A stretch of 46,278 nucleotides of DNA from an uncultured Rhodospirillales bacterium. GTDB taxonomy: Bacteria; Pseudomonadota; Alphaproteobacteria; Azospirillales; Azospirillaceae. The stretch covers positions 1 through 46,278 of the forward strand of contig CAIOBP010000208.1 in assembly GCA_903856295.1 (NCBI GenBank). The letters are read 5' to 3'. The position numbers and the translations under genes are program-made. The notes under the pieces were generated by a model. The model had not been told where the DNA came from. It did not search any database and worked only from the letters and a program-made list of their open reading frames with translations. Positions 1 to 46,278 of this stretch are shown one piece after another; the stretch's first letter is position 1, and each line of letters starts with the position of its first letter.

Positions 1-1
1 C

Positions 2-124
2 GAGGGCATCAACAGCTTGGTCCAGGCAGCCAAGGCCAAGGCACGGGGATACCGCTCTACCCGCAACCTGGCCGCGATAATCTACCTCGTCGCCGGAAAG
101 CTAGAACTCAAGCTACCCACGTGA
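2..124 (+). CDS. ISL3-family transposase, C-terminal fragment
   Basis: An open frame enters from the left edge and ends at TGA 122-124. Its 40 residues include EGINSLVQAAKAKARGYRST and IIYLVAGKL, which match the end of ISL3-type (IS204/IS1001/IS1096/IS1165) DDE transposases; the first Glu is probably the catalytic one. The rest of the gene lies outside the window, so I cannot say whether the element is intact. The stop codon sits inside the inferred right terminal repeat, as is usual in compact insertion sequences. Confidence 0.8.
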   Translation, partial: EGINSLVQAAKAKARGYRSTRNLAAIIYLVAGKLELKLPT

Positions 125-139
125 AACAGCGAAGAGCCC
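118..139. repeat. Right terminal inverted repeat of the ISL3-type element
   Basis: The sequence CGTGAAACAGCGAAGAGCC, read in reverse, begins GGCTCTTCGCTGTTTCA. This is the usual kind of terminus for ISL3-family elements, which start with GG and are rich in CTCTTC. It overlaps the transposase stop, which supports the assignment. The left end and the 8-bp target duplication cannot be checked here. Confidence 0.6.
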
Positions 140-329
140 ACCAATTGCTGCCGAATTCTCATATAATCAAACACCAAACCGCATAGTCCTTCACATATTC
201 TCTCCAGACCGGCCTCCACCTAAATCTGTCTTCCTGACCTTCGCCGTAACCTTCGGCACAGCCTCCGCCCGTCGAACGACGATGCAAATCGGCTTGCAAG
301 ATTTCTGATCATGTTTCACCCTGTGCCCC

Positions 330-353
330 ATGCTTTCTCGTATCTGAAAGCAT
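330..353 (-). terminator. Hairpin downstream of the phasin gene
   Basis: A perfect 8-bp stem (ATGCTTTC / GAAAGCAT) with an 8-nt loop lies about 38 bp past the phasin stop. No T-run follows on the minus strand, so it could be a Rho-assisted stop or an RNA-stabilising hairpin. The rest of 140-390 shows no gene I can support. Confidence 0.3.
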
Positions 354-390
354 TGCGGTCACAGGATGCTGACAGGCTGGCTCTGAACGC

Positions 391-828
391 TTACTTCTTC
401 GCGACCTTGACGACAGCCGCCTTTACCTCATCGAGGCTCTCGCTGACCCGCTTGGTGATAACGTTGGCGGCTTCCGTGTTTGACTTCGTGACCATGTCCG
501 CTAGTTCCTTCATGTTCGCCAGAGCGCCCTGGAAGGCAGTCTGAACCACCTCTGCCTGCTTTGCGAGCTTGGCTTCAGGGACGCCAGGAACCATGATCTC
601 GCTGGCGACAGTGCGGGCTTGCTCCATGGACCCCTGGAGGATTTCAGCCTGCCGCTTCATCACGGCCTGGACGCCAGCGATCACAAGCTGATTGGCTTCG
701 GTCAGGGCTTCAATGTTCTTCTTTTGGGCAGCGATCATCGGCTCAAAATCAACGCCAGGAACCTTAAAATCGGCGAGCAGTTTGGTGATGTCGGTCTGGA
801 ACATTGGGAAGGCAGTGGGCTTGGACAT
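391..828 (-). CDS. Phasin family protein (polyhydroxyalkanoate granule-associated)
   Basis: This 145-residue, all-helical protein has a phasin_2-type pattern: a short N-terminus with FPMFQTDITKLLADFKVPG, then long amphipathic helices (IAAQKKNIEALTEANQLV) and a Lys/Ala-rich tail ending in VAKK. Phasins coat polyhydroxybutyrate granules and control their size and number. The start has AAGGAA about 9 nt upstream. No PHA synthase or depolymerase gene is nearby; the neighbour is an IS end, so the gene sits apart from its usual cluster. Length and composition are typical of the family. Confidence 0.85.
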   Translation of the reverse strand: MSKPTAFPMFQTDITKLLADFKVPGVDFEPMIAAQKKNIEALTEANQLVIAGVQAVMKRQAEILQGSMEQARTVASEIMVPGVPEAKLAKQAEVVQTAFQGALANMKELADMVTKSNTEAANVITKRVSESLDEVKAAVVKVAKK

Positions 829-1084
829 GTAGGCATTCCTTGTGACGATGGTCGATTACGAGCTGGGCTGGAAATTGCGGCATCCCAACGACTGGACTGA
901 CCAACCCACCCTTAACGGATCGTTGCTATCTGACGCGGGCGCATGGGTCAAGAATAATGGTGCGTCGCAGCATGACGTGTGCTTTAGCGTCTGTAGGGCG
1001 GGTTGCCATTCTCAAAGAGTCCTTGTCGCCGGTACGAGTATCTATAACATGCTCAGGCACGGCTTCGGAAACCGTGCATCCGCA

Positions 1085-1423
1085 TCACGCAATCGCCCGA
1101 GCATCTTCTTGGAGCCGCTTCTTTTTAGTATGTGGTTTTTTGAGTAAACTCTCTCGTCGGATAACTTCGCATAGCTTATCTGTAGCATCATCAATCAATT
1201 GTGCCTGCTCTATCTCGTCTGATGTCTCAAGTTCCTCGTGAAGATTAACAAGGCGATTATACAACCCTAGCATTACATCTAAAGCCGGAGGATGGCCAGA
1301 AATCTTCATCCATGAATATATCCTTGCTGTCCTTCCCAAATAATCCCTCGAATATTGATTTTCAGATTTTACAATACCTAGTGACTTTAGTAATCTGTAT
1401 ATTTCATGTAATTGCTGATTCAT
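1085..1423 (-). CDS. Small helical protein of unknown function (DUF6626-like)
   Basis: The product has 112 residues and no signal peptide or membrane segment. The first 60 residues (IYRLLKSLGIVKSENQYSRD, then YLGRT and PPALDVMLGLYNRL) resemble small alphaproteobacterial proteins annotated as DUF6626, in which a Phe/Tyr-Ser-x-x-x-LGR motif is followed by helices; the family call is from memory and tentative. The C-terminus is basic (KKPHTKKKRLQ). GAGG lies 8 nt before ATG. The gene is much more AT-rich than the core genes of the window and lies beside a long non-coding AT-rich stretch, which suggests horizontal acquisition. Confidence 0.6.
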   Translation of the reverse strand: MNQQLHEIYRLLKSLGIVKSENQYSRDYLGRTARIYSWMKISGHPPALDVMLGLYNRLVNLHEELETSDEIEQAQLIDDATDKLCEVIRRESLLKKPHTKKKRLQEDARAIA

Positions 1424-1585
1424 TATGGCGCCTCGCTTTTATTTTATTATTAACTTTGTCTTTCTAAGTCGTTTTGCATATTTGCCAATGCATCTTTTGA
1501 TTTACATAATTCCAAATGCTTACATTGTATCTTATCGCCAAATTCAACATCTTTAGAATGCTTTGTTGCTTTTCACGATCACTAG

Positions 1586-2321
1586 AATAATATTTTATGA
1601 TAGTAGTGGAATATTATTGTCATGGAATTATTTCCTTATAATCTCCTGTTATTATAGGTATTTATCACTTTGAGATCAATATAATACGCTACCAAAGTAT
1701 GATTTGGTTTCATTATTTATTTAATAACTGAACAGGAAAAGTGATTGTTGGTTTTGTGAGCGAAGTTTACGAGCGATCTAAAAACCAATAATCACAGCAT
1801 CCAATCCGGAGCAGAGCGGAGGATTGGTGCTCTATTATTTTACCAATATATTAGCATCACAACTTCGCTACGCTTCGTTGTGAGTGCTGATCGAGTGAAT
1901 TTGCCTGTCATTCCGCTAACGCTACATTCCGCAAATTACCTCGATCTCTTTCCCTTCGGACCGATTATAAATTCTCAGGAAAGCAATCTTTGATTGCGTC
2001 TCAATGCGGCATTGTTGAACAGATTGCTTTTTCCCCCCAGGCCATGATATGAGCATAACTCATACACTTTGGCCTGGAGGAATAACAACTACATGCGTAT
2101 AACGTCTCACGAGTTGCTTTGTTATCGATCTCAAACAATTTGGTGGTTAGCATTTACCAAATCTCAATCTCTTTCCCGATTATTTCTAATCCTAACGGGT
2201 GGAATATCATGCCTAACAAATCTGGAATGATAACTCATTGCTGTTGCCAAATTCACAAGGCAGAGCAGCATTCTTTTTATCAAAACGGAGATTTCACCCC
2301 CGTATTGGCAGACTCTCTGCC
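1586..2321. other. AT-rich non-coding stretch with an array of consecutive stem-loops
   Basis: Positions 1424-2794 contain no convincing gene. Within them I see non-overlapping inverted repeats one after another: 1586-1618 (9 bp), 1741-1795 (15 bp, one G.U if read on the plus strand), 1797-1830 (10 bp with a bulge), 1853-1888 (11 bp with a bulge), 1889-1946 (14 of 16), 1980-2030 (10 bp perfect, with an inner 6-bp hairpin at 2002-2014), 2037-2077 (8 bp perfect, with an inner 6-bp hairpin), 2082-2125, 2138-2162 (7 bp), 2178-2191, 2205-2232, 2237-2271 and 2307-2321. Stem sequences differ, so this is not a tandem repeat. It may be a large structured RNA, but AT-rich sequence makes short stems common by chance. 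Confidence 0.45.
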
Positions 2322-2352
2322 CACACAGAGATTTCTCCCTGCGATGGCAGTC
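2287..2352. repeat. Imperfect direct repeat, two copies
   Basis: Two copies of a roughly 26-bp unit start near 2287 and 2326 (period about 39 bp). They share AGATTTC, a C-rich centre, TGGCAG and CT. The first copy also forms a 6-bp hairpin with its spacer (GGCAGA / TCTGCC). Two copies with a short spacer do not make a CRISPR array. Confidence 0.45.
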
Positions 2353-2751
2353 TATGTTTATGGTGGCGCACCGCATAATAAGGAAGTCCTCTCGGGCCTT
2401 AAGATGTTTCTTTCCACGCGATCCGGCTATCTAGATCTCATCCCGACGGTATCGTATTCCCCCGAGGTTTTAGTATTGGACTAGCCACGGTATATATAAA
2501 CTCTTCGTATAATCAGCTATTATACACGCTATCGATTTAGCGGCATATATTTTATTTATGCCTTGATAATAAATTCTGGAAGAAGATAATCCATGTATTA
2601 TTCGCATGACAGTCATAACATGGCCGCATACATGATAAACAATCTATCCAGATGTTCAATATTGCGAATTAGTGAATTTGTTTGTTTCTAATTAATACCG
2701 AATTTTGAGTCTCATATCTATGGGGTCTGTATACACCGATGCTGAATATAG

Positions 2752-2786
2752 CATGTGGCCGACTCCAACGTGGAATCGGCCACATG
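2752..2786 (-). terminator. Strong hairpin downstream of the 2795-3253 gene
   Basis: A 15-bp stem with a single mismatch (CATGTGGCCGACTCC / GGAATCGGCCACATG) and a 5-nt loop lies 9 bp beyond the stop codon of the minus-strand gene. No uninterrupted T-run follows (CTATATTC), so intrinsic termination is likely but not certain. Confidence 0.5.
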
Positions 2787-2794
2787 TTAAAAGC

Positions 2795-3253
2795 CTACTT
2801 CAAACCCTTAACAGCCACCTCCTTCACCGCCTTCTTGCCACGTTTGATCGAACCCAATTGCGAATCGAGATCGCCGCTCTTCGCAGCTTCGATCACCCCG
2901 TCAAGGACCGTGATTACGTCCTCGACGGTCGGAGCAATGATCGCCTCAGGAAACAGGGCAGCCGCCCCGTAACGGAGCACAACGACATAACGGTTGCCGT
3001 CCTTGCTCCACCACCGCTTGAACTTCAGAGCCCGCTCGACCGGCTGTCCACTTTCCTTGTCCTTCCTGACACCGGTATGAACGAACGATCGATTCGCCAG
3101 TTCCGCCTCCAAGGCTTCGATCTGGAGCTGGACACCCTCGATGAAACGGCCACGTCGATGCAGGACGGGGTCGGCATTCTGAGGCTTGGTGGCGGCACCG
3201 ACCTGAAACTTGCTCAGGGCGCTGCTCTTTTTTAGAATAACTGCGAGTTCCAT
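2795..3253 (-). CDS. Hypothetical protein (DUF6641-like)
   Basis: The predicted product has 152 residues. The start is placed at ATG 3253 because GGAGAG lies 6 nt upstream; longer in-frame starts lack a ribosome site. The sequence has a basic N-terminus with DPVLHRRGRFIEGVQLQIEA, a central KRWWSKDGNRYVVVLRYG block, and a helical tail ending in a Lys-rich stretch. The FKRWWxxDGN...LRYG pattern recalls proteins annotated DUF6641, though I hold that only loosely. No catalytic motif is visible. It is an isolated gene in the AT-rich accessory region, followed by a strong hairpin. Confidence 0.65.
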   Translation of the reverse strand: MELAVILKKSSALSKFQVGAATKPQNADPVLHRRGRFIEGVQLQIEALEAELANRSFVHTGVRKDKESGQPVERALKFKRWWSKDGNRYVVVLRYGAAALFPEAIIAPTVEDVITVLDGVIEAAKSGDLDSQLGSIKRGKKAVKEVAVKGLK

Positions 3254-3659
3254 GTGGCTCTCCATAGTTTGTGAGGGCCATACGGTATGCTCTCCGTCCG
3301 TTAGATCTATTGAAATCTGAGTAAGGACCTTGCGAAGATTAATCAAAGATCATAATAAAACAATGACAGATGCTTAATAGCATTCACCATCCTAGATAAT
3401 TGTGATTATCATATACTCAGATTACACTCCGTACATAGTCGAGTGATCTTTCAGATGAGATATGGGGCCAAGCACCTTGCGACGGATCGCGCCTTTCATT
3501 AGGGTCTTCAGCGGCGCCTCCGAGCAGCCCCAACCAGTATATGTTAGGGACAGGTTATGCAGTTTTCTGACCGATGCAATTTTCCAAGCAAGATCAATGG
3601 GTTGCATCGAGTCGGTTAGGGGGTGCCGCCAAAATGAGCTCTAACATATTGATATTATT
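3254..3659. other. Intergenic region without a supported gene
   Basis: This AT-rich stretch marks the transition from the accessory segment to GC-rich core DNA at about 3690. A 61-codon minus-strand frame at 3422-3607 has no clear ribosome site or recognisable family and may be a decayed gene. I see no clear promoter. Confidence 0.5.
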
Positions 3660-4754
3660 ATGACAAATATTATCGTTGCTAACAACATGATCATGGAGAA
3701 TGAGACCGCGCACGTCCTTCAGACCTGCCGGACTCTGGAGGCGTTCGCGTCCATCGGCTGCGCGGTGACCTATCTCTGGCCCTCCTATGGCCGGATCGTG
3801 CCCGAACTGGCGCGCCTGCCGATCGATCTCCGGCCGGTGGCCTGCCGCACCCGTCACGGCAAGGCCCGCTACGCCGAGTTTCTGGCCCGCCTGCTGCCGG
3901 CGCTCAAGGGGCTGGTCACGCCGGATACGGTGGTGATGACCCGCAGTCTGGGGGTGGCGCTGGTTGGGCAGGCGGTGGCGCCCCGGCTGGTGCTGGAGCT
4001 GCACAAGGACCTGAAAGCCTTGGCGCGGCTCGCGGTGCCACTTTTGAGCCGGCGTATCCGTTGGGTTGGCATATCTGGAAGTTTGCGGGATCATCTGATA
4101 AGTGCTTATGGCGTGCCGCCGGCCCATGCCGCCGCCTGTCACGATGCCGTCGATTATCCGGTGTTTGCCGGCGCCGAGCCGGTGCCGCTGGCCGAGCGGC
4201 CGCGCCCGGCGGCCGACACCCGGCTGGTTCACCTCTATTACGGCACCCTCAGGCCCGAGCGCGGACTGAGCCTGATCGGGGTGGCGGCCAAGGCGCTGCC
4301 GGATCATGGTTTCGTGCTGATCGGCGGCGGCGAGGCCGAGGTTGCGGCGGCCCGGGCCGGCGGCCTGGATTTGCCCAATGTGCTGGTGCTGCCCGCCGTG
4401 CCCCACGACCGGATTCCCCGGCTGCTGCGCTCCTACGACAGCGTGCTGCTGCCCTACACCCGCGACGTCGGCACCCATCAATGGATGTCGCCGTTGAAGC
4501 TGTTCGAGGCCCTGGCCAGCGGCACGCCGGCCGTGGTCAGCAAGCTCGGCCCGATCGTCGAGGTGGTGGCTGACGAGCATGTCAGCTTCATCGATTGCGA
4601 CCGGCCGGAAAGCCTCGCGGAAGCCTTGGTTGCCCTGGCCGCCGACCCGGCGGCCGCCCGCGCCAAAGCCGCCGCCGGACAGACCGCGGCTTTGGCACAT
4701 CACACCTGGGAACAGCGCGCCCGCGACATTCTGTCGCTGGCCGGGGCGGCGTGA
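3660..4754 (+). CDS. Glycosyltransferase family 4 (GT-B) protein
   Basis: This 364-residue cytosolic GT-B enzyme probably transfers a sugar from a nucleotide donor in polysaccharide or glycan synthesis. The N-terminal Rossmann half begins IIVANN; the C-terminal donor half contains LVHLYYGTLRPERGL, the GGGEAE loop and SPLKLFEALASGTPAVVSK, which carries the family's E(x7)E-type donor-binding segment. The first ~25 codons and the upstream DNA are AT-rich, with no good Shine-Dalgarno before 3660; an in-frame ATG at 3687 is an alternative start. It stands alone, so acceptor and sugar cannot be predicted. Confidence 0.8.
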   Translation: MTNIIVANNMIMENETAHVLQTCRTLEAFASIGCAVTYLWPSYGRIVPELARLPIDLRPVACRTRHGKARYAEFLARLLPALKGLVTPDTVVMTRSLGVALVGQAVAPRLVLELHKDLKALARLAVPLLSRRIRWVGISGSLRDHLISAYGVPPAHAAACHDAVDYPVFAGAEPVPLAERPRPAADTRLVHLYYGTLRPERGLSLIGVAAKALPDHGFVLIGGGEAEVAAARAGGLDLPNVLVLPAVPHDRIPRLLRSYDSVLLPYTRDVGTHQWMSPLKLFEALASGTPAVVSKLGPIVEVVADEHVSFIDCDRPESLAEALVALAADPAAARAKAAAGQTAALAHHTWEQRARDILSLAGAA

Positions 4755-4759
4755 GCGGG

Positions 4760-4784
4760 GGGGCGCGGCATGGTGACGCGCCCC
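4760..4784 (+). terminator. Candidate terminator after the glycosyltransferase
   Basis: An 8-bp all-G/C stem (GGGGCGCG / CGCGCCCC) with a 9-nt loop starts 5 bp after the stop and is followed by GGCGCTTTT. The T-run is short, so termination may be partial. Confidence 0.45.
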
Positions 4785-4910
4785 GGCGCTTTTGCGGACG
4801 AGTGTTGCATTAACCTTCTGAGATTTCACGAGAATCTGGCGAAAGGCCGCTTTCTTAACACTTTTATCTAAAAAACCCCTTTCCAGATCAATCGGTTAGG
4901 ATTGCCGCGC

Positions 4911-4925
4911 TTAAAGCTTTGTTAA
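4911..4925 (+). promoter_or_regulatory. CtrA-type box (TTAA-N7-TTAA)
   Basis: TTAA-AGCTTTG-TTAA matches the alphaproteobacterial CtrA full-site consensus with exact 7-bp spacing. It lies 86 bp before the start of the secreted-protein gene at 5011, a normal promoter distance. Such an A/T-only pattern is unlikely by chance in GC-rich DNA, although this intergenic region is locally AT-rich. Confidence 0.55.
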
Positions 4926-5010
4926 TAAGGTTGCGGCACACTTTCCAAAGACGGGGCGCAAACCTCGGCTGCGGATGTTGAGGTTTGGGCAAGCACGGAG
5001 GATCGGGTCG

Positions 5011-5445
5011 ATGCGCGTCATGACGGCCATTCTGTTCGGGTTCTGTGTCGCGATGCTGGGAAGCGGGGGCGCTTTCGCCGGTGGCATGGGAGACGGCGTG
5101 ACCGTGGTTTCACTGCCGGTGACCAGCACGGCGACCATCACCGAGGCCGCCAATGTCCTGGTGCTTCAGGAGCCACCGCGCACCGCCAACCGGGGCGACG
5201 GCTTCATCAGCATCGATACCGTGGTCATCGGCTGCACCGCTGGCGCCGCCGCCGGCGCCCTGGCCATCGCCTTGCCGGTGATGACGGTGGCCTCCAGCGG
5301 CATCGGCCTGCCGGCCAGCGCCTCGGCGATCATCAGCACCGCCGGCATCGGCTGCGCGGTCGGCGTGGTCAGCGGCTTGGCCGCCATCGGCACCGCGTGG
5401 GGGCTGAACATGATGAGTTCGCTGGGCGGTTCCGGCGGCAACTGA
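5011..5445 (+). CDS. Small secreted Gly/Ala-rich protein, function unknown
   Basis: The protein has 144 residues. The start at ATG 5011 has GGAGG 9 nt upstream and begins a clean signal peptide ([20 protein letters not shown], cleaved after AFA). The mature part has a short polar region followed by two hydrophobic Gly/Ala-rich segments at roughly residues 70-95 and 105-135 ([20 protein letters not shown] and [20 protein letters not shown]), each containing a Gly-Cys. These look like paired membrane helices with glycine-zipper packing. I do not recognise the family. The upstream CtrA-type box suggests cell-cycle or motility-linked expression. A comparable small protein is encoded at 36953. Confidence 0.7.
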
Positions 5446-5518
5446 CACGCTCCGAAGGTGCGGGAGCCAGGGCCGGACGCGCTGCGTGCCGGCCCTTTTC
5501 ATGTGTGGAGCGGCGGCC

Positions 5519-6622
5519 ATGGGCGAACAGGTCGAGTGCGTGGTGGTCGGGGCCGGAGTCGTCGGGCTGGCGGTGGCGCGCCGGCTGGCGCTGGCCGGTC
5601 GCGAGGTGGTGGTGCTGGAAGCGGCGGGCGCCATCGGCACCGCGACCAGCTCGCGCAACTCCGAAGTCATTCATGGCGGCATGTACTATCCCACCGGCAG
5701 CCTGCGCGCCCGGCTGTGCGTCGCCGGCAAGCAAGCGCTGTATGAGTTCTGCGCCAGCCGGGGCATCGCTCACCGCCGGGTCGGCAAGCTGATCGTGGCC
5801 ACCGAGCCGGCCCAACTGGCGAAACTGGAGTCGATTCAACGGCAGGGTGAAATCAACGGCGTCGGCGACATGCGCTGGCTCGATGCCGCCGGTTCCCGCG
5901 CTCTCGAGCCCGAGGTGCGCTGCGAGGCGGCCCTGCTGTCGCCCTCGACCGGGATCATCGACAGTCACGGCCTGATGCTGGCGCTCAGGGGCGAGGCCGA
6001 GGATCACGGCGCCGCCTTCGCCTTCAACAGCCCGGCGCTCGGCGGCACGGTTGGCACGGACGGCATCGAGATCGCGGTTGGCGGTGCCGAGCCGCTGCGA
6101 CTCGGCTGCCGGTTGCTGATCAATTGCGCCGGACATGGAGCGCAAGGGCTGGGACGGGCGCTCCAGGGGCTGCCGCCGGCCACCGTGCCCCGGCAGGTGC
6201 TGGCCAAGGGCAATTATTTCTCGTTCAGCGGCAAACATCCGTTTCGCCGGCTGGTCTATCCGATTCCGCCCGAGGCCAGCCTGGGCGTCCATGTGGTGCT
6301 GGATCTGGCGGGACAGATCCGCTTCGGTCCCGATGTCGAGTGGGTCGATCGTGTCGAGTACGGCGTCGATCCCGGCCGGGCCGCCAGTTTCTACGCCACC
6401 ATCCGGCAATATTGGCCGAATCTGCCCGACGGTTCGTTGTCGCCGGCCTATTGCGGCATTCGCCCCAAGCTTACCGGCCCCGGCGAGCCCGCCGCCGACT
6501 TCGTGATCCAGGGGCCGGAGGGGCATGGCATCCCCGGCCTGATCAACCTCTACGGCATCGAGTCGCCCGGCCTGACCTCCTGCCTCGCCATCGCCGATGA
6601 AGTGGCGTCGCTATTGATATGA
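5519..6622 (+). CDS. lhgO: FAD-dependent oxidoreductase, L-2-hydroxyglutarate dehydrogenase-like
   Basis: This 367-residue DAO-family flavoprotein has an N-terminal FAD-binding Rossmann motif ([20 protein letters not shown], with the acidic end VVVLEAA) and the LhgO signature [15 protein letters not shown] at about residues 46-60. A substrate-domain segment with GNYFSF and a C-terminal GIRPKL ... ESPGLT block complete the fold. The likely role is oxidation of L-2-hydroxyglutarate to 2-oxoglutarate with electrons passed to the quinone pool. ATG 5519 is preferred over 5486 because GGAG precedes it at suitable spacing. Its 3' end overlaps the convergent gene by 12 bp. Confidence 0.75.
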
Positions 6623-7879
6623 GGTGTCGGAACCGGAGGGGGGCGCTTGGCCGCCCGGCGCGGCCCCGGTTTCTCCGGCCAGCATGATCAGGGTCAGCAG
6701 CAGGCCGAAGCAGAGATACTTGAAACTGGTGTGAAAGAGCAGGCCGCCGGCCAGCGGCGGCAAGGCGGCCAAGGCCAGCGGCGGATTGCCCAGGGCCAGC
6801 CGCACAAACGCCGGAACCAGGGTCGCCAGCCAGCACAGCATCAGCAGCAGGCCGAAGATACCGGTTTTCAGCAGCAGGTAGCTGGGAAAGCTGTGGGTGT
6901 AGGAGACCCGCCAGCCGCCGACGGCGGGGTTGGCCACCAGCGCGCCCCAGCCATCGCCGGCCAGCAGCGAGAGCGCCGACCGGCCGGTCTGGTCGAGCAC
7001 CGCCGCCACCTCGTTGGCGCGCTCGTTGACCCCGACCTGTTCGGACTTGGCCACCACCATGCCGAGGGCGCCGGTCAGCGGCGCGCCGGGCAGCAGCACC
7101 AGAAAGGCGGCGAGTCCGCCGAGCACCGTCAGCAGCGGCCAGGGCGTGCGCCGGGCGCACCAGAGCAGGAAGCCCAGTCCGGACAGGGTGATCATGATCA
7201 GCGCCATCCGGTGGACCGTGCCGGCCAGCGCCGCGCACACCAGCACGGCGGCGAGCAGCAGCGGCAGCGCCAGGGCGAGGCGCAGCCAGGGGGGGCGCGG
7301 TCCCGGCCTGAGGGCGGTGACCGGCCATAGCAGCCCGATCGCGGTGACGGGCAGCCACAGCGCCGCGAACAGCACCGCCGGGCTGTTGAGCAGATAGGAC
7401 GAGCCCTCGCTCATCGCCCGGTGGCCGATGGCGCCGAAGGCCCAGCCGACCTCGCTCCACCAGCGCAGGACGAAGGCGACTCCGGCGCAAGCCAGCCCGC
7501 CGGCCAGCAGTTCGACCGCCCGCGCCCTGATGCCGCGCAGCGGCGCCACCAGCAGCACCGGCAGGAACAGGTAGAGCAGCGGCACGAGGTCGCGCAGGAT
7601 GTCGCGGCCGCTCCAGTCCAGCCCGGCGCCGCGCAGCAGCGGCAGCCAAAACAGGCCGATGAAGACCACCGACCCGACGCTTTCGAAGCTGCGGGCCTCG
7701 GTGCGGAGCAGCTGCGCCCCCGAGATCATCGCCCAGGGCTGGGCCAACCCGGTGGCCGCCACCAGCAGCAGGCCGATGGCCATCTCGGCGGCGCCGATCT
7801 CCGGCGGCGCCGGGGCGCTGAACAGGCCATACAGCATCAGCGCCGCCAGGACTGCCGCGACTCGCCGCTCACCGCTCAT
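6611..7879 (-). CDS. O-antigen ligase/polymerase-like membrane protein
   Basis: This 422-residue protein has about 10-12 predicted membrane segments and a large periplasmic loop at roughly residues 270-345 containing [13 protein letters not shown] and [17 protein letters not shown]. This arrangement, with a His in the late loop just before a helix, is typical of the Wzy_C/O-antigen ligase (WaaL-like) family. The family acts on lipid-linked glycans at the periplasmic face of the inner membrane. No O-antigen gene cluster is adjacent, though two glycosyltransferases lie within 7 kb. WaaL and Wzy cannot be separated by sequence inspection. Confidence 0.65.
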
Positions 7880-8046
7880 CTCGGCGACCCGTCGCCCGGG
7901 AGCGCACGCATGGCTGACCCGCGTTGCGGCCCCTGGAAACTGGCCGGCGAATCGCGATCTCCCTGGAAGAAGTGATCGTCAAGCCATCGCACGGTCGCCC
8001 GGAAACGGTTTCCCCTTCCGCCTGCCGGGTTCCAGATGGAGCTTCC

Positions 8047-8076
8047 GGCGCCCGGTCTCCCCCCAGACCGGGCGCC
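8047..8076. terminator. 12-bp perfect hairpin next to the DUF6111-like gene
   Basis: A perfect 12-bp stem (GGCGCCCGGTCT and its complement) closes a 6-nt loop, ending 1 bp from the stop of the minus-strand gene at 8078. On the plus strand it is followed by CTCATTTTTT, the usual intrinsic-terminator layout; on the minus strand there is no T-run. It most likely ends the nudix-DUF6111 transcript and may block read-through in both directions. Confidence 0.6.
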
Positions 8077-8077
8077 C

Positions 8078-8368
8078 TCATTTTTTGGGGTAGTCGACAT
8101 GGCCGGGCACCAGCGTGCCATTGTCCATGTGGGCCGGCACATAGACGCCGTTGATGGCGTCGCCGCTGTTGACCACGATCACCGAAAGCACGGTTCCGGC
8201 CAGCAGCACCCCGGCGACCGCCAGCGCCAGCCAGGGCGTTTCCGCCCACCAGGGCAGCGGCTCGTCCGCGCCGTTCCGGGCGGCGCGCCGCCGTTCGACC
8301 TGGAGGTACCCCAGGTAGATCAGCGCCGGGATCATGGCCGGCAGCAGCAGTTCCAGCAGCAGTCTCAT
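8078..8368 (-). CDS. Small membrane protein, DUF6111-like
   Basis: The protein has 96 residues with two membrane segments (LLLELLLPAMIPALIYLGYL near the N-terminus and LALAVAGVLLAGTVLSVIVV at about residues 47-67) and a basic loop between them (QVERRRAARNG). The tail after the second helix, VNSGDAINGVYVPAHMDNGT, should be periplasmic. Its position, overlapping the upstream NUDIX gene by four bases (ATGA), is characteristic of DUF6111 genes in Rhodospirillales. Function is unknown. Confidence 0.7.
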   Translation of the reverse strand: MRLLLELLLPAMIPALIYLGYLQVERRRAARNGADEPLPWWAETPWLALAVAGVLLAGTVLSVIVVNSGDAINGVYVPAHMDNGTLVPGHVDYPKK

Positions 8369-9027
8369 GGCTCCTCGCCGAGCACGTCGCGCAGATTGAC
8401 CAGCATGCCGGCGGTGGCGCCCCAGATGCTGTTGCCCCGCCAGGGAAAGACGTAAAAAGAGCGCGGCACGCCGAAAAGATCGCGGCTCTCGCGCTTCGGC
8501 ATGTCGGGCGCGAGGATCACCGCCAGCGGCACCTCGAACAACTCGGCGACCTCTTCCGGGTCGGGCGCGAGATCGAAGGGCGGCTTGACCAGCCCGACCA
8601 CCGGCGTCACCCGGAAACCGGTGCGGGTGATGTAGGTGTCGAGTCGGCCGATCGGTTCGATGTGGCGGCGGTGCAGGCCGATTTCCTCCTCGGTCTCGCG
8701 CAGCGCCGCGTCTTCGGGGCTGGCGTCCTCTTCCTCGGTATGACCGCCGGGAAAGCTGACCTGACCGGCGTGGCTGGCCAGGTGAGCGGTGCGCCGGGTG
8801 AAGATCACGGTCAACCCGTCCGGCCGTTCGACCAGCGGCACCAGCACCGCCGCCTCGCGCAATTCGGCGGGCGGGGGCATGCCGGGATTGAGATCGTGAT
8901 CACCGCGCACGCCGCGTCCCCCGTCTGCCGCCCGCGCTTCCAGCACCGCGAAGCGCTGGCGCAGATCGTGGGCGGAAACCGCGGCGGAGGGGCAGGGAGC
9001 GACGGATTCGAATCCAGCGAGAGCCAT
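8365..9027 (-). CDS. CoA pyrophosphatase (NUDIX hydrolase)
   Basis: The 220-residue protein has the NUDIX box GGHTEEEDASPEDAALRETE followed by EEIGL at about residues 95-118, preceded by the NudL/UPF0035 signature HAGQVSFPGG. Enzymes of this family split CoA into phosphopantetheine and 3',5'-ADP. The start at 9027 is chosen for the AAAGGTG site 8 nt upstream; a longer frame to 9081 lacks one. The next gene overlaps the stop by four bases, so the two are translationally coupled. Confidence 0.85.
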   Translation of the reverse strand: MALAGFESVAPCPSAAVSAHDLRQRFAVLEARAADGGRGVRGDHDLNPGMPPPAELREAAVLVPLVERPDGLTVIFTRRTAHLASHAGQVSFPGGHTEEEDASPEDAALRETEEEIGLHRRHIEPIGRLDTYITRTGFRVTPVVGLVKPPFDLAPDPEEVAELFEVPLAVILAPDMPKRESRDLFGVPRSFYVFPWRGNSIWGATAGMLVNLRDVLGEEP

Positions 9028-9232
9028 GAAGCGACACCTTTTTCCACCGCCCATTATGCGCGTTCCGGCGGGCGGCGTCACGTCCGATACCGGTGTAGCG
9101 ATGAAATGATCATGGCGCGCCGGTCCCGATCACGGGGCTGTCGCGCAGGGCCGGATGTTTCCCGGCGCGCGGTCCTTGCCACGGGCCGGCGAGTCTCGTA
9201 TCTCCTGGAGCCGCCAGCCAGGGAGCGTGCCC

Positions 9233-10228
<996 letters not shown>

Positions 10229-10280
10229 CACGCGGTCCTGCGCTCCTTGACAGGTGGTGCGGGGGTCTGGTCGCGCCACC

Positions 10281-10295
10281 TTAAGGATTGATTAA
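10281..10295 (+). promoter_or_regulatory. CtrA-type box (TTAA-N7-TTAA)
   Basis: TTAA-GGATTGA-TTAA has the exact spacing of a CtrA full site and is embedded in a small palindrome (AGGATT-GATT-AATCCT, 10284-10299). It ends 23 bp before the start codon at 10319. This position would overlap a promoter core or transcription start, so a repressor role is as possible as activation. Confidence 0.5.
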
Positions 10296-10318
10296 TCCTG
10301 GTCGTGGAGGGCTGCGCC

Positions 10319-10843
10319 ATGAAAAACGCGATTGAACAGGTGCTGGCCACCATGGCGTTCGCCAAGCTGGTTGCGGACACCGGCATCGAGAAGAGGATTC
10401 ACGAAGACCGTTCGGTGATGGCCCTGACCCGGCAGTTTCTGGCGCTGCCCTGGGACACCAAGGTCTTCACCCTGATGGACCGCAAGCTTGGTCAGTGGAC
10501 CGCCGATGTCGAAAAGGACGGTCCGCACATGACCCTCACCCCCACCGATGCGGAGATCGACAGCCGCTTCGAGATCGCCGGGGGGGCGTTCTGGAAGTAT
10601 TTTGTCCGCGCCTTCGAAGAGGCGCATCCGGGCTTGCGCCTGAGCCACGACGAAAGCCTGTTGAGCCGCCTGCTCCAGGAGCATACGCCCTCGCTGTCGC
10701 TGGATCTGATTCACCGCCGCAGTGCCGATGCCCGGCGCGCCGACCGCTCCGGCCAGCGCGCGAACCGGCACCAGAGCACGGAGCAAAGGCGGGACAGCCG
10801 CGCCCTCGAGCAACAATACCAATATGCCATCTGGTACCAGTGA
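10319..10843 (+). CDS. Hypothetical protein behind a CtrA-type box
   Basis: The product has 174 residues and no signal peptide or membrane segment. ATG 10319 has GGAGGG 7 nt upstream. The first ~110 residues look like a folded domain (LPWDTKVFTLMDRKLGQWTA, FEIAGGAFWKYFVRAFEEAH), and the last ~50 are Arg/Gln-rich and low in hydrophobics (RRADRSGQRANRHQSTEQRR), probably disordered. I do not recognise the family. The CtrA-type box directly upstream hints at motility, chemotaxis or cell-cycle control, by inference only. Confidence 0.65.
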   Translation: MKNAIEQVLATMAFAKLVADTGIEKRIHEDRSVMALTRQFLALPWDTKVFTLMDRKLGQWTADVEKDGPHMTLTPTDAEIDSRFEIAGGAFWKYFVRAFEEAHPGLRLSHDESLLSRLLQEHTPSLSLDLIHRRSADARRADRSGQRANRHQSTEQRRDSRALEQQYQYAIWYQ

Positions 10844-10899
10844 AGAGGAGGCGCAAGCGTGGCGGCGGCATCTGAAACAAACTGCCGGCTTCATGCGGT

Positions 10900-10932
10900 T
10901 TGACTCGACGAAAAAGCCCGGTCACGTATAAT
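10900..10932 (+). promoter_or_regulatory. Candidate promoter before the DUF1178 gene
   Basis: A perfect -10 hexamer TATAAT lies at 10927-10932, about 55 bp before the start at 10987. The nearest -35-like TTGACT (10900-10905) is 21 bp away, longer than the ideal 17, so the assignment rests mainly on the -10 element. Confidence 0.35.
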
Positions 10933-10986
10933 GGCGCGTGAAGGGCGGGACCTGTGCGGGGTGGATGCCGGCCCGGGTGAGCGAGC

Positions 10987-11400
10987 ATGATCCTGTTCAA
11001 TTTGAGATGCGCCGACGGCCACGACTTCGAGGCTTGGTTCAGAGATGGCGCGGCCTGGGAGCAACGGAGCGACGGGGCGGTCAGCTGCCCGGTCTGCGGC
11101 TGCACCGAGGTGAGCAAGGCGCCGATGGCGCCGCGCATCGGCCGTCACCGGGGCGAGGCCGAGCCTGCCGCCGCCCTGACCAGCCAATTGACCACCCAAC
11201 TGGCCGGGCTGCGCAAGACCATCGCGGAAAACTGCGACTATGTCGGCGACCGCTTCGCCGAGGAGGCGCGGAAAATCCATTACGGCGAGACCAAGCCGCG
11301 TGACATTTACGGCGAGGCCAGCCCGGCCGAAGCCCGCGAATTGCTCGAGGAGGGTGTGACCTTTCAGCGCCTTCCCGTGGTGCCGCGCACCAATTCCTGA
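10987..11400 (+). CDS. DUF1178 family protein
   Basis: This 137-residue protein begins MILFNLRCADGHDFEAWFRD and has a zinc-ribbon-like pair, C8-x2-DGH and CPVCG at about 34-38. The middle is linker-like, and the C-terminal part contains KIHYGETKPRDIYGEAS, all hallmarks of the DUF1178 family found widely in alphaproteobacteria. The cysteines suggest metal binding. Function is unknown. The acetate-uptake genes follow 35 bp later on the same strand but are not obviously related. Confidence 0.85.
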   Translation: MILFNLRCADGHDFEAWFRDGAAWEQRSDGAVSCPVCGCTEVSKAPMAPRIGRHRGEAEPAAALTSQLTTQLAGLRKTIAENCDYVGDRFAEEARKIHYGETKPRDIYGEASPAEARELLEEGVTFQRLPVVPRTNS

Positions 11401-11435
11401 GCCGATCCCGCCAGACCTTCCAGAGGCGCGCCGGC

Positions 11436-11741
11436 ATGCCGGATGACGACATCGAGACGATCATCGACCATCCGGCGTTCCGGACCCTGATCCGTCGGCG
11501 GCGGCGCTGGTGCCGGGGGCTGACTCTGGCCATGGCCGGGGTCTATTTCGGTTTCATGATGGTGGCGGCGTTCGGGCGGCCGCTGCTGGCCCGGCCGCTG
11601 GGCGAGGGGCCGCTGACGGTGGGATTGCTGGCCGGATTGATGGTGGTCGTGGTCTCGTTCGCCCTCACCGCGCTGTATGTCCGGGTGGCCAACCGGGAGT
11701 TCGACCCGCTGATCCGCCAGCTGAGCGGGGAGCGGCGATGA
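11436..11741 (+). CDS. DUF485 inner-membrane protein (partner of ActP)
   Basis: The 101-residue protein has a basic cytoplasmic N-terminus with the motif [14 protein letters not shown], followed by two membrane helices (about residues 28-50 and 62-85) and [13 protein letters not shown] at the C-terminus. This is the typical DUF485 (YjcH-like) pattern. Such genes almost always precede actP. Here the stop overlaps the actP start in ATGA, so the two are translationally coupled. Confidence 0.88.
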
Positions 11742-13381
11742 CCCTGGATCTGCCGGCCGCGATCATGTTCGCGGCGTTCGTGGCTCTGACTCTCGGCATC
11801 ACCTGGTGGGCGGCCGGGCGGTCCACCTCGGCGCGGGACTTCTATGTCGCGGGCGGCGGCTTCAGCAGTCTGCACAACGGGCTGGCCATTGCCGGCGACT
11901 ACATTTCCGCCGCCTCGTTCCTGGGCATTTCCGGGCTGGTTTACGTCAACGGCTATGACGGACTGGTCTATGCCGTCGGCTGGCTGGCCGGCTGGCCGCT
12001 GATCCTGTTCCTGGTCGCCGAGCCGCTGCGCAACCTGGGGCGCTACACCTTTGCCGATGTCGTGTGCTACCGGCTGCGTCAGGCGCCGATGCGCGCCCTC
12101 GCGGCCTGCGGCACCCTGGCCACCGTGTCGTTCTACCTGATCGCCCAGATGGTCGGGGCCGGGCAGCTGATCCAGCTGCTGTTCGGCGTGCCCTACAGCG
12201 TCGCGGTGATCGTGGTCGGGGTGCTGATGATCGTTTATGTCAGCGCCGGGGGCATGATCGCCACCACCTGGGTTCAAATCATCAAGGCGGTGCTGCTGCT
12301 GGGCGGAACCGCCTTCATGGCTCTGATGGTGCTGGCCCGCTTCGGTTTCGATTTCACCGCCCTGTTCGCCGAGGCGGTGCGGGTGCATCCCCGGGTGCTG
12401 GCGGCGCTGGCCGCCGGGGCCGGACCCGCCGAGGCCAACGCCACGCTGCTCGCGCCCGGACCGATGCTGCGGGATCCGGTGTCCACCATCTCCCTGGCCA
12501 TGGCGCTGATGTTCGGCACCGCCGGGCTGCCGCACATCCTGATGCGTTTCTTCACGGTTTCCGACGCCGCCAAGGCCCGCAGCTCGGTGGTCTACGCCAT
12601 CGGCTTCATCGGCTGTTTCTATGTGCTCACGGTGATCATCGGCTTCGGCGCGATCGCGCTGGTGATGACCGATCCGCACTTCATGACTCCGACCCCGCCG
12701 GGACAGGCCTTCGACCCCATCGCCCAGTTGCGCGGCTCCAGCAACATGGCGGCGGTGCATCTGGCCAAGGCGATCGGCGGCGGCTGGTTCTTCAGCTTCA
12801 TCTCGGCGGTGGCTCTGGCCACCATCCTCGCCGTGGTCTCGGGGCTGACCCTGGCCGGGGCGAGCGCGGTCAGCCACGATCTTTTCGCCTCGGTGATCGC
12901 GCGCGGCCGGGCCACCGAGCATGATGAGGTCAGGGTGTCGAAGATGGCCAGTCTCGGGCTGGGCCTGCTGGCGATTCTGCTGGCCATCGCCTTCGAGAAG
13001 CAGAACGTCGCCTTCATGGTCGGTCTGGCCTTCGTGATCGCCGCCAGCGCCAATTTCCCGGTCCTGATGATGTCGATGTATTGGAGCCGGCTGACCACCC
13101 GTGGCGCCCTGGCCGGCGGCTGGCTGGGGTTGATCAGCGCCGTGACCATGCTGCTGCTCGGACCGGCGGTGTGGCGGGATGTGCTCGGCCATGCCGAGCC
13201 GGTGTTTCCTTACGCCAATCCGGGGTTGTTTTCGATTTCCCTGGCGTTTCTCGGCATCTGGCTGTTTTCGGTCACCGACCGCTCGGCGGCGGGTGCGGCC
13301 GAGCGGCGGGCGTTTCGCGCCCAGTATGTGCGCGCCCAGACCGGGCTGGGGCCGGATCGGGCGCCCCGGCGACACTTCTGA
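11738..13381 (+). CDS. actP: Cation/acetate symporter, SSS family
   Basis: This 547-residue sodium:solute symporter has about 13 membrane segments. It begins with a helix, then [20 protein letters not shown] and [18 protein letters not shown], which are ActP-type sodium-site and substrate-helix sequences. ATG 11738 overlaps the DUF485 stop, and the long upstream extension of the same frame is not coding. ActP takes up acetate, glyoxylate and similar short carboxylates with sodium or protons. Its C-terminal tail is short and basic, ending [17 protein letters not shown]. Confidence 0.88.
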
Positions 13382-13395
13382 ACTTGAGATCAGCC

Positions 13396-14496
13396 ATGAC
13401 CATCACGGTACTGCACGTCGTCGAAGCCTTCAGCACCGGCATCATTCAGTCGATCCGCATCATCTGCCGGGCGCTGGACGGCGAGGTGCGCTTCCACATT
13501 CTCTATGGCCGCCGTCCCGAAACCCCGGCCGACGTCGAGAGCCAGTATCCGCCCTCGGTCGGCTTCACTCCCTGGGGCGCCGCCGGTCGGGCCATCGATC
13601 CCGGCAAGGACCGGCGGGCCGTCGCCGAACTGAAGGCCGTCGTGGCCCGGGTCAAGCCCGACATCATCCATGCCCATTCCAGCAAGGCCGGCGCCTATGC
13701 CCGCCTCGCCTATCCCGGGGGGCAACTGCCGGTGCTCTATTCGCCGCGCGGCTACTCCTTCCTGCAACGGGACAAGGGGCCGGCAAGACGGGCGGCGTTC
13801 CGGGGCATCGAATGGCTGCTCGGGCGCCTGCCCCACATCACCGTCGGTTGCGGTCTCGGTGAATACAGCCTGGCGCGCACCGTCGCCCGCCGGGCGGTGC
13901 TGATTCCCAACATGATCGATCCGGCCGACTTTCCGGCCCCCGATCAGGGGTTGAGCCCCGATCCCGCCGGGCCGTTGCGGGTGGCCATGGCCGGCGGCAT
14001 CCGGCCCCAGAAGAATTTTCCGCTGTTCTGCGAGATCGCCCGCGCCTTCGAAGGCCGCGACCTGCGCTTCCTCTGGATCGGCGATGGCGATATCCCAGCC
14101 GGGGTGCGGGTGCCCGCCAGCGTCGAAATCACCGGCTGGCTGCCCCGCGCCGAAGTGTTGCGCCGGATGGCCGGCTGCCATCTCTACATGCAGACCTCCC
14201 TGTGGGAGGGCCTGCCGATCGCCCTGCTCGAAGGCATGGTGCTTGGCCTCGCGGTGCTGGCCTGCCCGGCGGTCGGCAACACCGAGCTGGTGATCGAAGG
14301 CGCCAACGGCTACCTCTGCCCCGACGCCCCAAGCTTCATCGCCCGCCTCCGGCAGCTCGATGGCGACCGCGCCGCCCTCGCGGCCATGGGCGAAGCCTCC
14401 CGTAGCCTCGCCCTGCGCAACCACAGCGTCGACCACATCGCCCCCCGCTGGCTCAGCCTCTACCGCCACTACGAGCGCTACGTCCGCTTCGGGTGA
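13396..14496 (+). CDS. Glycosyltransferase family 4 (GT-B) protein
   Basis: The 366-residue protein begins TVLHVVEAFSTGIIQSIRII, a GT4-type N-terminal glycine-containing acceptor loop, followed by PDIIHAHSSKAGAYARLA and LYSPRGYSFL. The C-terminal domain has AGGIRPQKNFPLFCEIARAF and ETSLWEGLPIALLEGMVLG-like donor-binding sequence (read here as QTSLWEGLPIALLEGMVLG). It belongs with transferases of exopolysaccharide or O-antigen assembly. It starts 15 bp after actP with a weak ribosome site (TTGAGAT). The gene ends before a hairpin element. Confidence 0.8.
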   Translation: MTITVLHVVEAFSTGIIQSIRIICRALDGEVRFHILYGRRPETPADVESQYPPSVGFTPWGAAGRAIDPGKDRRAVAELKAVVARVKPDIIHAHSSKAGAYARLAYPGGQLPVLYSPRGYSFLQRDKGPARRAAFRGIEWLLGRLPHITVGCGLGEYSLARTVARRAVLIPNMIDPADFPAPDQGLSPDPAGPLRVAMAGGIRPQKNFPLFCEIARAFEGRDLRFLWIGDGDIPAGVRVPASVEITGWLPRAEVLRRMAGCHLYMQTSLWEGLPIALLEGMVLGLAVLACPAVGNTELVIEGANGYLCPDAPSFIARLRQLDGDRAALAAMGEASRSLALRNHSVDHIAPRWLSLYRHYERYVRFG

Positions 14497-14536
14497 GGTT
14501 GGCGAAACGGGGAGGTTCGGTCCTCGGCGATGGCAA

Positions 14537-14715
14537 GGGGGCTCTGCCCCCCTGCACCCCCGGCCAAGGGTCGAGAGACCCTTGGAACCCAATTTTTTCA
14601 AGAAAAGAGCCCCCACTCGAACGGTCGGAACCGTCCAGGTGGGGGCTCTTTTCTTGAAAAACCGGGGTCTGGGGCCTATGGCCCCAGGCAGGGAGCGCGA
14701 GGGGCAAGGCCCCTC
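14537..14715. repeat. Composite intergenic element of five consecutive hairpins
   Basis: Five perfect stems follow one another between two convergent genes: 14537-14551 (5 bp), 14564-14585 (9 bp), 14594-14661 (23 bp perfect arms with an inner ACGGT/ACCGT stem), 14669-14687 (8 bp) and 14699-14715 (7 bp). The central arms read TTTTTCAAGAAAAGAGCCCC onward, so transcripts from either side would end in a T-run: it should work as a bidirectional terminator. The flanking GGGGCTCTGCCCC and CCAAGGGTC...GACCCTTGG motifs recall dispersed repeats seen in other GC-rich alphaproteobacterial genomes. Confidence 0.75.
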
Positions 14716-14762
14716 GTTATCGACCGAAGGTCGACCCTCCCCGCTTCGCCAGTCTTACCCGA

Positions 14763-15890
14763 TCAGATGTAGTGCTCCTCGAGGGGTGGGAAGCCGTTGA
14801 AGCCGATCGAGGCGTAGGTGGTGGTGTAGGCTCCGGTGGCGTCGATGCGCAGGCGGTCGCCGATTTGCAGGTCTTTCGGCAGCCGGTAGTCGGACTTTTC
14901 GTAGAGCACGTCGGCGCTATCGCAGCTGGGGCCGGCCAGGATCACCCGTTCGGTTTCGCCGCCGCGGTCGCATTCGATCTTGTACTGGATCGCCTCGTCC
15001 ATGGTTTCGGCGAGTCCGCCGAATTTGCCGATATCGAGATAGACCCAGCGGCGGTCATCCTCACCGCCCTTGCGGGCGATCAGCACGACCTCGCTCTCGA
15101 TCACCCCGGCGTTGCCGACCATGCCCCGGCCGGGTTCGACGATGGTTTCGGGAATGCGATTGCCGAAATGGGTACGCAGGGCCTTGAAGATCGCCCGGCC
15201 ATAGGCTTCGGCCGAGGGAATGTCGTTGCGGTAGCGGGTGGGAAAGCCGCCGCCGAGATTGACCATTTTCAGCTCGACGCCTTCGGCCTCCAGCTCGCGG
15301 AACAGCTGGGCGGTGGTGGCCAGGGCGGCGTTCCACTGGTTGGGATCGCGCTGCTGGGAGCCGACATGGAACGACACCCCGAACGGCACCACGCCCTTGC
15401 CGGCGGCCTGGAGCAGCAGCTCCTTCGCCATCGCGGGCGAGCAGCCGAACTTGAGCGACAGCGGCCATTCTGCGCCTTCGCCACTGGTCAGGATGCGGCA
15501 GAACACCCGGGCGCCGGGAGCGGCCACCGCGATCTTGTCCAACTCGGCGATGCTGTCGAAGGCATAGAGCCGGACGCCGCGCTGATAGGCGCGGGCGATG
15601 TCGGCCTGCTTCTTGATGGTGTTGCCATAGGAGATGTCGGCGGCGCTGGCGCCCGCCGCCAGCGCCATATCGATTTCCTGGATGCTGGCGCAGTCGAAGC
15701 ACGAGCCGAGCCGGGCCAGCAGCTTGAGGATGTACGGTGCCGGATTGGCCTTGACCGCATAGTAGATCCGCGCTTCGGGCAAGGCGCGGTTCAGCGCGGT
15801 GTAGTTCTCCTCGACGACATCGAGGTCGAGCACCAGGCACGGGGTCGCCGGACGTCGCTCGGCAAAAAAGCGCGCAATTTTCTCGTTCAT
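14763..15890 (-). CDS. Ornithine decarboxylase, PLP-dependent (fold type III)
   Basis: The 375-residue protein is an alanine-racemase-fold decarboxylase. It has the PLP lysine in IYYAVKANPAPYILKLLARL (about K47), the substrate-side SFHVGSQQRDPNQW, the glycine-rich VNLGGGFPTRY, the phosphate-binding EPGRGMVG and the cross-subunit active-site segment AGPSCDSADVLYEKSDY. It makes putrescine from ornithine; lysine may be a second substrate, as in alphaproteobacterial bifunctional enzymes. GGAGG lies 5 nt before ATG 15890. The upstream leader contains a short ORF and hairpins, suggesting post-initiation regulation. Confidence 0.9.
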   Translation of the reverse strand: MNEKIARFFAERRPATPCLVLDLDVVEENYTALNRALPEARIYYAVKANPAPYILKLLARLGSCFDCASIQEIDMALAAGASAADISYGNTIKKQADIARAYQRGVRLYAFDSIAELDKIAVAAPGARVFCRILTSGEGAEWPLSLKFGCSPAMAKELLLQAAGKGVVPFGVSFHVGSQQRDPNQWNAALATTAQLFRELEAEGVELKMVNLGGGFPTRYRNDIPSAEAYGRAIFKALRTHFGNRIPETIVEPGRGMVGNAGVIESEVVLIARKGGEDDRRWVYLDIGKFGGLAETMDEAIQYKIECDRGGETERVILAGPSCDSADVLYEKSDYRLPKDLQIGDRLRIDATGAYTTTYASIGFNGFPPLEEHYI

Positions 15891-16090
15891 CCCGTCCTCC
15901 AGGATAAAGCGGTATGTCTACCGGATTGTCAGAAAAGCTTAGGCCCGATTACACGAACGCGACGGAATCACGCGTTCGCGCCCGTACTTATGTGTTTCAA
16001 ACAGACGGACTGCGAGTAACGGGGCTGATGCTGATGACAGGAGGGCGGAAACCCACCGACAACGTGAAACATCGTAACCTCCAAGTCGGG
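15891..16090 (-). promoter_or_regulatory. Leader region of the ornithine decarboxylase gene
   Basis: The ~180 nt before the decarboxylase contain a small ORF with a strong ribosome site (15968-16072), a hairpin at 15955-15982 whose stem (8 of 9 bp, CGAACGCG / CGCGTTCG) contains the small ORF's stop region, and a second 5-bp hairpin (CGGTA-GACA-TACCG) near the decarboxylase ribosome site. This resembles a translated leader or attenuator. An RNA motif called speF is known upstream of alphaproteobacterial ornithine decarboxylase genes; whether this is that motif needs a covariance search. Confidence 0.5.
15968..16072 (-). CDS. Putative 34-residue leader peptide
   Basis: ATG 16072 is preceded by GGAGG with a 5-nt spacer, a better ribosome site than most genes in this window. 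The peptide starts MFHVVGGFPPSCHQHQPRYS and ends KHISTGANA, with TGA at 15970-15968. It is rich in His, Gln, Pro and Cys and is unlike a membrane or secreted protein. The stop lies within a hairpin stem, so a stalled or terminating ribosome would change RNA folding before the decarboxylase. This parallels ornithine-sensing arrest peptides such as SpeFL of enterobacteria, which is also 34 residues, though I see no sequence similarity. Confidence 0.5.
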   Translation of the reverse strand: MFHVVGGFPPSCHQHQPRYSQSVCLKHISTGANA

Positions 16091-16259
16091 CGCCCAGCGC
16101 GGGCGGCGGTTCGGGGATACGCGTTACGTCGTTGCATAACCACTTCCTGGTTCCCATCCGGGGACGACCAAGGGGCGGGCCAGCGGCACGTGCGCTTGCG
16201 AGTGACCGCGATATACGCGCACCCGCCTCGCTTGAAAAGGGAAAAATGCCCCGGCGGCG

Positions 16260-16291
16260 AAAAAAATTTACCGCCCGTTAACCTGTCGGGC
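16260..16291 (-). terminator. Intrinsic terminator after the bcr-like gene
   Basis: Read on the minus strand, GCCCG-ACAGGTTAA-CGGGC is followed by GGTAAATTTTTTT, starting 3 nt after the stop codon. The stem is only 5 bp, but the T-run is long. It separates the ccm-bcr operon from the decarboxylase leader. Confidence 0.5.
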
Positions 16292-16293
16292 CT

Positions 16294-17484
16294 TCACGCC
16301 GGCCGGCGGGCGGCCAGCGCGACATAGGCCAGCGCCGCCAGCAGGTTGGAGAGCGCGATTCCCAGCATCATCGGCAGCGCGCCGTAAGCGCCGAACCAGG
16401 CGATGGCTATCCCGGCCAGGGCGGCGAGCAGCATCTGGAAGAAGCCGAGCAGCGCCGAGGCGGTGCCGGCCATTTCGCCGAAGGGGGCGATGGCGCCGGC
16501 CATGGCGTTGGGCAGCACCAGCCCGGCCCCGATCATCACCAGCGCCACCGGTCCGACGATGGCGGGGACGCTGTCCAGCCCGGCCAGGGTCAGCGCCACT
16601 CCGAGCAGACCGCCGCCATTGCCGACCCACAGTCCGAGGGTGATCATGCGCGGGATGCCGAGCCGCAGGGTCAGGCGTCCCGAGGCGAAGCTGCCGACCA
16701 TGTAGCCCAGCACCACGATGCCGAAGCTGAGGCCATACATCACCGGGCTGAGCGCGAAGCGGTCGATCAGCACGAAGGACGAGCCGGAGATGAAGGCGAA
16801 CAGCGCGCTGAACACCCCGGCGAAGCACAGGACGAAGCCGCGATAGCTGCGATCGCCGAGCAGCCGGCGGTAATTGGCCTGCAGCCGTCCCGGGTTCACC
16901 GCGTCGGGGTTGGGGTGGCGGTTGGTCTCGCTGAGCATCAGGGCCACCGCCAGCACCAACGCCGTCCCGACCAGTCCGAGGGCGAGAAAAATGCCGCGCC
17001 AGCCCGGCCATTGGGTGAGAAAGCCGCCGATCATCGGTGCCACCGCCGGTGCCGCCGCCATGGCCATGGCCATATAGGCGAACATCCGCGCCGCCCGCTC
17101 CCGGCCGTAAACGTCGCGCACCACCACCCGTCCGAGCACCGGGCCGGCGCAGGCTCCGAGCGCCTGGAACAGCCGCGCCACGGTCAATTGCGAGAAATCG
17201 CCGGCCCCGGCGCAGACGACGCTGGCGGCGGCGTAAAGCGCCATGCTCCACAACAGCACCGGCCGCCGGCCGAAGCGGTCCGACAGCGGCCCGATCAGCA
17301 ATTGCCCGAAGGCGAAGCCGATCAGGAAGATGCTGAGGGTGAACTGGGCGGCGGCGGCATCGGCGCCGAAGGCGCGCATCAAGCCCGGCAGGGCCGGCAG
17401 ATACATGTCGGTGGACAGCGGTCCAAGGGCGACCAGGGCGGTCAGCAGCGCCGCCACCGCGAAGGAGTCGGGGCGCGGCTTCAT
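16294..17484 (-). CDS. Bcr/CflA-family multidrug efflux MFS transporter
   Basis: The 396-residue protein has 12 predicted helices. Diagnostic sequences are LGPLSTDMYLPALPGLMRAF in helix 1 (the Bcr/CflA hallmark), GPLSDRFGRRPVLL between helices 2 and 3, and FQALGACAGPVLGRVVVRDV in helix 4. Members export drugs such as bicyclomycin or chloramphenicol, or metabolites. The start is ATG 17484, overlapping the stop of the upstream metallopeptidase (ATGA); the longer frame to 17628 is the shadow of that gene. Confidence 0.85.
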   Translation of the reverse strand: MKPRPDSFAVAALLTALVALGPLSTDMYLPALPGLMRAFGADAAAAQFTLSIFLIGFAFGQLLIGPLSDRFGRRPVLLWSMALYAAASVVCAGAGDFSQLTVARLFQALGACAGPVLGRVVVRDVYGRERAARMFAYMAMAMAAAPAVAPMIGGFLTQWPGWRGIFLALGLVGTALVLAVALMLSETNRHPNPDAVNPGRLQANYRRLLGDRSYRGFVLCFAGVFSALFAFISGSSFVLIDRFALSPVMYGLSFGIVVLGYMVGSFASGRLTLRLGIPRMITLGLWVGNGGGLLGVALTLAGLDSVPAIVGPVALVMIGAGLVLPNAMAGAIAPFGEMAGTASALLGFFQMLLAALAGIAIAWFGAYGALPMMLGIALSNLLAALAYVALAARRPA

Positions 17485-18221
17485 GGTTCGGTTTGTCCGG
17501 GGGCCGCCGGGCCGCCGATTCTCAGCAAGGCCGGACCGTGGCGCCTGAGCCAGTCGCGCGCGCGCAGCGCGTCGGGACAGAGCTTGGTCACCAGCGCCCA
17601 GAAGCGCGGCGAATGGTTCATTTCGCACAAATGCGCGACCTCATGGGCGATGACGTAGTTGCACACCGCCTCGGGAGCCAGCATCAGCCGCCAGGAGAAC
17701 GACAGCCGGCCGGTCGAGGTGCAACTGCCCCAGCGGCTGCGGGTGTCGCGCAGGGTCACCGCCTTGACCCGCGCTCCCAGCGTCGCCGCGAGCGCCCGCG
17801 CCCGGTCGCCGATCAGGCCGCGCGCCTCGGCGATCAGCAAAGCCCGCACCCGGCGCGGCAGATGCTCGACCCGGCCGCCGACCCGGATTTCCCCGCCCTC
17901 GCGCACGCCCGAGCCGCGAATGAACGGCTCATGGCGGATGATGTGGTCCCGGCCCAGCACCGAAATATGCGCGCCCTCGGTGAAGGGCAGGGCCGGCGGC
18001 AGTTTGGCGAGCCGGGCCTGGACCCAGCCGGTATGGCGCCCGACGAAGCGCACCGCCTCGGCCTCGGCCAGCCCGGCCGGCACCACCACCTGCACCAGCC
18101 CGCGCGCCGGGTCCAGCCGCAAGGTCATGCGCCGCGCCCGCGCGCTCTCGCGCAATTCCAGCGGCATCGGCAGGCCGACAACCGACAGCAGACGGGGGCG
18201 GGGAGAGCGGACCGTTGTCAT
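17481..18221 (-). CDS. YgjP-like zinc metallopeptidase (DUF45)
   Basis: The 246-residue protein has the gluzincin-like motif HEVAHLCEMNHSPRFWALV at about residues 195-213 (HExxH plus a downstream His), preceded by LRDTRSRWGSCTSTGRLSFS, the signature of the YgjP/WLM (SprT-like) group. The substrate is unknown. The start at 18221 overlaps the ccmB stop by four bases; an apparent N-terminal extension to 18902 reads ccmB out of frame. It sits inside a coupled run ccmA-ccmB-ygjP-bcr. Confidence 0.82.
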   Translation of the reverse strand: MTTVRSPRPRLLSVVGLPMPLELRESARARRMTLRLDPARGLVQVVVPAGLAEAEAVRFVGRHTGWVQARLAKLPPALPFTEGAHISVLGRDHIIRHEPFIRGSGVREGGEIRVGGRVEHLPRRVRALLIAEARGLIGDRARALAATLGARVKAVTLRDTRSRWGSCTSTGRLSFSWRLMLAPEAVCNYVIAHEVAHLCEMNHSPRFWALVTKLCPDALRARDWLRRHGPALLRIGGPAAPGQTEP

Positions 18222-18883
18222 TCCAGCGCCTGTCTGAGAGCCGCCGCGCTGGCGACCGGGGCCAGCGGCAGTGCTCCGGCCAGCAGCGCCGCCAGAATCA
18301 GCAGATGCGGCCGGGGCGATAGGCCGGTGATGGCGGCGTCGATGGCGCCGGCCCCGAAGATCAGCACCGGGATGTACAGCGGCAGAATCAGCAGCGAGAT
18401 CAGCACGCCGCCGCGCCGGGCGCCCAGGGTCAGCGCCGCGCCGATGCCGCCGATCAGCGACAGCGCCGGGGTGCCCAGGGCCAGGGTCAGCAGCAGCGCT
18501 CCGAAGCCGCCGCGGTCCATGTTGAGCAGCACCGCCAGCAGCGGCGCCGCCACCAGCAGCGGCAGCCCGGTGACCAGCCAGTGGGCGACGGTTTTGGCCA
18601 GCACCACCAGCTCGAGGGGCAGGCCCGAGAGGGCCATCAGTTCCAGCGAGCCGTCCTCGTGGTCGGTCTGAAACAGCCGCTCCAGGGACAGCAGCGAGGC
18701 GAGCAGCGCCGCCACCCAGATCACTCCGGCGGCGATGCGCGCCAGGATATTGGGCTCGGGGCCGACGCCGAAGGGAAACAGCACCACGCACAACACGAAG
18801 AACATCACCGCGATGGTGGCGTCGGAGCCCTGGCGCAGCGCCAACCGCAGATCGCGGGTGACCAGATGCCAAAAGCGGGTCAT
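18218..18883 (-). CDS. ccmB: Heme exporter protein CcmB
   Basis: The 221-residue protein has six predicted helices. The N-terminus (HLVTRDLRLALRQGSDATIA) and the LERLFQTDHEDGSLELMALS block are classic CcmB sequences. It is the membrane subunit of the CcmAB ABC complex that supports release of holo-CcmE during cytochrome c maturation. Its start overlaps ccmA in ATGA. The usual next gene, ccmC, is missing; a metallopeptidase follows instead. Confidence 0.9.
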   Translation of the reverse strand: MTRFWHLVTRDLRLALRQGSDATIAVMFFVLCVVLFPFGVGPEPNILARIAAGVIWVAALLASLLSLERLFQTDHEDGSLELMALSGLPLELVVLAKTVAHWLVTGLPLLVAAPLLAVLLNMDRGGFGALLLTLALGTPALSLIGGIGAALTLGARRGGVLISLLILPLYIPVLIFGAGAIDAAITGLSPRPHLLILAALLAGALPLAPVASAAALRQALE

Positions 18884-19545
18884 GCGCTTTCCCCGTGCTC
18901 ATGGTCGTGCAGTTCGGGCGTGAAATCGTCGAGATGCAGGGTTGCGGCGCCGGGCAGGGCGAGCGGGGTGTGGGTCGAGGCGACGACCATGCCGCCGCCG
19001 GCCCGATGCCCGGCCAGCGCCGCCTCGAGTCGGCCGGTGGCGGCGGCGTCGAGACCGTTGGTCGGCTCGTCGAGCAGCCACAGCGGCGCCGGCAGCAGCA
19101 GCAACCGCGCGAGATTGAGCCGCCGCTTCTGCCCGGCCGAGAGATAGCGCCCCGGCACCTCCGACAGCCGCTCCAATCCCAGCCGCTCCAGGGCCGCCGA
19201 GGCCCGCCGTCCGGGGTCGGGCGCGCCGTCGAGCGCGGCCCAGAAGGTCAGGGATTCCCGGCAGGTCAGCACCGGCTTGATGCCGTCGAGATGGCCGACA
19301 TAGCGCAGCCGCGCGCGGTGGGCGTCGGGGTCCTCGCTCACCGGCTCACCCTGCCAGAGCAGGTCGCCCCGGAACGGCCGCAAGAGCAAGGCCATCAGGC
19401 GCAGCAGCGAAGATTTGCCGCTGCCGTTGGGGCCGACCAGCAGCAGCGCCTCGCCGGCCGACAACGCGAATTCCAGCCCGGCGAACACCAGCCGTTCGCC
19501 GCGCAGACAAGCCAGACCGGACGCGGCGAACTGGGAGGCGCTCAT
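18880..19545 (-). CDS. ccmA: Cytochrome c biogenesis ATP-binding protein CcmA
   Basis: The 221-residue ABC ATPase has Walker A GPNGSGKSSLL (about residues 38-48), signature LSAGQKRRLNLARLLL, Walker B PLWLLDEPTNGLD and the H-loop at VASTHTPL. The N-terminal GLACLRGERLVFAGLEFAL segment is typical of CcmA. With CcmB it powers heme-handling during c-type cytochrome assembly at the inner membrane. It is the first gene of a four-gene overlapping run. Confidence 0.92.
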   Translation of the reverse strand: MSASQFAASGLACLRGERLVFAGLEFALSAGEALLLVGPNGSGKSSLLRLMALLLRPFRGDLLWQGEPVSEDPDAHRARLRYVGHLDGIKPVLTCRESLTFWAALDGAPDPGRRASAALERLGLERLSEVPGRYLSAGQKRRLNLARLLLLPAPLWLLDEPTNGLDAAATGRLEAALAGHRAGGGMVVASTHTPLALPGAATLHLDDFTPELHDHEHGESA

Positions 19546-19638
19546 GACCCCGTAGTAGCCCGAGCCGGGAGCCAGCGCAAGCCGCAGGGTCGGTCCCGCT
19601 GCCCGCCCCGGCGCCGTCCTGCGGCCTGACCGCGCAGC

Positions 19639-21195
19639 TCACAGTTGCGCGGCGACGGCCGTGCGGTTCAGTTTTCCGGCGCCGGTCAGGGGCAATTCGG
19701 CAACCGGTTTGATCTGCTTCGGCACCTTGTAGTCTGCCAGATAGTCGCGGCACAGCGCCTTGAGCTCATCCCCGGTGGCGCTGTGGCCGGCGTGGAAGAC
19801 CACCAGGGCCACCGGCACCTGCCCCCATTTCGGATCGGCAATGCCGGCGCAGATCGCCCCGGCGACGGCGGGATGCTTCATCAGGGCCTGTTCGATCTCT
19901 TCCGGGGAGACGTTTTCGCCCCCGGAGATGAACATGTTGTCGGCCCGCCCCTTGATGGCGATCAGGCCGTCCTGGTCCCGCACCGCGAGGTCCCCGGTGT
20001 AGATCCAGCCGTCCTGATCGATGACTTTCCCGGTCCGGACCGGATCGTCGAGATAACCATCGAAGTTATGCGGGCTGCGCAGGCACAGCACGCCGACTTC
20101 GCCGGCTCCGAGATCGCGCCCGGTCTCCTGATCGACGATCTTGGCGTCGCAATGAAACATCGAGGTGCCGATGCTCGCGGCATTGGCCATCAGCTCTTCC
20201 ATGGACCCGGTGCGGGCGAGATAGGCGAAGTTGGACGGGCCGGCCTCGGTCATGCCGTAGGTCTGGCTGACCGCGACGCCCTTATCGAGGAAGATTTGCA
20301 TCACCGCTTTCGAGCACGGGGCGGCGGCGGTGGTGATCGCCTTCAAATTGGAGAAATCGGTGTCGCCGAACTTCGGATGGGCGATCAGGAATTGCAGCAT
20401 GGCCTCGACGGCACCGAAATTCTCGACCCGCCCCTCATGGATCAACTCAAGCACCAGCCCGGCATTGAATTCACGCAGCAGGACGCTGGGGACACCGCCA
20501 TGAAACAGCGGCGTGAAGGTGTTCCAGCCGCCAATGTGAAAGAACGGGAAGGTGATCAGAACATTCTTGAAGAGCCCGACCACGCCGGTCGCCAGCAAAT
20601 CCACCGAGTTCCACACCATCTGCCGGTAGGAGACGATGCAAATCTTCGGCACGGCGGTGGTGCCGCCGGTGTGGACGTACAGGCAGACATCCGCCATCGC
20701 CAGCGGAATATTCACCTCTCTCGGGGTGGTCTTCAGGATGACGGTTTCAAAGAGGTTTTGCTCGTCATCGAGATCGATCACCGACTTGACCGTGGCGGGC
20801 AGCGACACGGTCGCGACCAGCCCGGCGAATTGATGTTCATGACACAGCACGGCGGGCTTGAGGCGCCCCAGCAGGTCGTCGAGTTCCGGCTTCTTCAGGC
20901 GCTGGCTCAGGGGGGCGAGAATGATCCCCAATTTGCCGCAGGCCAGATAAAGGTCGATGGCTTCGATCCGGTTGCGGCAGATCAGGGCCAGCACGTCGCC
21001 CTTGCCCAGGCCCAGGGTGTCGCTCAGATAGACGCCAACCCGGCAGGCCCGCTCGTTCATCTCCTGATAGGTGTATGACAGCTTGGTGAAGGAGTCGTAG
21101 AGCGCGGTCCGGCGGGGCGTCAGGGCGGCGCGGCGCCCGGCCCAATCGCCAACCCAGTTCATCGGCAGATCGTCGTAATTCTGAATGCCCCGCAT
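19639..21195 (-). CDS. Acyl-CoA synthetase (AMP-binding, class I adenylate-forming)
   Basis: The 518-residue enzyme has the phosphate loop YVHTGGTTAVPKICIVSYRQ (A3, about residues 170-190), MTEAGPSNFAYLA (A5), WIYTGDLAVRDQDG (A7), KGRADNMFISGGENVSPEEI (A8) and the C-terminal catalytic lysine in LTGAGKLNR (A10). It activates a carboxylic acid as an AMP ester and then a CoA thioester; the substrate cannot be predicted. ATG 21195 has AAGGAGAG 6 nt upstream, so a longer frame to 21255 is rejected. It lies 93 bp upstream of ccmA, probably a separate unit. Confidence 0.85.
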   Translation of the reverse strand: MRGIQNYDDLPMNWVGDWAGRRAALTPRRTALYDSFTKLSYTYQEMNERACRVGVYLSDTLGLGKGDVLALICRNRIEAIDLYLACGKLGIILAPLSQRLKKPELDDLLGRLKPAVLCHEHQFAGLVATVSLPATVKSVIDLDDEQNLFETVILKTTPREVNIPLAMADVCLYVHTGGTTAVPKICIVSYRQMVWNSVDLLATGVVGLFKNVLITFPFFHIGGWNTFTPLFHGGVPSVLLREFNAGLVLELIHEGRVENFGAVEAMLQFLIAHPKFGDTDFSNLKAITTAAAPCSKAVMQIFLDKGVAVSQTYGMTEAGPSNFAYLARTGSMEELMANAASIGTSMFHCDAKIVDQETGRDLGAGEVGVLCLRSPHNFDGYLDDPVRTGKVIDQDGWIYTGDLAVRDQDGLIAIKGRADNMFISGGENVSPEEIEQALMKHPAVAGAICAGIADPKWGQVPVALVVFHAGHSATGDELKALCRDYLADYKVPKQIKPVAELPLTGAGKLNRTAVAAQL

Positions 21196-21306
21196 CGGAC
21201 TCTCCTTCGATCGGACCTGGGCTGGCAGGCGGCGCCCCCCTCTTTTGAATACCATATCTTGCCGGGACGCTCATCCCGGGAGCGTTGCGTCATAGTGTCT
21301 GCCGGG

Positions 21307-22137
21307 TTATCCGAACTCGCAGCCGGCGAACTCGTAGCCGGAGAAGCGCTTGCCGCCGATGCGGTCGTCATAGGCGCGGCGGCCGGGGTCCGCGCCTGCG
21401 GCGCCGGCCACCACCATCAGCGGCAGCAGATGCTCCTCGCGCGGGTGGGCGGCGCGGGCGGCGGGGGCCGCCGTCCAGGTCGCCAGCTTGCGGTTCCGGA
21501 CCTGCGGGTCGGAAGCGGTGGCGGCCTCGTTCAGCCAGGAATCGAACGCCTCGGCGGTGGCGCCGTCGCCATCGGTGAAGCGCGCGAGGTTGTGGTAGCT
21601 CTGGCCGCTGCCGACGATCAGCACCCCCTCGTCGCGCAATGGCGCCAGGGCGGCGCCGATGGCCAGATGCCGCGCCGGGTCGAGGTCGCGGCACAGCGAC
21701 AGCGCGACCACCGGCAGATCGGCGTTGGGCGTGATCCGCAGGAAGGGCACGAAGACGCCGTGGTCGAAGCCTCGCTCGGCGTCCTCGTCAGTGTCGATGC
21801 CGGCGGCGGCGAGCAGGTCGCGCACCCGGCGGCCCAGTTCGGGCGAACCGGACGCCGGGAAGCGCAGACGGTAGGTCGCTTCGGGAAAGCCGTAATAGTC
21901 GAACAGCATCGGCGGTGCCGCCGCGGTGCCGACGGTCGGCCGTTCCGCCTCCCAATGGGCGGACACCACCAGCGCCGCTGTCGGTCGCGCCGGCAGGCGG
22001 GCGATCAGGCCTTGCAGATAGCCGTCGAGACGGTCGAAGGCGCCGGGGCCGAGCGGAGCGGGCCAATCCATCCAGAAACACGGCCCGGCGCCGTGATTGA
22101 GAAACACGGCGGGCTGGCGACTGCGTGGCTGGTTCAT
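21307..22137 (-). CDS. Class III extradiol dioxygenase (LigB/DODA/YgiD-like)
   Basis: The 276-residue protein has the YgiD/4,5-DOPA-dioxygenase layout: FLNHGAGPCFWMDWPAPL near the N-terminus with the first metal-ligand His, ALVVSAHWEAERPTVGT with the second, ERGFDHGVFVPFLRITPNAD with further active-site His, and REEHLLPLMVVAGAAGADPG at the C-terminus. The family uses zinc or iron to act on aromatic diols or related compounds. It forms a minus-strand set with azoreductase and pirin genes, all linked with quinone and aromatic stress. Confidence 0.85.
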   Translation of the reverse strand: MNQPRSRQPAVFLNHGAGPCFWMDWPAPLGPGAFDRLDGYLQGLIARLPARPTAALVVSAHWEAERPTVGTAAAPPMLFDYYGFPEATYRLRFPASGSPELGRRVRDLLAAAGIDTDEDAERGFDHGVFVPFLRITPNADLPVVALSLCRDLDPARHLAIGAALAPLRDEGVLIVGSGQSYHNLARFTDGDGATAEAFDSWLNEAATASDPQVRNRKLATWTAAPAARAAHPREEHLLPLMVVAGAAGADPGRRAYDDRIGGKRFSGYEFAGCEFG

Positions 22138-22197
22138 GGCGCGCGCTCCAGGTTTGTCAGGTATCGGGGCTCATCGGTTATCAGTGCTCATCGGTTA

Positions 22198-22821
22198 TCA
22201 GGCCGCCAGGGCGGCGAGGCGCTGAATTTCCCCTCCGGCGGCCTCCAGGGCCTGGGCGCGGGCGTCCGGCCCCATGCCCATGCCTTCGGCGCGGACGACC
22301 GAGACGTCGGTGATGCCGACGAAGCCCAGTACCGTCTTGAGATAGGCCTCCTGGTGGTCGAGGGCGGCTTCCATCGGCGAGCCGGCATAGCGGCCGCCGC
22401 GCGCCGAGGCGATGATCACCGTGCGGCCGCCGGCCAGGCCGACCGGTCCCTTCTCGGTGTAGCGGAAGGTTTTTCCGGCTTGGCAGATGCGGTCGACCCA
22501 GACCTTGAGCTGGGTCGGGATCGAGAAATTATACATCGGCGCGCCGATGACCACGGTCTCGGCGGCGAGCAATTCATCGACCAGGGTGTCGGTCAGGGTG
22601 AGTTCGGCCTGCTGGCGGGCGTTCAGGTTCTCGAGGTCGCGGAACTTCACCACCTTCATCAGTTCGGCGGTCAGGTGCTCGGGCGGAGCCGCCGCCAGAT
22701 CGCGATAGACGACGCGGGTGCCGGGACGGGCGGCGGTCCAGGCCTTGACGATGTCGGCGGTCAGCTGCCGGGTCACCGAGGCGGGGCCGAGGGGGCTGGA
22801 ATCGATGTGAAGCAGGGTCAT
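22198..22821 (-). CDS. azoR: FMN-dependent NADH:quinone oxidoreductase/azoreductase
   Basis: The 207-residue flavodoxin-fold protein begins MTLLHIDSSPLGPASVTRQL (FMN phosphate site) and contains VIGAPMYNFSIPTQLKVWVD (FMN ring site) and IIASARGGRY. It reduces quinones and azo compounds by two-electron transfer. ATG 22821 has GGAGAG 5 nt upstream, so the longer frame to 22893 is rejected. It lies 58 bp after pirin and 60 bp before the dioxygenase, consistent with one operon controlled by the divergent LysR gene. Confidence 0.9.
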   Translation of the reverse strand: MTLLHIDSSPLGPASVTRQLTADIVKAWTAARPGTRVVYRDLAAAPPEHLTAELMKVVKFRDLENLNARQQAELTLTDTLVDELLAAETVVIGAPMYNFSIPTQLKVWVDRICQAGKTFRYTEKGPVGLAGGRTVIIASARGGRYAGSPMEAALDHQEAYLKTVLGFVGITDVSVVRAEGMGMGPDARAQALEAAGGEIQRLAALAA

Positions 22822-22879
22822 GGCACTCTCCAGGTTTGGGGCGGCGCCCCGGTCAAAGGTCAAGGATGCGAGGATTTGG

Positions 22880-23581
22880 TCAGTCGAGGTCAAACAGCAA
22901 AAGCTCGCTGCTGGCCTGCGCGGTGATGGTGATGGTCCCGACCGCGTCGATGGCGGCGCCGTCGCCGCCGGTCAGAGGCACGCCGTTGAGGTCGATGGCG
23001 CCGTCGACCATCTGAACCCAGGCGCCCCGGCCGGGTTCCAGGGCATGGCGGACGGTGGTTCCGGCCTCTAGCCGCCCGGCATGGACCCGGACATCGCGAT
23101 GGGTGGCCAGCACGCCGCCGGTGCCGCCGGGGGCGGCGATCAGCGTCAGGGCGTTGCGGGTGCCAGCCTCCGGGATGGTCACCTGATGGTAGGACGGCGG
23201 CAGCCCCTGCCGGGGCGGCAGTATCCATATCTGGAGGAAATGGACATCCTCGGACGCAGAAGCGTTGTATTCGCTGTGGCGAACCCCGGTGCCGGCCGAC
23301 ATGTACTGGACATCGCCCCGGCGCAGCACGCCCTTGCCGCCGGTGCTGTCCTCGTGGGCGAGGGCGCCACGAATGACATAGCTGATGATCTCCATGTCGC
23401 GGTGGCCGTGCATGCCGAAACCCGCGCCCGGCCGTACCACATCCTCGTTGATCACGCGGAGGGCGCGGAAGCCCATATGCGCCGGGTCGTAATAGTCGGC
23501 GAACGAGAAGCTGTGGGCGCTGTTCAGCCAGCCGTGATCGGCGTGACCGCGCTCCCGGGCCGGACGCGGGATGATGCTCAT
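22880..23581 (-). CDS. Pirin family protein
   Basis: The 233-residue bicupin begins IIPRPARERGHADHGWLNSA and carries the pirin metal-site sequence GFGMHGHRDMEIISYVIRGA (His-x-His ... Glu) and GTGVRHSEYN in the first cupin. Pirins bind iron or other metal, and some have quercetinase activity. ATG 23581 has GGAGGA 6 nt upstream; the frame continuing to 23875 is non-coding. A run of 12 C on this strand lies 26-37 nt before the start. It is divergent from a LysR gene. Confidence 0.88.
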   Translation of the reverse strand: MSIIPRPARERGHADHGWLNSAHSFSFADYYDPAHMGFRALRVINEDVVRPGAGFGMHGHRDMEIISYVIRGALAHEDSTGGKGVLRRGDVQYMSAGTGVRHSEYNASASEDVHFLQIWILPPRQGLPPSYHQVTIPEAGTRNALTLIAAPGGTGGVLATHRDVRVHAGRLEAGTTVRHALEPGRGAWVQMVDGAIDLNGVPLTGGDGAAIDAVGTITITAQASSELLLFDLD

Positions 23582-23606
23582 GGGGATGTCCTCCGTGTCG
23601 GGGGGC

Positions 23607-23618
23607 GGGGGGGGGGGG
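23607..23618. repeat. Homopolymer G12/C12 tract upstream of pirin
   Basis: Twelve consecutive G (plus strand), preceded by GGGGGC, lie 26-37 nt before the pirin start codon. Tracts of this length are prone to slippage and could alter promoter spacing or the leader. They are also a common place for sequencing error. Confidence 0.7.
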
Positions 23619-23688
23619 AAGGGCGGTGGCCCTGGTGGTGAGAGCACTCTGCCTTGAAAGCCGCTGTGGGACAATCTATGTTCCGTGC

Positions 23689-23698
23689 ACAATATTGT
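23689..23698. promoter_or_regulatory. Candidate LysR-type operator
   Basis: The 10-bp perfect palindrome ACAATATTGT sits between the divergent pirin and LysR genes, with further ACAAT copies at 23671-23675 and 23709-23713. AT-rich dyads of this kind in a divergent intergenic region are typical LysR regulator sites. I see no confident -35/-10 pair. Confidence 0.4.
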
Positions 23699-23717
23699 CG
23701 CCGATGGAGCAACAATC

Positions 23718-24629
23718 ATGGATCGTTTCGCCGCCATGACCGCCTTCGCCCGGGTCGCGGAAACCCGCTCGTTCTCCGAAGCCGCGCGGCGCCTGCGCTC
23801 GTCGAAGTCGATGGTCAGCCGGCAGATCATGGCGCTGGAGACCGATCTCGGGGCGCGCCTGTTCCATCGCACCACCCGCTCGCTGACCCTGACCGAGGCC
23901 GGGCAGGGCTACTATGAGCGGGTATCGCGGATTCTCGCCGATGTCGACGAGGCCAACCTCTCGGTCTCCCGGCTACAGGCGGCGCCGCGCGGCCGCTTGC
24001 GGGTCAATGCGCCGATGAGCTTCGGCGTCCGGCATCTGGCGCCGGCGCTTCCGGATTTTCTCGCCCGCCACCCCGAGGTCGAGATCGACATGACCATGAA
24101 CGACCGCTTCGTCGACCTGATCGATGAGGGCTACGACATGGCCGTCCGGATCGGACGGCTGACGGACTCGGCCTTGGTGGCGCGCAAACTGGCGCCGCTG
24201 CGCCGGGTGGTTTGCGCCAGTCCGGCCTATCTGGCCGCCAGGGGCGTGCCGCGGACTCCCGCCGACCTGACGGCCCATGACTGTCTCAGCTACAGCAACA
24301 TGGCCATCTCCGACGAATGGAGCTTCGTCGGAGCGGATGGCAAGCCGGTGCCGGTGGAGGTCAAAGGGCGCTTGCGCGTCAACAATGGCGACGCCCTGCG
24401 CATCGCAGCGCTCCGGGGATTGGGACTGGTCACCCAGCCGACCTTCCTTGTCGGTGCCGACTTGCAAGCCGGCACGCTGGTCGGGGTGCTGAGCGACCAT
24501 GTGGCCCAGGATGGCGCGGTGCACGCCGTTTATCCGCATTCCCGCCACCTGTCGCCCAAGGTGCGGGCCTTCGTCGATTTCCTGGCCGAACGCTTCGGCC
24601 CGCGTCCGTATTGGGATCTGATCGAGTGA
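23718..24629 (+). CDS. LysR-family transcriptional regulator
   Basis: The 303-residue protein has an N-terminal winged helix-turn-helix (FARVAETRSFSEAARRLRSS, then SMVSRQIMALETDLGARLF and RTTRSLTLTEAG) and a C-terminal periplasmic-binding-like effector domain (about residues 90-295) containing GRLRVNAPMSFGVRHLAPAL. ATG 23718 has GGAGCAA upstream; an earlier in-frame ATG at 23685 overlaps the putative operator. It is divergent from pirin-azoR-dioxygenase, so an electrophile- or quinone-responsive regulator of those genes is likely. Confidence 0.9.
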   Translation: MDRFAAMTAFARVAETRSFSEAARRLRSSKSMVSRQIMALETDLGARLFHRTTRSLTLTEAGQGYYERVSRILADVDEANLSVSRLQAAPRGRLRVNAPMSFGVRHLAPALPDFLARHPEVEIDMTMNDRFVDLIDEGYDMAVRIGRLTDSALVARKLAPLRRVVCASPAYLAARGVPRTPADLTAHDCLSYSNMAISDEWSFVGADGKPVPVEVKGRLRVNNGDALRIAALRGLGLVTQPTFLVGADLQAGTLVGVLSDHVAQDGAVHAVYPHSRHLSPKVRAFVDFLAERFGPRPYWDLIE

Positions 24630-24672
24630 CCCGGCCACAGGGGCCGGGGCACTCGAGGGAGAGGCCCGCCCC

Positions 24673-25245
24673 TTACGGCTTGACGGCTTCGGTTTCGATC
24701 ATGATGTCGACCCGGTCGGCGATCGCGGGCAGGAAGGTGGTCATGCCGAAGTCGGAGCGCTTGAGGCTGCCCCGGGCCGAGAAGCCGGCGGTCTCTTTTT
24801 TGGTGATCGGGCTGACCCCGGCCTTGTTGAAGGTGACGTCGAGCACGACCGGCTTGCTGACCCCGAGCAGGGTCAGGGTGCCGGTGACCTTGCCGGTGCG
24901 ATCCCCGGTCTTCTCAATGCCGGTGCTGGTGAAGGTCATCTCGGGAAAGGCGGCGGCGTTGAAGAAATCCGGCGACTTCAGATGCTCTTCGCGCTTGGCG
25001 TGGTTGGTGTCGAGGCTGCCGGTCTTGATGGTCGCGGTCACCGAAGCGGCGGCCAGCGCCTCGGGGTCGAAGCGCAGCGTGCCGGCAACCTCGTCGAACC
25101 GGCCGTAAACGTTGGAGAAACCCAGGTGGTTGATCACGAACACCACCGAGGTGTGCGACGGATCGAGGGTGTAATCGGCCGGGGCGGCGGTGGCGATGCC
25201 GGTTCCGGCGAGCAGGGCGGCGGCGAACAGGGATGGGAAGCGCAT
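24673..25245 (-). CDS. YceI family periplasmic lipid-binding protein
   Basis: The 190-residue protein starts with a signal peptide (MRFPSLFAAALLAGTGIATA, cleaved before APADY). The mature lipocalin-like domain shows YTLDPSHTSVVFVINHLGFS, KREEHLKSPDFFNAAAFPEM and SITKKETAGFSARGSLKRSD-like family landmarks (here PITKKETAGFSARGSLKRSD). YceI proteins bind polyprenoids or similar lipids in the periplasm. GGAGAT lies upstream of ATG 25245. It is transcribed in the same direction as the ion-channel fusion gene, 182 bp downstream of it, with a strong hairpin between. Confidence 0.9.
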   Translation of the reverse strand: MRFPSLFAAALLAGTGIATAAPADYTLDPSHTSVVFVINHLGFSNVYGRFDEVAGTLRFDPEALAAASVTATIKTGSLDTNHAKREEHLKSPDFFNAAAFPEMTFTSTGIEKTGDRTGKVTGTLTLLGVSKPVVLDVTFNKAGVSPITKKETAGFSARGSLKRSDFGMTTFLPAIADRVDIMIETEAVKP

Positions 25246-25384
25246 CGGGGGATCTCCTTGGGTGCAGGCGCCGGTCACGGTGGCGCTGTGTCTGATCCGA
25301 GGTTAGCCACGTCCTTTCCAATCAACAATCGGCATATTTCGCACCACTCTGTTGCGCTGGCGGGAACAATGGGGGCGGGAACAC

Positions 25385-25419
25385 GGGGGCGGCGGGCCAG
25401 AGCCTTGTCCGCCGCCCCC
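25385..25419 (-). terminator. 11-bp hairpin after the ion-channel fusion gene
   Basis: A perfect GGGGGCGGCGG / CCGCCGCCCCC stem with a 13-nt loop begins 9 nt past the stop codon at 25428. There is no T-run, so it may terminate with Rho or protect the 3' end of the transcript. Confidence 0.45.
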
Positions 25420-25427
25420 CTGCGTGC

Positions 25428-27692
25428 CTAGCCGGAGAAGGCGTATACCGCCGTGGTGACCGCCAGCGAACAGGCCACCAGGAAGATCCAGCGCGCGGCC
25501 TGTTCGACCTTGAGCGCCTTCGGCGGCTGCCCCGCCGCCCGGAACCGCTCGGCCGTGACCACGACGAGCAGGCAGAACAGGCAGAGCAGGAAGAAGGTGT
25601 AGAAGAGGTATTCGACATCGACGACATAGCCGACATTGCCGAGCTGGGTGTTGGTCGAGGACAGCAGCACGGAGCCGGTCAGCGCGCCGGTGATCACGGT
25701 CGCCACGCGCGGCATGACGTTGCCGGCCGGGAAGAACAGGGTGACGAACATGATGAAGCACAACAATCCGAGCGGCAGGATGGTTTTGCTCAGCGTCGGC
25801 AGGCTGAGGCGGTGGATGTCCACCGTGACCGCGAAGCCGGACAGTTCGCGCACCCCTTCGGCGCCGAGCCGCCTCGGATCGCCGAGCGGAGAGTTGGTCA
25901 GCAGGATGTCCCGGCTTTCGGCGGTGTGGCGGACGCTCCACTGGGAGAGGTTGTGGAACGCGTCGGCGGCGATTCGTCTTGCCGTGCTTTCGCTTTGCTC
26001 CGGCGTGGCGGCGGCGGGCACGGCCGGGCTCACCGAGGCGCGGCGGTCCAGGGCGTAGACCAGCCGGTCCGAAGAGGCGCGGGCGTTGAAGAACCGCACC
26101 GCCAGGGTCTGGCGGTCGGCGGGGAAGTGACGGAGGTCGAAGTCGTTCTTGAAGTCGCCGCGCACCTGCCAGAGACGGTACGAGGTGCCGTCGGGCAGTT
26201 CACCCTGATCGGCGAGCCGCTTGGCGTCGAACGTGCCGTGGACCATCTCGGGGAACTCGATCTCGGTCGGGTCGACCGCTCCGGGACCGGCGCCGTGGCC
26301 GAAACGCAGCCACAGGTAGAAGTCGGCGGTGAAGGTCGACTGGGCGACATCGACCCGGGGCACCTTGTTCAGGTAAATGCCGGAATAGACCACCTGCTGG
26401 CGCCGGGCATAGCTGCCGGCCCCGGTATCGACCAGGGCGCCGGAGGCGATGTCTTCCGGAGCGGGGCGCGAGACCGGAATCAGCTGCAACGGCGCCGATT
26501 CGACCATGCCGCCATGGAAGCGGCCGATCCGCACCGCCTGCTTGCGGCCACGGTCGGCGGTGAACCACAGTGGCCCGGTGATGCCGGACAGCGCGTTGGC
26601 GGGGCTGTCGAGCGCGGTCAGGAAGGCGCGCGCGGCGTCGCGTCGCGTCCGGATGTCGGGTTTGCCCGCGGCGACCGCGGACCGTACCGCCGCCATGACC
26701 ATGCGCGCGGTGTCGAAGGCCTGGACCGAACGCCATGTCGGATCCTGGCCGTACCGCTGATGGAAGCGATCGGCGAAGGCCAGGGTCTCGGCGCCGGCGC
26801 TGTCCATGATCATCGGCGTCGCGGCATAGACGCCGTCGGTGAAGAAGCCGGGAGTCTGGCGTTCTTCCGGCTCGTCGGCGAACAGCTTGGCGAAGGAGTC
26901 GGTGGCGATGGTGCTGGTGCCGAGAATCGGGCCGGTGACGCCGGCACGGCGGAGGGCGGCCAGGATCGGCCTCGATTCGTCGAACAGCGAGGCCAGCACG
27001 ATCGCCGGGTGATCGGGAAGGGCGGCGGCGTCCTGCGCCGCCTTCAGAGCCTCGGCGGGGGTGCTGTAGGAGAAGCCGGTGACGCCGATGCCCAGATGGT
27101 CGCTGGCCCGCTTGAACCCGATCGCGACCGGACGGCCGAAGGCGCTCTCCTTGAAGATGACCACGGCCTTTTTGCCGCCGATGACGTGGCCCAGATAGTT
27201 GGCCAGCGCCTCGCCCATTTCGCTGGTGCTGAACAGCGGACGGAAGGTGGTGGGGTTGGCGGTGACGATATCGCCATAGGCGGTGGGCACGATCGAGGCG
27301 ATGCCGGCCTCGCCATAGATCGGACCGGCGACCACCGAGAGGTTGGTCAGGCCGGGACCGACGACCATCAGGGCGTCGCTGTCGACGATCTGCTTGGCGA
27401 CCGCCTTGCCGCCATCTTCGGTGCCGTGATCGTCATGGACCACCAGTTCGACCGGCGGGACGGCGCCGGTGGCGTTCGACTCGTCGACCGCCATCCGCAG
27501 GGCATCGAGAATCTGTTTATCGACGGTGGCGTTGGCGCCGGTGAGCGAGATGGCCACGGCGACCTTGGCCGTCGGCGGCTCGGCGCAGGCCGGACGCGGG
27601 GCGAACACCGCGCCAATGCCGAGCATCGCGCAGCAATATGAAACAGCCAGCAGGACTCGCGCTGCCCCGCAGCGACGCCGTGTGTGACTCAT
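25428..27692 (-). CDS. Periplasmic-binding-protein domain fused to a pentameric ligand-gated ion channel
   Basis: The predicted 754-residue protein combines two receptor modules. After a signal peptide (SYCCAMLGIGAVFAPRPACA), residues ~40-400 form a type I periplasmic-binding domain of the branched-chain-amino-acid kind (KVAVAISLTGANATVDKQIL, DSDALMVVGPGLTNLSVVAG). Residues ~430-625 match the extracellular beta-sandwich of Cys-loop-type channels, including the Pro-loop DFDLRHFPADRQTLAVRF near residue 525 without the disulfide cysteines. Residues ~632-754 hold four helices, the first containing TILPLGLLCFIMFVTLFFP. The start is ATG 27692 (CGGAG upstream); GTG 27710 is an alternative. An inner-membrane ligand-gated ion channel is expected; ligand and ion selectivity are unknown. 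Confidence 0.88.
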   Translation of the reverse strand: MSHTRRRCGAARVLLAVSYCCAMLGIGAVFAPRPACAEPPTAKVAVAISLTGANATVDKQILDALRMAVDESNATGAVPPVELVVHDDHGTEDGGKAVAKQIVDSDALMVVGPGLTNLSVVAGPIYGEAGIASIVPTAYGDIVTANPTTFRPLFSTSEMGEALANYLGHVIGGKKAVVIFKESAFGRPVAIGFKRASDHLGIGVTGFSYSTPAEALKAAQDAAALPDHPAIVLASLFDESRPILAALRRAGVTGPILGTSTIATDSFAKLFADEPEERQTPGFFTDGVYAATPMIMDSAGAETLAFADRFHQRYGQDPTWRSVQAFDTARMVMAAVRSAVAAGKPDIRTRRDAARAFLTALDSPANALSGITGPLWFTADRGRKQAVRIGRFHGGMVESAPLQLIPVSRPAPEDIASGALVDTGAGSYARRQQVVYSGIYLNKVPRVDVAQSTFTADFYLWLRFGHGAGPGAVDPTEIEFPEMVHGTFDAKRLADQGELPDGTSYRLWQVRGDFKNDFDLRHFPADRQTLAVRFFNARASSDRLVYALDRRASVSPAVPAAATPEQSESTARRIAADAFHNLSQWSVRHTAESRDILLTNSPLGDPRRLGAEGVRELSGFAVTVDIHRLSLPTLSKTILPLGLLCFIMFVTLFFPAGNVMPRVATVITGALTGSVLLSSTNTQLGNVGYVVDVEYLFYTFFLLCLFCLLVVVTAERFRAAGQPPKALKVEQAARWIFLVACSLAVTTAVYAFSG

Positions 27693-27893
27693 CAACGACT
27701 CCGTTTTCACAATTCAATCGGATCGGGTCCCGACCCCGTCCCGCCGCCGTCGGCGCCGGCCGTCGGGCGCCAAACCAGGACGAGGGGGAAGGGGAGCACC
27801 GTAAGAGAGCGATCATCGCTCAATGGCACAGGCGTTGCCAGTGTCATCTTCAATGTGTCAGCTTTAACGAAAGCCCGCGCGGCCCTGTTCGCC

Positions 27894-27914
27894 AAAAACC
27901 GGGTCTGGCCGGTT
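27894..27914 (-). terminator. Intrinsic terminator after the KfrA-like gene
   Basis: On the minus strand AACCGG-CCAGAC-CCGGTT is followed directly by TTT, about 20 nt past the stop at 27933. It would separate the KfrA-like gene from the ion-channel gene. No promoter for the latter is obvious in 27711-27893. Confidence 0.5.
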
Positions 27915-27932
27915 GCGGGGCGCGATGTGAGG

Positions 27933-29018
27933 CTACTTCCGGCGAAACAGCCCGCGTTTGGGCTTTTCGGGCGGCTTGTCGTCAAAGTCGTCGGGGCCAG
28001 CATCGCGGACGGCTTGACTGAAGAGCTGGCTGTAGTCGGGCTCGCGGCTCGCGGGGGCGCGCTTGTCGTCTTCATGACGAAGCTTGGCGAGGAGGCTGGC
28101 GATGTCGTCATCGACCGAATCGTCCGGCTCCGGCGAGGCGTCCTGCGCCCGATACGCCGAAGACCGGTCGGGGAGGTCCTGGTCGAGGTCCTCGCCCTCG
28201 TCTTCGTCCAGCTCTTCCATGTCTTCGAGGTTCAGGATGTCGTCGTCATCCTTGATCTCGAAACCGGCCGCGCCCTCAACCTCGCGCCGGATGGCGGCGT
28301 GAATTTCATCGTCACCCGGGAGGGCGCCGAGCTGTGCGCCGTGACCGTGTTCCATCTCCCGGAAGGCATGCAAGACCCGGTCGGCGGCGAACGCGTCCGG
28401 TGGTGGACTGATCGTGCCGCCCCAGCGGTCGTCGCCATGCCCGTCCGGAGGTCCGGCAGGCTCGGAGTGCGCGGACTCGACGGCGGCGAAAAGACCGGCC
28501 GCCGTCTTGGCATCGATGCTGAAACCGGGATCGTTCACCACCGTCGGCAAGAGCAAGGTCAGAATCTCGAGCAGGCGTTCGCTCAAGGCTTGGCAGCGCT
28601 CGCTTTCCTGGTCGGTTTTCGCCCGTTCGGCGGCAATCTGGGACATCAGGTCGCGCCGGGTGGCGTCGTGGGCCAGGCGCTCCTCATCATGCGCCATCAT
28701 CGCTTCGCGCAGGCGTTCGCCCAGGGATTCGATCCGGTCCGCCAGTTGCATGATGTCGTCTTGCCCGATTGCCGTCTGGGACGAGGCAATGCCGGCCATG
28801 GCGCGGGTTTCCTCCCGCAGCTTTCTTAATTCCAAGACCTCGACGGATAGTCTCGCCAGCTCATCGTGCAAGAATTTCAGCAGGATCGGGCGGATATCGG
28901 CAGAGCTGCCAAAGCCAATGGCATCTTGGACCTGGGGTGTGGAAGGCACGACCCCTTTCGTCAGGAACGTCCTGGCCGTCGATTCAACAAGCTCGGTGTC
29001 GATTGTCTTGACCCGCAT
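27933..29018 (-). CDS. KfrA-like DNA-binding coiled-coil protein
   Basis: The predicted product has 361 residues. Its N-terminal ~55 residues (TARTFLTKGVVPSTPQVQDA, then GFGSSADIRPILLKFLHDEL) resemble the KfrA_N DNA-binding domain of plasmid proteins. A helical region follows (about residues 60-170; RKLREETRAMAGIASSQTAI), likely a coiled coil. The C-terminal half is strongly acidic and probably disordered (DDDDILNLEDMEELDEDEGE), with a basic last peptide KPKRGLFRRK. A chromosomal nucleoid or partition-associated role is possible. The start at 29018 is preferred over 29054 because the domain begins there and GAGAG precedes it. Confidence 0.6.
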   Translation of the reverse strand: MRVKTIDTELVESTARTFLTKGVVPSTPQVQDAIGFGSSADIRPILLKFLHDELARLSVEVLELRKLREETRAMAGIASSQTAIGQDDIMQLADRIESLGERLREAMMAHDEERLAHDATRRDLMSQIAAERAKTDQESERCQALSERLLEILTLLLPTVVNDPGFSIDAKTAAGLFAAVESAHSEPAGPPDGHGDDRWGGTISPPPDAFAADRVLHAFREMEHGHGAQLGALPGDDEIHAAIRREVEGAAGFEIKDDDDILNLEDMEELDEDEGEDLDQDLPDRSSAYRAQDASPEPDDSVDDDIASLLAKLRHEDDKRAPASREPDYSQLFSQAVRDAGPDDFDDKPPEKPKRGLFRRK

Positions 29019-29385
29019 GACAGCATGCTCTCGATGGCGATCCCGAATCAACATACCAGACTGTGCCAGTGTTCCATCAACCGTCTCGAGGCGCTCCCTG
29101 CCCGTCCCATTGCTAACACCCCGGTCTCAGTGCCCTCAATCAAAAAATACAGTCAGGGCTGCCCCGCAACGCACTGGGGCGGTCACTGGCCGGGGGCCGC
29201 CGCATGGCCGGGCCGGGTCGAGCAGAGCGGGGCAGGCGACAGCCCGCGTGGCGCGATGGCACCGCTGGTGGACTTTTCCAAAATGAGGTGCCTTTTCGGC
29301 GCCAATCTTCATAAAATTTGCAGATATCCGCGACTATTTCAAGTATCATGCTCAGCGGTCAGATCGATCGAAGAGCCCTGTCGCC
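29019..29385. other. Divergent intergenic region
   Basis: This lies between the KfrA-like gene (minus) and the RMF-like gene (plus) and must hold promoters for both. I see no convincing -35/-10 pair with good spacing and no gene; TATCAT at 29343-29348 is a possible -10 for the plus strand. Confidence 0.5.
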
Positions 29386-29595
29386 ATGTCCGCACCACAT
29401 TCGCGTCCGCTAGCAGCATCGCGGCGAAGCAAGCCCGCCGGGTGGGCCTTGCCGACCTTCCGTCAGGGCGCCGAGGCGGGCAGAAAGGGTGTCCCGGCCT
29501 CCGATAACCCCTATCCGGAGGGGTCCGATCAGGCCGCGCTGTGGCATGGTGGCTGGCAGGCCGCTCACCCGGGCGGTCATCGCGTGTCGAACTGA
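29386..29595 (+). CDS. Ribosome modulation factor-like small protein
   Basis: The 69-residue basic protein contains FRQGAEAGRKG followed by NPYPEGSDQAALWHGGWQAA. This is the G-x2-AG-x2-G ... NPYP-x-G(S/T)-x3-A-x-W-x2-GW pattern shared by alphaproteobacterial RMF-family proteins. RMF binds 70S ribosomes in stationary phase and promotes their dimerisation. The ribosome site is weak (AGAGCC). It is followed 29 bp later by bacteriohemerythrin on the same strand. The motif is the only strong evidence; the first ~20 residues are unremarkable. Confidence 0.6.
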   Translation: MSAPHSRPLAASRRSKPAGWALPTFRQGAEAGRKGVPASDNPYPEGSDQAALWHGGWQAAHPGGHRVSN

Positions 29596-29624
29596 GAGTG
29601 CATCGGTCATAGTGAGAAGTTCCC

Positions 29625-30032
29625 ATGTTGATTGAATGGAATGATTCGCTCTCTGTGGGAAACGATAAGATCGACCACGATCATCAGGTGCTGATCGACA
29701 TTCTCAACGGGCTGGATGATGCGGTCAATGCCGAGCATGGCAAGGAGTTCATCTCAGGAATACTGTCTGAGTTGTCGGATTATGTGGTCTACCATTTCGA
29801 GCGTGAAGAGCAGCTCATGCGGCGGCACCATTACCCGGATTCTGCTGCGCATGTGCAGCAGCACTGTGAGTTGATCAGCGGGCTGGATGCGCTCGTTTAT
29901 GAGTTCGAGTCCTCACCCAATACCGTGACCGCCGACACCCTGATCTTTCTGAAGCACTGGCTGATCGATCATGTCAAAGGATGCGACATGAGACTTGGGG
30001 GCTTCCTGCGCCGGAACCACGACTGCTCATAG
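29625..30032 (+). CDS. Bacteriohemerythrin
   Basis: The 135-residue four-helix protein has the diiron ligands of the family: His in KIDHDHQVLIDILNGL, HFEREEQLMRRHHYP (H-x3-E-E... H), HVQQHCELI and the closing HWLIDHVKGCDMRLGGFL (H-x4-HVxxxD). It should bind O2 and may store, deliver or sense it, as in microaerophilic and magnetotactic spirilla. GAGAAG precedes the start. The gene is less GC-rich than the region before 29 kb. It converges on kup. Confidence 0.92.
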   Translation: MLIEWNDSLSVGNDKIDHDHQVLIDILNGLDDAVNAEHGKEFISGILSELSDYVVYHFEREEQLMRRHHYPDSAAHVQQHCELISGLDALVYEFESSPNTVTADTLIFLKHWLIDHVKGCDMRLGGFLRRNHDCS

Positions 30033-30041
30033 TACTCATGG

Positions 30042-30056
30042 GCGGTTTGTAACCGC
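30042..30056. terminator. Hairpin between convergent hemerythrin and kup genes
   Basis: GCGGTT-TGT-AACCGC forms a perfect 6-bp stem in the 40-bp gap between the two stop codons. There is no T-run on either strand, so strength is uncertain. Confidence 0.4.
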
Positions 30057-30072
30057 GGCGATGCGATCTTCG

Positions 30073-31953
30073 CTAAACATCGACCCGCAGGCCGATCTCG
30101 ACGATCTTCTCATCCGGTATCTTGAAGTAATCAGATGGCCTTGCGGCATTGTTGCTCAGAAATGTAAAGAGCATGCGCTCAAACCCCTGGAGGGATTTCT
30201 GTGAATCGGTGCCAACGATCCGTTCGTGTCCCATGTAATATCTGATCTTGTCGGTGTTGCACGGCAATCCGAGCTTTTCCAGGCTGGCCATGATGACGGG
30301 CACGTTGGGGGCCTGCATGAAGCCGTAGCGCGCCTGGACTCGCCATAGCCCCTCCGCCAACTCGGTTACCGACAGGCGGTCTTTCGCCAAGATGCGGGGA
30401 GATCTTTCACTGATAATATTAAGGATAATGACATTCCGGTGAAGAACCCGGTTGTGAGCGGTGTGGGTGAGCAGGGTTGACGGAATACCTGTTGTCTGTC
30501 GCGACAGAAATATGCTGGTTCCTTCGACGCGGTGTAACGAATCCATCGTCAGGGTAAAGTACTCAACTGGCACGGTCAGTGCGTCGAGGTGTTTGAAGAT
30601 GACGCGCGAGCCTTTGTTCCAGACATACATGATATAAAATATCAAGGCGCTGATCACCAGCGACACCCAGCCGCCATCGATGGCCTTTCCAAGGCAGGAG
30701 GCGCTGAATATGATGTCGATCACGATGAATATGCCGGAAATCCCCAGGACAAGCAGCGGATTCCATTTCCATTTATTGCGCATGGTGTAATACAGCAATA
30801 TGGTCGTCGCCAGCATGGTCAGCGAGACGGCGGTGCCATAGGCGCCAGCGAGAGCGTCGGACGTCTTAAAGCCCAGCACCACGGCAATGATCATCACCAG
30901 CAAGAAATAATTAATGGTTGGAAGATAAACCTGCCCGACGCCGGAGGCCGATGTTTGGACAAAATGAATGCGCGGCAGCAAACCCATGTTGCATGCCTGT
31001 TGGGTCAGCGAAAATACCCCGGAGATCAGAGCTTGCGACGCGATGATGGTCGCGCCGGTCGCGAGAATGACCAGCGGTATCAGGGCAAAGTCTGGAGCCA
31101 TATGATAAAACGGATTGGCTATTTCGCGCGGGTCCATGGAGACGAGGGCCGCTTGACCAGCATAGTTCAGGACCAAGCATGGGAAAACGCAGAACATCCA
31201 TGCCGATTGGATCGGGCTGCGGCCAACATGTCCCATATCGGCATATAACGCTTCGCCCCCGGTGACCGCGAGGAAGACTGCGCCCAGGATTGCAAATGAC
31301 ACCGAGGTGTTCTTCAGAAGAAGATGAAATGCGTAATAGGGATTGATGGCAAGCAAAATTTGGGGAAACTTGAGAATCTGGATCAGGCCAAGCGCACCGA
31401 TTGTTGTAAACCAAACCAGCATGATTGGCCCAAAATATTTCCCGATATACTCCGTCCCTTTGTGCTGAACCATGAAGAGGGCTATGACGATAATGATGGT
31501 GATCGGTATGACGTAGGCGGCCAGGGAGTTGGTGATGATTTCAATGCCTTCCACCGAGCTTAAAAAAGAAATGGCCGGGGTTATGATCCCGTCTCCATAA
31601 AGCAATGTCGCCCCAAACAAGCCGATTAAAAGTGGCGCTCCGCCCTGACGAAATGAGAGGTGTGACTGCCATGGAATGGCGGAGGTCAGCAATGCGAGAA
31701 TGCCGCCCTCTCCTTGATTGTCCGCCTTTAGGACAAAGCTGATGTATTTGATGGAAACAGTCAGGATAAGGGCCCAGATGATCAGGGATAGGACCCCAAA
31801 GCATTCCTGCTCCGTTGGAGTCTGGGAGCAGGCCTCAATGGCAGCCCGAAAAGCATACAAAGGCGATGTGCCGATGTCACCATACACAATCCCTAGTGCA
31901 ATCAGGCATGATGAAAGTCTCGATTTGCCGTCTTCACCGGTCACGATGTCCAC
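30073..31953 (-). CDS. kup: Low-affinity potassium transporter Kup
   Basis: The 626-residue protein has about 12 helices in the first 440 residues and a cytosolic C-terminal domain. It opens with LIALGIVYGDIGTSPLYAFR, the Kup/HAK/KT hallmark, followed by NQGEGGILALLTSAIPW, LYGDGIITPAISFLSSVEGI and GGEALYADMGHVGRSPIQSA. It imports K+ with protons. The first codon is GTG 31953; GTG 31944 has AGGG 8 nt upstream and may be the true start. Codon use is noticeably more AT-rich than in neighbouring core genes. It starts 24 bp after an acyl carrier protein gene. Confidence 0.92.
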   Translation of the reverse strand: MDIVTGEDGKSRLSSCLIALGIVYGDIGTSPLYAFRAAIEACSQTPTEQECFGVLSLIIWALILTVSIKYISFVLKADNQGEGGILALLTSAIPWQSHLSFRQGGAPLLIGLFGATLLYGDGIITPAISFLSSVEGIEIITNSLAAYVIPITIIIVIALFMVQHKGTEYIGKYFGPIMLVWFTTIGALGLIQILKFPQILLAINPYYAFHLLLKNTSVSFAILGAVFLAVTGGEALYADMGHVGRSPIQSAWMFCVFPCLVLNYAGQAALVSMDPREIANPFYHMAPDFALIPLVILATGATIIASQALISGVFSLTQQACNMGLLPRIHFVQTSASGVGQVYLPTINYFLLVMIIAVVLGFKTSDALAGAYGTAVSLTMLATTILLYYTMRNKWKWNPLLVLGISGIFIVIDIIFSASCLGKAIDGGWVSLVISALIFYIMYVWNKGSRVIFKHLDALTVPVEYFTLTMDSLHRVEGTSIFLSRQTTGIPSTLLTHTAHNRVLHRNVIILNIISERSPRILAKDRLSVTELAEGLWRVQARYGFMQAPNVPVIMASLEKLGLPCNTDKIRYYMGHERIVGTDSQKSLQGFERMLFTFLSNNAARPSDYFKIPDEKIVEIGLRVDV

Positions 31954-31977
31954 CCTGAACAGAATATCACGATGCGC

Positions 31978-32262
31978 TTACATCTCGATTTGCTTGATTT
32001 CAAGATGGACATCAACCAAATGGACGATATCGTGAACGCATCGCATTTTCCCCCAATTTTCGTCGGAAATTTTTATATAGAACCAATGCTCCGTTGCAAC
32101 TTTAATCGACTCCAGGTCCGATTGCCCGGCGCCAAGTTCGTCAACAATGTCAGTTTCGGATCTAATGCTCTGGAGCTCGACTCCCAACTCTTCAGAGATA
32201 ATGCGCTTTACATCCATGTTGATGGTGGCGATGTCAACAATCTGGTTCAGTTGAATGCTCAT
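31978..32262 (-). CDS. Divergent acyl carrier protein
   Basis: The 94-residue acidic protein has the ACP pattern VKRIISEELGVELQSIRSET, then DIVDELGAGQSDLESI. The usual DSL phosphopantetheine site is replaced by GQSDLES, one residue longer, but a serine (about residue 49) is in the right place. The second half (HWFYIKISDENWGKMRCVHD) matches the ACP helix III-IV region. GGAGGAGGAACA before ATG 32262 is an excellent ribosome site. It is not beside any fatty acid or polyketide gene; kup follows closely, so a specialised role is likely. Confidence 0.7.
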   Translation of the reverse strand: MSIQLNQIVDIATINMDVKRIISEELGVELQSIRSETDIVDELGAGQSDLESIKVATEHWFYIKISDENWGKMRCVHDIVHLVDVHLEIKQIEM

Positions 32263-32403
32263 TGTTCCTCCTCCACCACCCAGCTCCCTCGTCCTTCCAG
32301 CGTTGGCTCCAGGGCGGGGGGCAGTGAAGCACGCTTGCGAACGCTTGGCCAGAGGCGAGGGGGCGTTCGTCGGCCAATGATGGGCATCGCCAGACGCATG
32401 TGG

Positions 32404-33072
32404 CTACAGCGTCTTCACCATTATGATTTCGTTGTCGCTCTCGGCAACGATGCGATAGCCGGCGCGCTGGTGGTGCGCCGGTTGGCCGCTCGACAACAGG
32501 ATGATTTCGGCCCCCTGGTCGCGGGCATAGGCTTCGGCGTGACACAGGAGGGCGCGGCCGATGCCGTGTCCCCGACGATCCCCGCGCACCACCTGCCAGC
32601 CGAATTCCCAGACGCCCGGCCGGGCGAGAAAGGACTCGGTGACGGCCGCCGCGCCAATGATCTCAGCGTCCTCAACCGCGACGACAAAATGCAGGGCCGG
32701 GTCGCCGGCAAGGTGCCGGTCAAGCTCGGCGTTGAGCGCGCGGACATCGGCGGCCGCGACGTCGTCGCTCGGAGTGGTCGGGTCCGGTTCATCCAAAAGG
32801 TCGGTGCAGATCAGCGCAAAGACCGCCGCGCGCTCATGACCGGCGAGGGGGCGGATGTCGGGCGTGGATGGGGCGGACTGCCTGGCCTCGGTCCCGGCTC
32901 TGGCGGCGAGAAACGCCTTGGCCTCCCTGTCCGCCTCGTCGCGTCGTTCCGGCGTCAACTGTCCCCACGTCAGCACGTCATCGAACGTGTGGCCACAGCC
33001 ATTGCATCGACCGGCATCCGGGTCGATGTCGCAATACTGGAAGCACGGGTGAAGAAGTTTAGGGCTAGTCAT
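32404..33072 (-). CDS. DUF1289-GNAT acetyltransferase fusion
   Basis: The 222-residue protein has two parts. Residues 1-55 carry four cysteines or equivalents in HPCFQYCDIDPDAGRCNGCG followed by HTFDDVLTW, the DUF1289 pattern (C-x3-C-x6-GxCxGCGR). Residues ~70-222 form a GNAT acetyltransferase with the acetyl-CoA loop VRGDRRGHGIGRALLCHAEA and a C-terminal HQRAGYRIVAES. The substrate is unknown. The DUF1289 module is normally a stand-alone small protein, so the fusion is unusual. The acyl carrier protein gene lies 141 bp downstream on the same strand. Confidence 0.8.
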   Translation of the reverse strand: MTSPKLLHPCFQYCDIDPDAGRCNGCGHTFDDVLTWGQLTPERRDEADREAKAFLAARAGTEARQSAPSTPDIRPLAGHERAAVFALICTDLLDEPDPTTPSDDVAAADVRALNAELDRHLAGDPALHFVVAVEDAEIIGAAAVTESFLARPGVWEFGWQVVRGDRRGHGIGRALLCHAEAYARDQGAEIILLSSGQPAHHQRAGYRIVAESDNEIIMVKTL

Positions 33073-33108
33073 GTCGGCGCGCGCCTCGGGAGTGCGAGGT
33101 TCTTGAGG

Positions 33109-33510
33109 TTAAAACAATGTTCCGCCAGCCTGATAACACTCCGCTTTTGAGGTAACGGCCTTTTCGTTGCCACTGGGCAGGATGCATTTGTTATTGGTCT
33201 TCCCCAAGTCACTGGGCGTGCTGATGGTTTGACCGGAGCTTGCGGGCTGAAGACCTTCAACGTAAACCCTCGACCATCCCCGCGCCTGCAAACACAGCAA
33301 CAGCAGCTTATTTTCCTTCTTGTTCTCATCAAAGCAGGAGTCGGACAACAGGCAAACCGCCATGTCGGCAGCCTTCGAAACGAATTTACATTCCGATTGC
33401 GCCTGCCTTAATGAAATGTCGCCCCAATCCTGAACCCACTCATAATGTCCGGTCGGCCCGCAAGACGCGATGAAGAGGGACACGACAGACAACGAGATCA
33501 GCTTATACAT
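33109..33510 (-). CDS. Small Cys-rich lipoprotein, function unknown
   Basis: The 133-residue protein starts with a lipoprotein signal (MYKLISLSVVSLFIASCGPT), with IASC a good lipobox and acylation predicted at Cys17. The mature part has further cysteines (ECKFVSKAADMAVC, SDSCFDENKK, LLLC, NNKC, AECYQAGG), which could form periplasmic disulfides. AGGAGAG lies 5 nt before ATG. I do not recognise the family. A long leader runs back to a strong-looking promoter near 33693-33723. Confidence 0.75.
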   Translation of the reverse strand: MYKLISLSVVSLFIASCGPTGHYEWVQDWGDISLRQAQSECKFVSKAADMAVCLLSDSCFDENKKENKLLLLCLQARGWSRVYVEGLQPASSGQTISTPSDLGKTNNKCILPSGNEKAVTSKAECYQAGGTLF

Positions 33511-33568
33511 TCAACTCTCCTGGAGCGCGGCATGGCGCGGCGAGTCTGTTTTCCCGGGCTGGCAATAC

Positions 33569-33594
33569 GGTCTGGGCGGGGGGCTCGAACTCCC
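33569..33594 (-). repeat. Near copy of the tRNA-Leu 3' end (possible att site)
   Basis: Compared with 35527-35553, the 3' end of tRNA-Leu, this segment matches at 23 of 27 aligned positions, with one gap, in the same orientation. It covers the acceptor 3' strand and the T-arm (CTCGAAC core). No complete tRNA fold exists here. Such a partial copy, about 1.96 kb beyond the tRNA's 3' end, is what integration at a tRNA leaves behind. Confidence 0.45.
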
Positions 33595-33692
33595 TCCGCC
33601 CGTGTCCGTCGGGCGCCCGTGTCCGCCGGCCCCCAAAAGCCAGCCTTCAAAAGAGTGAAAGCGGGGGGTGTTCGGGAGGACGGGAGCCTGGA

Positions 33693-33723
33693 ATTATAGC
33701 CGCAATCCTGCCCCCCTTGTAAA
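33693..33723 (-). promoter_or_regulatory. Candidate sigma-70 promoter for the lipoprotein gene
   Basis: On the minus strand TTTACA (33723-33718) and a perfect TATAAT (33698-33693) are 19 bp apart; reading the -35 as TTACAA gives 18. The implied leader to the start at 33510 is about 175 nt. It contains a 12-bp direct repeat (CGCCCGTGTCCG at 33597 and 33614 on the plus strand). Confidence 0.5.
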
Positions 33724-33895
33724 GGAATCGAGCGTCTGTCCGGCTCATCGGACTGCTGTGCTTGGTCGTCTTACCCCGGCGAGTCTGGGCGGGTTTCGCT
33801 CGACCTCTCTTCAACGCATCTGATGGCGGGCCGCAGGCACCCATGCTATGACTGAAACCGAGAGTGTGATGATCTGACCCATGAGGCACGCCACC

Positions 33896-34360
33896 ATGTT
33901 CCCTCGCAGTATCGTCCCCGTCCTGCTACCGGCTCTGTGCGTGGTGTTTTCGGCCGGGGCGGTTCAGGCCGCGCCGCCGGCCCGTGACGCTGTGGTCGTC
34001 TATTCGAATCTGTGCTGGCTTCCGGAAAGCGGCGATGCCGCCGGCTACCGGATCCGGCTCGGCAAGGCCGGTGGCCGGCAGACCCTGTCGCTGGAGTGGA
34101 GCGAGGGTGCGCTCAAGGGGCCGGTGCAGGCCAGCAGCCTGACCATCGACCCCGGCGGCACGAAAGTCGCCTTCGCGGTGCCGATTCCGGTCAATCCCGG
34201 CGAGCGGCAGCCCTTTCTCAAGCTCAAGGGCCGGTTCGTCAACAACACGCTCTTGCTGGAGCAGATCGACTGGGACGACCGCAGCGGCCCGAAGCCGATC
34301 CGCGAGGTCTTGACCCGGGGGCGGGACACCGGGGAAAATCTTCCCGATTGTCAGCTTTGA
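33896..34360 (+). CDS. Secreted protein of unknown function
   Basis: The 154-residue protein has a signal peptide (MFPRSIVPVLLPALCVVFSA, cleaved after VQA). The mature ~130 residues look like a beta-rich domain (VVVYSNLCWLPESGDAAGYR, LKLKGRFVNNTLLLEQIDWD). I do not recognise the family. ATG 33896 is chosen because it begins the signal peptide and GAGG lies 10 nt upstream; ATG 33881 is possible. It is the only well-supported gene between the tRNA-Leu gene and its partial copy. Confidence 0.65.
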   Translation: MFPRSIVPVLLPALCVVFSAGAVQAAPPARDAVVVYSNLCWLPESGDAAGYRIRLGKAGGRQTLSLEWSEGALKGPVQASSLTIDPGGTKVAFAVPIPVNPGERQPFLKLKGRFVNNTLLLEQIDWDDRSGPKPIREVLTRGRDTGENLPDCQL

Positions 34361-34578
34361 CGGCCCGCCCATGTTCGGGGTGCTAACCCTGCTCCTGGTG
34401 CTGCTGCTGGCCGCCGCGGCGCCCCTTCGCATGGCTCCGCCCAGCCGGGGTCTGGGCCGGCTTTGCTGGCTGCCGCCCTTCGGTCAGCTGGCGGCGCACG
34501 CCGCCGAGCGAGACATCGAGACGCCACCCATAAGAGTCCGTCCGGAAACTTTATGTCGCCCTGCATAACGTTCTGAGC

Positions 34579-34905
34579 ATGATGCTCGGGATTGGTGGGA
34601 TCGGTGCCGCGATATCTTCCGGCGCACCGCTCCGGGTTTTTCGCTCGGTCGAGGATTTCATCCGTCACGGCGGGGAATGCGGCCAAAGTCACCCGTCCGC
34701 CAATAGCGGCCACGGAACGGTAAGCAGCCCGTTCACTCCGGCTGTGGTGGTGATCGATCTGCCCAGCGCGGCACGCGAGTTGATAGCCGTCTTGGAATTG
34801 GTAGCCGACGATCCCGACTTCGCTCTCGAGCCCGACGCCGCGATCCGCGCCGCGATGCCCCGCCCGCCCGCGATCATGGTTCCGAGGAAGGCGATGGCGG
34901 CATGA
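34579..34905 (+). CDS. Hypothetical protein, uncertain
   Basis: A 108-codon frame ends in an ATGA overlap with the next ORF. The C-terminal half (VVVIDLPSAARELIAVLELV, DDPDFALEPDAAIRAAMPRP) looks like coding sequence, but the N-terminal half is unconvincing, and GTG codons near 34744 are possible alternative starts. No family is recognised. The region 34361-34578 before it holds nothing I can support. Confidence 0.35.
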   Translation: MMLGIGGIGAAISSGAPLRVFRSVEDFIRHGGECGQSHPSANSGHGTVSSPFTPAVVVIDLPSAARELIAVLELVADDPDFALEPDAAIRAAMPRPPAIMVPRKAMAA

Positions 34906-35210
34906 GCGAATTTATCTCCGTCGAAGAAATTCGCCGCCAGCATGAAGCCGTCGCCGGCCCCGACGCACGCCGCGCCCGAGGTGATGCAATGACCGCCGAT
35001 CTTCGCGCCCGCCTTGAAGCCGACCGCGCCGAACTGGTCAAGCTGCTGGCCGAGACCCCGACCGACCGGCCCCTTGAAGGCGGGTTCGTCGCCATGCTGG
35101 CCGAAGCTCAAAGCGCCCTTGCCGCCGTCGAGGCCATGGGAGCCACCGAGACCAGCACGGCGACTGGCCGCCGCGTGGTGATGATCGACAATCCAGGCAT
35201 GACGCCGTAG
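34902..35210 (+). CDS. Small helical protein of unknown function
   Basis: The 102-residue acidic protein (MSEFISVEEIRRQHEAVAGP, LRARLEADRAELVKLLAETP) is predicted to be mostly helical without membrane segments. Its start overlaps the preceding stop (ATGA), which suggests coupled translation of two small genes, a common arrangement in phage- or element-derived DNA. No family is recognised. Confidence 0.45.
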   Translation: MSEFISVEEIRRQHEAVAGPDARRARGDAMTADLRARLEADRAELVKLLAETPTDRPLEGGFVAMLAEAQSALAAVEAMGATETSTATGRRVVMIDNPGMTP

Positions 35211-35237
35211 CGTCAACGCCACGGCCGAAAATCCGGC

Positions 35238-35301
35238 CGCTGGTGAGTCGGAAGGGCTTGACCGTAGGGAGGGGGGCGAAAGGTGCCCGGACTCACCAGC
35301 G
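35238..35301. repeat. 12-bp perfect inverted repeat with 40-bp loop
   Basis: CGCTGGTGAGTC (35238-35249) and GACTCACCAGCG (35290-35301) flank a G-rich spacer, just after the small ORFs. A second hairpin (CGGCCG-AAAATC-CGGCCG, 35222-35239) abuts it. The remaining DNA to the tRNA, 35302-35525, holds a tandem ACTAGGGACA pair near 35446 and 35457 and no gene I can support. Confidence 0.55.
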
Positions 35302-35525
35302 AGCGGCGGGCGGGTTTGCGCCGAGCGAGCCGTGATGCGACGCCGATTATCGCCAGGAAAGAGCGGCGGGGCTTCTGCTATTCCATCCGAGCACGAACTA
35401 TCGACAAACTCGCCGGACCCAATCTTCACCCTGCGTCACACGAAAACTAGGGACAGACTAGGGACAAAATCGGGTTTTTGCCGTTTCCGCGCCCTAAGGC
35501 GTACCGCGAAAATCCCCTAAGTCAT

Positions 35526-35612
35526 TGGTGCGGGCGGGGGGACTCGAACCCCCACAACCTTACGGTTTCCAGATTTTAAGTCTGGTGCGTCTACCGGTTT
35601 CGCCACGCCCGC
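35526..35612 (-). tRNA. tRNA-Leu (UAA)
   Basis: Read on the minus strand, a 7-bp acceptor stem (GCGGGCG / CGCCCGC) starts at 35612. It encloses a D-arm with GGTAGACG, the anticodon stem-loop CCAGA-CTTAAAA-TCTGG giving anticodon TAA, a long variable arm (class II, as expected for leucine), a T-arm with GTTCGAG, discriminator A and encoded CCA. The length is 87 nt including CCA. It lies just downstream of gapR on the same strand. Confidence 0.95.
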
Positions 35613-35637
35613 GTTGCTTCGGCTGGCTCCGCCGTCC

Positions 35638-35934
35638 TTACTCCATGCCGAGGGCGGACTTGTAGAGTTCCAGCAGTTCTTCTTCCTCTTGGCGGTCTTC
35701 CTTGGACTTCTTGCGCAGCGAGATGATCTTGCGCAGCACCTTGACGTCGAAGCCCTGGCCTTTGGCCTCGGAGTACAGGTCCTTGATATCGTCGGCGATG
35801 CCCTTCTTTTCCTCTTCGAGGCGCTCGATGCGGTCGACGAAGGAGCGCAACTGCGCTGCCGCGATGCCGCCGACGTCATTGCTGGTCGCGGCCTGGGGAG
35901 CCGGACCGGCCCCTGAGATGTTCGTGTCCACCAA
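35638..35934 (-). CDS. gapR: GapR family nucleoid-associated protein (DUF2312)
   Basis: The 98-residue coiled-coil protein contains the conserved DUF2312 core [20 protein letters not shown] and [20 protein letters not shown], then [20 protein letters not shown]. GapR binds overtwisted DNA ahead of polymerases and supports topoisomerases and chromosome replication in alphaproteobacteria. The start is unusual: TTG 35934 has GGAG at 6 nt, and the next codon is GTG 35931, which could equally be used. It lies directly upstream of tRNA-Leu. Confidence 0.93.
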
Positions 35935-36041
35935 GGAATACTCCGTGAATTTTGAGATGTCCGGCCCGCCGTCCGCGACGGGGGCCGGTCAAGGTGCGCG
36001 CTGTGGCGGCCGTCGCCGGCTACGTCTTGCGAAACGCCCGG

Positions 36042-36554
36042 CTACTTTTTGCGAAATGCATCCAGTGTCACGACCTCGCCGCGTTTTTCCTCGCCCTTCT
36101 TGTCGCCGCTCTTCTTGTCGTCAGCGCCCGGGCGGACGGCGCCGGCGGGCGCGGCCGGCAGGGCCTCGACGACTTCGCCGGCCGGTTGCCGCTCTTCGCC
36201 CTGGGGCTGGAATTGCAGGGCGAAATTGACCGAGGGGTCGGCGAAGGTGGTGATGGCGGCGAAGGGGATGGTCAGCCGCTCATGCACGTTATTGAAGCTG
36301 AGGGTGACCGAGAACAGGTCCTCCGTCACTTCCAGCCCGAAAAACTGGTACTGGAGGACGATGGTCATCTCGCCGGGGTACTGGGTGCGCAGATAATCGG
36401 GTATTCGCACCCCGCGATGGGCCGTGCGGAAGGTGAGATAAAAGTGGTGGTTGCCCGGCAGGCCGATTTCCGACACTTGCCGCAACGCCGTTCGGACGAC
36501 ACCGCGCAGCGCGGCCTCGACCATCTTGTCGTATCTCAGCTGTTCCCGAGCCAT
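36042..36554 (-). CDS. sspB: ClpXP adaptor SspB (alphaproteobacterial type)
   Basis: The 170-residue protein has the SspB substrate-binding fold: RYDKMVEAALRGVVRTALRQ, GNHHFYLTFRTAHRGVRIPD, YPGEMTIVLQYQFFGLEVTE and FSVTLSFNNVHERLTIPFAA, followed by a disordered linker and a short C-terminal ClpX-binding motif (EVVTLDAFRKK). It delivers ssrA-tagged and other substrates to ClpXP. The start is uncertain: ATG 36554 has AAGGA about 11 nt upstream; GTG 36593 would add 13 residues. Confidence 0.9.
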   Translation of the reverse strand: MAREQLRYDKMVEAALRGVVRTALRQVSEIGLPGNHHFYLTFRTAHRGVRIPDYLRTQYPGEMTIVLQYQFFGLEVTEDLFSVTLSFNNVHERLTIPFAAITTFADPSVNFALQFQPQGEERQPAGEVVEALPAAPAGAVRPGADDKKSGDKKGEEKRGEVVTLDAFRKK

Positions 36555-36754
36555 TCCCGGCGTCATCCTTTGCACATTCGGGCGAACGCTCACACCCTAA
36601 ACCGCGTCCGCGGATCGTGCAAGCCGATGATGAAGAGGACGCGAGTCGGGGGCTGCTGGCCCGTCGCGCTTTCGCCGCGGTGGGCGCGGCGTCTGATGGC
36701 GAATTGATGAGAGTGCGCGTGGCGCCCGCGATCTTGGCAGTGCAATATCCGGCT

Positions 36755-36769
36755 GCGACATCATGTCGC
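36755..36769. promoter_or_regulatory. Interrupted palindrome in the sspB-upstream region
   Basis: GCGACAT-C-ATGTCGC is a perfect 7-bp dyad with a 1-bp centre, in the ~400-bp divergent region between sspB and the small secreted-protein gene. It has the size and symmetry of a dimeric repressor site. TTGACT at 36881-36886 might be a -35 for the plus strand. No gene is supported in 36594-36952. Confidence 0.4.
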
Positions 36770-36952
36770 CGGTCAAACCGAACCATAGTCAAAGGACCGG
36801 GGGCAAGATCAGCTCCGCTCATAGCGGCAACATTGATGCACCGCACCAGCAAAAAAGTTTCAAATCAATGTCGAAGTTGTTTGACTCTTACTGATGCCAC
36901 GGGAATCATGACGCCGCGTTGACGGTTTGAAGGTGCGGTGCGGAGCGTGGTG

Positions 36953-37246
36953 ATGCGGAGGCTGATTATTGCCGCCCTGGTGGCGTTGCTGCCGCTGAGC
37001 GGATTCGCTCAGCAGGCGAAGGAGGCTCCCCAAACGGCCGTGGTTTCGGCGCTGCTGGGGATGAGCACGGAGCGGGTGGTGGCGGTCGGTTTCGGCGTCC
37101 TTGGCGGCGCCGTCGGCCTGCATACCCTGCTCGGGGGCACCGCCTGGACTCTGGCCGGTGCCGGCGTCGGGGCGATGTTCGGCAACTGGTGGTATATTCA
37201 GAGGCTCGATAATAAGAGAACCTCGGCGGTCTTGAGCAGAACCTGA
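36953..37246 (+). CDS. Small secreted Gly-rich membrane-active protein, unknown
   Basis: The 97-residue protein has a signal peptide (MRRLIIAALVALLPLSGFAQ) and then a hydrophobic Gly-rich stretch (VVAVGFGVLGGAVGLHTLLG, AWTLAGAGVGAMFGNWWY) with a G-x3-G-x3-G glycine-zipper character. GGAG lies 7 nt before ATG 36953. It resembles in build, not clearly in sequence, the secreted protein at 5011. Glycine-zipper proteins often sit in or span the envelope. A clear terminator follows at 37338. Confidence 0.65.
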   Translation: MRRLIIAALVALLPLSGFAQQAKEAPQTAVVSALLGMSTERVVAVGFGVLGGAVGLHTLLGGTAWTLAGAGVGAMFGNWWYIQRLDNKRTSAVLSRT

Positions 37247-37337
37247 GACGGTAGCCGGAAATCCAGCGCGATACGTCCAGACTAACAATAATAATAACAA
37301 GACAAACAATAAGAAACGCCCAAGAAGGAAGCAAAAA

Positions 37338-37364
37338 GGCGGCTCGCGAGAGTCGCCATTTTTG
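37338..37364 (+). terminator. Rho-independent terminator
   Basis: GGCGGCTC-GCGA-GAGTCGCC (8-bp stem with one G.T pair) is followed by ATTTTTGTT. It ends the 36953-37246 transcript about 90 nt past the stop. The stretch in between (37279-37317) is an A/C-rich run almost free of G. Downstream, 37365-37631 is the leader of the ABC importer operon; I see no clear promoter there. Confidence 0.75.
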
Positions 37365-37631
37365 TTGAATTCGCCCCAAGCCCATGCCGCGGCATCGGGC
37401 CGGCGGGATGGCGGCGTGCCGGGACTGCGCGGTTGCGCGGCAGAAGCGCCGTGGCGGCCCCCAGACGCCTGACCGGCAGCGACAAAAAATTTGTTGCCAG
37501 AGGCCGCGGCGACGGCCCTAAATAGCCACCGAGCAATATGCCGGATGAGGCGCTGTCGCGGCGCCCTCCGCCGATGGTTGGTATCCCGAATCCATACGGG
37601 CAAAAAAACGCAATCCAGGGAGGTCGTCTAC

Positions 37632-38852
37632 ATGAAAACAGTAACGGTGATGGTCTTGGCCGGTGCTCTCGTTGGGAGCATTGCCTTTGATGCCCAGGCT
37701 GCCGATACCTTCAAACTGGCGATAACCGGTCCCTTCTCGGGCGGCTCGGCGCCGATGGGTGGTTCGATGCGCGATGGCGCCAAGCTCGCGGTGGCTCAGA
37801 TCAACGAGCAGGGCGGCTTCGAGGTGGGCGGCCACAAGATGAAGGTCGAGCTGATCGAGCGCGACGACGAGGCGAAAAATGAGCGCGGCGCGCTGATCGC
37901 CCAGGAACTGGCCTCGCTGGAGGGGCTGTCGGCGGTGATCGGCTCGGTCAATACCGGGGTGGTGCTGGCCGGCGACAAGTTTCTCCAGGAAAAGAAGATC
38001 GTCAAGATCATCACCCCCGCCGCCGGTTCGGCCTCGATGACCCAGTGGGTCAATCCGCCGGCGCAGGACCTTTACATCTTCCGCTTCGCTGCCGCCGACG
38101 GCATCCAGTCGGCGATGGTGGTCGAGGAGGCGGGGCGGCTCAAATTCACCAAGGTCGCGGTGCTGCACGACGCCACCAATTACGGCGTTTCCGGCCGCGA
38201 CGACCTGACCCGCCGCATCCTGGCCGAAGGCAAGATGACCATCGTCGCCACCGACAAATTCAATATCGGCGACAAGGACATGAGCGCCCAGCTGCTGCGC
38301 GCCAAGGCCGCCGGGGCCGAGGCGGTACTGATCTGGGGCATCGGGCCGGAACTGGCGGCGGTCGCCAACGACATGGCCAAGATCGGCTTCAAGGTGCCGC
38401 TGATCGGCGGCTGGACGCTGTCGATGTCCAACTTCATCGACAATGCCGGCAAGAACGGCGACGGCGCCATGATGCCCCAGACCTTCATCGAGGAGCCGGT
38501 GACCAAGGCCGCCACCGCCTTCATCGAGTCCTATCACAAGGCCTATGGCGTCTCCCGGATTCCCTCGCCGGTTTCCGCCGCCCAGGGCTACGATTCGGTG
38601 CTGCTGCTGGCGGCGGCGGTCAAGCAGGCCGGTTCGACCGACTCCACGAAGATCCGCGATGCCCTGGAGGATTTGCGCGAGCCGGTGGCCGGGGTCATCG
38701 CCACCTGGAAGAAGCCCTATGCCAAGTGGGACGCCGCCCATCCCGAGACTCATGAGGCGTTCCGGCGCGAGAACGTGATCATGGGCATGATCAATGGCGG
38801 TCACGTGGGCTTCGCCAATCCGGACGATCGCGCGCGGCTGGGCAATCGCTGA
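37632..38852 (+). CDS. Branched-chain amino acid-type ABC substrate-binding protein
   Basis: The 406-residue periplasmic protein has a signal peptide (MKTVTVMVLAGALVGSIAFD, cleaved after AQA) and a type I binding fold beginning FKLAITGPFSGGSAPMGGSM. SAVIGSVNTGVVLAGDKFLQ and SPVSAAQGYDSVLLLAAAVK are typical of the LivJ/HAAT group. GGAGG lies about 9 nt before ATG 37632; an upstream in-frame ATG at 37491 lacks one. It is the first gene of a four-gene importer operon. Substrate may be a branched-chain amino acid, another amino acid, urea or an aromatic acid; sequence alone does not decide. Confidence 0.9.
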   Translation: MKTVTVMVLAGALVGSIAFDAQAADTFKLAITGPFSGGSAPMGGSMRDGAKLAVAQINEQGGFEVGGHKMKVELIERDDEAKNERGALIAQELASLEGLSAVIGSVNTGVVLAGDKFLQEKKIVKIITPAAGSASMTQWVNPPAQDLYIFRFAAADGIQSAMVVEEAGRLKFTKVAVLHDATNYGVSGRDDLTRRILAEGKMTIVATDKFNIGDKDMSAQLLRAKAAGAEAVLIWGIGPELAAVANDMAKIGFKVPLIGGWTLSMSNFIDNAGKNGDGAMMPQTFIEEPVTKAATAFIESYHKAYGVSRIPSPVSAAQGYDSVLLLAAAVKQAGSTDSTKIRDALEDLREPVAGVIATWKKPYAKWDAAHPETHEAFRRENVIMGMINGGHVGFANPDDRARLGNR

Positions 38853-38966
38853 CCGAACGGGCGCCGGTGGCCGCCTCGGATCCCCGGGGTGGCCGCCGGG
38901 TCGCGCGCTCCTCTTCTGGTCTCATGACCCTCTTTTGATGTTCCCGAGTCTCCGGACGATTCGCCC

Positions 38967-39848
38967 ATGCAATGGATGATCATCGGTCAGATGGCTGTGA
39001 GCGGCGCGGCCATGGGCTTTGTCTACGCCCTGGTCGCCTACGGCTTCCAGATGACCTACGCCACCAGCAAGTCGATCAATTTCGGTCAGGGCGAGCTGGT
39101 GATGGTTTCGGCCTTCATCAGCCTCTCGGTCGCGGACATGGGCCTGCCCTATGGCGTGGTGGTGCCGGTCGGGCTGCTGAGCGGCGCCCTCCTTGGCCTG
39201 TTCGTCGAACGGGTGGCGGTGCGCTTCGCCCTGGTCCAGAAGACCGAGGGCTGGATTTTGATGACCATCATCGTCGGCCTGTTCGCCGTTTCCGCCGCCG
39301 AGAACATCTGGGGCAAGGATGAGCGGCCCTTCCCGACTCCGATCAGCCGCGAGGCCCTGGATATCGGCGGCGGCATCAGCGTGACGCCGGTCGAGCTGTC
39401 GGTGGCGCTCGGGGTCATTCTGGTGATGGTGCTGGTGGAAATCTTCCGGCGCTGGACCCTGCTCGGCAAGGCGGTGGACGCGGTGAGCGCCGACCGCGAC
39501 GCCGCCGAGCTGATGGGCATTTCCGCGACCAACGCCATCGCCATTTCCTATGCCCTCTCTGGCGCGGTGGCGGCGCTGGCCGGGATTCTGGTGGCGCCGA
39601 TCACCTCGGTCGGGCCGACCATGGCCTCGGCCCTGATCCTCAAGGCCTTTTCGGTCGCGGTCGTCGCCGGTCTGCAATCGGGCAGTGGCGTCGCCTTGGT
39701 CGGGATCAGCCTGGGGGTGCTGGAAAGTCTGGCCAGCTTCTATCTCGGTTCGGGGTGGCGCGAGACTCCGGGGCTGGTGCTGTTGATTCTCGCGCTCGCC
39801 CTGAAGCCCAACGGCATTTTCGGCACGGCGACCATTCGCAAGGTGTGA
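38967..39848 (+). CDS. livH: Branched-chain amino acid ABC permease LivH-like
   Basis: The 293-residue protein has about eight membrane helices with LivH landmarks: AMGFVYALVAYGFQMTYATS, SINFGQGELVMVSAFISLSV, the ABC-facing loop RWTLLGKAVDAVSADRDAAE and the terminal LALKPNGIFGT. It forms the inner-membrane channel with the LivM half of the next gene. It lies 114 bp after the binding-protein gene and 9 bp before the LivM-LivG fusion. Confidence 0.92.
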   Translation: MQWMIIGQMAVSGAAMGFVYALVAYGFQMTYATSKSINFGQGELVMVSAFISLSVADMGLPYGVVVPVGLLSGALLGLFVERVAVRFALVQKTEGWILMTIIVGLFAVSAAENIWGKDERPFPTPISREALDIGGGISVTPVELSVALGVILVMVLVEIFRRWTLLGKAVDAVSADRDAAELMGISATNAIAISYALSGAVAALAGILVAPITSVGPTMASALILKAFSVAVVAGLQSGSGVALVGISLGVLESLASFYLGSGWRETPGLVLLILALALKPNGIFGTATIRKV

Positions 39849-39857
39849 GCAGCCCCG

Positions 39858-41803
39858 ATGTCCAAGCGTCTCGTCACGGAAGCCGGAACCTTTGCCCTGA
39901 TGGCGGCGGTGCCGTTGTTCGTCGGCGGCAACGCCTACGGCATGGGCTTGCTGACCCTGGTGACCATTTACGCCATCGCCCTGATCGGCCTCGATGTCAC
40001 GGTCGGCTATCTCGGACAGATCAATCTCGGACAAGCGGCGTTCATGGCGCTGGGCGCCTACGCCTCGGGACTGGCCGTCACCGGGCTGGGCTGGAGCATG
40101 GCGCCGGCGCTGCTGGCGGCGGTGCTGGTCGGCCTGATCGCCGGGGCTTTTCTCGCCTTGCCGGCGCTGCGGCTCGAGGGACCGCAATTCGCCCTGGCCA
40201 CCCTGTCCTTCGCCTCGCTGGTGGTGATTCTGCTCAACGAGCTGGAGAGCGTGACCAATGGCGCCCAGGGGCTGTCGCTGGTCCGGCCGCTGCTGTTCGG
40301 GCTCAAGCTGACGCCGGCCGGTTTCTATTGGACCTGCCTCGGCCTGCTCGCCCTGTTGTGGATGGGCATGCGCAACCTGCTGTCCTCCCATTGGGGGCGC
40401 AGCTTCGAGGCGCTGCGCGACAGCCCGATCGCCACCGATGCCGTCGGGGTCTCGGTTTACGGGCGCAAGGTCGCGGCCTTCGCTCTCGGCTCGTCGCTGG
40501 GGGCGCTGGCCGGCGGGCTCTACGCCTTCGACTTCCAGTATTTGCAGCCTGACGGTTTCCGCTACGACCAGATGGTGATTCTGCTGCTCGGGGTGGTGCT
40601 GGGCGGGCGCAAGTCGCTGTGGGGCGCCTTTCTCGGCGCGGTGCTGATCGTGTTGCTGCCCAACCTGCTGTCGTCGCGCCCGGTGTTCGAGGCCATCGCC
40701 GCCATCGGTTTCCTGGCCTCGCTGGTGGCGGCGGGGCGGCGCTGGCGCGAGGAGGGCGGCTTGCCCTTCCAGGCCATCGCCCCGGTGGTCGCGACCGGGC
40801 TGATGGTGCTCGGCGGCTTCCTGGTGCAAAGCCTGGAAGACTGGCGCAAGGCGGTGTTCGCGCTGATTCTGTTCGCGGTGGTGGTCGGGTTGCCCGAGGG
40901 CGTGATGGGCTATGTCGGGCGGACGCTGGTCCGGCTGTTCGGGGGGCGCCGCCGGCCCTTGCCGCCGCCGGCGGCGCTCGACGCCGTGCTGCCGTTCCAG
41001 GAGAATCATGGCGCCGTGCCTCTGGCGGTCTCCGGCCTGTCCTGCCGGTTCGGCGGCCTGATCGCCCTGGCCGGGCTGGATCTGGAGGTGCGGAGCGGCG
41101 AGATTCACGGGCTGATCGGCCCCAACGGCAGCGGCAAATCCACCGCGATCAACGTCATTTCCGGGCTCTATCCGGCGGCGTCCGGGGTGGTGCGGCTCGA
41201 TGGCCGGGTGCTGCCCGGCGGCAGCCTGACCCGCGCCGCCCGGGCCGGCATCGCCCGCACCTTCCAGAATCTGCAATTGTTTCTGGAGCTGACGGCGCTG
41301 GAAAACATCATGGTGGCGTTGCGCCATGTCTACCGCTTGCCGCTGCCGCTGATCATGGCCGGGCTGGGCCGGCGCGAGGAGGCGACGGCGCGCTCCGAGG
41401 CGCTGGCGCTGCTCACCCTGGTCGGGCTCGGCGACTATGCCGGGGTCAAGGCCGCGGATCTGCCCTATGGCACCCAGCGCTTTCTGGAAATCGCCCGGGC
41501 GCTGGCCTGCCGGCCGCGGCTGCTGATTCTCGACGAGCCGGCGGCGGGGCTGTCGTCGCCCGACATCAAGGTGCTGATCGGCATCATGGAGCGGATTCGC
41601 GAGCGGCGGATTCCGGTGATCCTGATCGAGCATCACATGGATATCGTGGCTGAGCTGTGCGACCGCGTCACCGTGCTCGATGGCGGCAAGGTGATCGCCA
41701 CCGGCACGCCCGCAGAGATTCAAAATCATCCGGACGTGATTCGGGCTTATCTCGGCACCATCGCTGGCGAGCGGGCGGGCGGGAGCGAAACGGGGGCGCA
41801 GCC

Positions 41804-41810
<7 letters not shown>
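39858..41810 (+). CDS. Fused ABC permease and ATPase (LivM-LivG)
   Basis: The 650-residue protein joins two normally separate subunits. Residues 1-~365 are a LivM permease (GLDVTVGYLGQINLGQAAFM, RNLLSSHWGRSFEALRDSPI). Residues ~385-640 are a LivG ATPase with Walker A GPNGSGKST near 425, the Q-loop RTFQNLQLFLELTALENIMV, the variant signature LPYGTQRFLEIARALA, Walker B LLILDEPAAGLS and an H-loop in LIEHHMDIVAELCD. The linker is short and basic (FGGRRRPLPPP). With LivH and LivF this would make a complete importer. It overlaps livF. Confidence 0.9.
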
Positions 41811-42535
<725 letters not shown>

Positions 42536-42539
42536 CACG

Positions 42540-42556
42540 GACGGCCAAAAGCCGTC
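42540..42556. terminator. Short hairpin between livF and heme oxygenase
   Basis: GACGGC-CAAAA-GCCGTC forms a perfect 6-bp stem between the convergent stop codons. The absence of a T-run leaves its strength uncertain. Confidence 0.4.
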
Positions 42557-43130
42557 AGGCCTGGGCCTGATCCGCGCAGCGGTCGAGCCAGCGGGCGACT
42601 TCGGCGAAGGTGAGCTCGGCCGCCTGCCGGGCCTGCTCGCGCTCCTCGGGGCTTTCCAGCTCCTCAAGCCACGCCATGAGGCTGCGCCAATCGCGGGTCG
42701 GCTCGAGGTCCGGGGTGTCGAGGAAGCTGGCGCCCCCGGTTGTGGCGTCGAAGCCCAGGGTCCGCTTGACGTTGGCCGCCAGGGGACTGGAGCCGAAGTA
42801 GGAGCCGTCGACGACATAGCGGCCGCCGAGGAAGGCGGCCGGCGTCGTGTAGGATGCCATGTCGGTGAAAATCGGGCAGGTGGCGGGATCGACTCCGAGG
42901 GTTTCAAGGTCCGTCGCCAGGGGCGGCGCGCGGTGGGTCCGTCGCGGCCAGCGCTCGGCCAGCCGGCTGTCGCTGACGGCGTGGAGGCCGTAGAGGGCGC
43001 GCAAGGCGGTGATATATTGGGCCAGGGTGAGAGCGGGCGCCATCACCGGGGCCAGCAGGGGATGGCGATGCAACCGGTAGTGCACCTCGGTCGTGGCATC
43101 GCGCAGAAGTTTCCGAACCTGTCCCGCCAT
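42555..43130 (-). CDS. Biliverdin-producing heme oxygenase
   Basis: The 191-residue helical protein resembles bacterial BphO/HmuO: VRKLLRDATTEVHYRLHRHP contains the proximal heme-ligand region (EVHxxLHxHPL), followed by LTLAQYITALRALYGLH. The distal-helix part GGRYVVDGSYFGSSPLAANV has the G-S-x2-G-type contact and continues to GASFLD. It would split heme to biliverdin, CO and iron for iron recovery or chromophore supply. AAGGA lies 9 nt before ATG. No bacteriophytochrome or heme-uptake gene is adjacent. Confidence 0.85.
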   Translation of the reverse strand: MAGQVRKLLRDATTEVHYRLHRHPLLAPVMAPALTLAQYITALRALYGLHAVSDSRLAERWPRRTHRAPPLATDLETLGVDPATCPIFTDMASYTTPAAFLGGRYVVDGSYFGSSPLAANVKRTLGFDATTGGASFLDTPDLEPTRDWRSLMAWLEELESPEEREQARQAAELTFAEVARWLDRCADQAQA

Positions 43131-43142
43131 CGCCGCCGTCCT

Positions 43143-43170
43143 TATGATATAACACCCTTATAGTATGATA
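43143..43170 (-). promoter_or_regulatory. Paired TATGATA repeats before heme oxygenase
   Basis: TATGATA occurs at 43143-43149 and 43164-43170, exactly 21 bp apart (two helical turns), in a short AT-rich patch within GC-rich DNA directly upstream of the heme oxygenase start. The patch also gives -10-like TATAAG and TTATAT on the minus strand. It could be an operator for an iron- or heme-responsive regulator, by position only. Confidence 0.4.
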
Positions 43171-43221
43171 CCACGCCCTGCCGACGAGTCCCGCTCGGCG
43201 GCACGAGGTCTGGAATGCGCC

Positions 43222-45348
43222 TCATTCCTGCGGTTGCTGCGCCTGCAGCGCGTGTTGCAGCACCGCGATGCCTTCGGGCGAGTGGGCGACCACCCGCAGT
43301 GCCGCGATCACCTGCTCGTCATAGCGGCTGGCGTTACTGGCCAGGATGTCGATCGCCTCGTCGGCGGTGATTTCCGGCCGGTAGGAGCGCGGTTCGACGC
43401 GGGCGCAGAAGACGTCGCAGGCGGCGAGAATGCGCGCCTCAAGGGTGATCTGTTCGGACTTGATGCCACGGGGATAGCCGCTGCCGTCGAGCCGCTCGTT
43501 CATCTGGTAGATCGCCTCGAACACCGGCAATTCGAAGTCGATGTTGCGCAGCACCGCCGCCGTGTGCTCGACATGGCCCTGGATGGTGCGGATTTCCTCC
43601 TGGGTGAGCCGGCCGGGCTTGTTGAGCAGGCTGCGGCTGATCGACAGCTTGCCGATCTGGGACAGGTTGGCCGCGATCTCGAGGGTGGCCACCTGCTGGG
43701 GCGTGGCGTTGAGCTGCCGGGCGATGCCGGTAGCGAAAACGGCCACCCGCTGTGAGTGGCCCGCGAGATAGGGATCGCGCAGTTCGATGGCGTGAACCAG
43801 CGCCAGCACCATCTGCTTGACCGCCTTTTCGCGCTTCTTCTGCTCCTCGACCAGTTCGGTGATGTCGCGGGCGACCGAGACGATGCCCTGAACCGTGTCG
43901 TCGCCGCTGCGGAAGGGAATCTTGGTCAACTGCATGTAGTGGAGGCGCGCGCCCAGCAGCAATTGCTCGTCGGAGGTGACCGCTTTGCCGGTGGCCAGCG
44001 CCTGCTCGTCGCTCTGGCGCAACCGGTGCGCGGCCTCCGGTCCGAACAGGGCGTCGTCGTCCATGCCGACGATGGCGTCGAGCGGCTGGTCGACGGCGCG
44101 GGCGAAGGCCGGATTGGCGTAGCGGTAGGAGCCGCCGAGATCCTTCAGGCTGATCAGGTCGACGATGGTGTTGTTGATGCTGTCGAGGAAGCGCTTCTGG
44201 GCCTTGAATTGCTGGGCCAGCGAGCGGAATTGCAGGGCGAGCCGCTGGTTGTGGACGCTGACCAGGCGCCACCAGAAGGCCCCCAGCGCCACCAGCACCA
44301 CCACCACCACCAGGCCGACGAAGCCAAAAACCGTGCGGTTGTAGGACGAGACCTCGGCATAGGCCTGATCGGCGGCGGCTTCCTGGACAACCCACCACTC
44401 CAGCCCGGGCACTTTGACCGCAACGGCGTAAACCTGCCCGCCGCCGCCCAACGCCGGGCGCTCGACCAGGGCGGAGCGCGGGGTCGCGCCGGATGCGGCG
44501 TCGGTGAAGGGGACCGGGCGCAGCGGCGGCGTCGCCTTTGGCAGCACCTCTTCATAACCGTTGCCGAGTTTCTGGATCAGGCGCAGCTTTTCCCACGGCT
44601 CGGCCAGGGGCGAGGCCCCGAGAAAACCGGCGGCGCGGTCGCCGGCCGGCACCTCGAGCACCAGCACGGCCTCGGGCTTGGTCTTGTGGGCGTCGTCGTT
44701 GAGCGCGGGCGGAAAGATCGGCAGGGCGAGGTCGACGACCAACCCCTGGGGCGACAGGCGGGCGGGGCCGAACTGCGCCGCGGCCTTGGCGATCGCGGCG
44801 GCGCCGACCTGTTTCTGGTCCGGAGCGATCGGCGCCTTTTTGCGGCCGGCGGTGAGCACGACATCGCCGCGGCGATCGAGCAGATCGGCGCCATGCAGCC
44901 CGGCGTTGGCCACGAAGTCGGTCAACACATTGGTCATCAGGGGAATCTGCTCGGCCACCGTCGGCTGATCGAGCCCTTCGACGGCGGCCGGCGTCCGGCC
45001 GGCCGCCGGTGTCGCGGTGTGGCTGCCTTCGACGTCCTGGGCGAACAGGCGAAAGAAATCGCTCTGGGCGACCCGGTTGCCGAGCTGAATGGTGTCGTCG
45101 AGCCACGCCGTGACCAACTCGGAGCGGCCGGTGGCCAGAATCATCAGGCGCCGTTCAAGATCGGTGCGGAACTGCCGCTCCTTGGCCTGCATGCCGAACC
45201 CGACCAGCGCCGCCGCCGCCGCCAGGATGACCACGACGGCGACGGTGCCGAACAGCATGGTGCGGGGCGGCTTCGGGGTAAACTGCTTTGAGTCGGGTTC
45301 GCCCAGCAGCGAGTCGTCGGCTGCGGTGGCGGCGGTGGGTTCCGACAT
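43222..45348 (-). CDS. Membrane sensor with PAS and degenerate HD-GYP domain
   Basis: The 708-residue protein has helices at about residues 30-50 and 335-357 that bracket a ~280-residue periplasmic sensor region (double-Cache-like position). A PAS domain follows at about 380-500 (FLDSINNTIVDLISLKDLGG). The C-terminal HD-GYP-type domain (about 520-690) starts HSQRVAVFATGIARQ. The HD dyad is SQ (AANLSQIGKLSI), and the usual HHE before DGxGYP is MNE (YQMNERLDGSGYPRG). Several metal ligands are therefore missing, and c-di-GMP hydrolysis is unlikely. It probably works as a binding or signalling module. Confidence 0.85.
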   Translation of the reverse strand: MSEPTAATAADDSLLGEPDSKQFTPKPPRTMLFGTVAVVVILAAAAALVGFGMQAKERQFRTDLERRLMILATGRSELVTAWLDDTIQLGNRVAQSDFFRLFAQDVEGSHTATPAAGRTPAAVEGLDQPTVAEQIPLMTNVLTDFVANAGLHGADLLDRRGDVVLTAGRKKAPIAPDQKQVGAAAIAKAAAQFGPARLSPQGLVVDLALPIFPPALNDDAHKTKPEAVLVLEVPAGDRAAGFLGASPLAEPWEKLRLIQKLGNGYEEVLPKATPPLRPVPFTDAASGATPRSALVERPALGGGGQVYAVAVKVPGLEWWVVQEAAADQAYAEVSSYNRTVFGFVGLVVVVVLVALGAFWWRLVSVHNQRLALQFRSLAQQFKAQKRFLDSINNTIVDLISLKDLGGSYRYANPAFARAVDQPLDAIVGMDDDALFGPEAAHRLRQSDEQALATGKAVTSDEQLLLGARLHYMQLTKIPFRSGDDTVQGIVSVARDITELVEEQKKREKAVKQMVLALVHAIELRDPYLAGHSQRVAVFATGIARQLNATPQQVATLEIAANLSQIGKLSISRSLLNKPGRLTQEEIRTIQGHVEHTAAVLRNIDFELPVFEAIYQMNERLDGSGYPRGIKSEQITLEARILAACDVFCARVEPRSYRPEITADEAIDILASNASRYDEQVIAALRVVAHSPEGIAVLQHALQAQQPQE

Positions 45349-45374
45349 GTCTCAAATCCTCGCGTTCGTCGGGC

Positions 45375-46097
45375 CTATTTGGTCGCGATCGGCCCGATAT
45401 GCATCCAGCGTGTGGTTTCATTGACTGAAAATTGCGGATCGTACTGTGGATAGCGGCTGTGGGACATCACCAGATTGGACAAATTGTCGAGCACGACGGA
45501 ATCGGTACCGATACGGACCACCAAAACGGCGTGGCCAATATTACGGATGTGATCGGTAATGGCAACAATCCGCATGTCGTCGTTGGAAAAACCGAGTTGA
45601 AGCAGGGCATAAAATTTGGTGATGGCGTAATCCTCGCAATCGCCGGACCGGCTCATGAACTCGACCGGTGTCGCCCAGTAATCGTCGATGCCATAGTTTT
45701 CGAGGTCGGTTTTATAAGGCCACTTGTTGAAGAAGGCATTGACCGCCTTGAGTTTGGCGATGGGATCGAGCCCGGCGGCCTCGGTGGTGATCTGATTCCA
45801 GGGCTTGGAGGCGGCGGGATCGCAGGCCGTTGCCGACGCCGTGCAGCGTTTCAGCATATCCTTCTGGGTTTTCATCTTGTCGAGCACTCCCTGCCATTTG
45901 GGCACGGAGCCGATCGAGGGCGCGCGCATTTCGGTTTTTCCGAAAATGCCCGGGCGGGCGGTCTGGGCCTGACGGGCGATGTCTCCCAGCGATTGCCCCC
46001 AGCCCGGGCGCGGCGTGGTGAGCGCGAGCACGGCCGCCAGCACTGCCCAGAACGGCCGGGAGCCCCCCGGGCCACGACCTCGACGCTGGGTGTGCAT
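45375..46097 (-). CDS. Transglutaminase-like cysteine peptidase (DUF920/BTLCP, LapG-like)
   Basis: The 240-residue protein has an N-terminal signal sequence or anchor (FWAVLAAVLALTTPRPGWGQ) and a peptidase domain with the Cys-His-Asp triad: DYWATPVEFMSRSGDCEDYA (Cys), HIRNIGHAVLVVRIG (His) and SVVLDNLSN (Asp). LapG-type members cut surface adhesins under c-di-GMP control. It lies 26 bp upstream of the degenerate HD-GYP sensor on the same strand, which makes a shared signalling role plausible. No LapD or large adhesin gene is seen in the window. Confidence 0.85.
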   Translation of the reverse strand: MHTQRRGRGPGGSRPFWAVLAAVLALTTPRPGWGQSLGDIARQAQTARPGIFGKTEMRAPSIGSVPKWQGVLDKMKTQKDMLKRCTASATACDPAASKPWNQITTEAAGLDPIAKLKAVNAFFNKWPYKTDLENYGIDDYWATPVEFMSRSGDCEDYAITKFYALLQLGFSNDDMRIVAITDHIRNIGHAVLVVRIGTDSVVLDNLSNLVMSHSRYPQYDPQFSVNETTRWMHIGPIATK

Positions 46098-46166
46098 CGG
46101 CTAGCGCTCCCGCAATGCCCGTTCCTGGGCTTTTTGGATGGCTCTGACGGCGTTGGTTGTTGACGG

Positions 46167-46277
46167 TCAGGCCAGCGCTGCGGCCATGACCTGAAACGGA
46201 GACACCTCGTCGCCCTGCCGCTCGACCATCCGGCGCCAGCCGAGATAATTGGACAGGTACTTGGTGGCGATCCCGCG
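46167..46277 (-). CDS. Transposase C-terminal fragment
   Basis: A minus-strand frame enters from the right edge and ends at TGA 46167-46169. Its 37 residues include RGIATKYLSNYLGWRRMVER, a C-terminal pattern I associate with DDE transposases, perhaps IS1595-like; the family is uncertain. The DNA just past the stop (GGCTCTGACGGCGTTGGTTG, 46139-46158 on the plus strand) could be the element's terminal repeat. The rest of the gene is outside the window. Confidence 0.5.
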   Translation of the reverse strand, partial: RGIATKYLSNYLGWRRMVERQGDEVSPFQVMAAALA

Positions 46278-46278
46278 A

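Follow-up and report, generated by a model that had tools for sequence, protein, structure and literature searches.

Does a single bacterial gene join a solute-binding protein of the periplasm to a pentameric ligand-gated ion channel (pLGIC), and if so, how might such a receptor work? The question is raised by one reading frame in the window, by which we mean the whole 46,278-nucleotide stretch analysed here, a contig of an uncultured Rhodospirillales bacterium (CAIOBP010000208.1). A sequence-only reading had described this frame as an uninterrupted fusion of a signal peptide, a type-I binding domain (periplasmic binding protein, PBP), a receptor-type extracellular sandwich and four C-terminal helices. 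The open reading frame and the profile evidence bore out this arrangement, the signal peptide being probable, and the coordinates, the order of the domains and the Pro-loop FPADRQTL (residues 523–530) given there were correct, to which we add the strand, which is minus (Table 1). The ATG start codon at 27692 is preceded by GGAG at 27699–27702, six bases 5' of it, and an in-frame GTG is also present upstream, at 27710.

The host genome is a draft of 255 contigs, which would leave room for two separate genes having been joined by an assembly or reading error, but we regard this as having practically no chance of being right: the one-frame fusion recurs in eight other loci of the same subtype (L005–L011 and L015; 46–78% identity), and 31 PBP+pLGIC rows were collected altogether. 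The frameshift or pair of genes that the earlier reading had named as its possible undoing is ruled out by these relatives, which carry the identical one-frame arrangement. Each domain of the window gene is under purifying selection, with NG86 dN/dS values against L005 and L006 of 0.06–0.22 per domain and of 0.09 and 0.23 for the whole gene, in comparisons whose dS of 0.8–2.6 is partly saturated; the transmembrane domain (TMD) gave values as low as those of the remaining domains.

Table 1. Positions of the features discussed, in window coordinates.
Feature	Positions	Strand	Basis
Whole coding sequence, 754 aa + stop	25428..27692	minus	ORF list, translation
Probable signal peptide, residues 1-38 (RRR, hydrophobic core, ACA/E)	27579..27692	minus	by eye
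Type-I periplasmic binding domain (Peripla_BP_6), residues 42-391	26520..27569	minus	Pfam 1.4e-33; Foldseek top match 3hut 1.9e-19
pLGIC extracellular sandwich, residues about 431-628	25809..26402	minus	11-row profile vs GLIC; model strands; Foldseek
Pro-loop F-P-A-D, residues 523-526	26115..26126	minus	translation; column counts
Four-helix pLGIC pore domain, residues 629-754; pre-M1 Arg628 just before, M1 Pro inside	25431..25808	minus	profile, models, Foldseek, column counts
Pore helix M2, residues about 660-683: Arg662 = 0', Leu671 = 9', Met-Pro at -2'/-1'	25644..25715	minus	prime numbers by alignment to GLIC
LIV importer, SBP	37491-38852	opposite to window gene	
LIV importer, permease/ATPase fusion	39858-41810	opposite to window gene	
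LIV importer, ATPase	41657-42535	opposite to window gene	

The N-terminal half matched the Pfam family expected of it, Peripla_BP_6, over both lobes (117.5 bits against a cut-off of 31.7). When a full-length monomer model built from an 8-row alignment (pLDDT 61.5, pTM 0.41) was searched with Foldseek, LIV-type solute-binding proteins (SBPs) ranked first, with 3hut at the top, and a metabotropic glutamate receptor domain stood at rank 41 (7.1e-12). The description of this domain as amino-acid-type thus holds for its fold, but it does not extend to the site. At positions corresponding to Ser79, Thr102, Tyr202 and Glu226 of Escherichia coli LivJ, which we take to be the contacts to the amino acid, the window protein reads T, Y, L and S in a MAFFT alignment of distant relatives; it keeps only the Ser/Thr hydroxyl and has no equivalent of T102, Y202 or E226. 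Four fused relatives (L057, L060, L061 and L068) read S, T, N and E at the same positions, and a LIV-like amino-acid site is plausible in their lineage, less so in the window protein, whose ligand is probably not bound in the LivJ manner.

The LIV-type importer that had been reported in the same window is indeed there, and its SBP, permease/ATPase fusion and ATPase were all located. Its binding protein and the fused domain, which had been proposed for comparison, fall on separate branches: in a tree of fused PBPs (31 from pLGIC rows, 49 from MscS rows and 2 of unknown pore) and 9 stand-alone SBPs including LivJ and LivK, the importer SBP clustered with the 8 other sampled stand-alone proteins, apart from the fused domains (98% SH-aLRT). 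The importer SBP is therefore no evident source of the fused domain, and as it also lies about 10 kb from the window gene on the other strand, we rejected it as a source or partner. The window's binding domain thus shares fold and Pfam family with LivJ and 3hut and differs from them in being fused to a channel, in the lost contact residues and in its branch.

For the channel half, a search of the single window sequence against PF02931 and PF02932, the two profiles named beforehand for this purpose, gave no match at E ≤ 1. The same single sequence had weak NCBIfam matches to LIC (0.021) and LGIC_1 (0.074), and phmmer against the PDB matched its transmembrane region to GLIC chimeras, GABA receptor chains and GLIC from 2e-4. 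Among the 11 members of its alignment, PF02932 was found at E ≤ 1 in 9 (best 3.4e-4) and PF02931 in 2 (best 0.0053). The profile built from these 11 rows (A2), among which are L005–L011, obtained by a scan of genome contigs, as well as L015, L028 and L029, matched GLIC at 2.4e-18 and a GLIC chimera at 1.4e-19, and the sandwich and the transmembrane region were each matched separately. As controls, each of 306 frames was reversed once and also shuffled ten times; the domain profiles matched not one of the resulting sequences, and these clean controls together with the GLIC match exclude chance for the channel half. A monomer model of this half, also from 8 rows (pLDDT 62.2, pTM 0.48), retrieved GLIC (1.9e-12), GABA-A receptors and DeCLIC (1.6e-10) in Foldseek; among the best 50 matches the rmsd was 8–14 Å and the query-normalised TM-score 0.44–0.51, and because of the high rmsd we count the structural match as support for the fold only. 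Judged by homology, the window protein appears to be a member of the pLGIC (Pro-loop receptor) superfamily, in which a homologous sandwich is followed by a homologous four-helix pore; the proposed fusion of a binding protein to a pLGIC is borne out by the Peripla_BP_6 match and the match of A2 to both halves of GLIC.

The residues of the gating contact are retained in all the PBP+pLGIC rows. The pLGIC loop has the form [F/Y]PxD, with the Pro as its sole absolutely conserved residue according to Table 1 of Jaiteh et al. (PMC4795631), who also describe the pairing of the Asp with the pre-M1 Arg. Both the Pro and the Asp are present in 31/31 PBP+pLGIC rows, following a first residue that is Y in 23, F in 6 and W in 2. 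The beta-9 Trp and the pre-M1 Arg are likewise found in every row, the M1 Pro and an Arg/Lys at 0' in 30/31 each, and Leu at 9' in 27/31. GLIC has Pro at the M2–M3 position and lacks an N-terminal domain; the window protein and all the other rows (31/31) have Gly there. In the survey of Jaiteh et al. (PMC4795631), Pro occupies this position in 88% and Gly in 3% of sequences, so that Pro is common, not defining.

A search of the host's own genome with the window protein returned a second strong match, a 1040-aa protein (G000:C90, L002) in which Pfam recognised Peripla_BP_6 (1.6e-34) and, in place of the pLGIC TMD, the MscS beta-domain PF00924 (2.7e-17). The same domains in the same order, with an additional cNMP domain, make up WP_042444963 of Azospirillum B510. 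The final set, after removal of 8 duplicate loci, consisted of 31 PBP+pLGIC and 50 PBP+MscS rows, the latter being the one from the host genome and 49 others (L012 and L035 have the same sequence and might represent a single gene), with L002 and L012 assigned to the MscS class by Pfam and the remaining rows by a model built from 10 MscS rows; L110 and L111, whose PBP+sandwich frames end before any pore, stand outside the counts. A tblastn search of plasmids gave 106 records, and the best 30 of the 106 were mainly SBPs and Azospirillum matches over PBP+sandwich, among which the two plasmid records examined were MscS versions.

Several comparisons bear on the nature of the domain between the binding domain and the MscS pore. 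A sandwich-only model from 8 window-type rows matched 41 of the 306 frames, namely 11 window-type frames, L028, L029 and 28 of the 29 MscS frames (1.8e-16 to 2.9e-3), and no reversed or shuffled control; the MscS frame that it missed, L036, was recovered with a broader model. A TM-only model matched 13 of these frames, all pLGIC. In profile–profile comparison, A2 and 12 MscS-type rows agreed at 99.6% over 193 columns, reaching the last strands. The 50-row MscS sandwich scored 99.2, 99.7 and 98.9% against three separate PBP+pLGIC lineages and 96.7% (3.2e-10, 109 columns) against 6 pLGICs outside the PBP-fused set, including the GLIC-like and DeCLIC-like channels of the host genome, while reversed and PBP controls stayed at 0.1–5.3%. 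The MscS-type sandwich profile by itself retrieved no pLGIC from the PDB, its sole match being an Mce protein at E 1.7, so the case for homology is carried by the sandwich-only model and the two profile–profile comparisons, which argue that this domain is a pLGIC sandwich.

The two versions differ at the Pro-loop. A W-x-R motif in the sandwich is shared, with Trp and Arg kept in 50/50 MscS rows and Trp and Arg/Lys each in 31/31 pLGIC rows. By column, P-x-[D/E] near the Pro-loop occurs in 0/50 MscS rows, compared with F/Y/W-P-x-D in 31/31 pLGIC rows; a simple pattern had suggested a Pro-loop in 2/50, but those matches lay elsewhere in the sequence. The Asp column holds Gly in 44/50 MscS rows, and a lone Pro, without the Asp, remains in the Pro column of 20/50. 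Loss of the Asp is what would be expected if its task is coupling to the pLGIC pore; its partner in the description of Jaiteh et al. (PMC4795631), the pre-M1 Arg, belongs to the pLGIC pore linker, which the MscS versions have replaced.

Trees of the shared part differ in the number of pore changes that they call for. On the combined PBP+sandwich tree, for which 81 rows were thinned by hand to 53, there is a single change of pore label, with support 97/94, and 98% of the 200 bootstrap trees show it too. The sandwich-only tree, which rests on few columns, gathered all 50 MscS rows on the same side (99) and did not unite the 31 PBP+pLGIC rows (4 changes); in the PBP-only tree the MscS rows call for 2 changes and the pLGIC rows for 3. 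On this comparison of sequences, the binding domain and sandwich of the two versions, L002 and WP_042444963 included, share common descent. It is very probable that PBP+sandwich is a portable sensor cassette whose pLGIC pore was exchanged for an MscS-type pore in one change on one branch, and that the resulting MscS channels would open in response to a periplasmic solute; the trees are unrooted, and the direction of the exchange is the one that we infer. That one lineage carries another pore below the same PBP and sandwich supports these two domains as a sensor unit in their own right. Seven subunits make up an MscS channel and five a pLGIC, so the sandwich must either fit a ring of another symmetry or form no ring.

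Both versions are spread beyond the host. Within the order, 24 of 82 genomes matched, at 27 places comprising 4 PBP+pLGIC and 23 PBP+MscS genes. Channel-half searches at 1e-5 detected any pLGIC or MscS version in at least 10 of 385 genomes of the class and at least 46 of 398 of the phylum, numbers that are lower bounds as at most 5 candidates were scored per genome; a first search of the class scored 2 per genome and may miss cases among the abundant SBPs. Among 289 genomes of the class, 3 contain PF02931, at four places; the host genome accounts for two of these, one GLIC-like (C192) and the other DeCLIC-like (C98; 6v4a at 1.6e-97). This brings the host to three pLGICs, each with its own N-terminal arrangement, plus one MscS-pore relative; according to Tasneem et al. 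(PMC549065), a lone member was the rule among genomes having such a gene.

The surroundings of the gene were also examined. Comparison of the window with the loci of the 8 relatives (ORFs of at least 90 aa, E ≤ 1e-8; L005, L006, L009 and L015 being short, at 5–6 kb) showed no conserved neighbour from which a ligand or pathway could be guessed, and ruled out an operon or conserved neighbourhood around the window gene. The window's matches were the gene itself and overlapping frames, plus one weak 33% match to L005; among the matches listed, L007, L008, L010 and L015 have neighbours in common with one another. A promoter scan found nothing.

Taken as a whole, we consider it likely that the window gene encodes a Sec-exported inner-membrane subunit of a probably homopentameric pLGIC-type channel that would be gated by a solute through a ring of type-I binding domains atop its periplasmic side. 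A small periplasmic solute would close the two lobes of the binding domain, lobe closure would shift the sandwich underneath, the contact between the Pro-loop Asp and the pre-M1 Arg would relay the movement to the pore, and the presence or absence of the solute would alter ion flow across the inner membrane. We count against this explanation the modest models, the M2–M3 Gly in every row, the lack of conserved neighbours in the loci compared and the Pfam miss of the channel half with the single sequence. In classical pLGICs the agonist site lies between subunits in the sandwich, which favours the main rival: the binding domain may merely capture or concentrate a solute, or modulate the channel, while the agonist proper binds between subunits. 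Tasneem et al. (PMC549065) proposed such a role for fused PBPs, and the N-terminal domain of DeCLIC has been reported to influence gating kinetics (PMC9897478, PMC12664993). However, the MscS versions lose the Pro-loop Asp and still keep PBP and sandwich together, and we give the inter-subunit agonist a lesser, though substantial, chance.

What the pore would conduct is a related matter. GLIC has an acidic residue before M2, whereas the window protein has no acidic ring at this place, and an acid occurs at -1' or -2' in merely 7 of the 31 rows (L009, L011, L028, L029, L054, L055 and the doubtfully aligned L052). With no such ring, and with the motif in general being insufficient in prokaryotes (Jaiteh et al., PMC4795631), cation selectivity of the window channel should not be assumed. 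An anion-permeable channel, which would be compatible with gating through the binding domain, is a tentative possibility: the Met-Pro-Arg of the window protein and the Ala-Ala-Lys of L007, L010 and L015 are similar to the A[R/K] motif of anionic channels in metazoans, but the relatives L009 and L011 have Lys-Glu-Lys, and the insufficiency of the motif applies here as well. The missing acidic ring and the M2–M3 Gly might also be read as signs of a receptor that does not conduct at all, with the channel fold retained as a scaffold for sensing, in chemotaxis for instance, and no biological role of unicellular pLGICs was known as of 2016 according to Jaiteh et al. (PMC4795631). Against this stand the retained 0' Arg/Lys, 9' Leu, M1 Pro and pre-M1 Arg and a TMD under constraint as strong as that of the other domains, and we think a non-conducting receptor improbable. 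Gating of a pLGIC-type pore through the binding domain is thus the explanation that we prefer.

The architecture itself is not new, as the sequence-only reading had said. Tasneem et al. (2004/5, PMC549065) described PBP-I + ART-LGIC proteins in Magnetospirillum magnetotacticum and Bradyrhizobium japonicum, which by that description resemble the window protein in having a type-I binding domain N-terminal to a pLGIC sandwich and four-TM pore and in being alphaproteobacterial; the window gene is a further case of an architecture in print since 2004/5. Functional data on any PBP+pLGIC fusion were not found in the open-access literature searched, and a full-text search of open-access literature, with most subscription papers outside it, yielded no report of the PBP+sandwich+MscS architecture. 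DeCLIC, another pLGIC from prokaryotes, also bears a large N-terminal domain in the periplasm, but as described this consists of two jelly-roll lobes, unlike the Peripla_BP_6 domain of the window protein. Ionotropic glutamate receptors also carry a type-I binding-protein-like N-terminal domain on a ligand-gated channel, and the likeness drawn to them earlier is apt as an analogy; as kinship it is ruled out, for the window pore is that of a pLGIC and theirs is unrelated.

With its N-terminal half drawn from a soluble-binding-protein family, the window protein offers a direct route to the physiological ligand of a unicellular pLGIC. The MscS-pore siblings amount to a natural domain swap that tests which residues serve coupling, the lost Pro-loop Asp being a candidate, and which serve the sandwich, where the Trp and Arg of W-x-R are kept. 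Their existence suggests that an unrelated pore can be driven by a sandwich of the receptor type, and that the sensors and pores of channels can be swapped in evolution.

The window's own genome encodes three pLGICs, namely the window protein, a DeCLIC-like channel and a plain GLIC-like channel. The M2–M3 proline is highly conserved in pLGICs generally, whereas all 31 channels fused to a type-I periplasmic binding domain (PBP-I) carry glycine at the same position, Gly688 in the window protein. The combination of PBP-I, pLGIC-type sandwich and MscS pore was found in 50 rows among the fetched loci, two of them identical. One of these proteins, WP_042444963, additionally has a cyclic-nucleotide-binding domain at its C-terminal end; its sole annotation is ABC transporter substrate-binding protein.

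Features of the window and the fetched loci
Feature	Location	Strand	Remark
DeCLIC-like channel	L115:1072-3240 (G000:C98)	-	own genome; 6v4a match, 1.6e-97
GLIC-like plain pLGIC	L112 (G000:C192)		own genome
PBP-I + sandwich + MscS, 1040 aa	L002:103-3225 (G000:C90)	-	own genome
PBP-I + sandwich + MscS, WP_042444963	L012:5899-9270	+	Azospirillum sp. B510 plasmid
Sandwich + helices, 403 codons	L056:234-1442 (G496:C24)	-	another genome
LIV-type importer (SBP, permease-ATPase fusion, second ATPase)	window:37491-42535	+	

In the importer SBP, as in the fused window protein, the LivJ residues Thr102, Tyr202 and Glu226 are not kept; their equivalents in the SBP are G, I and W. The GC content of the window is lowest at window:1-4000 (0.47-0.50 in 2-kb bins, against 0.53-0.72 in the remaining bins, with 0.526 at 30001-32000); this part is possibly foreign DNA.

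The F/YPxD loop is absent from the L056 frame, and similar loop-less sandwiches also occur in L075 and L086. A PBP+pLGIC gene lies directly upstream of the L056 frame on the same strand; the two open frames overlap by 26 bases, the likely Met of the L056 frame being further on. The product of the L056 frame may be a partner subunit.
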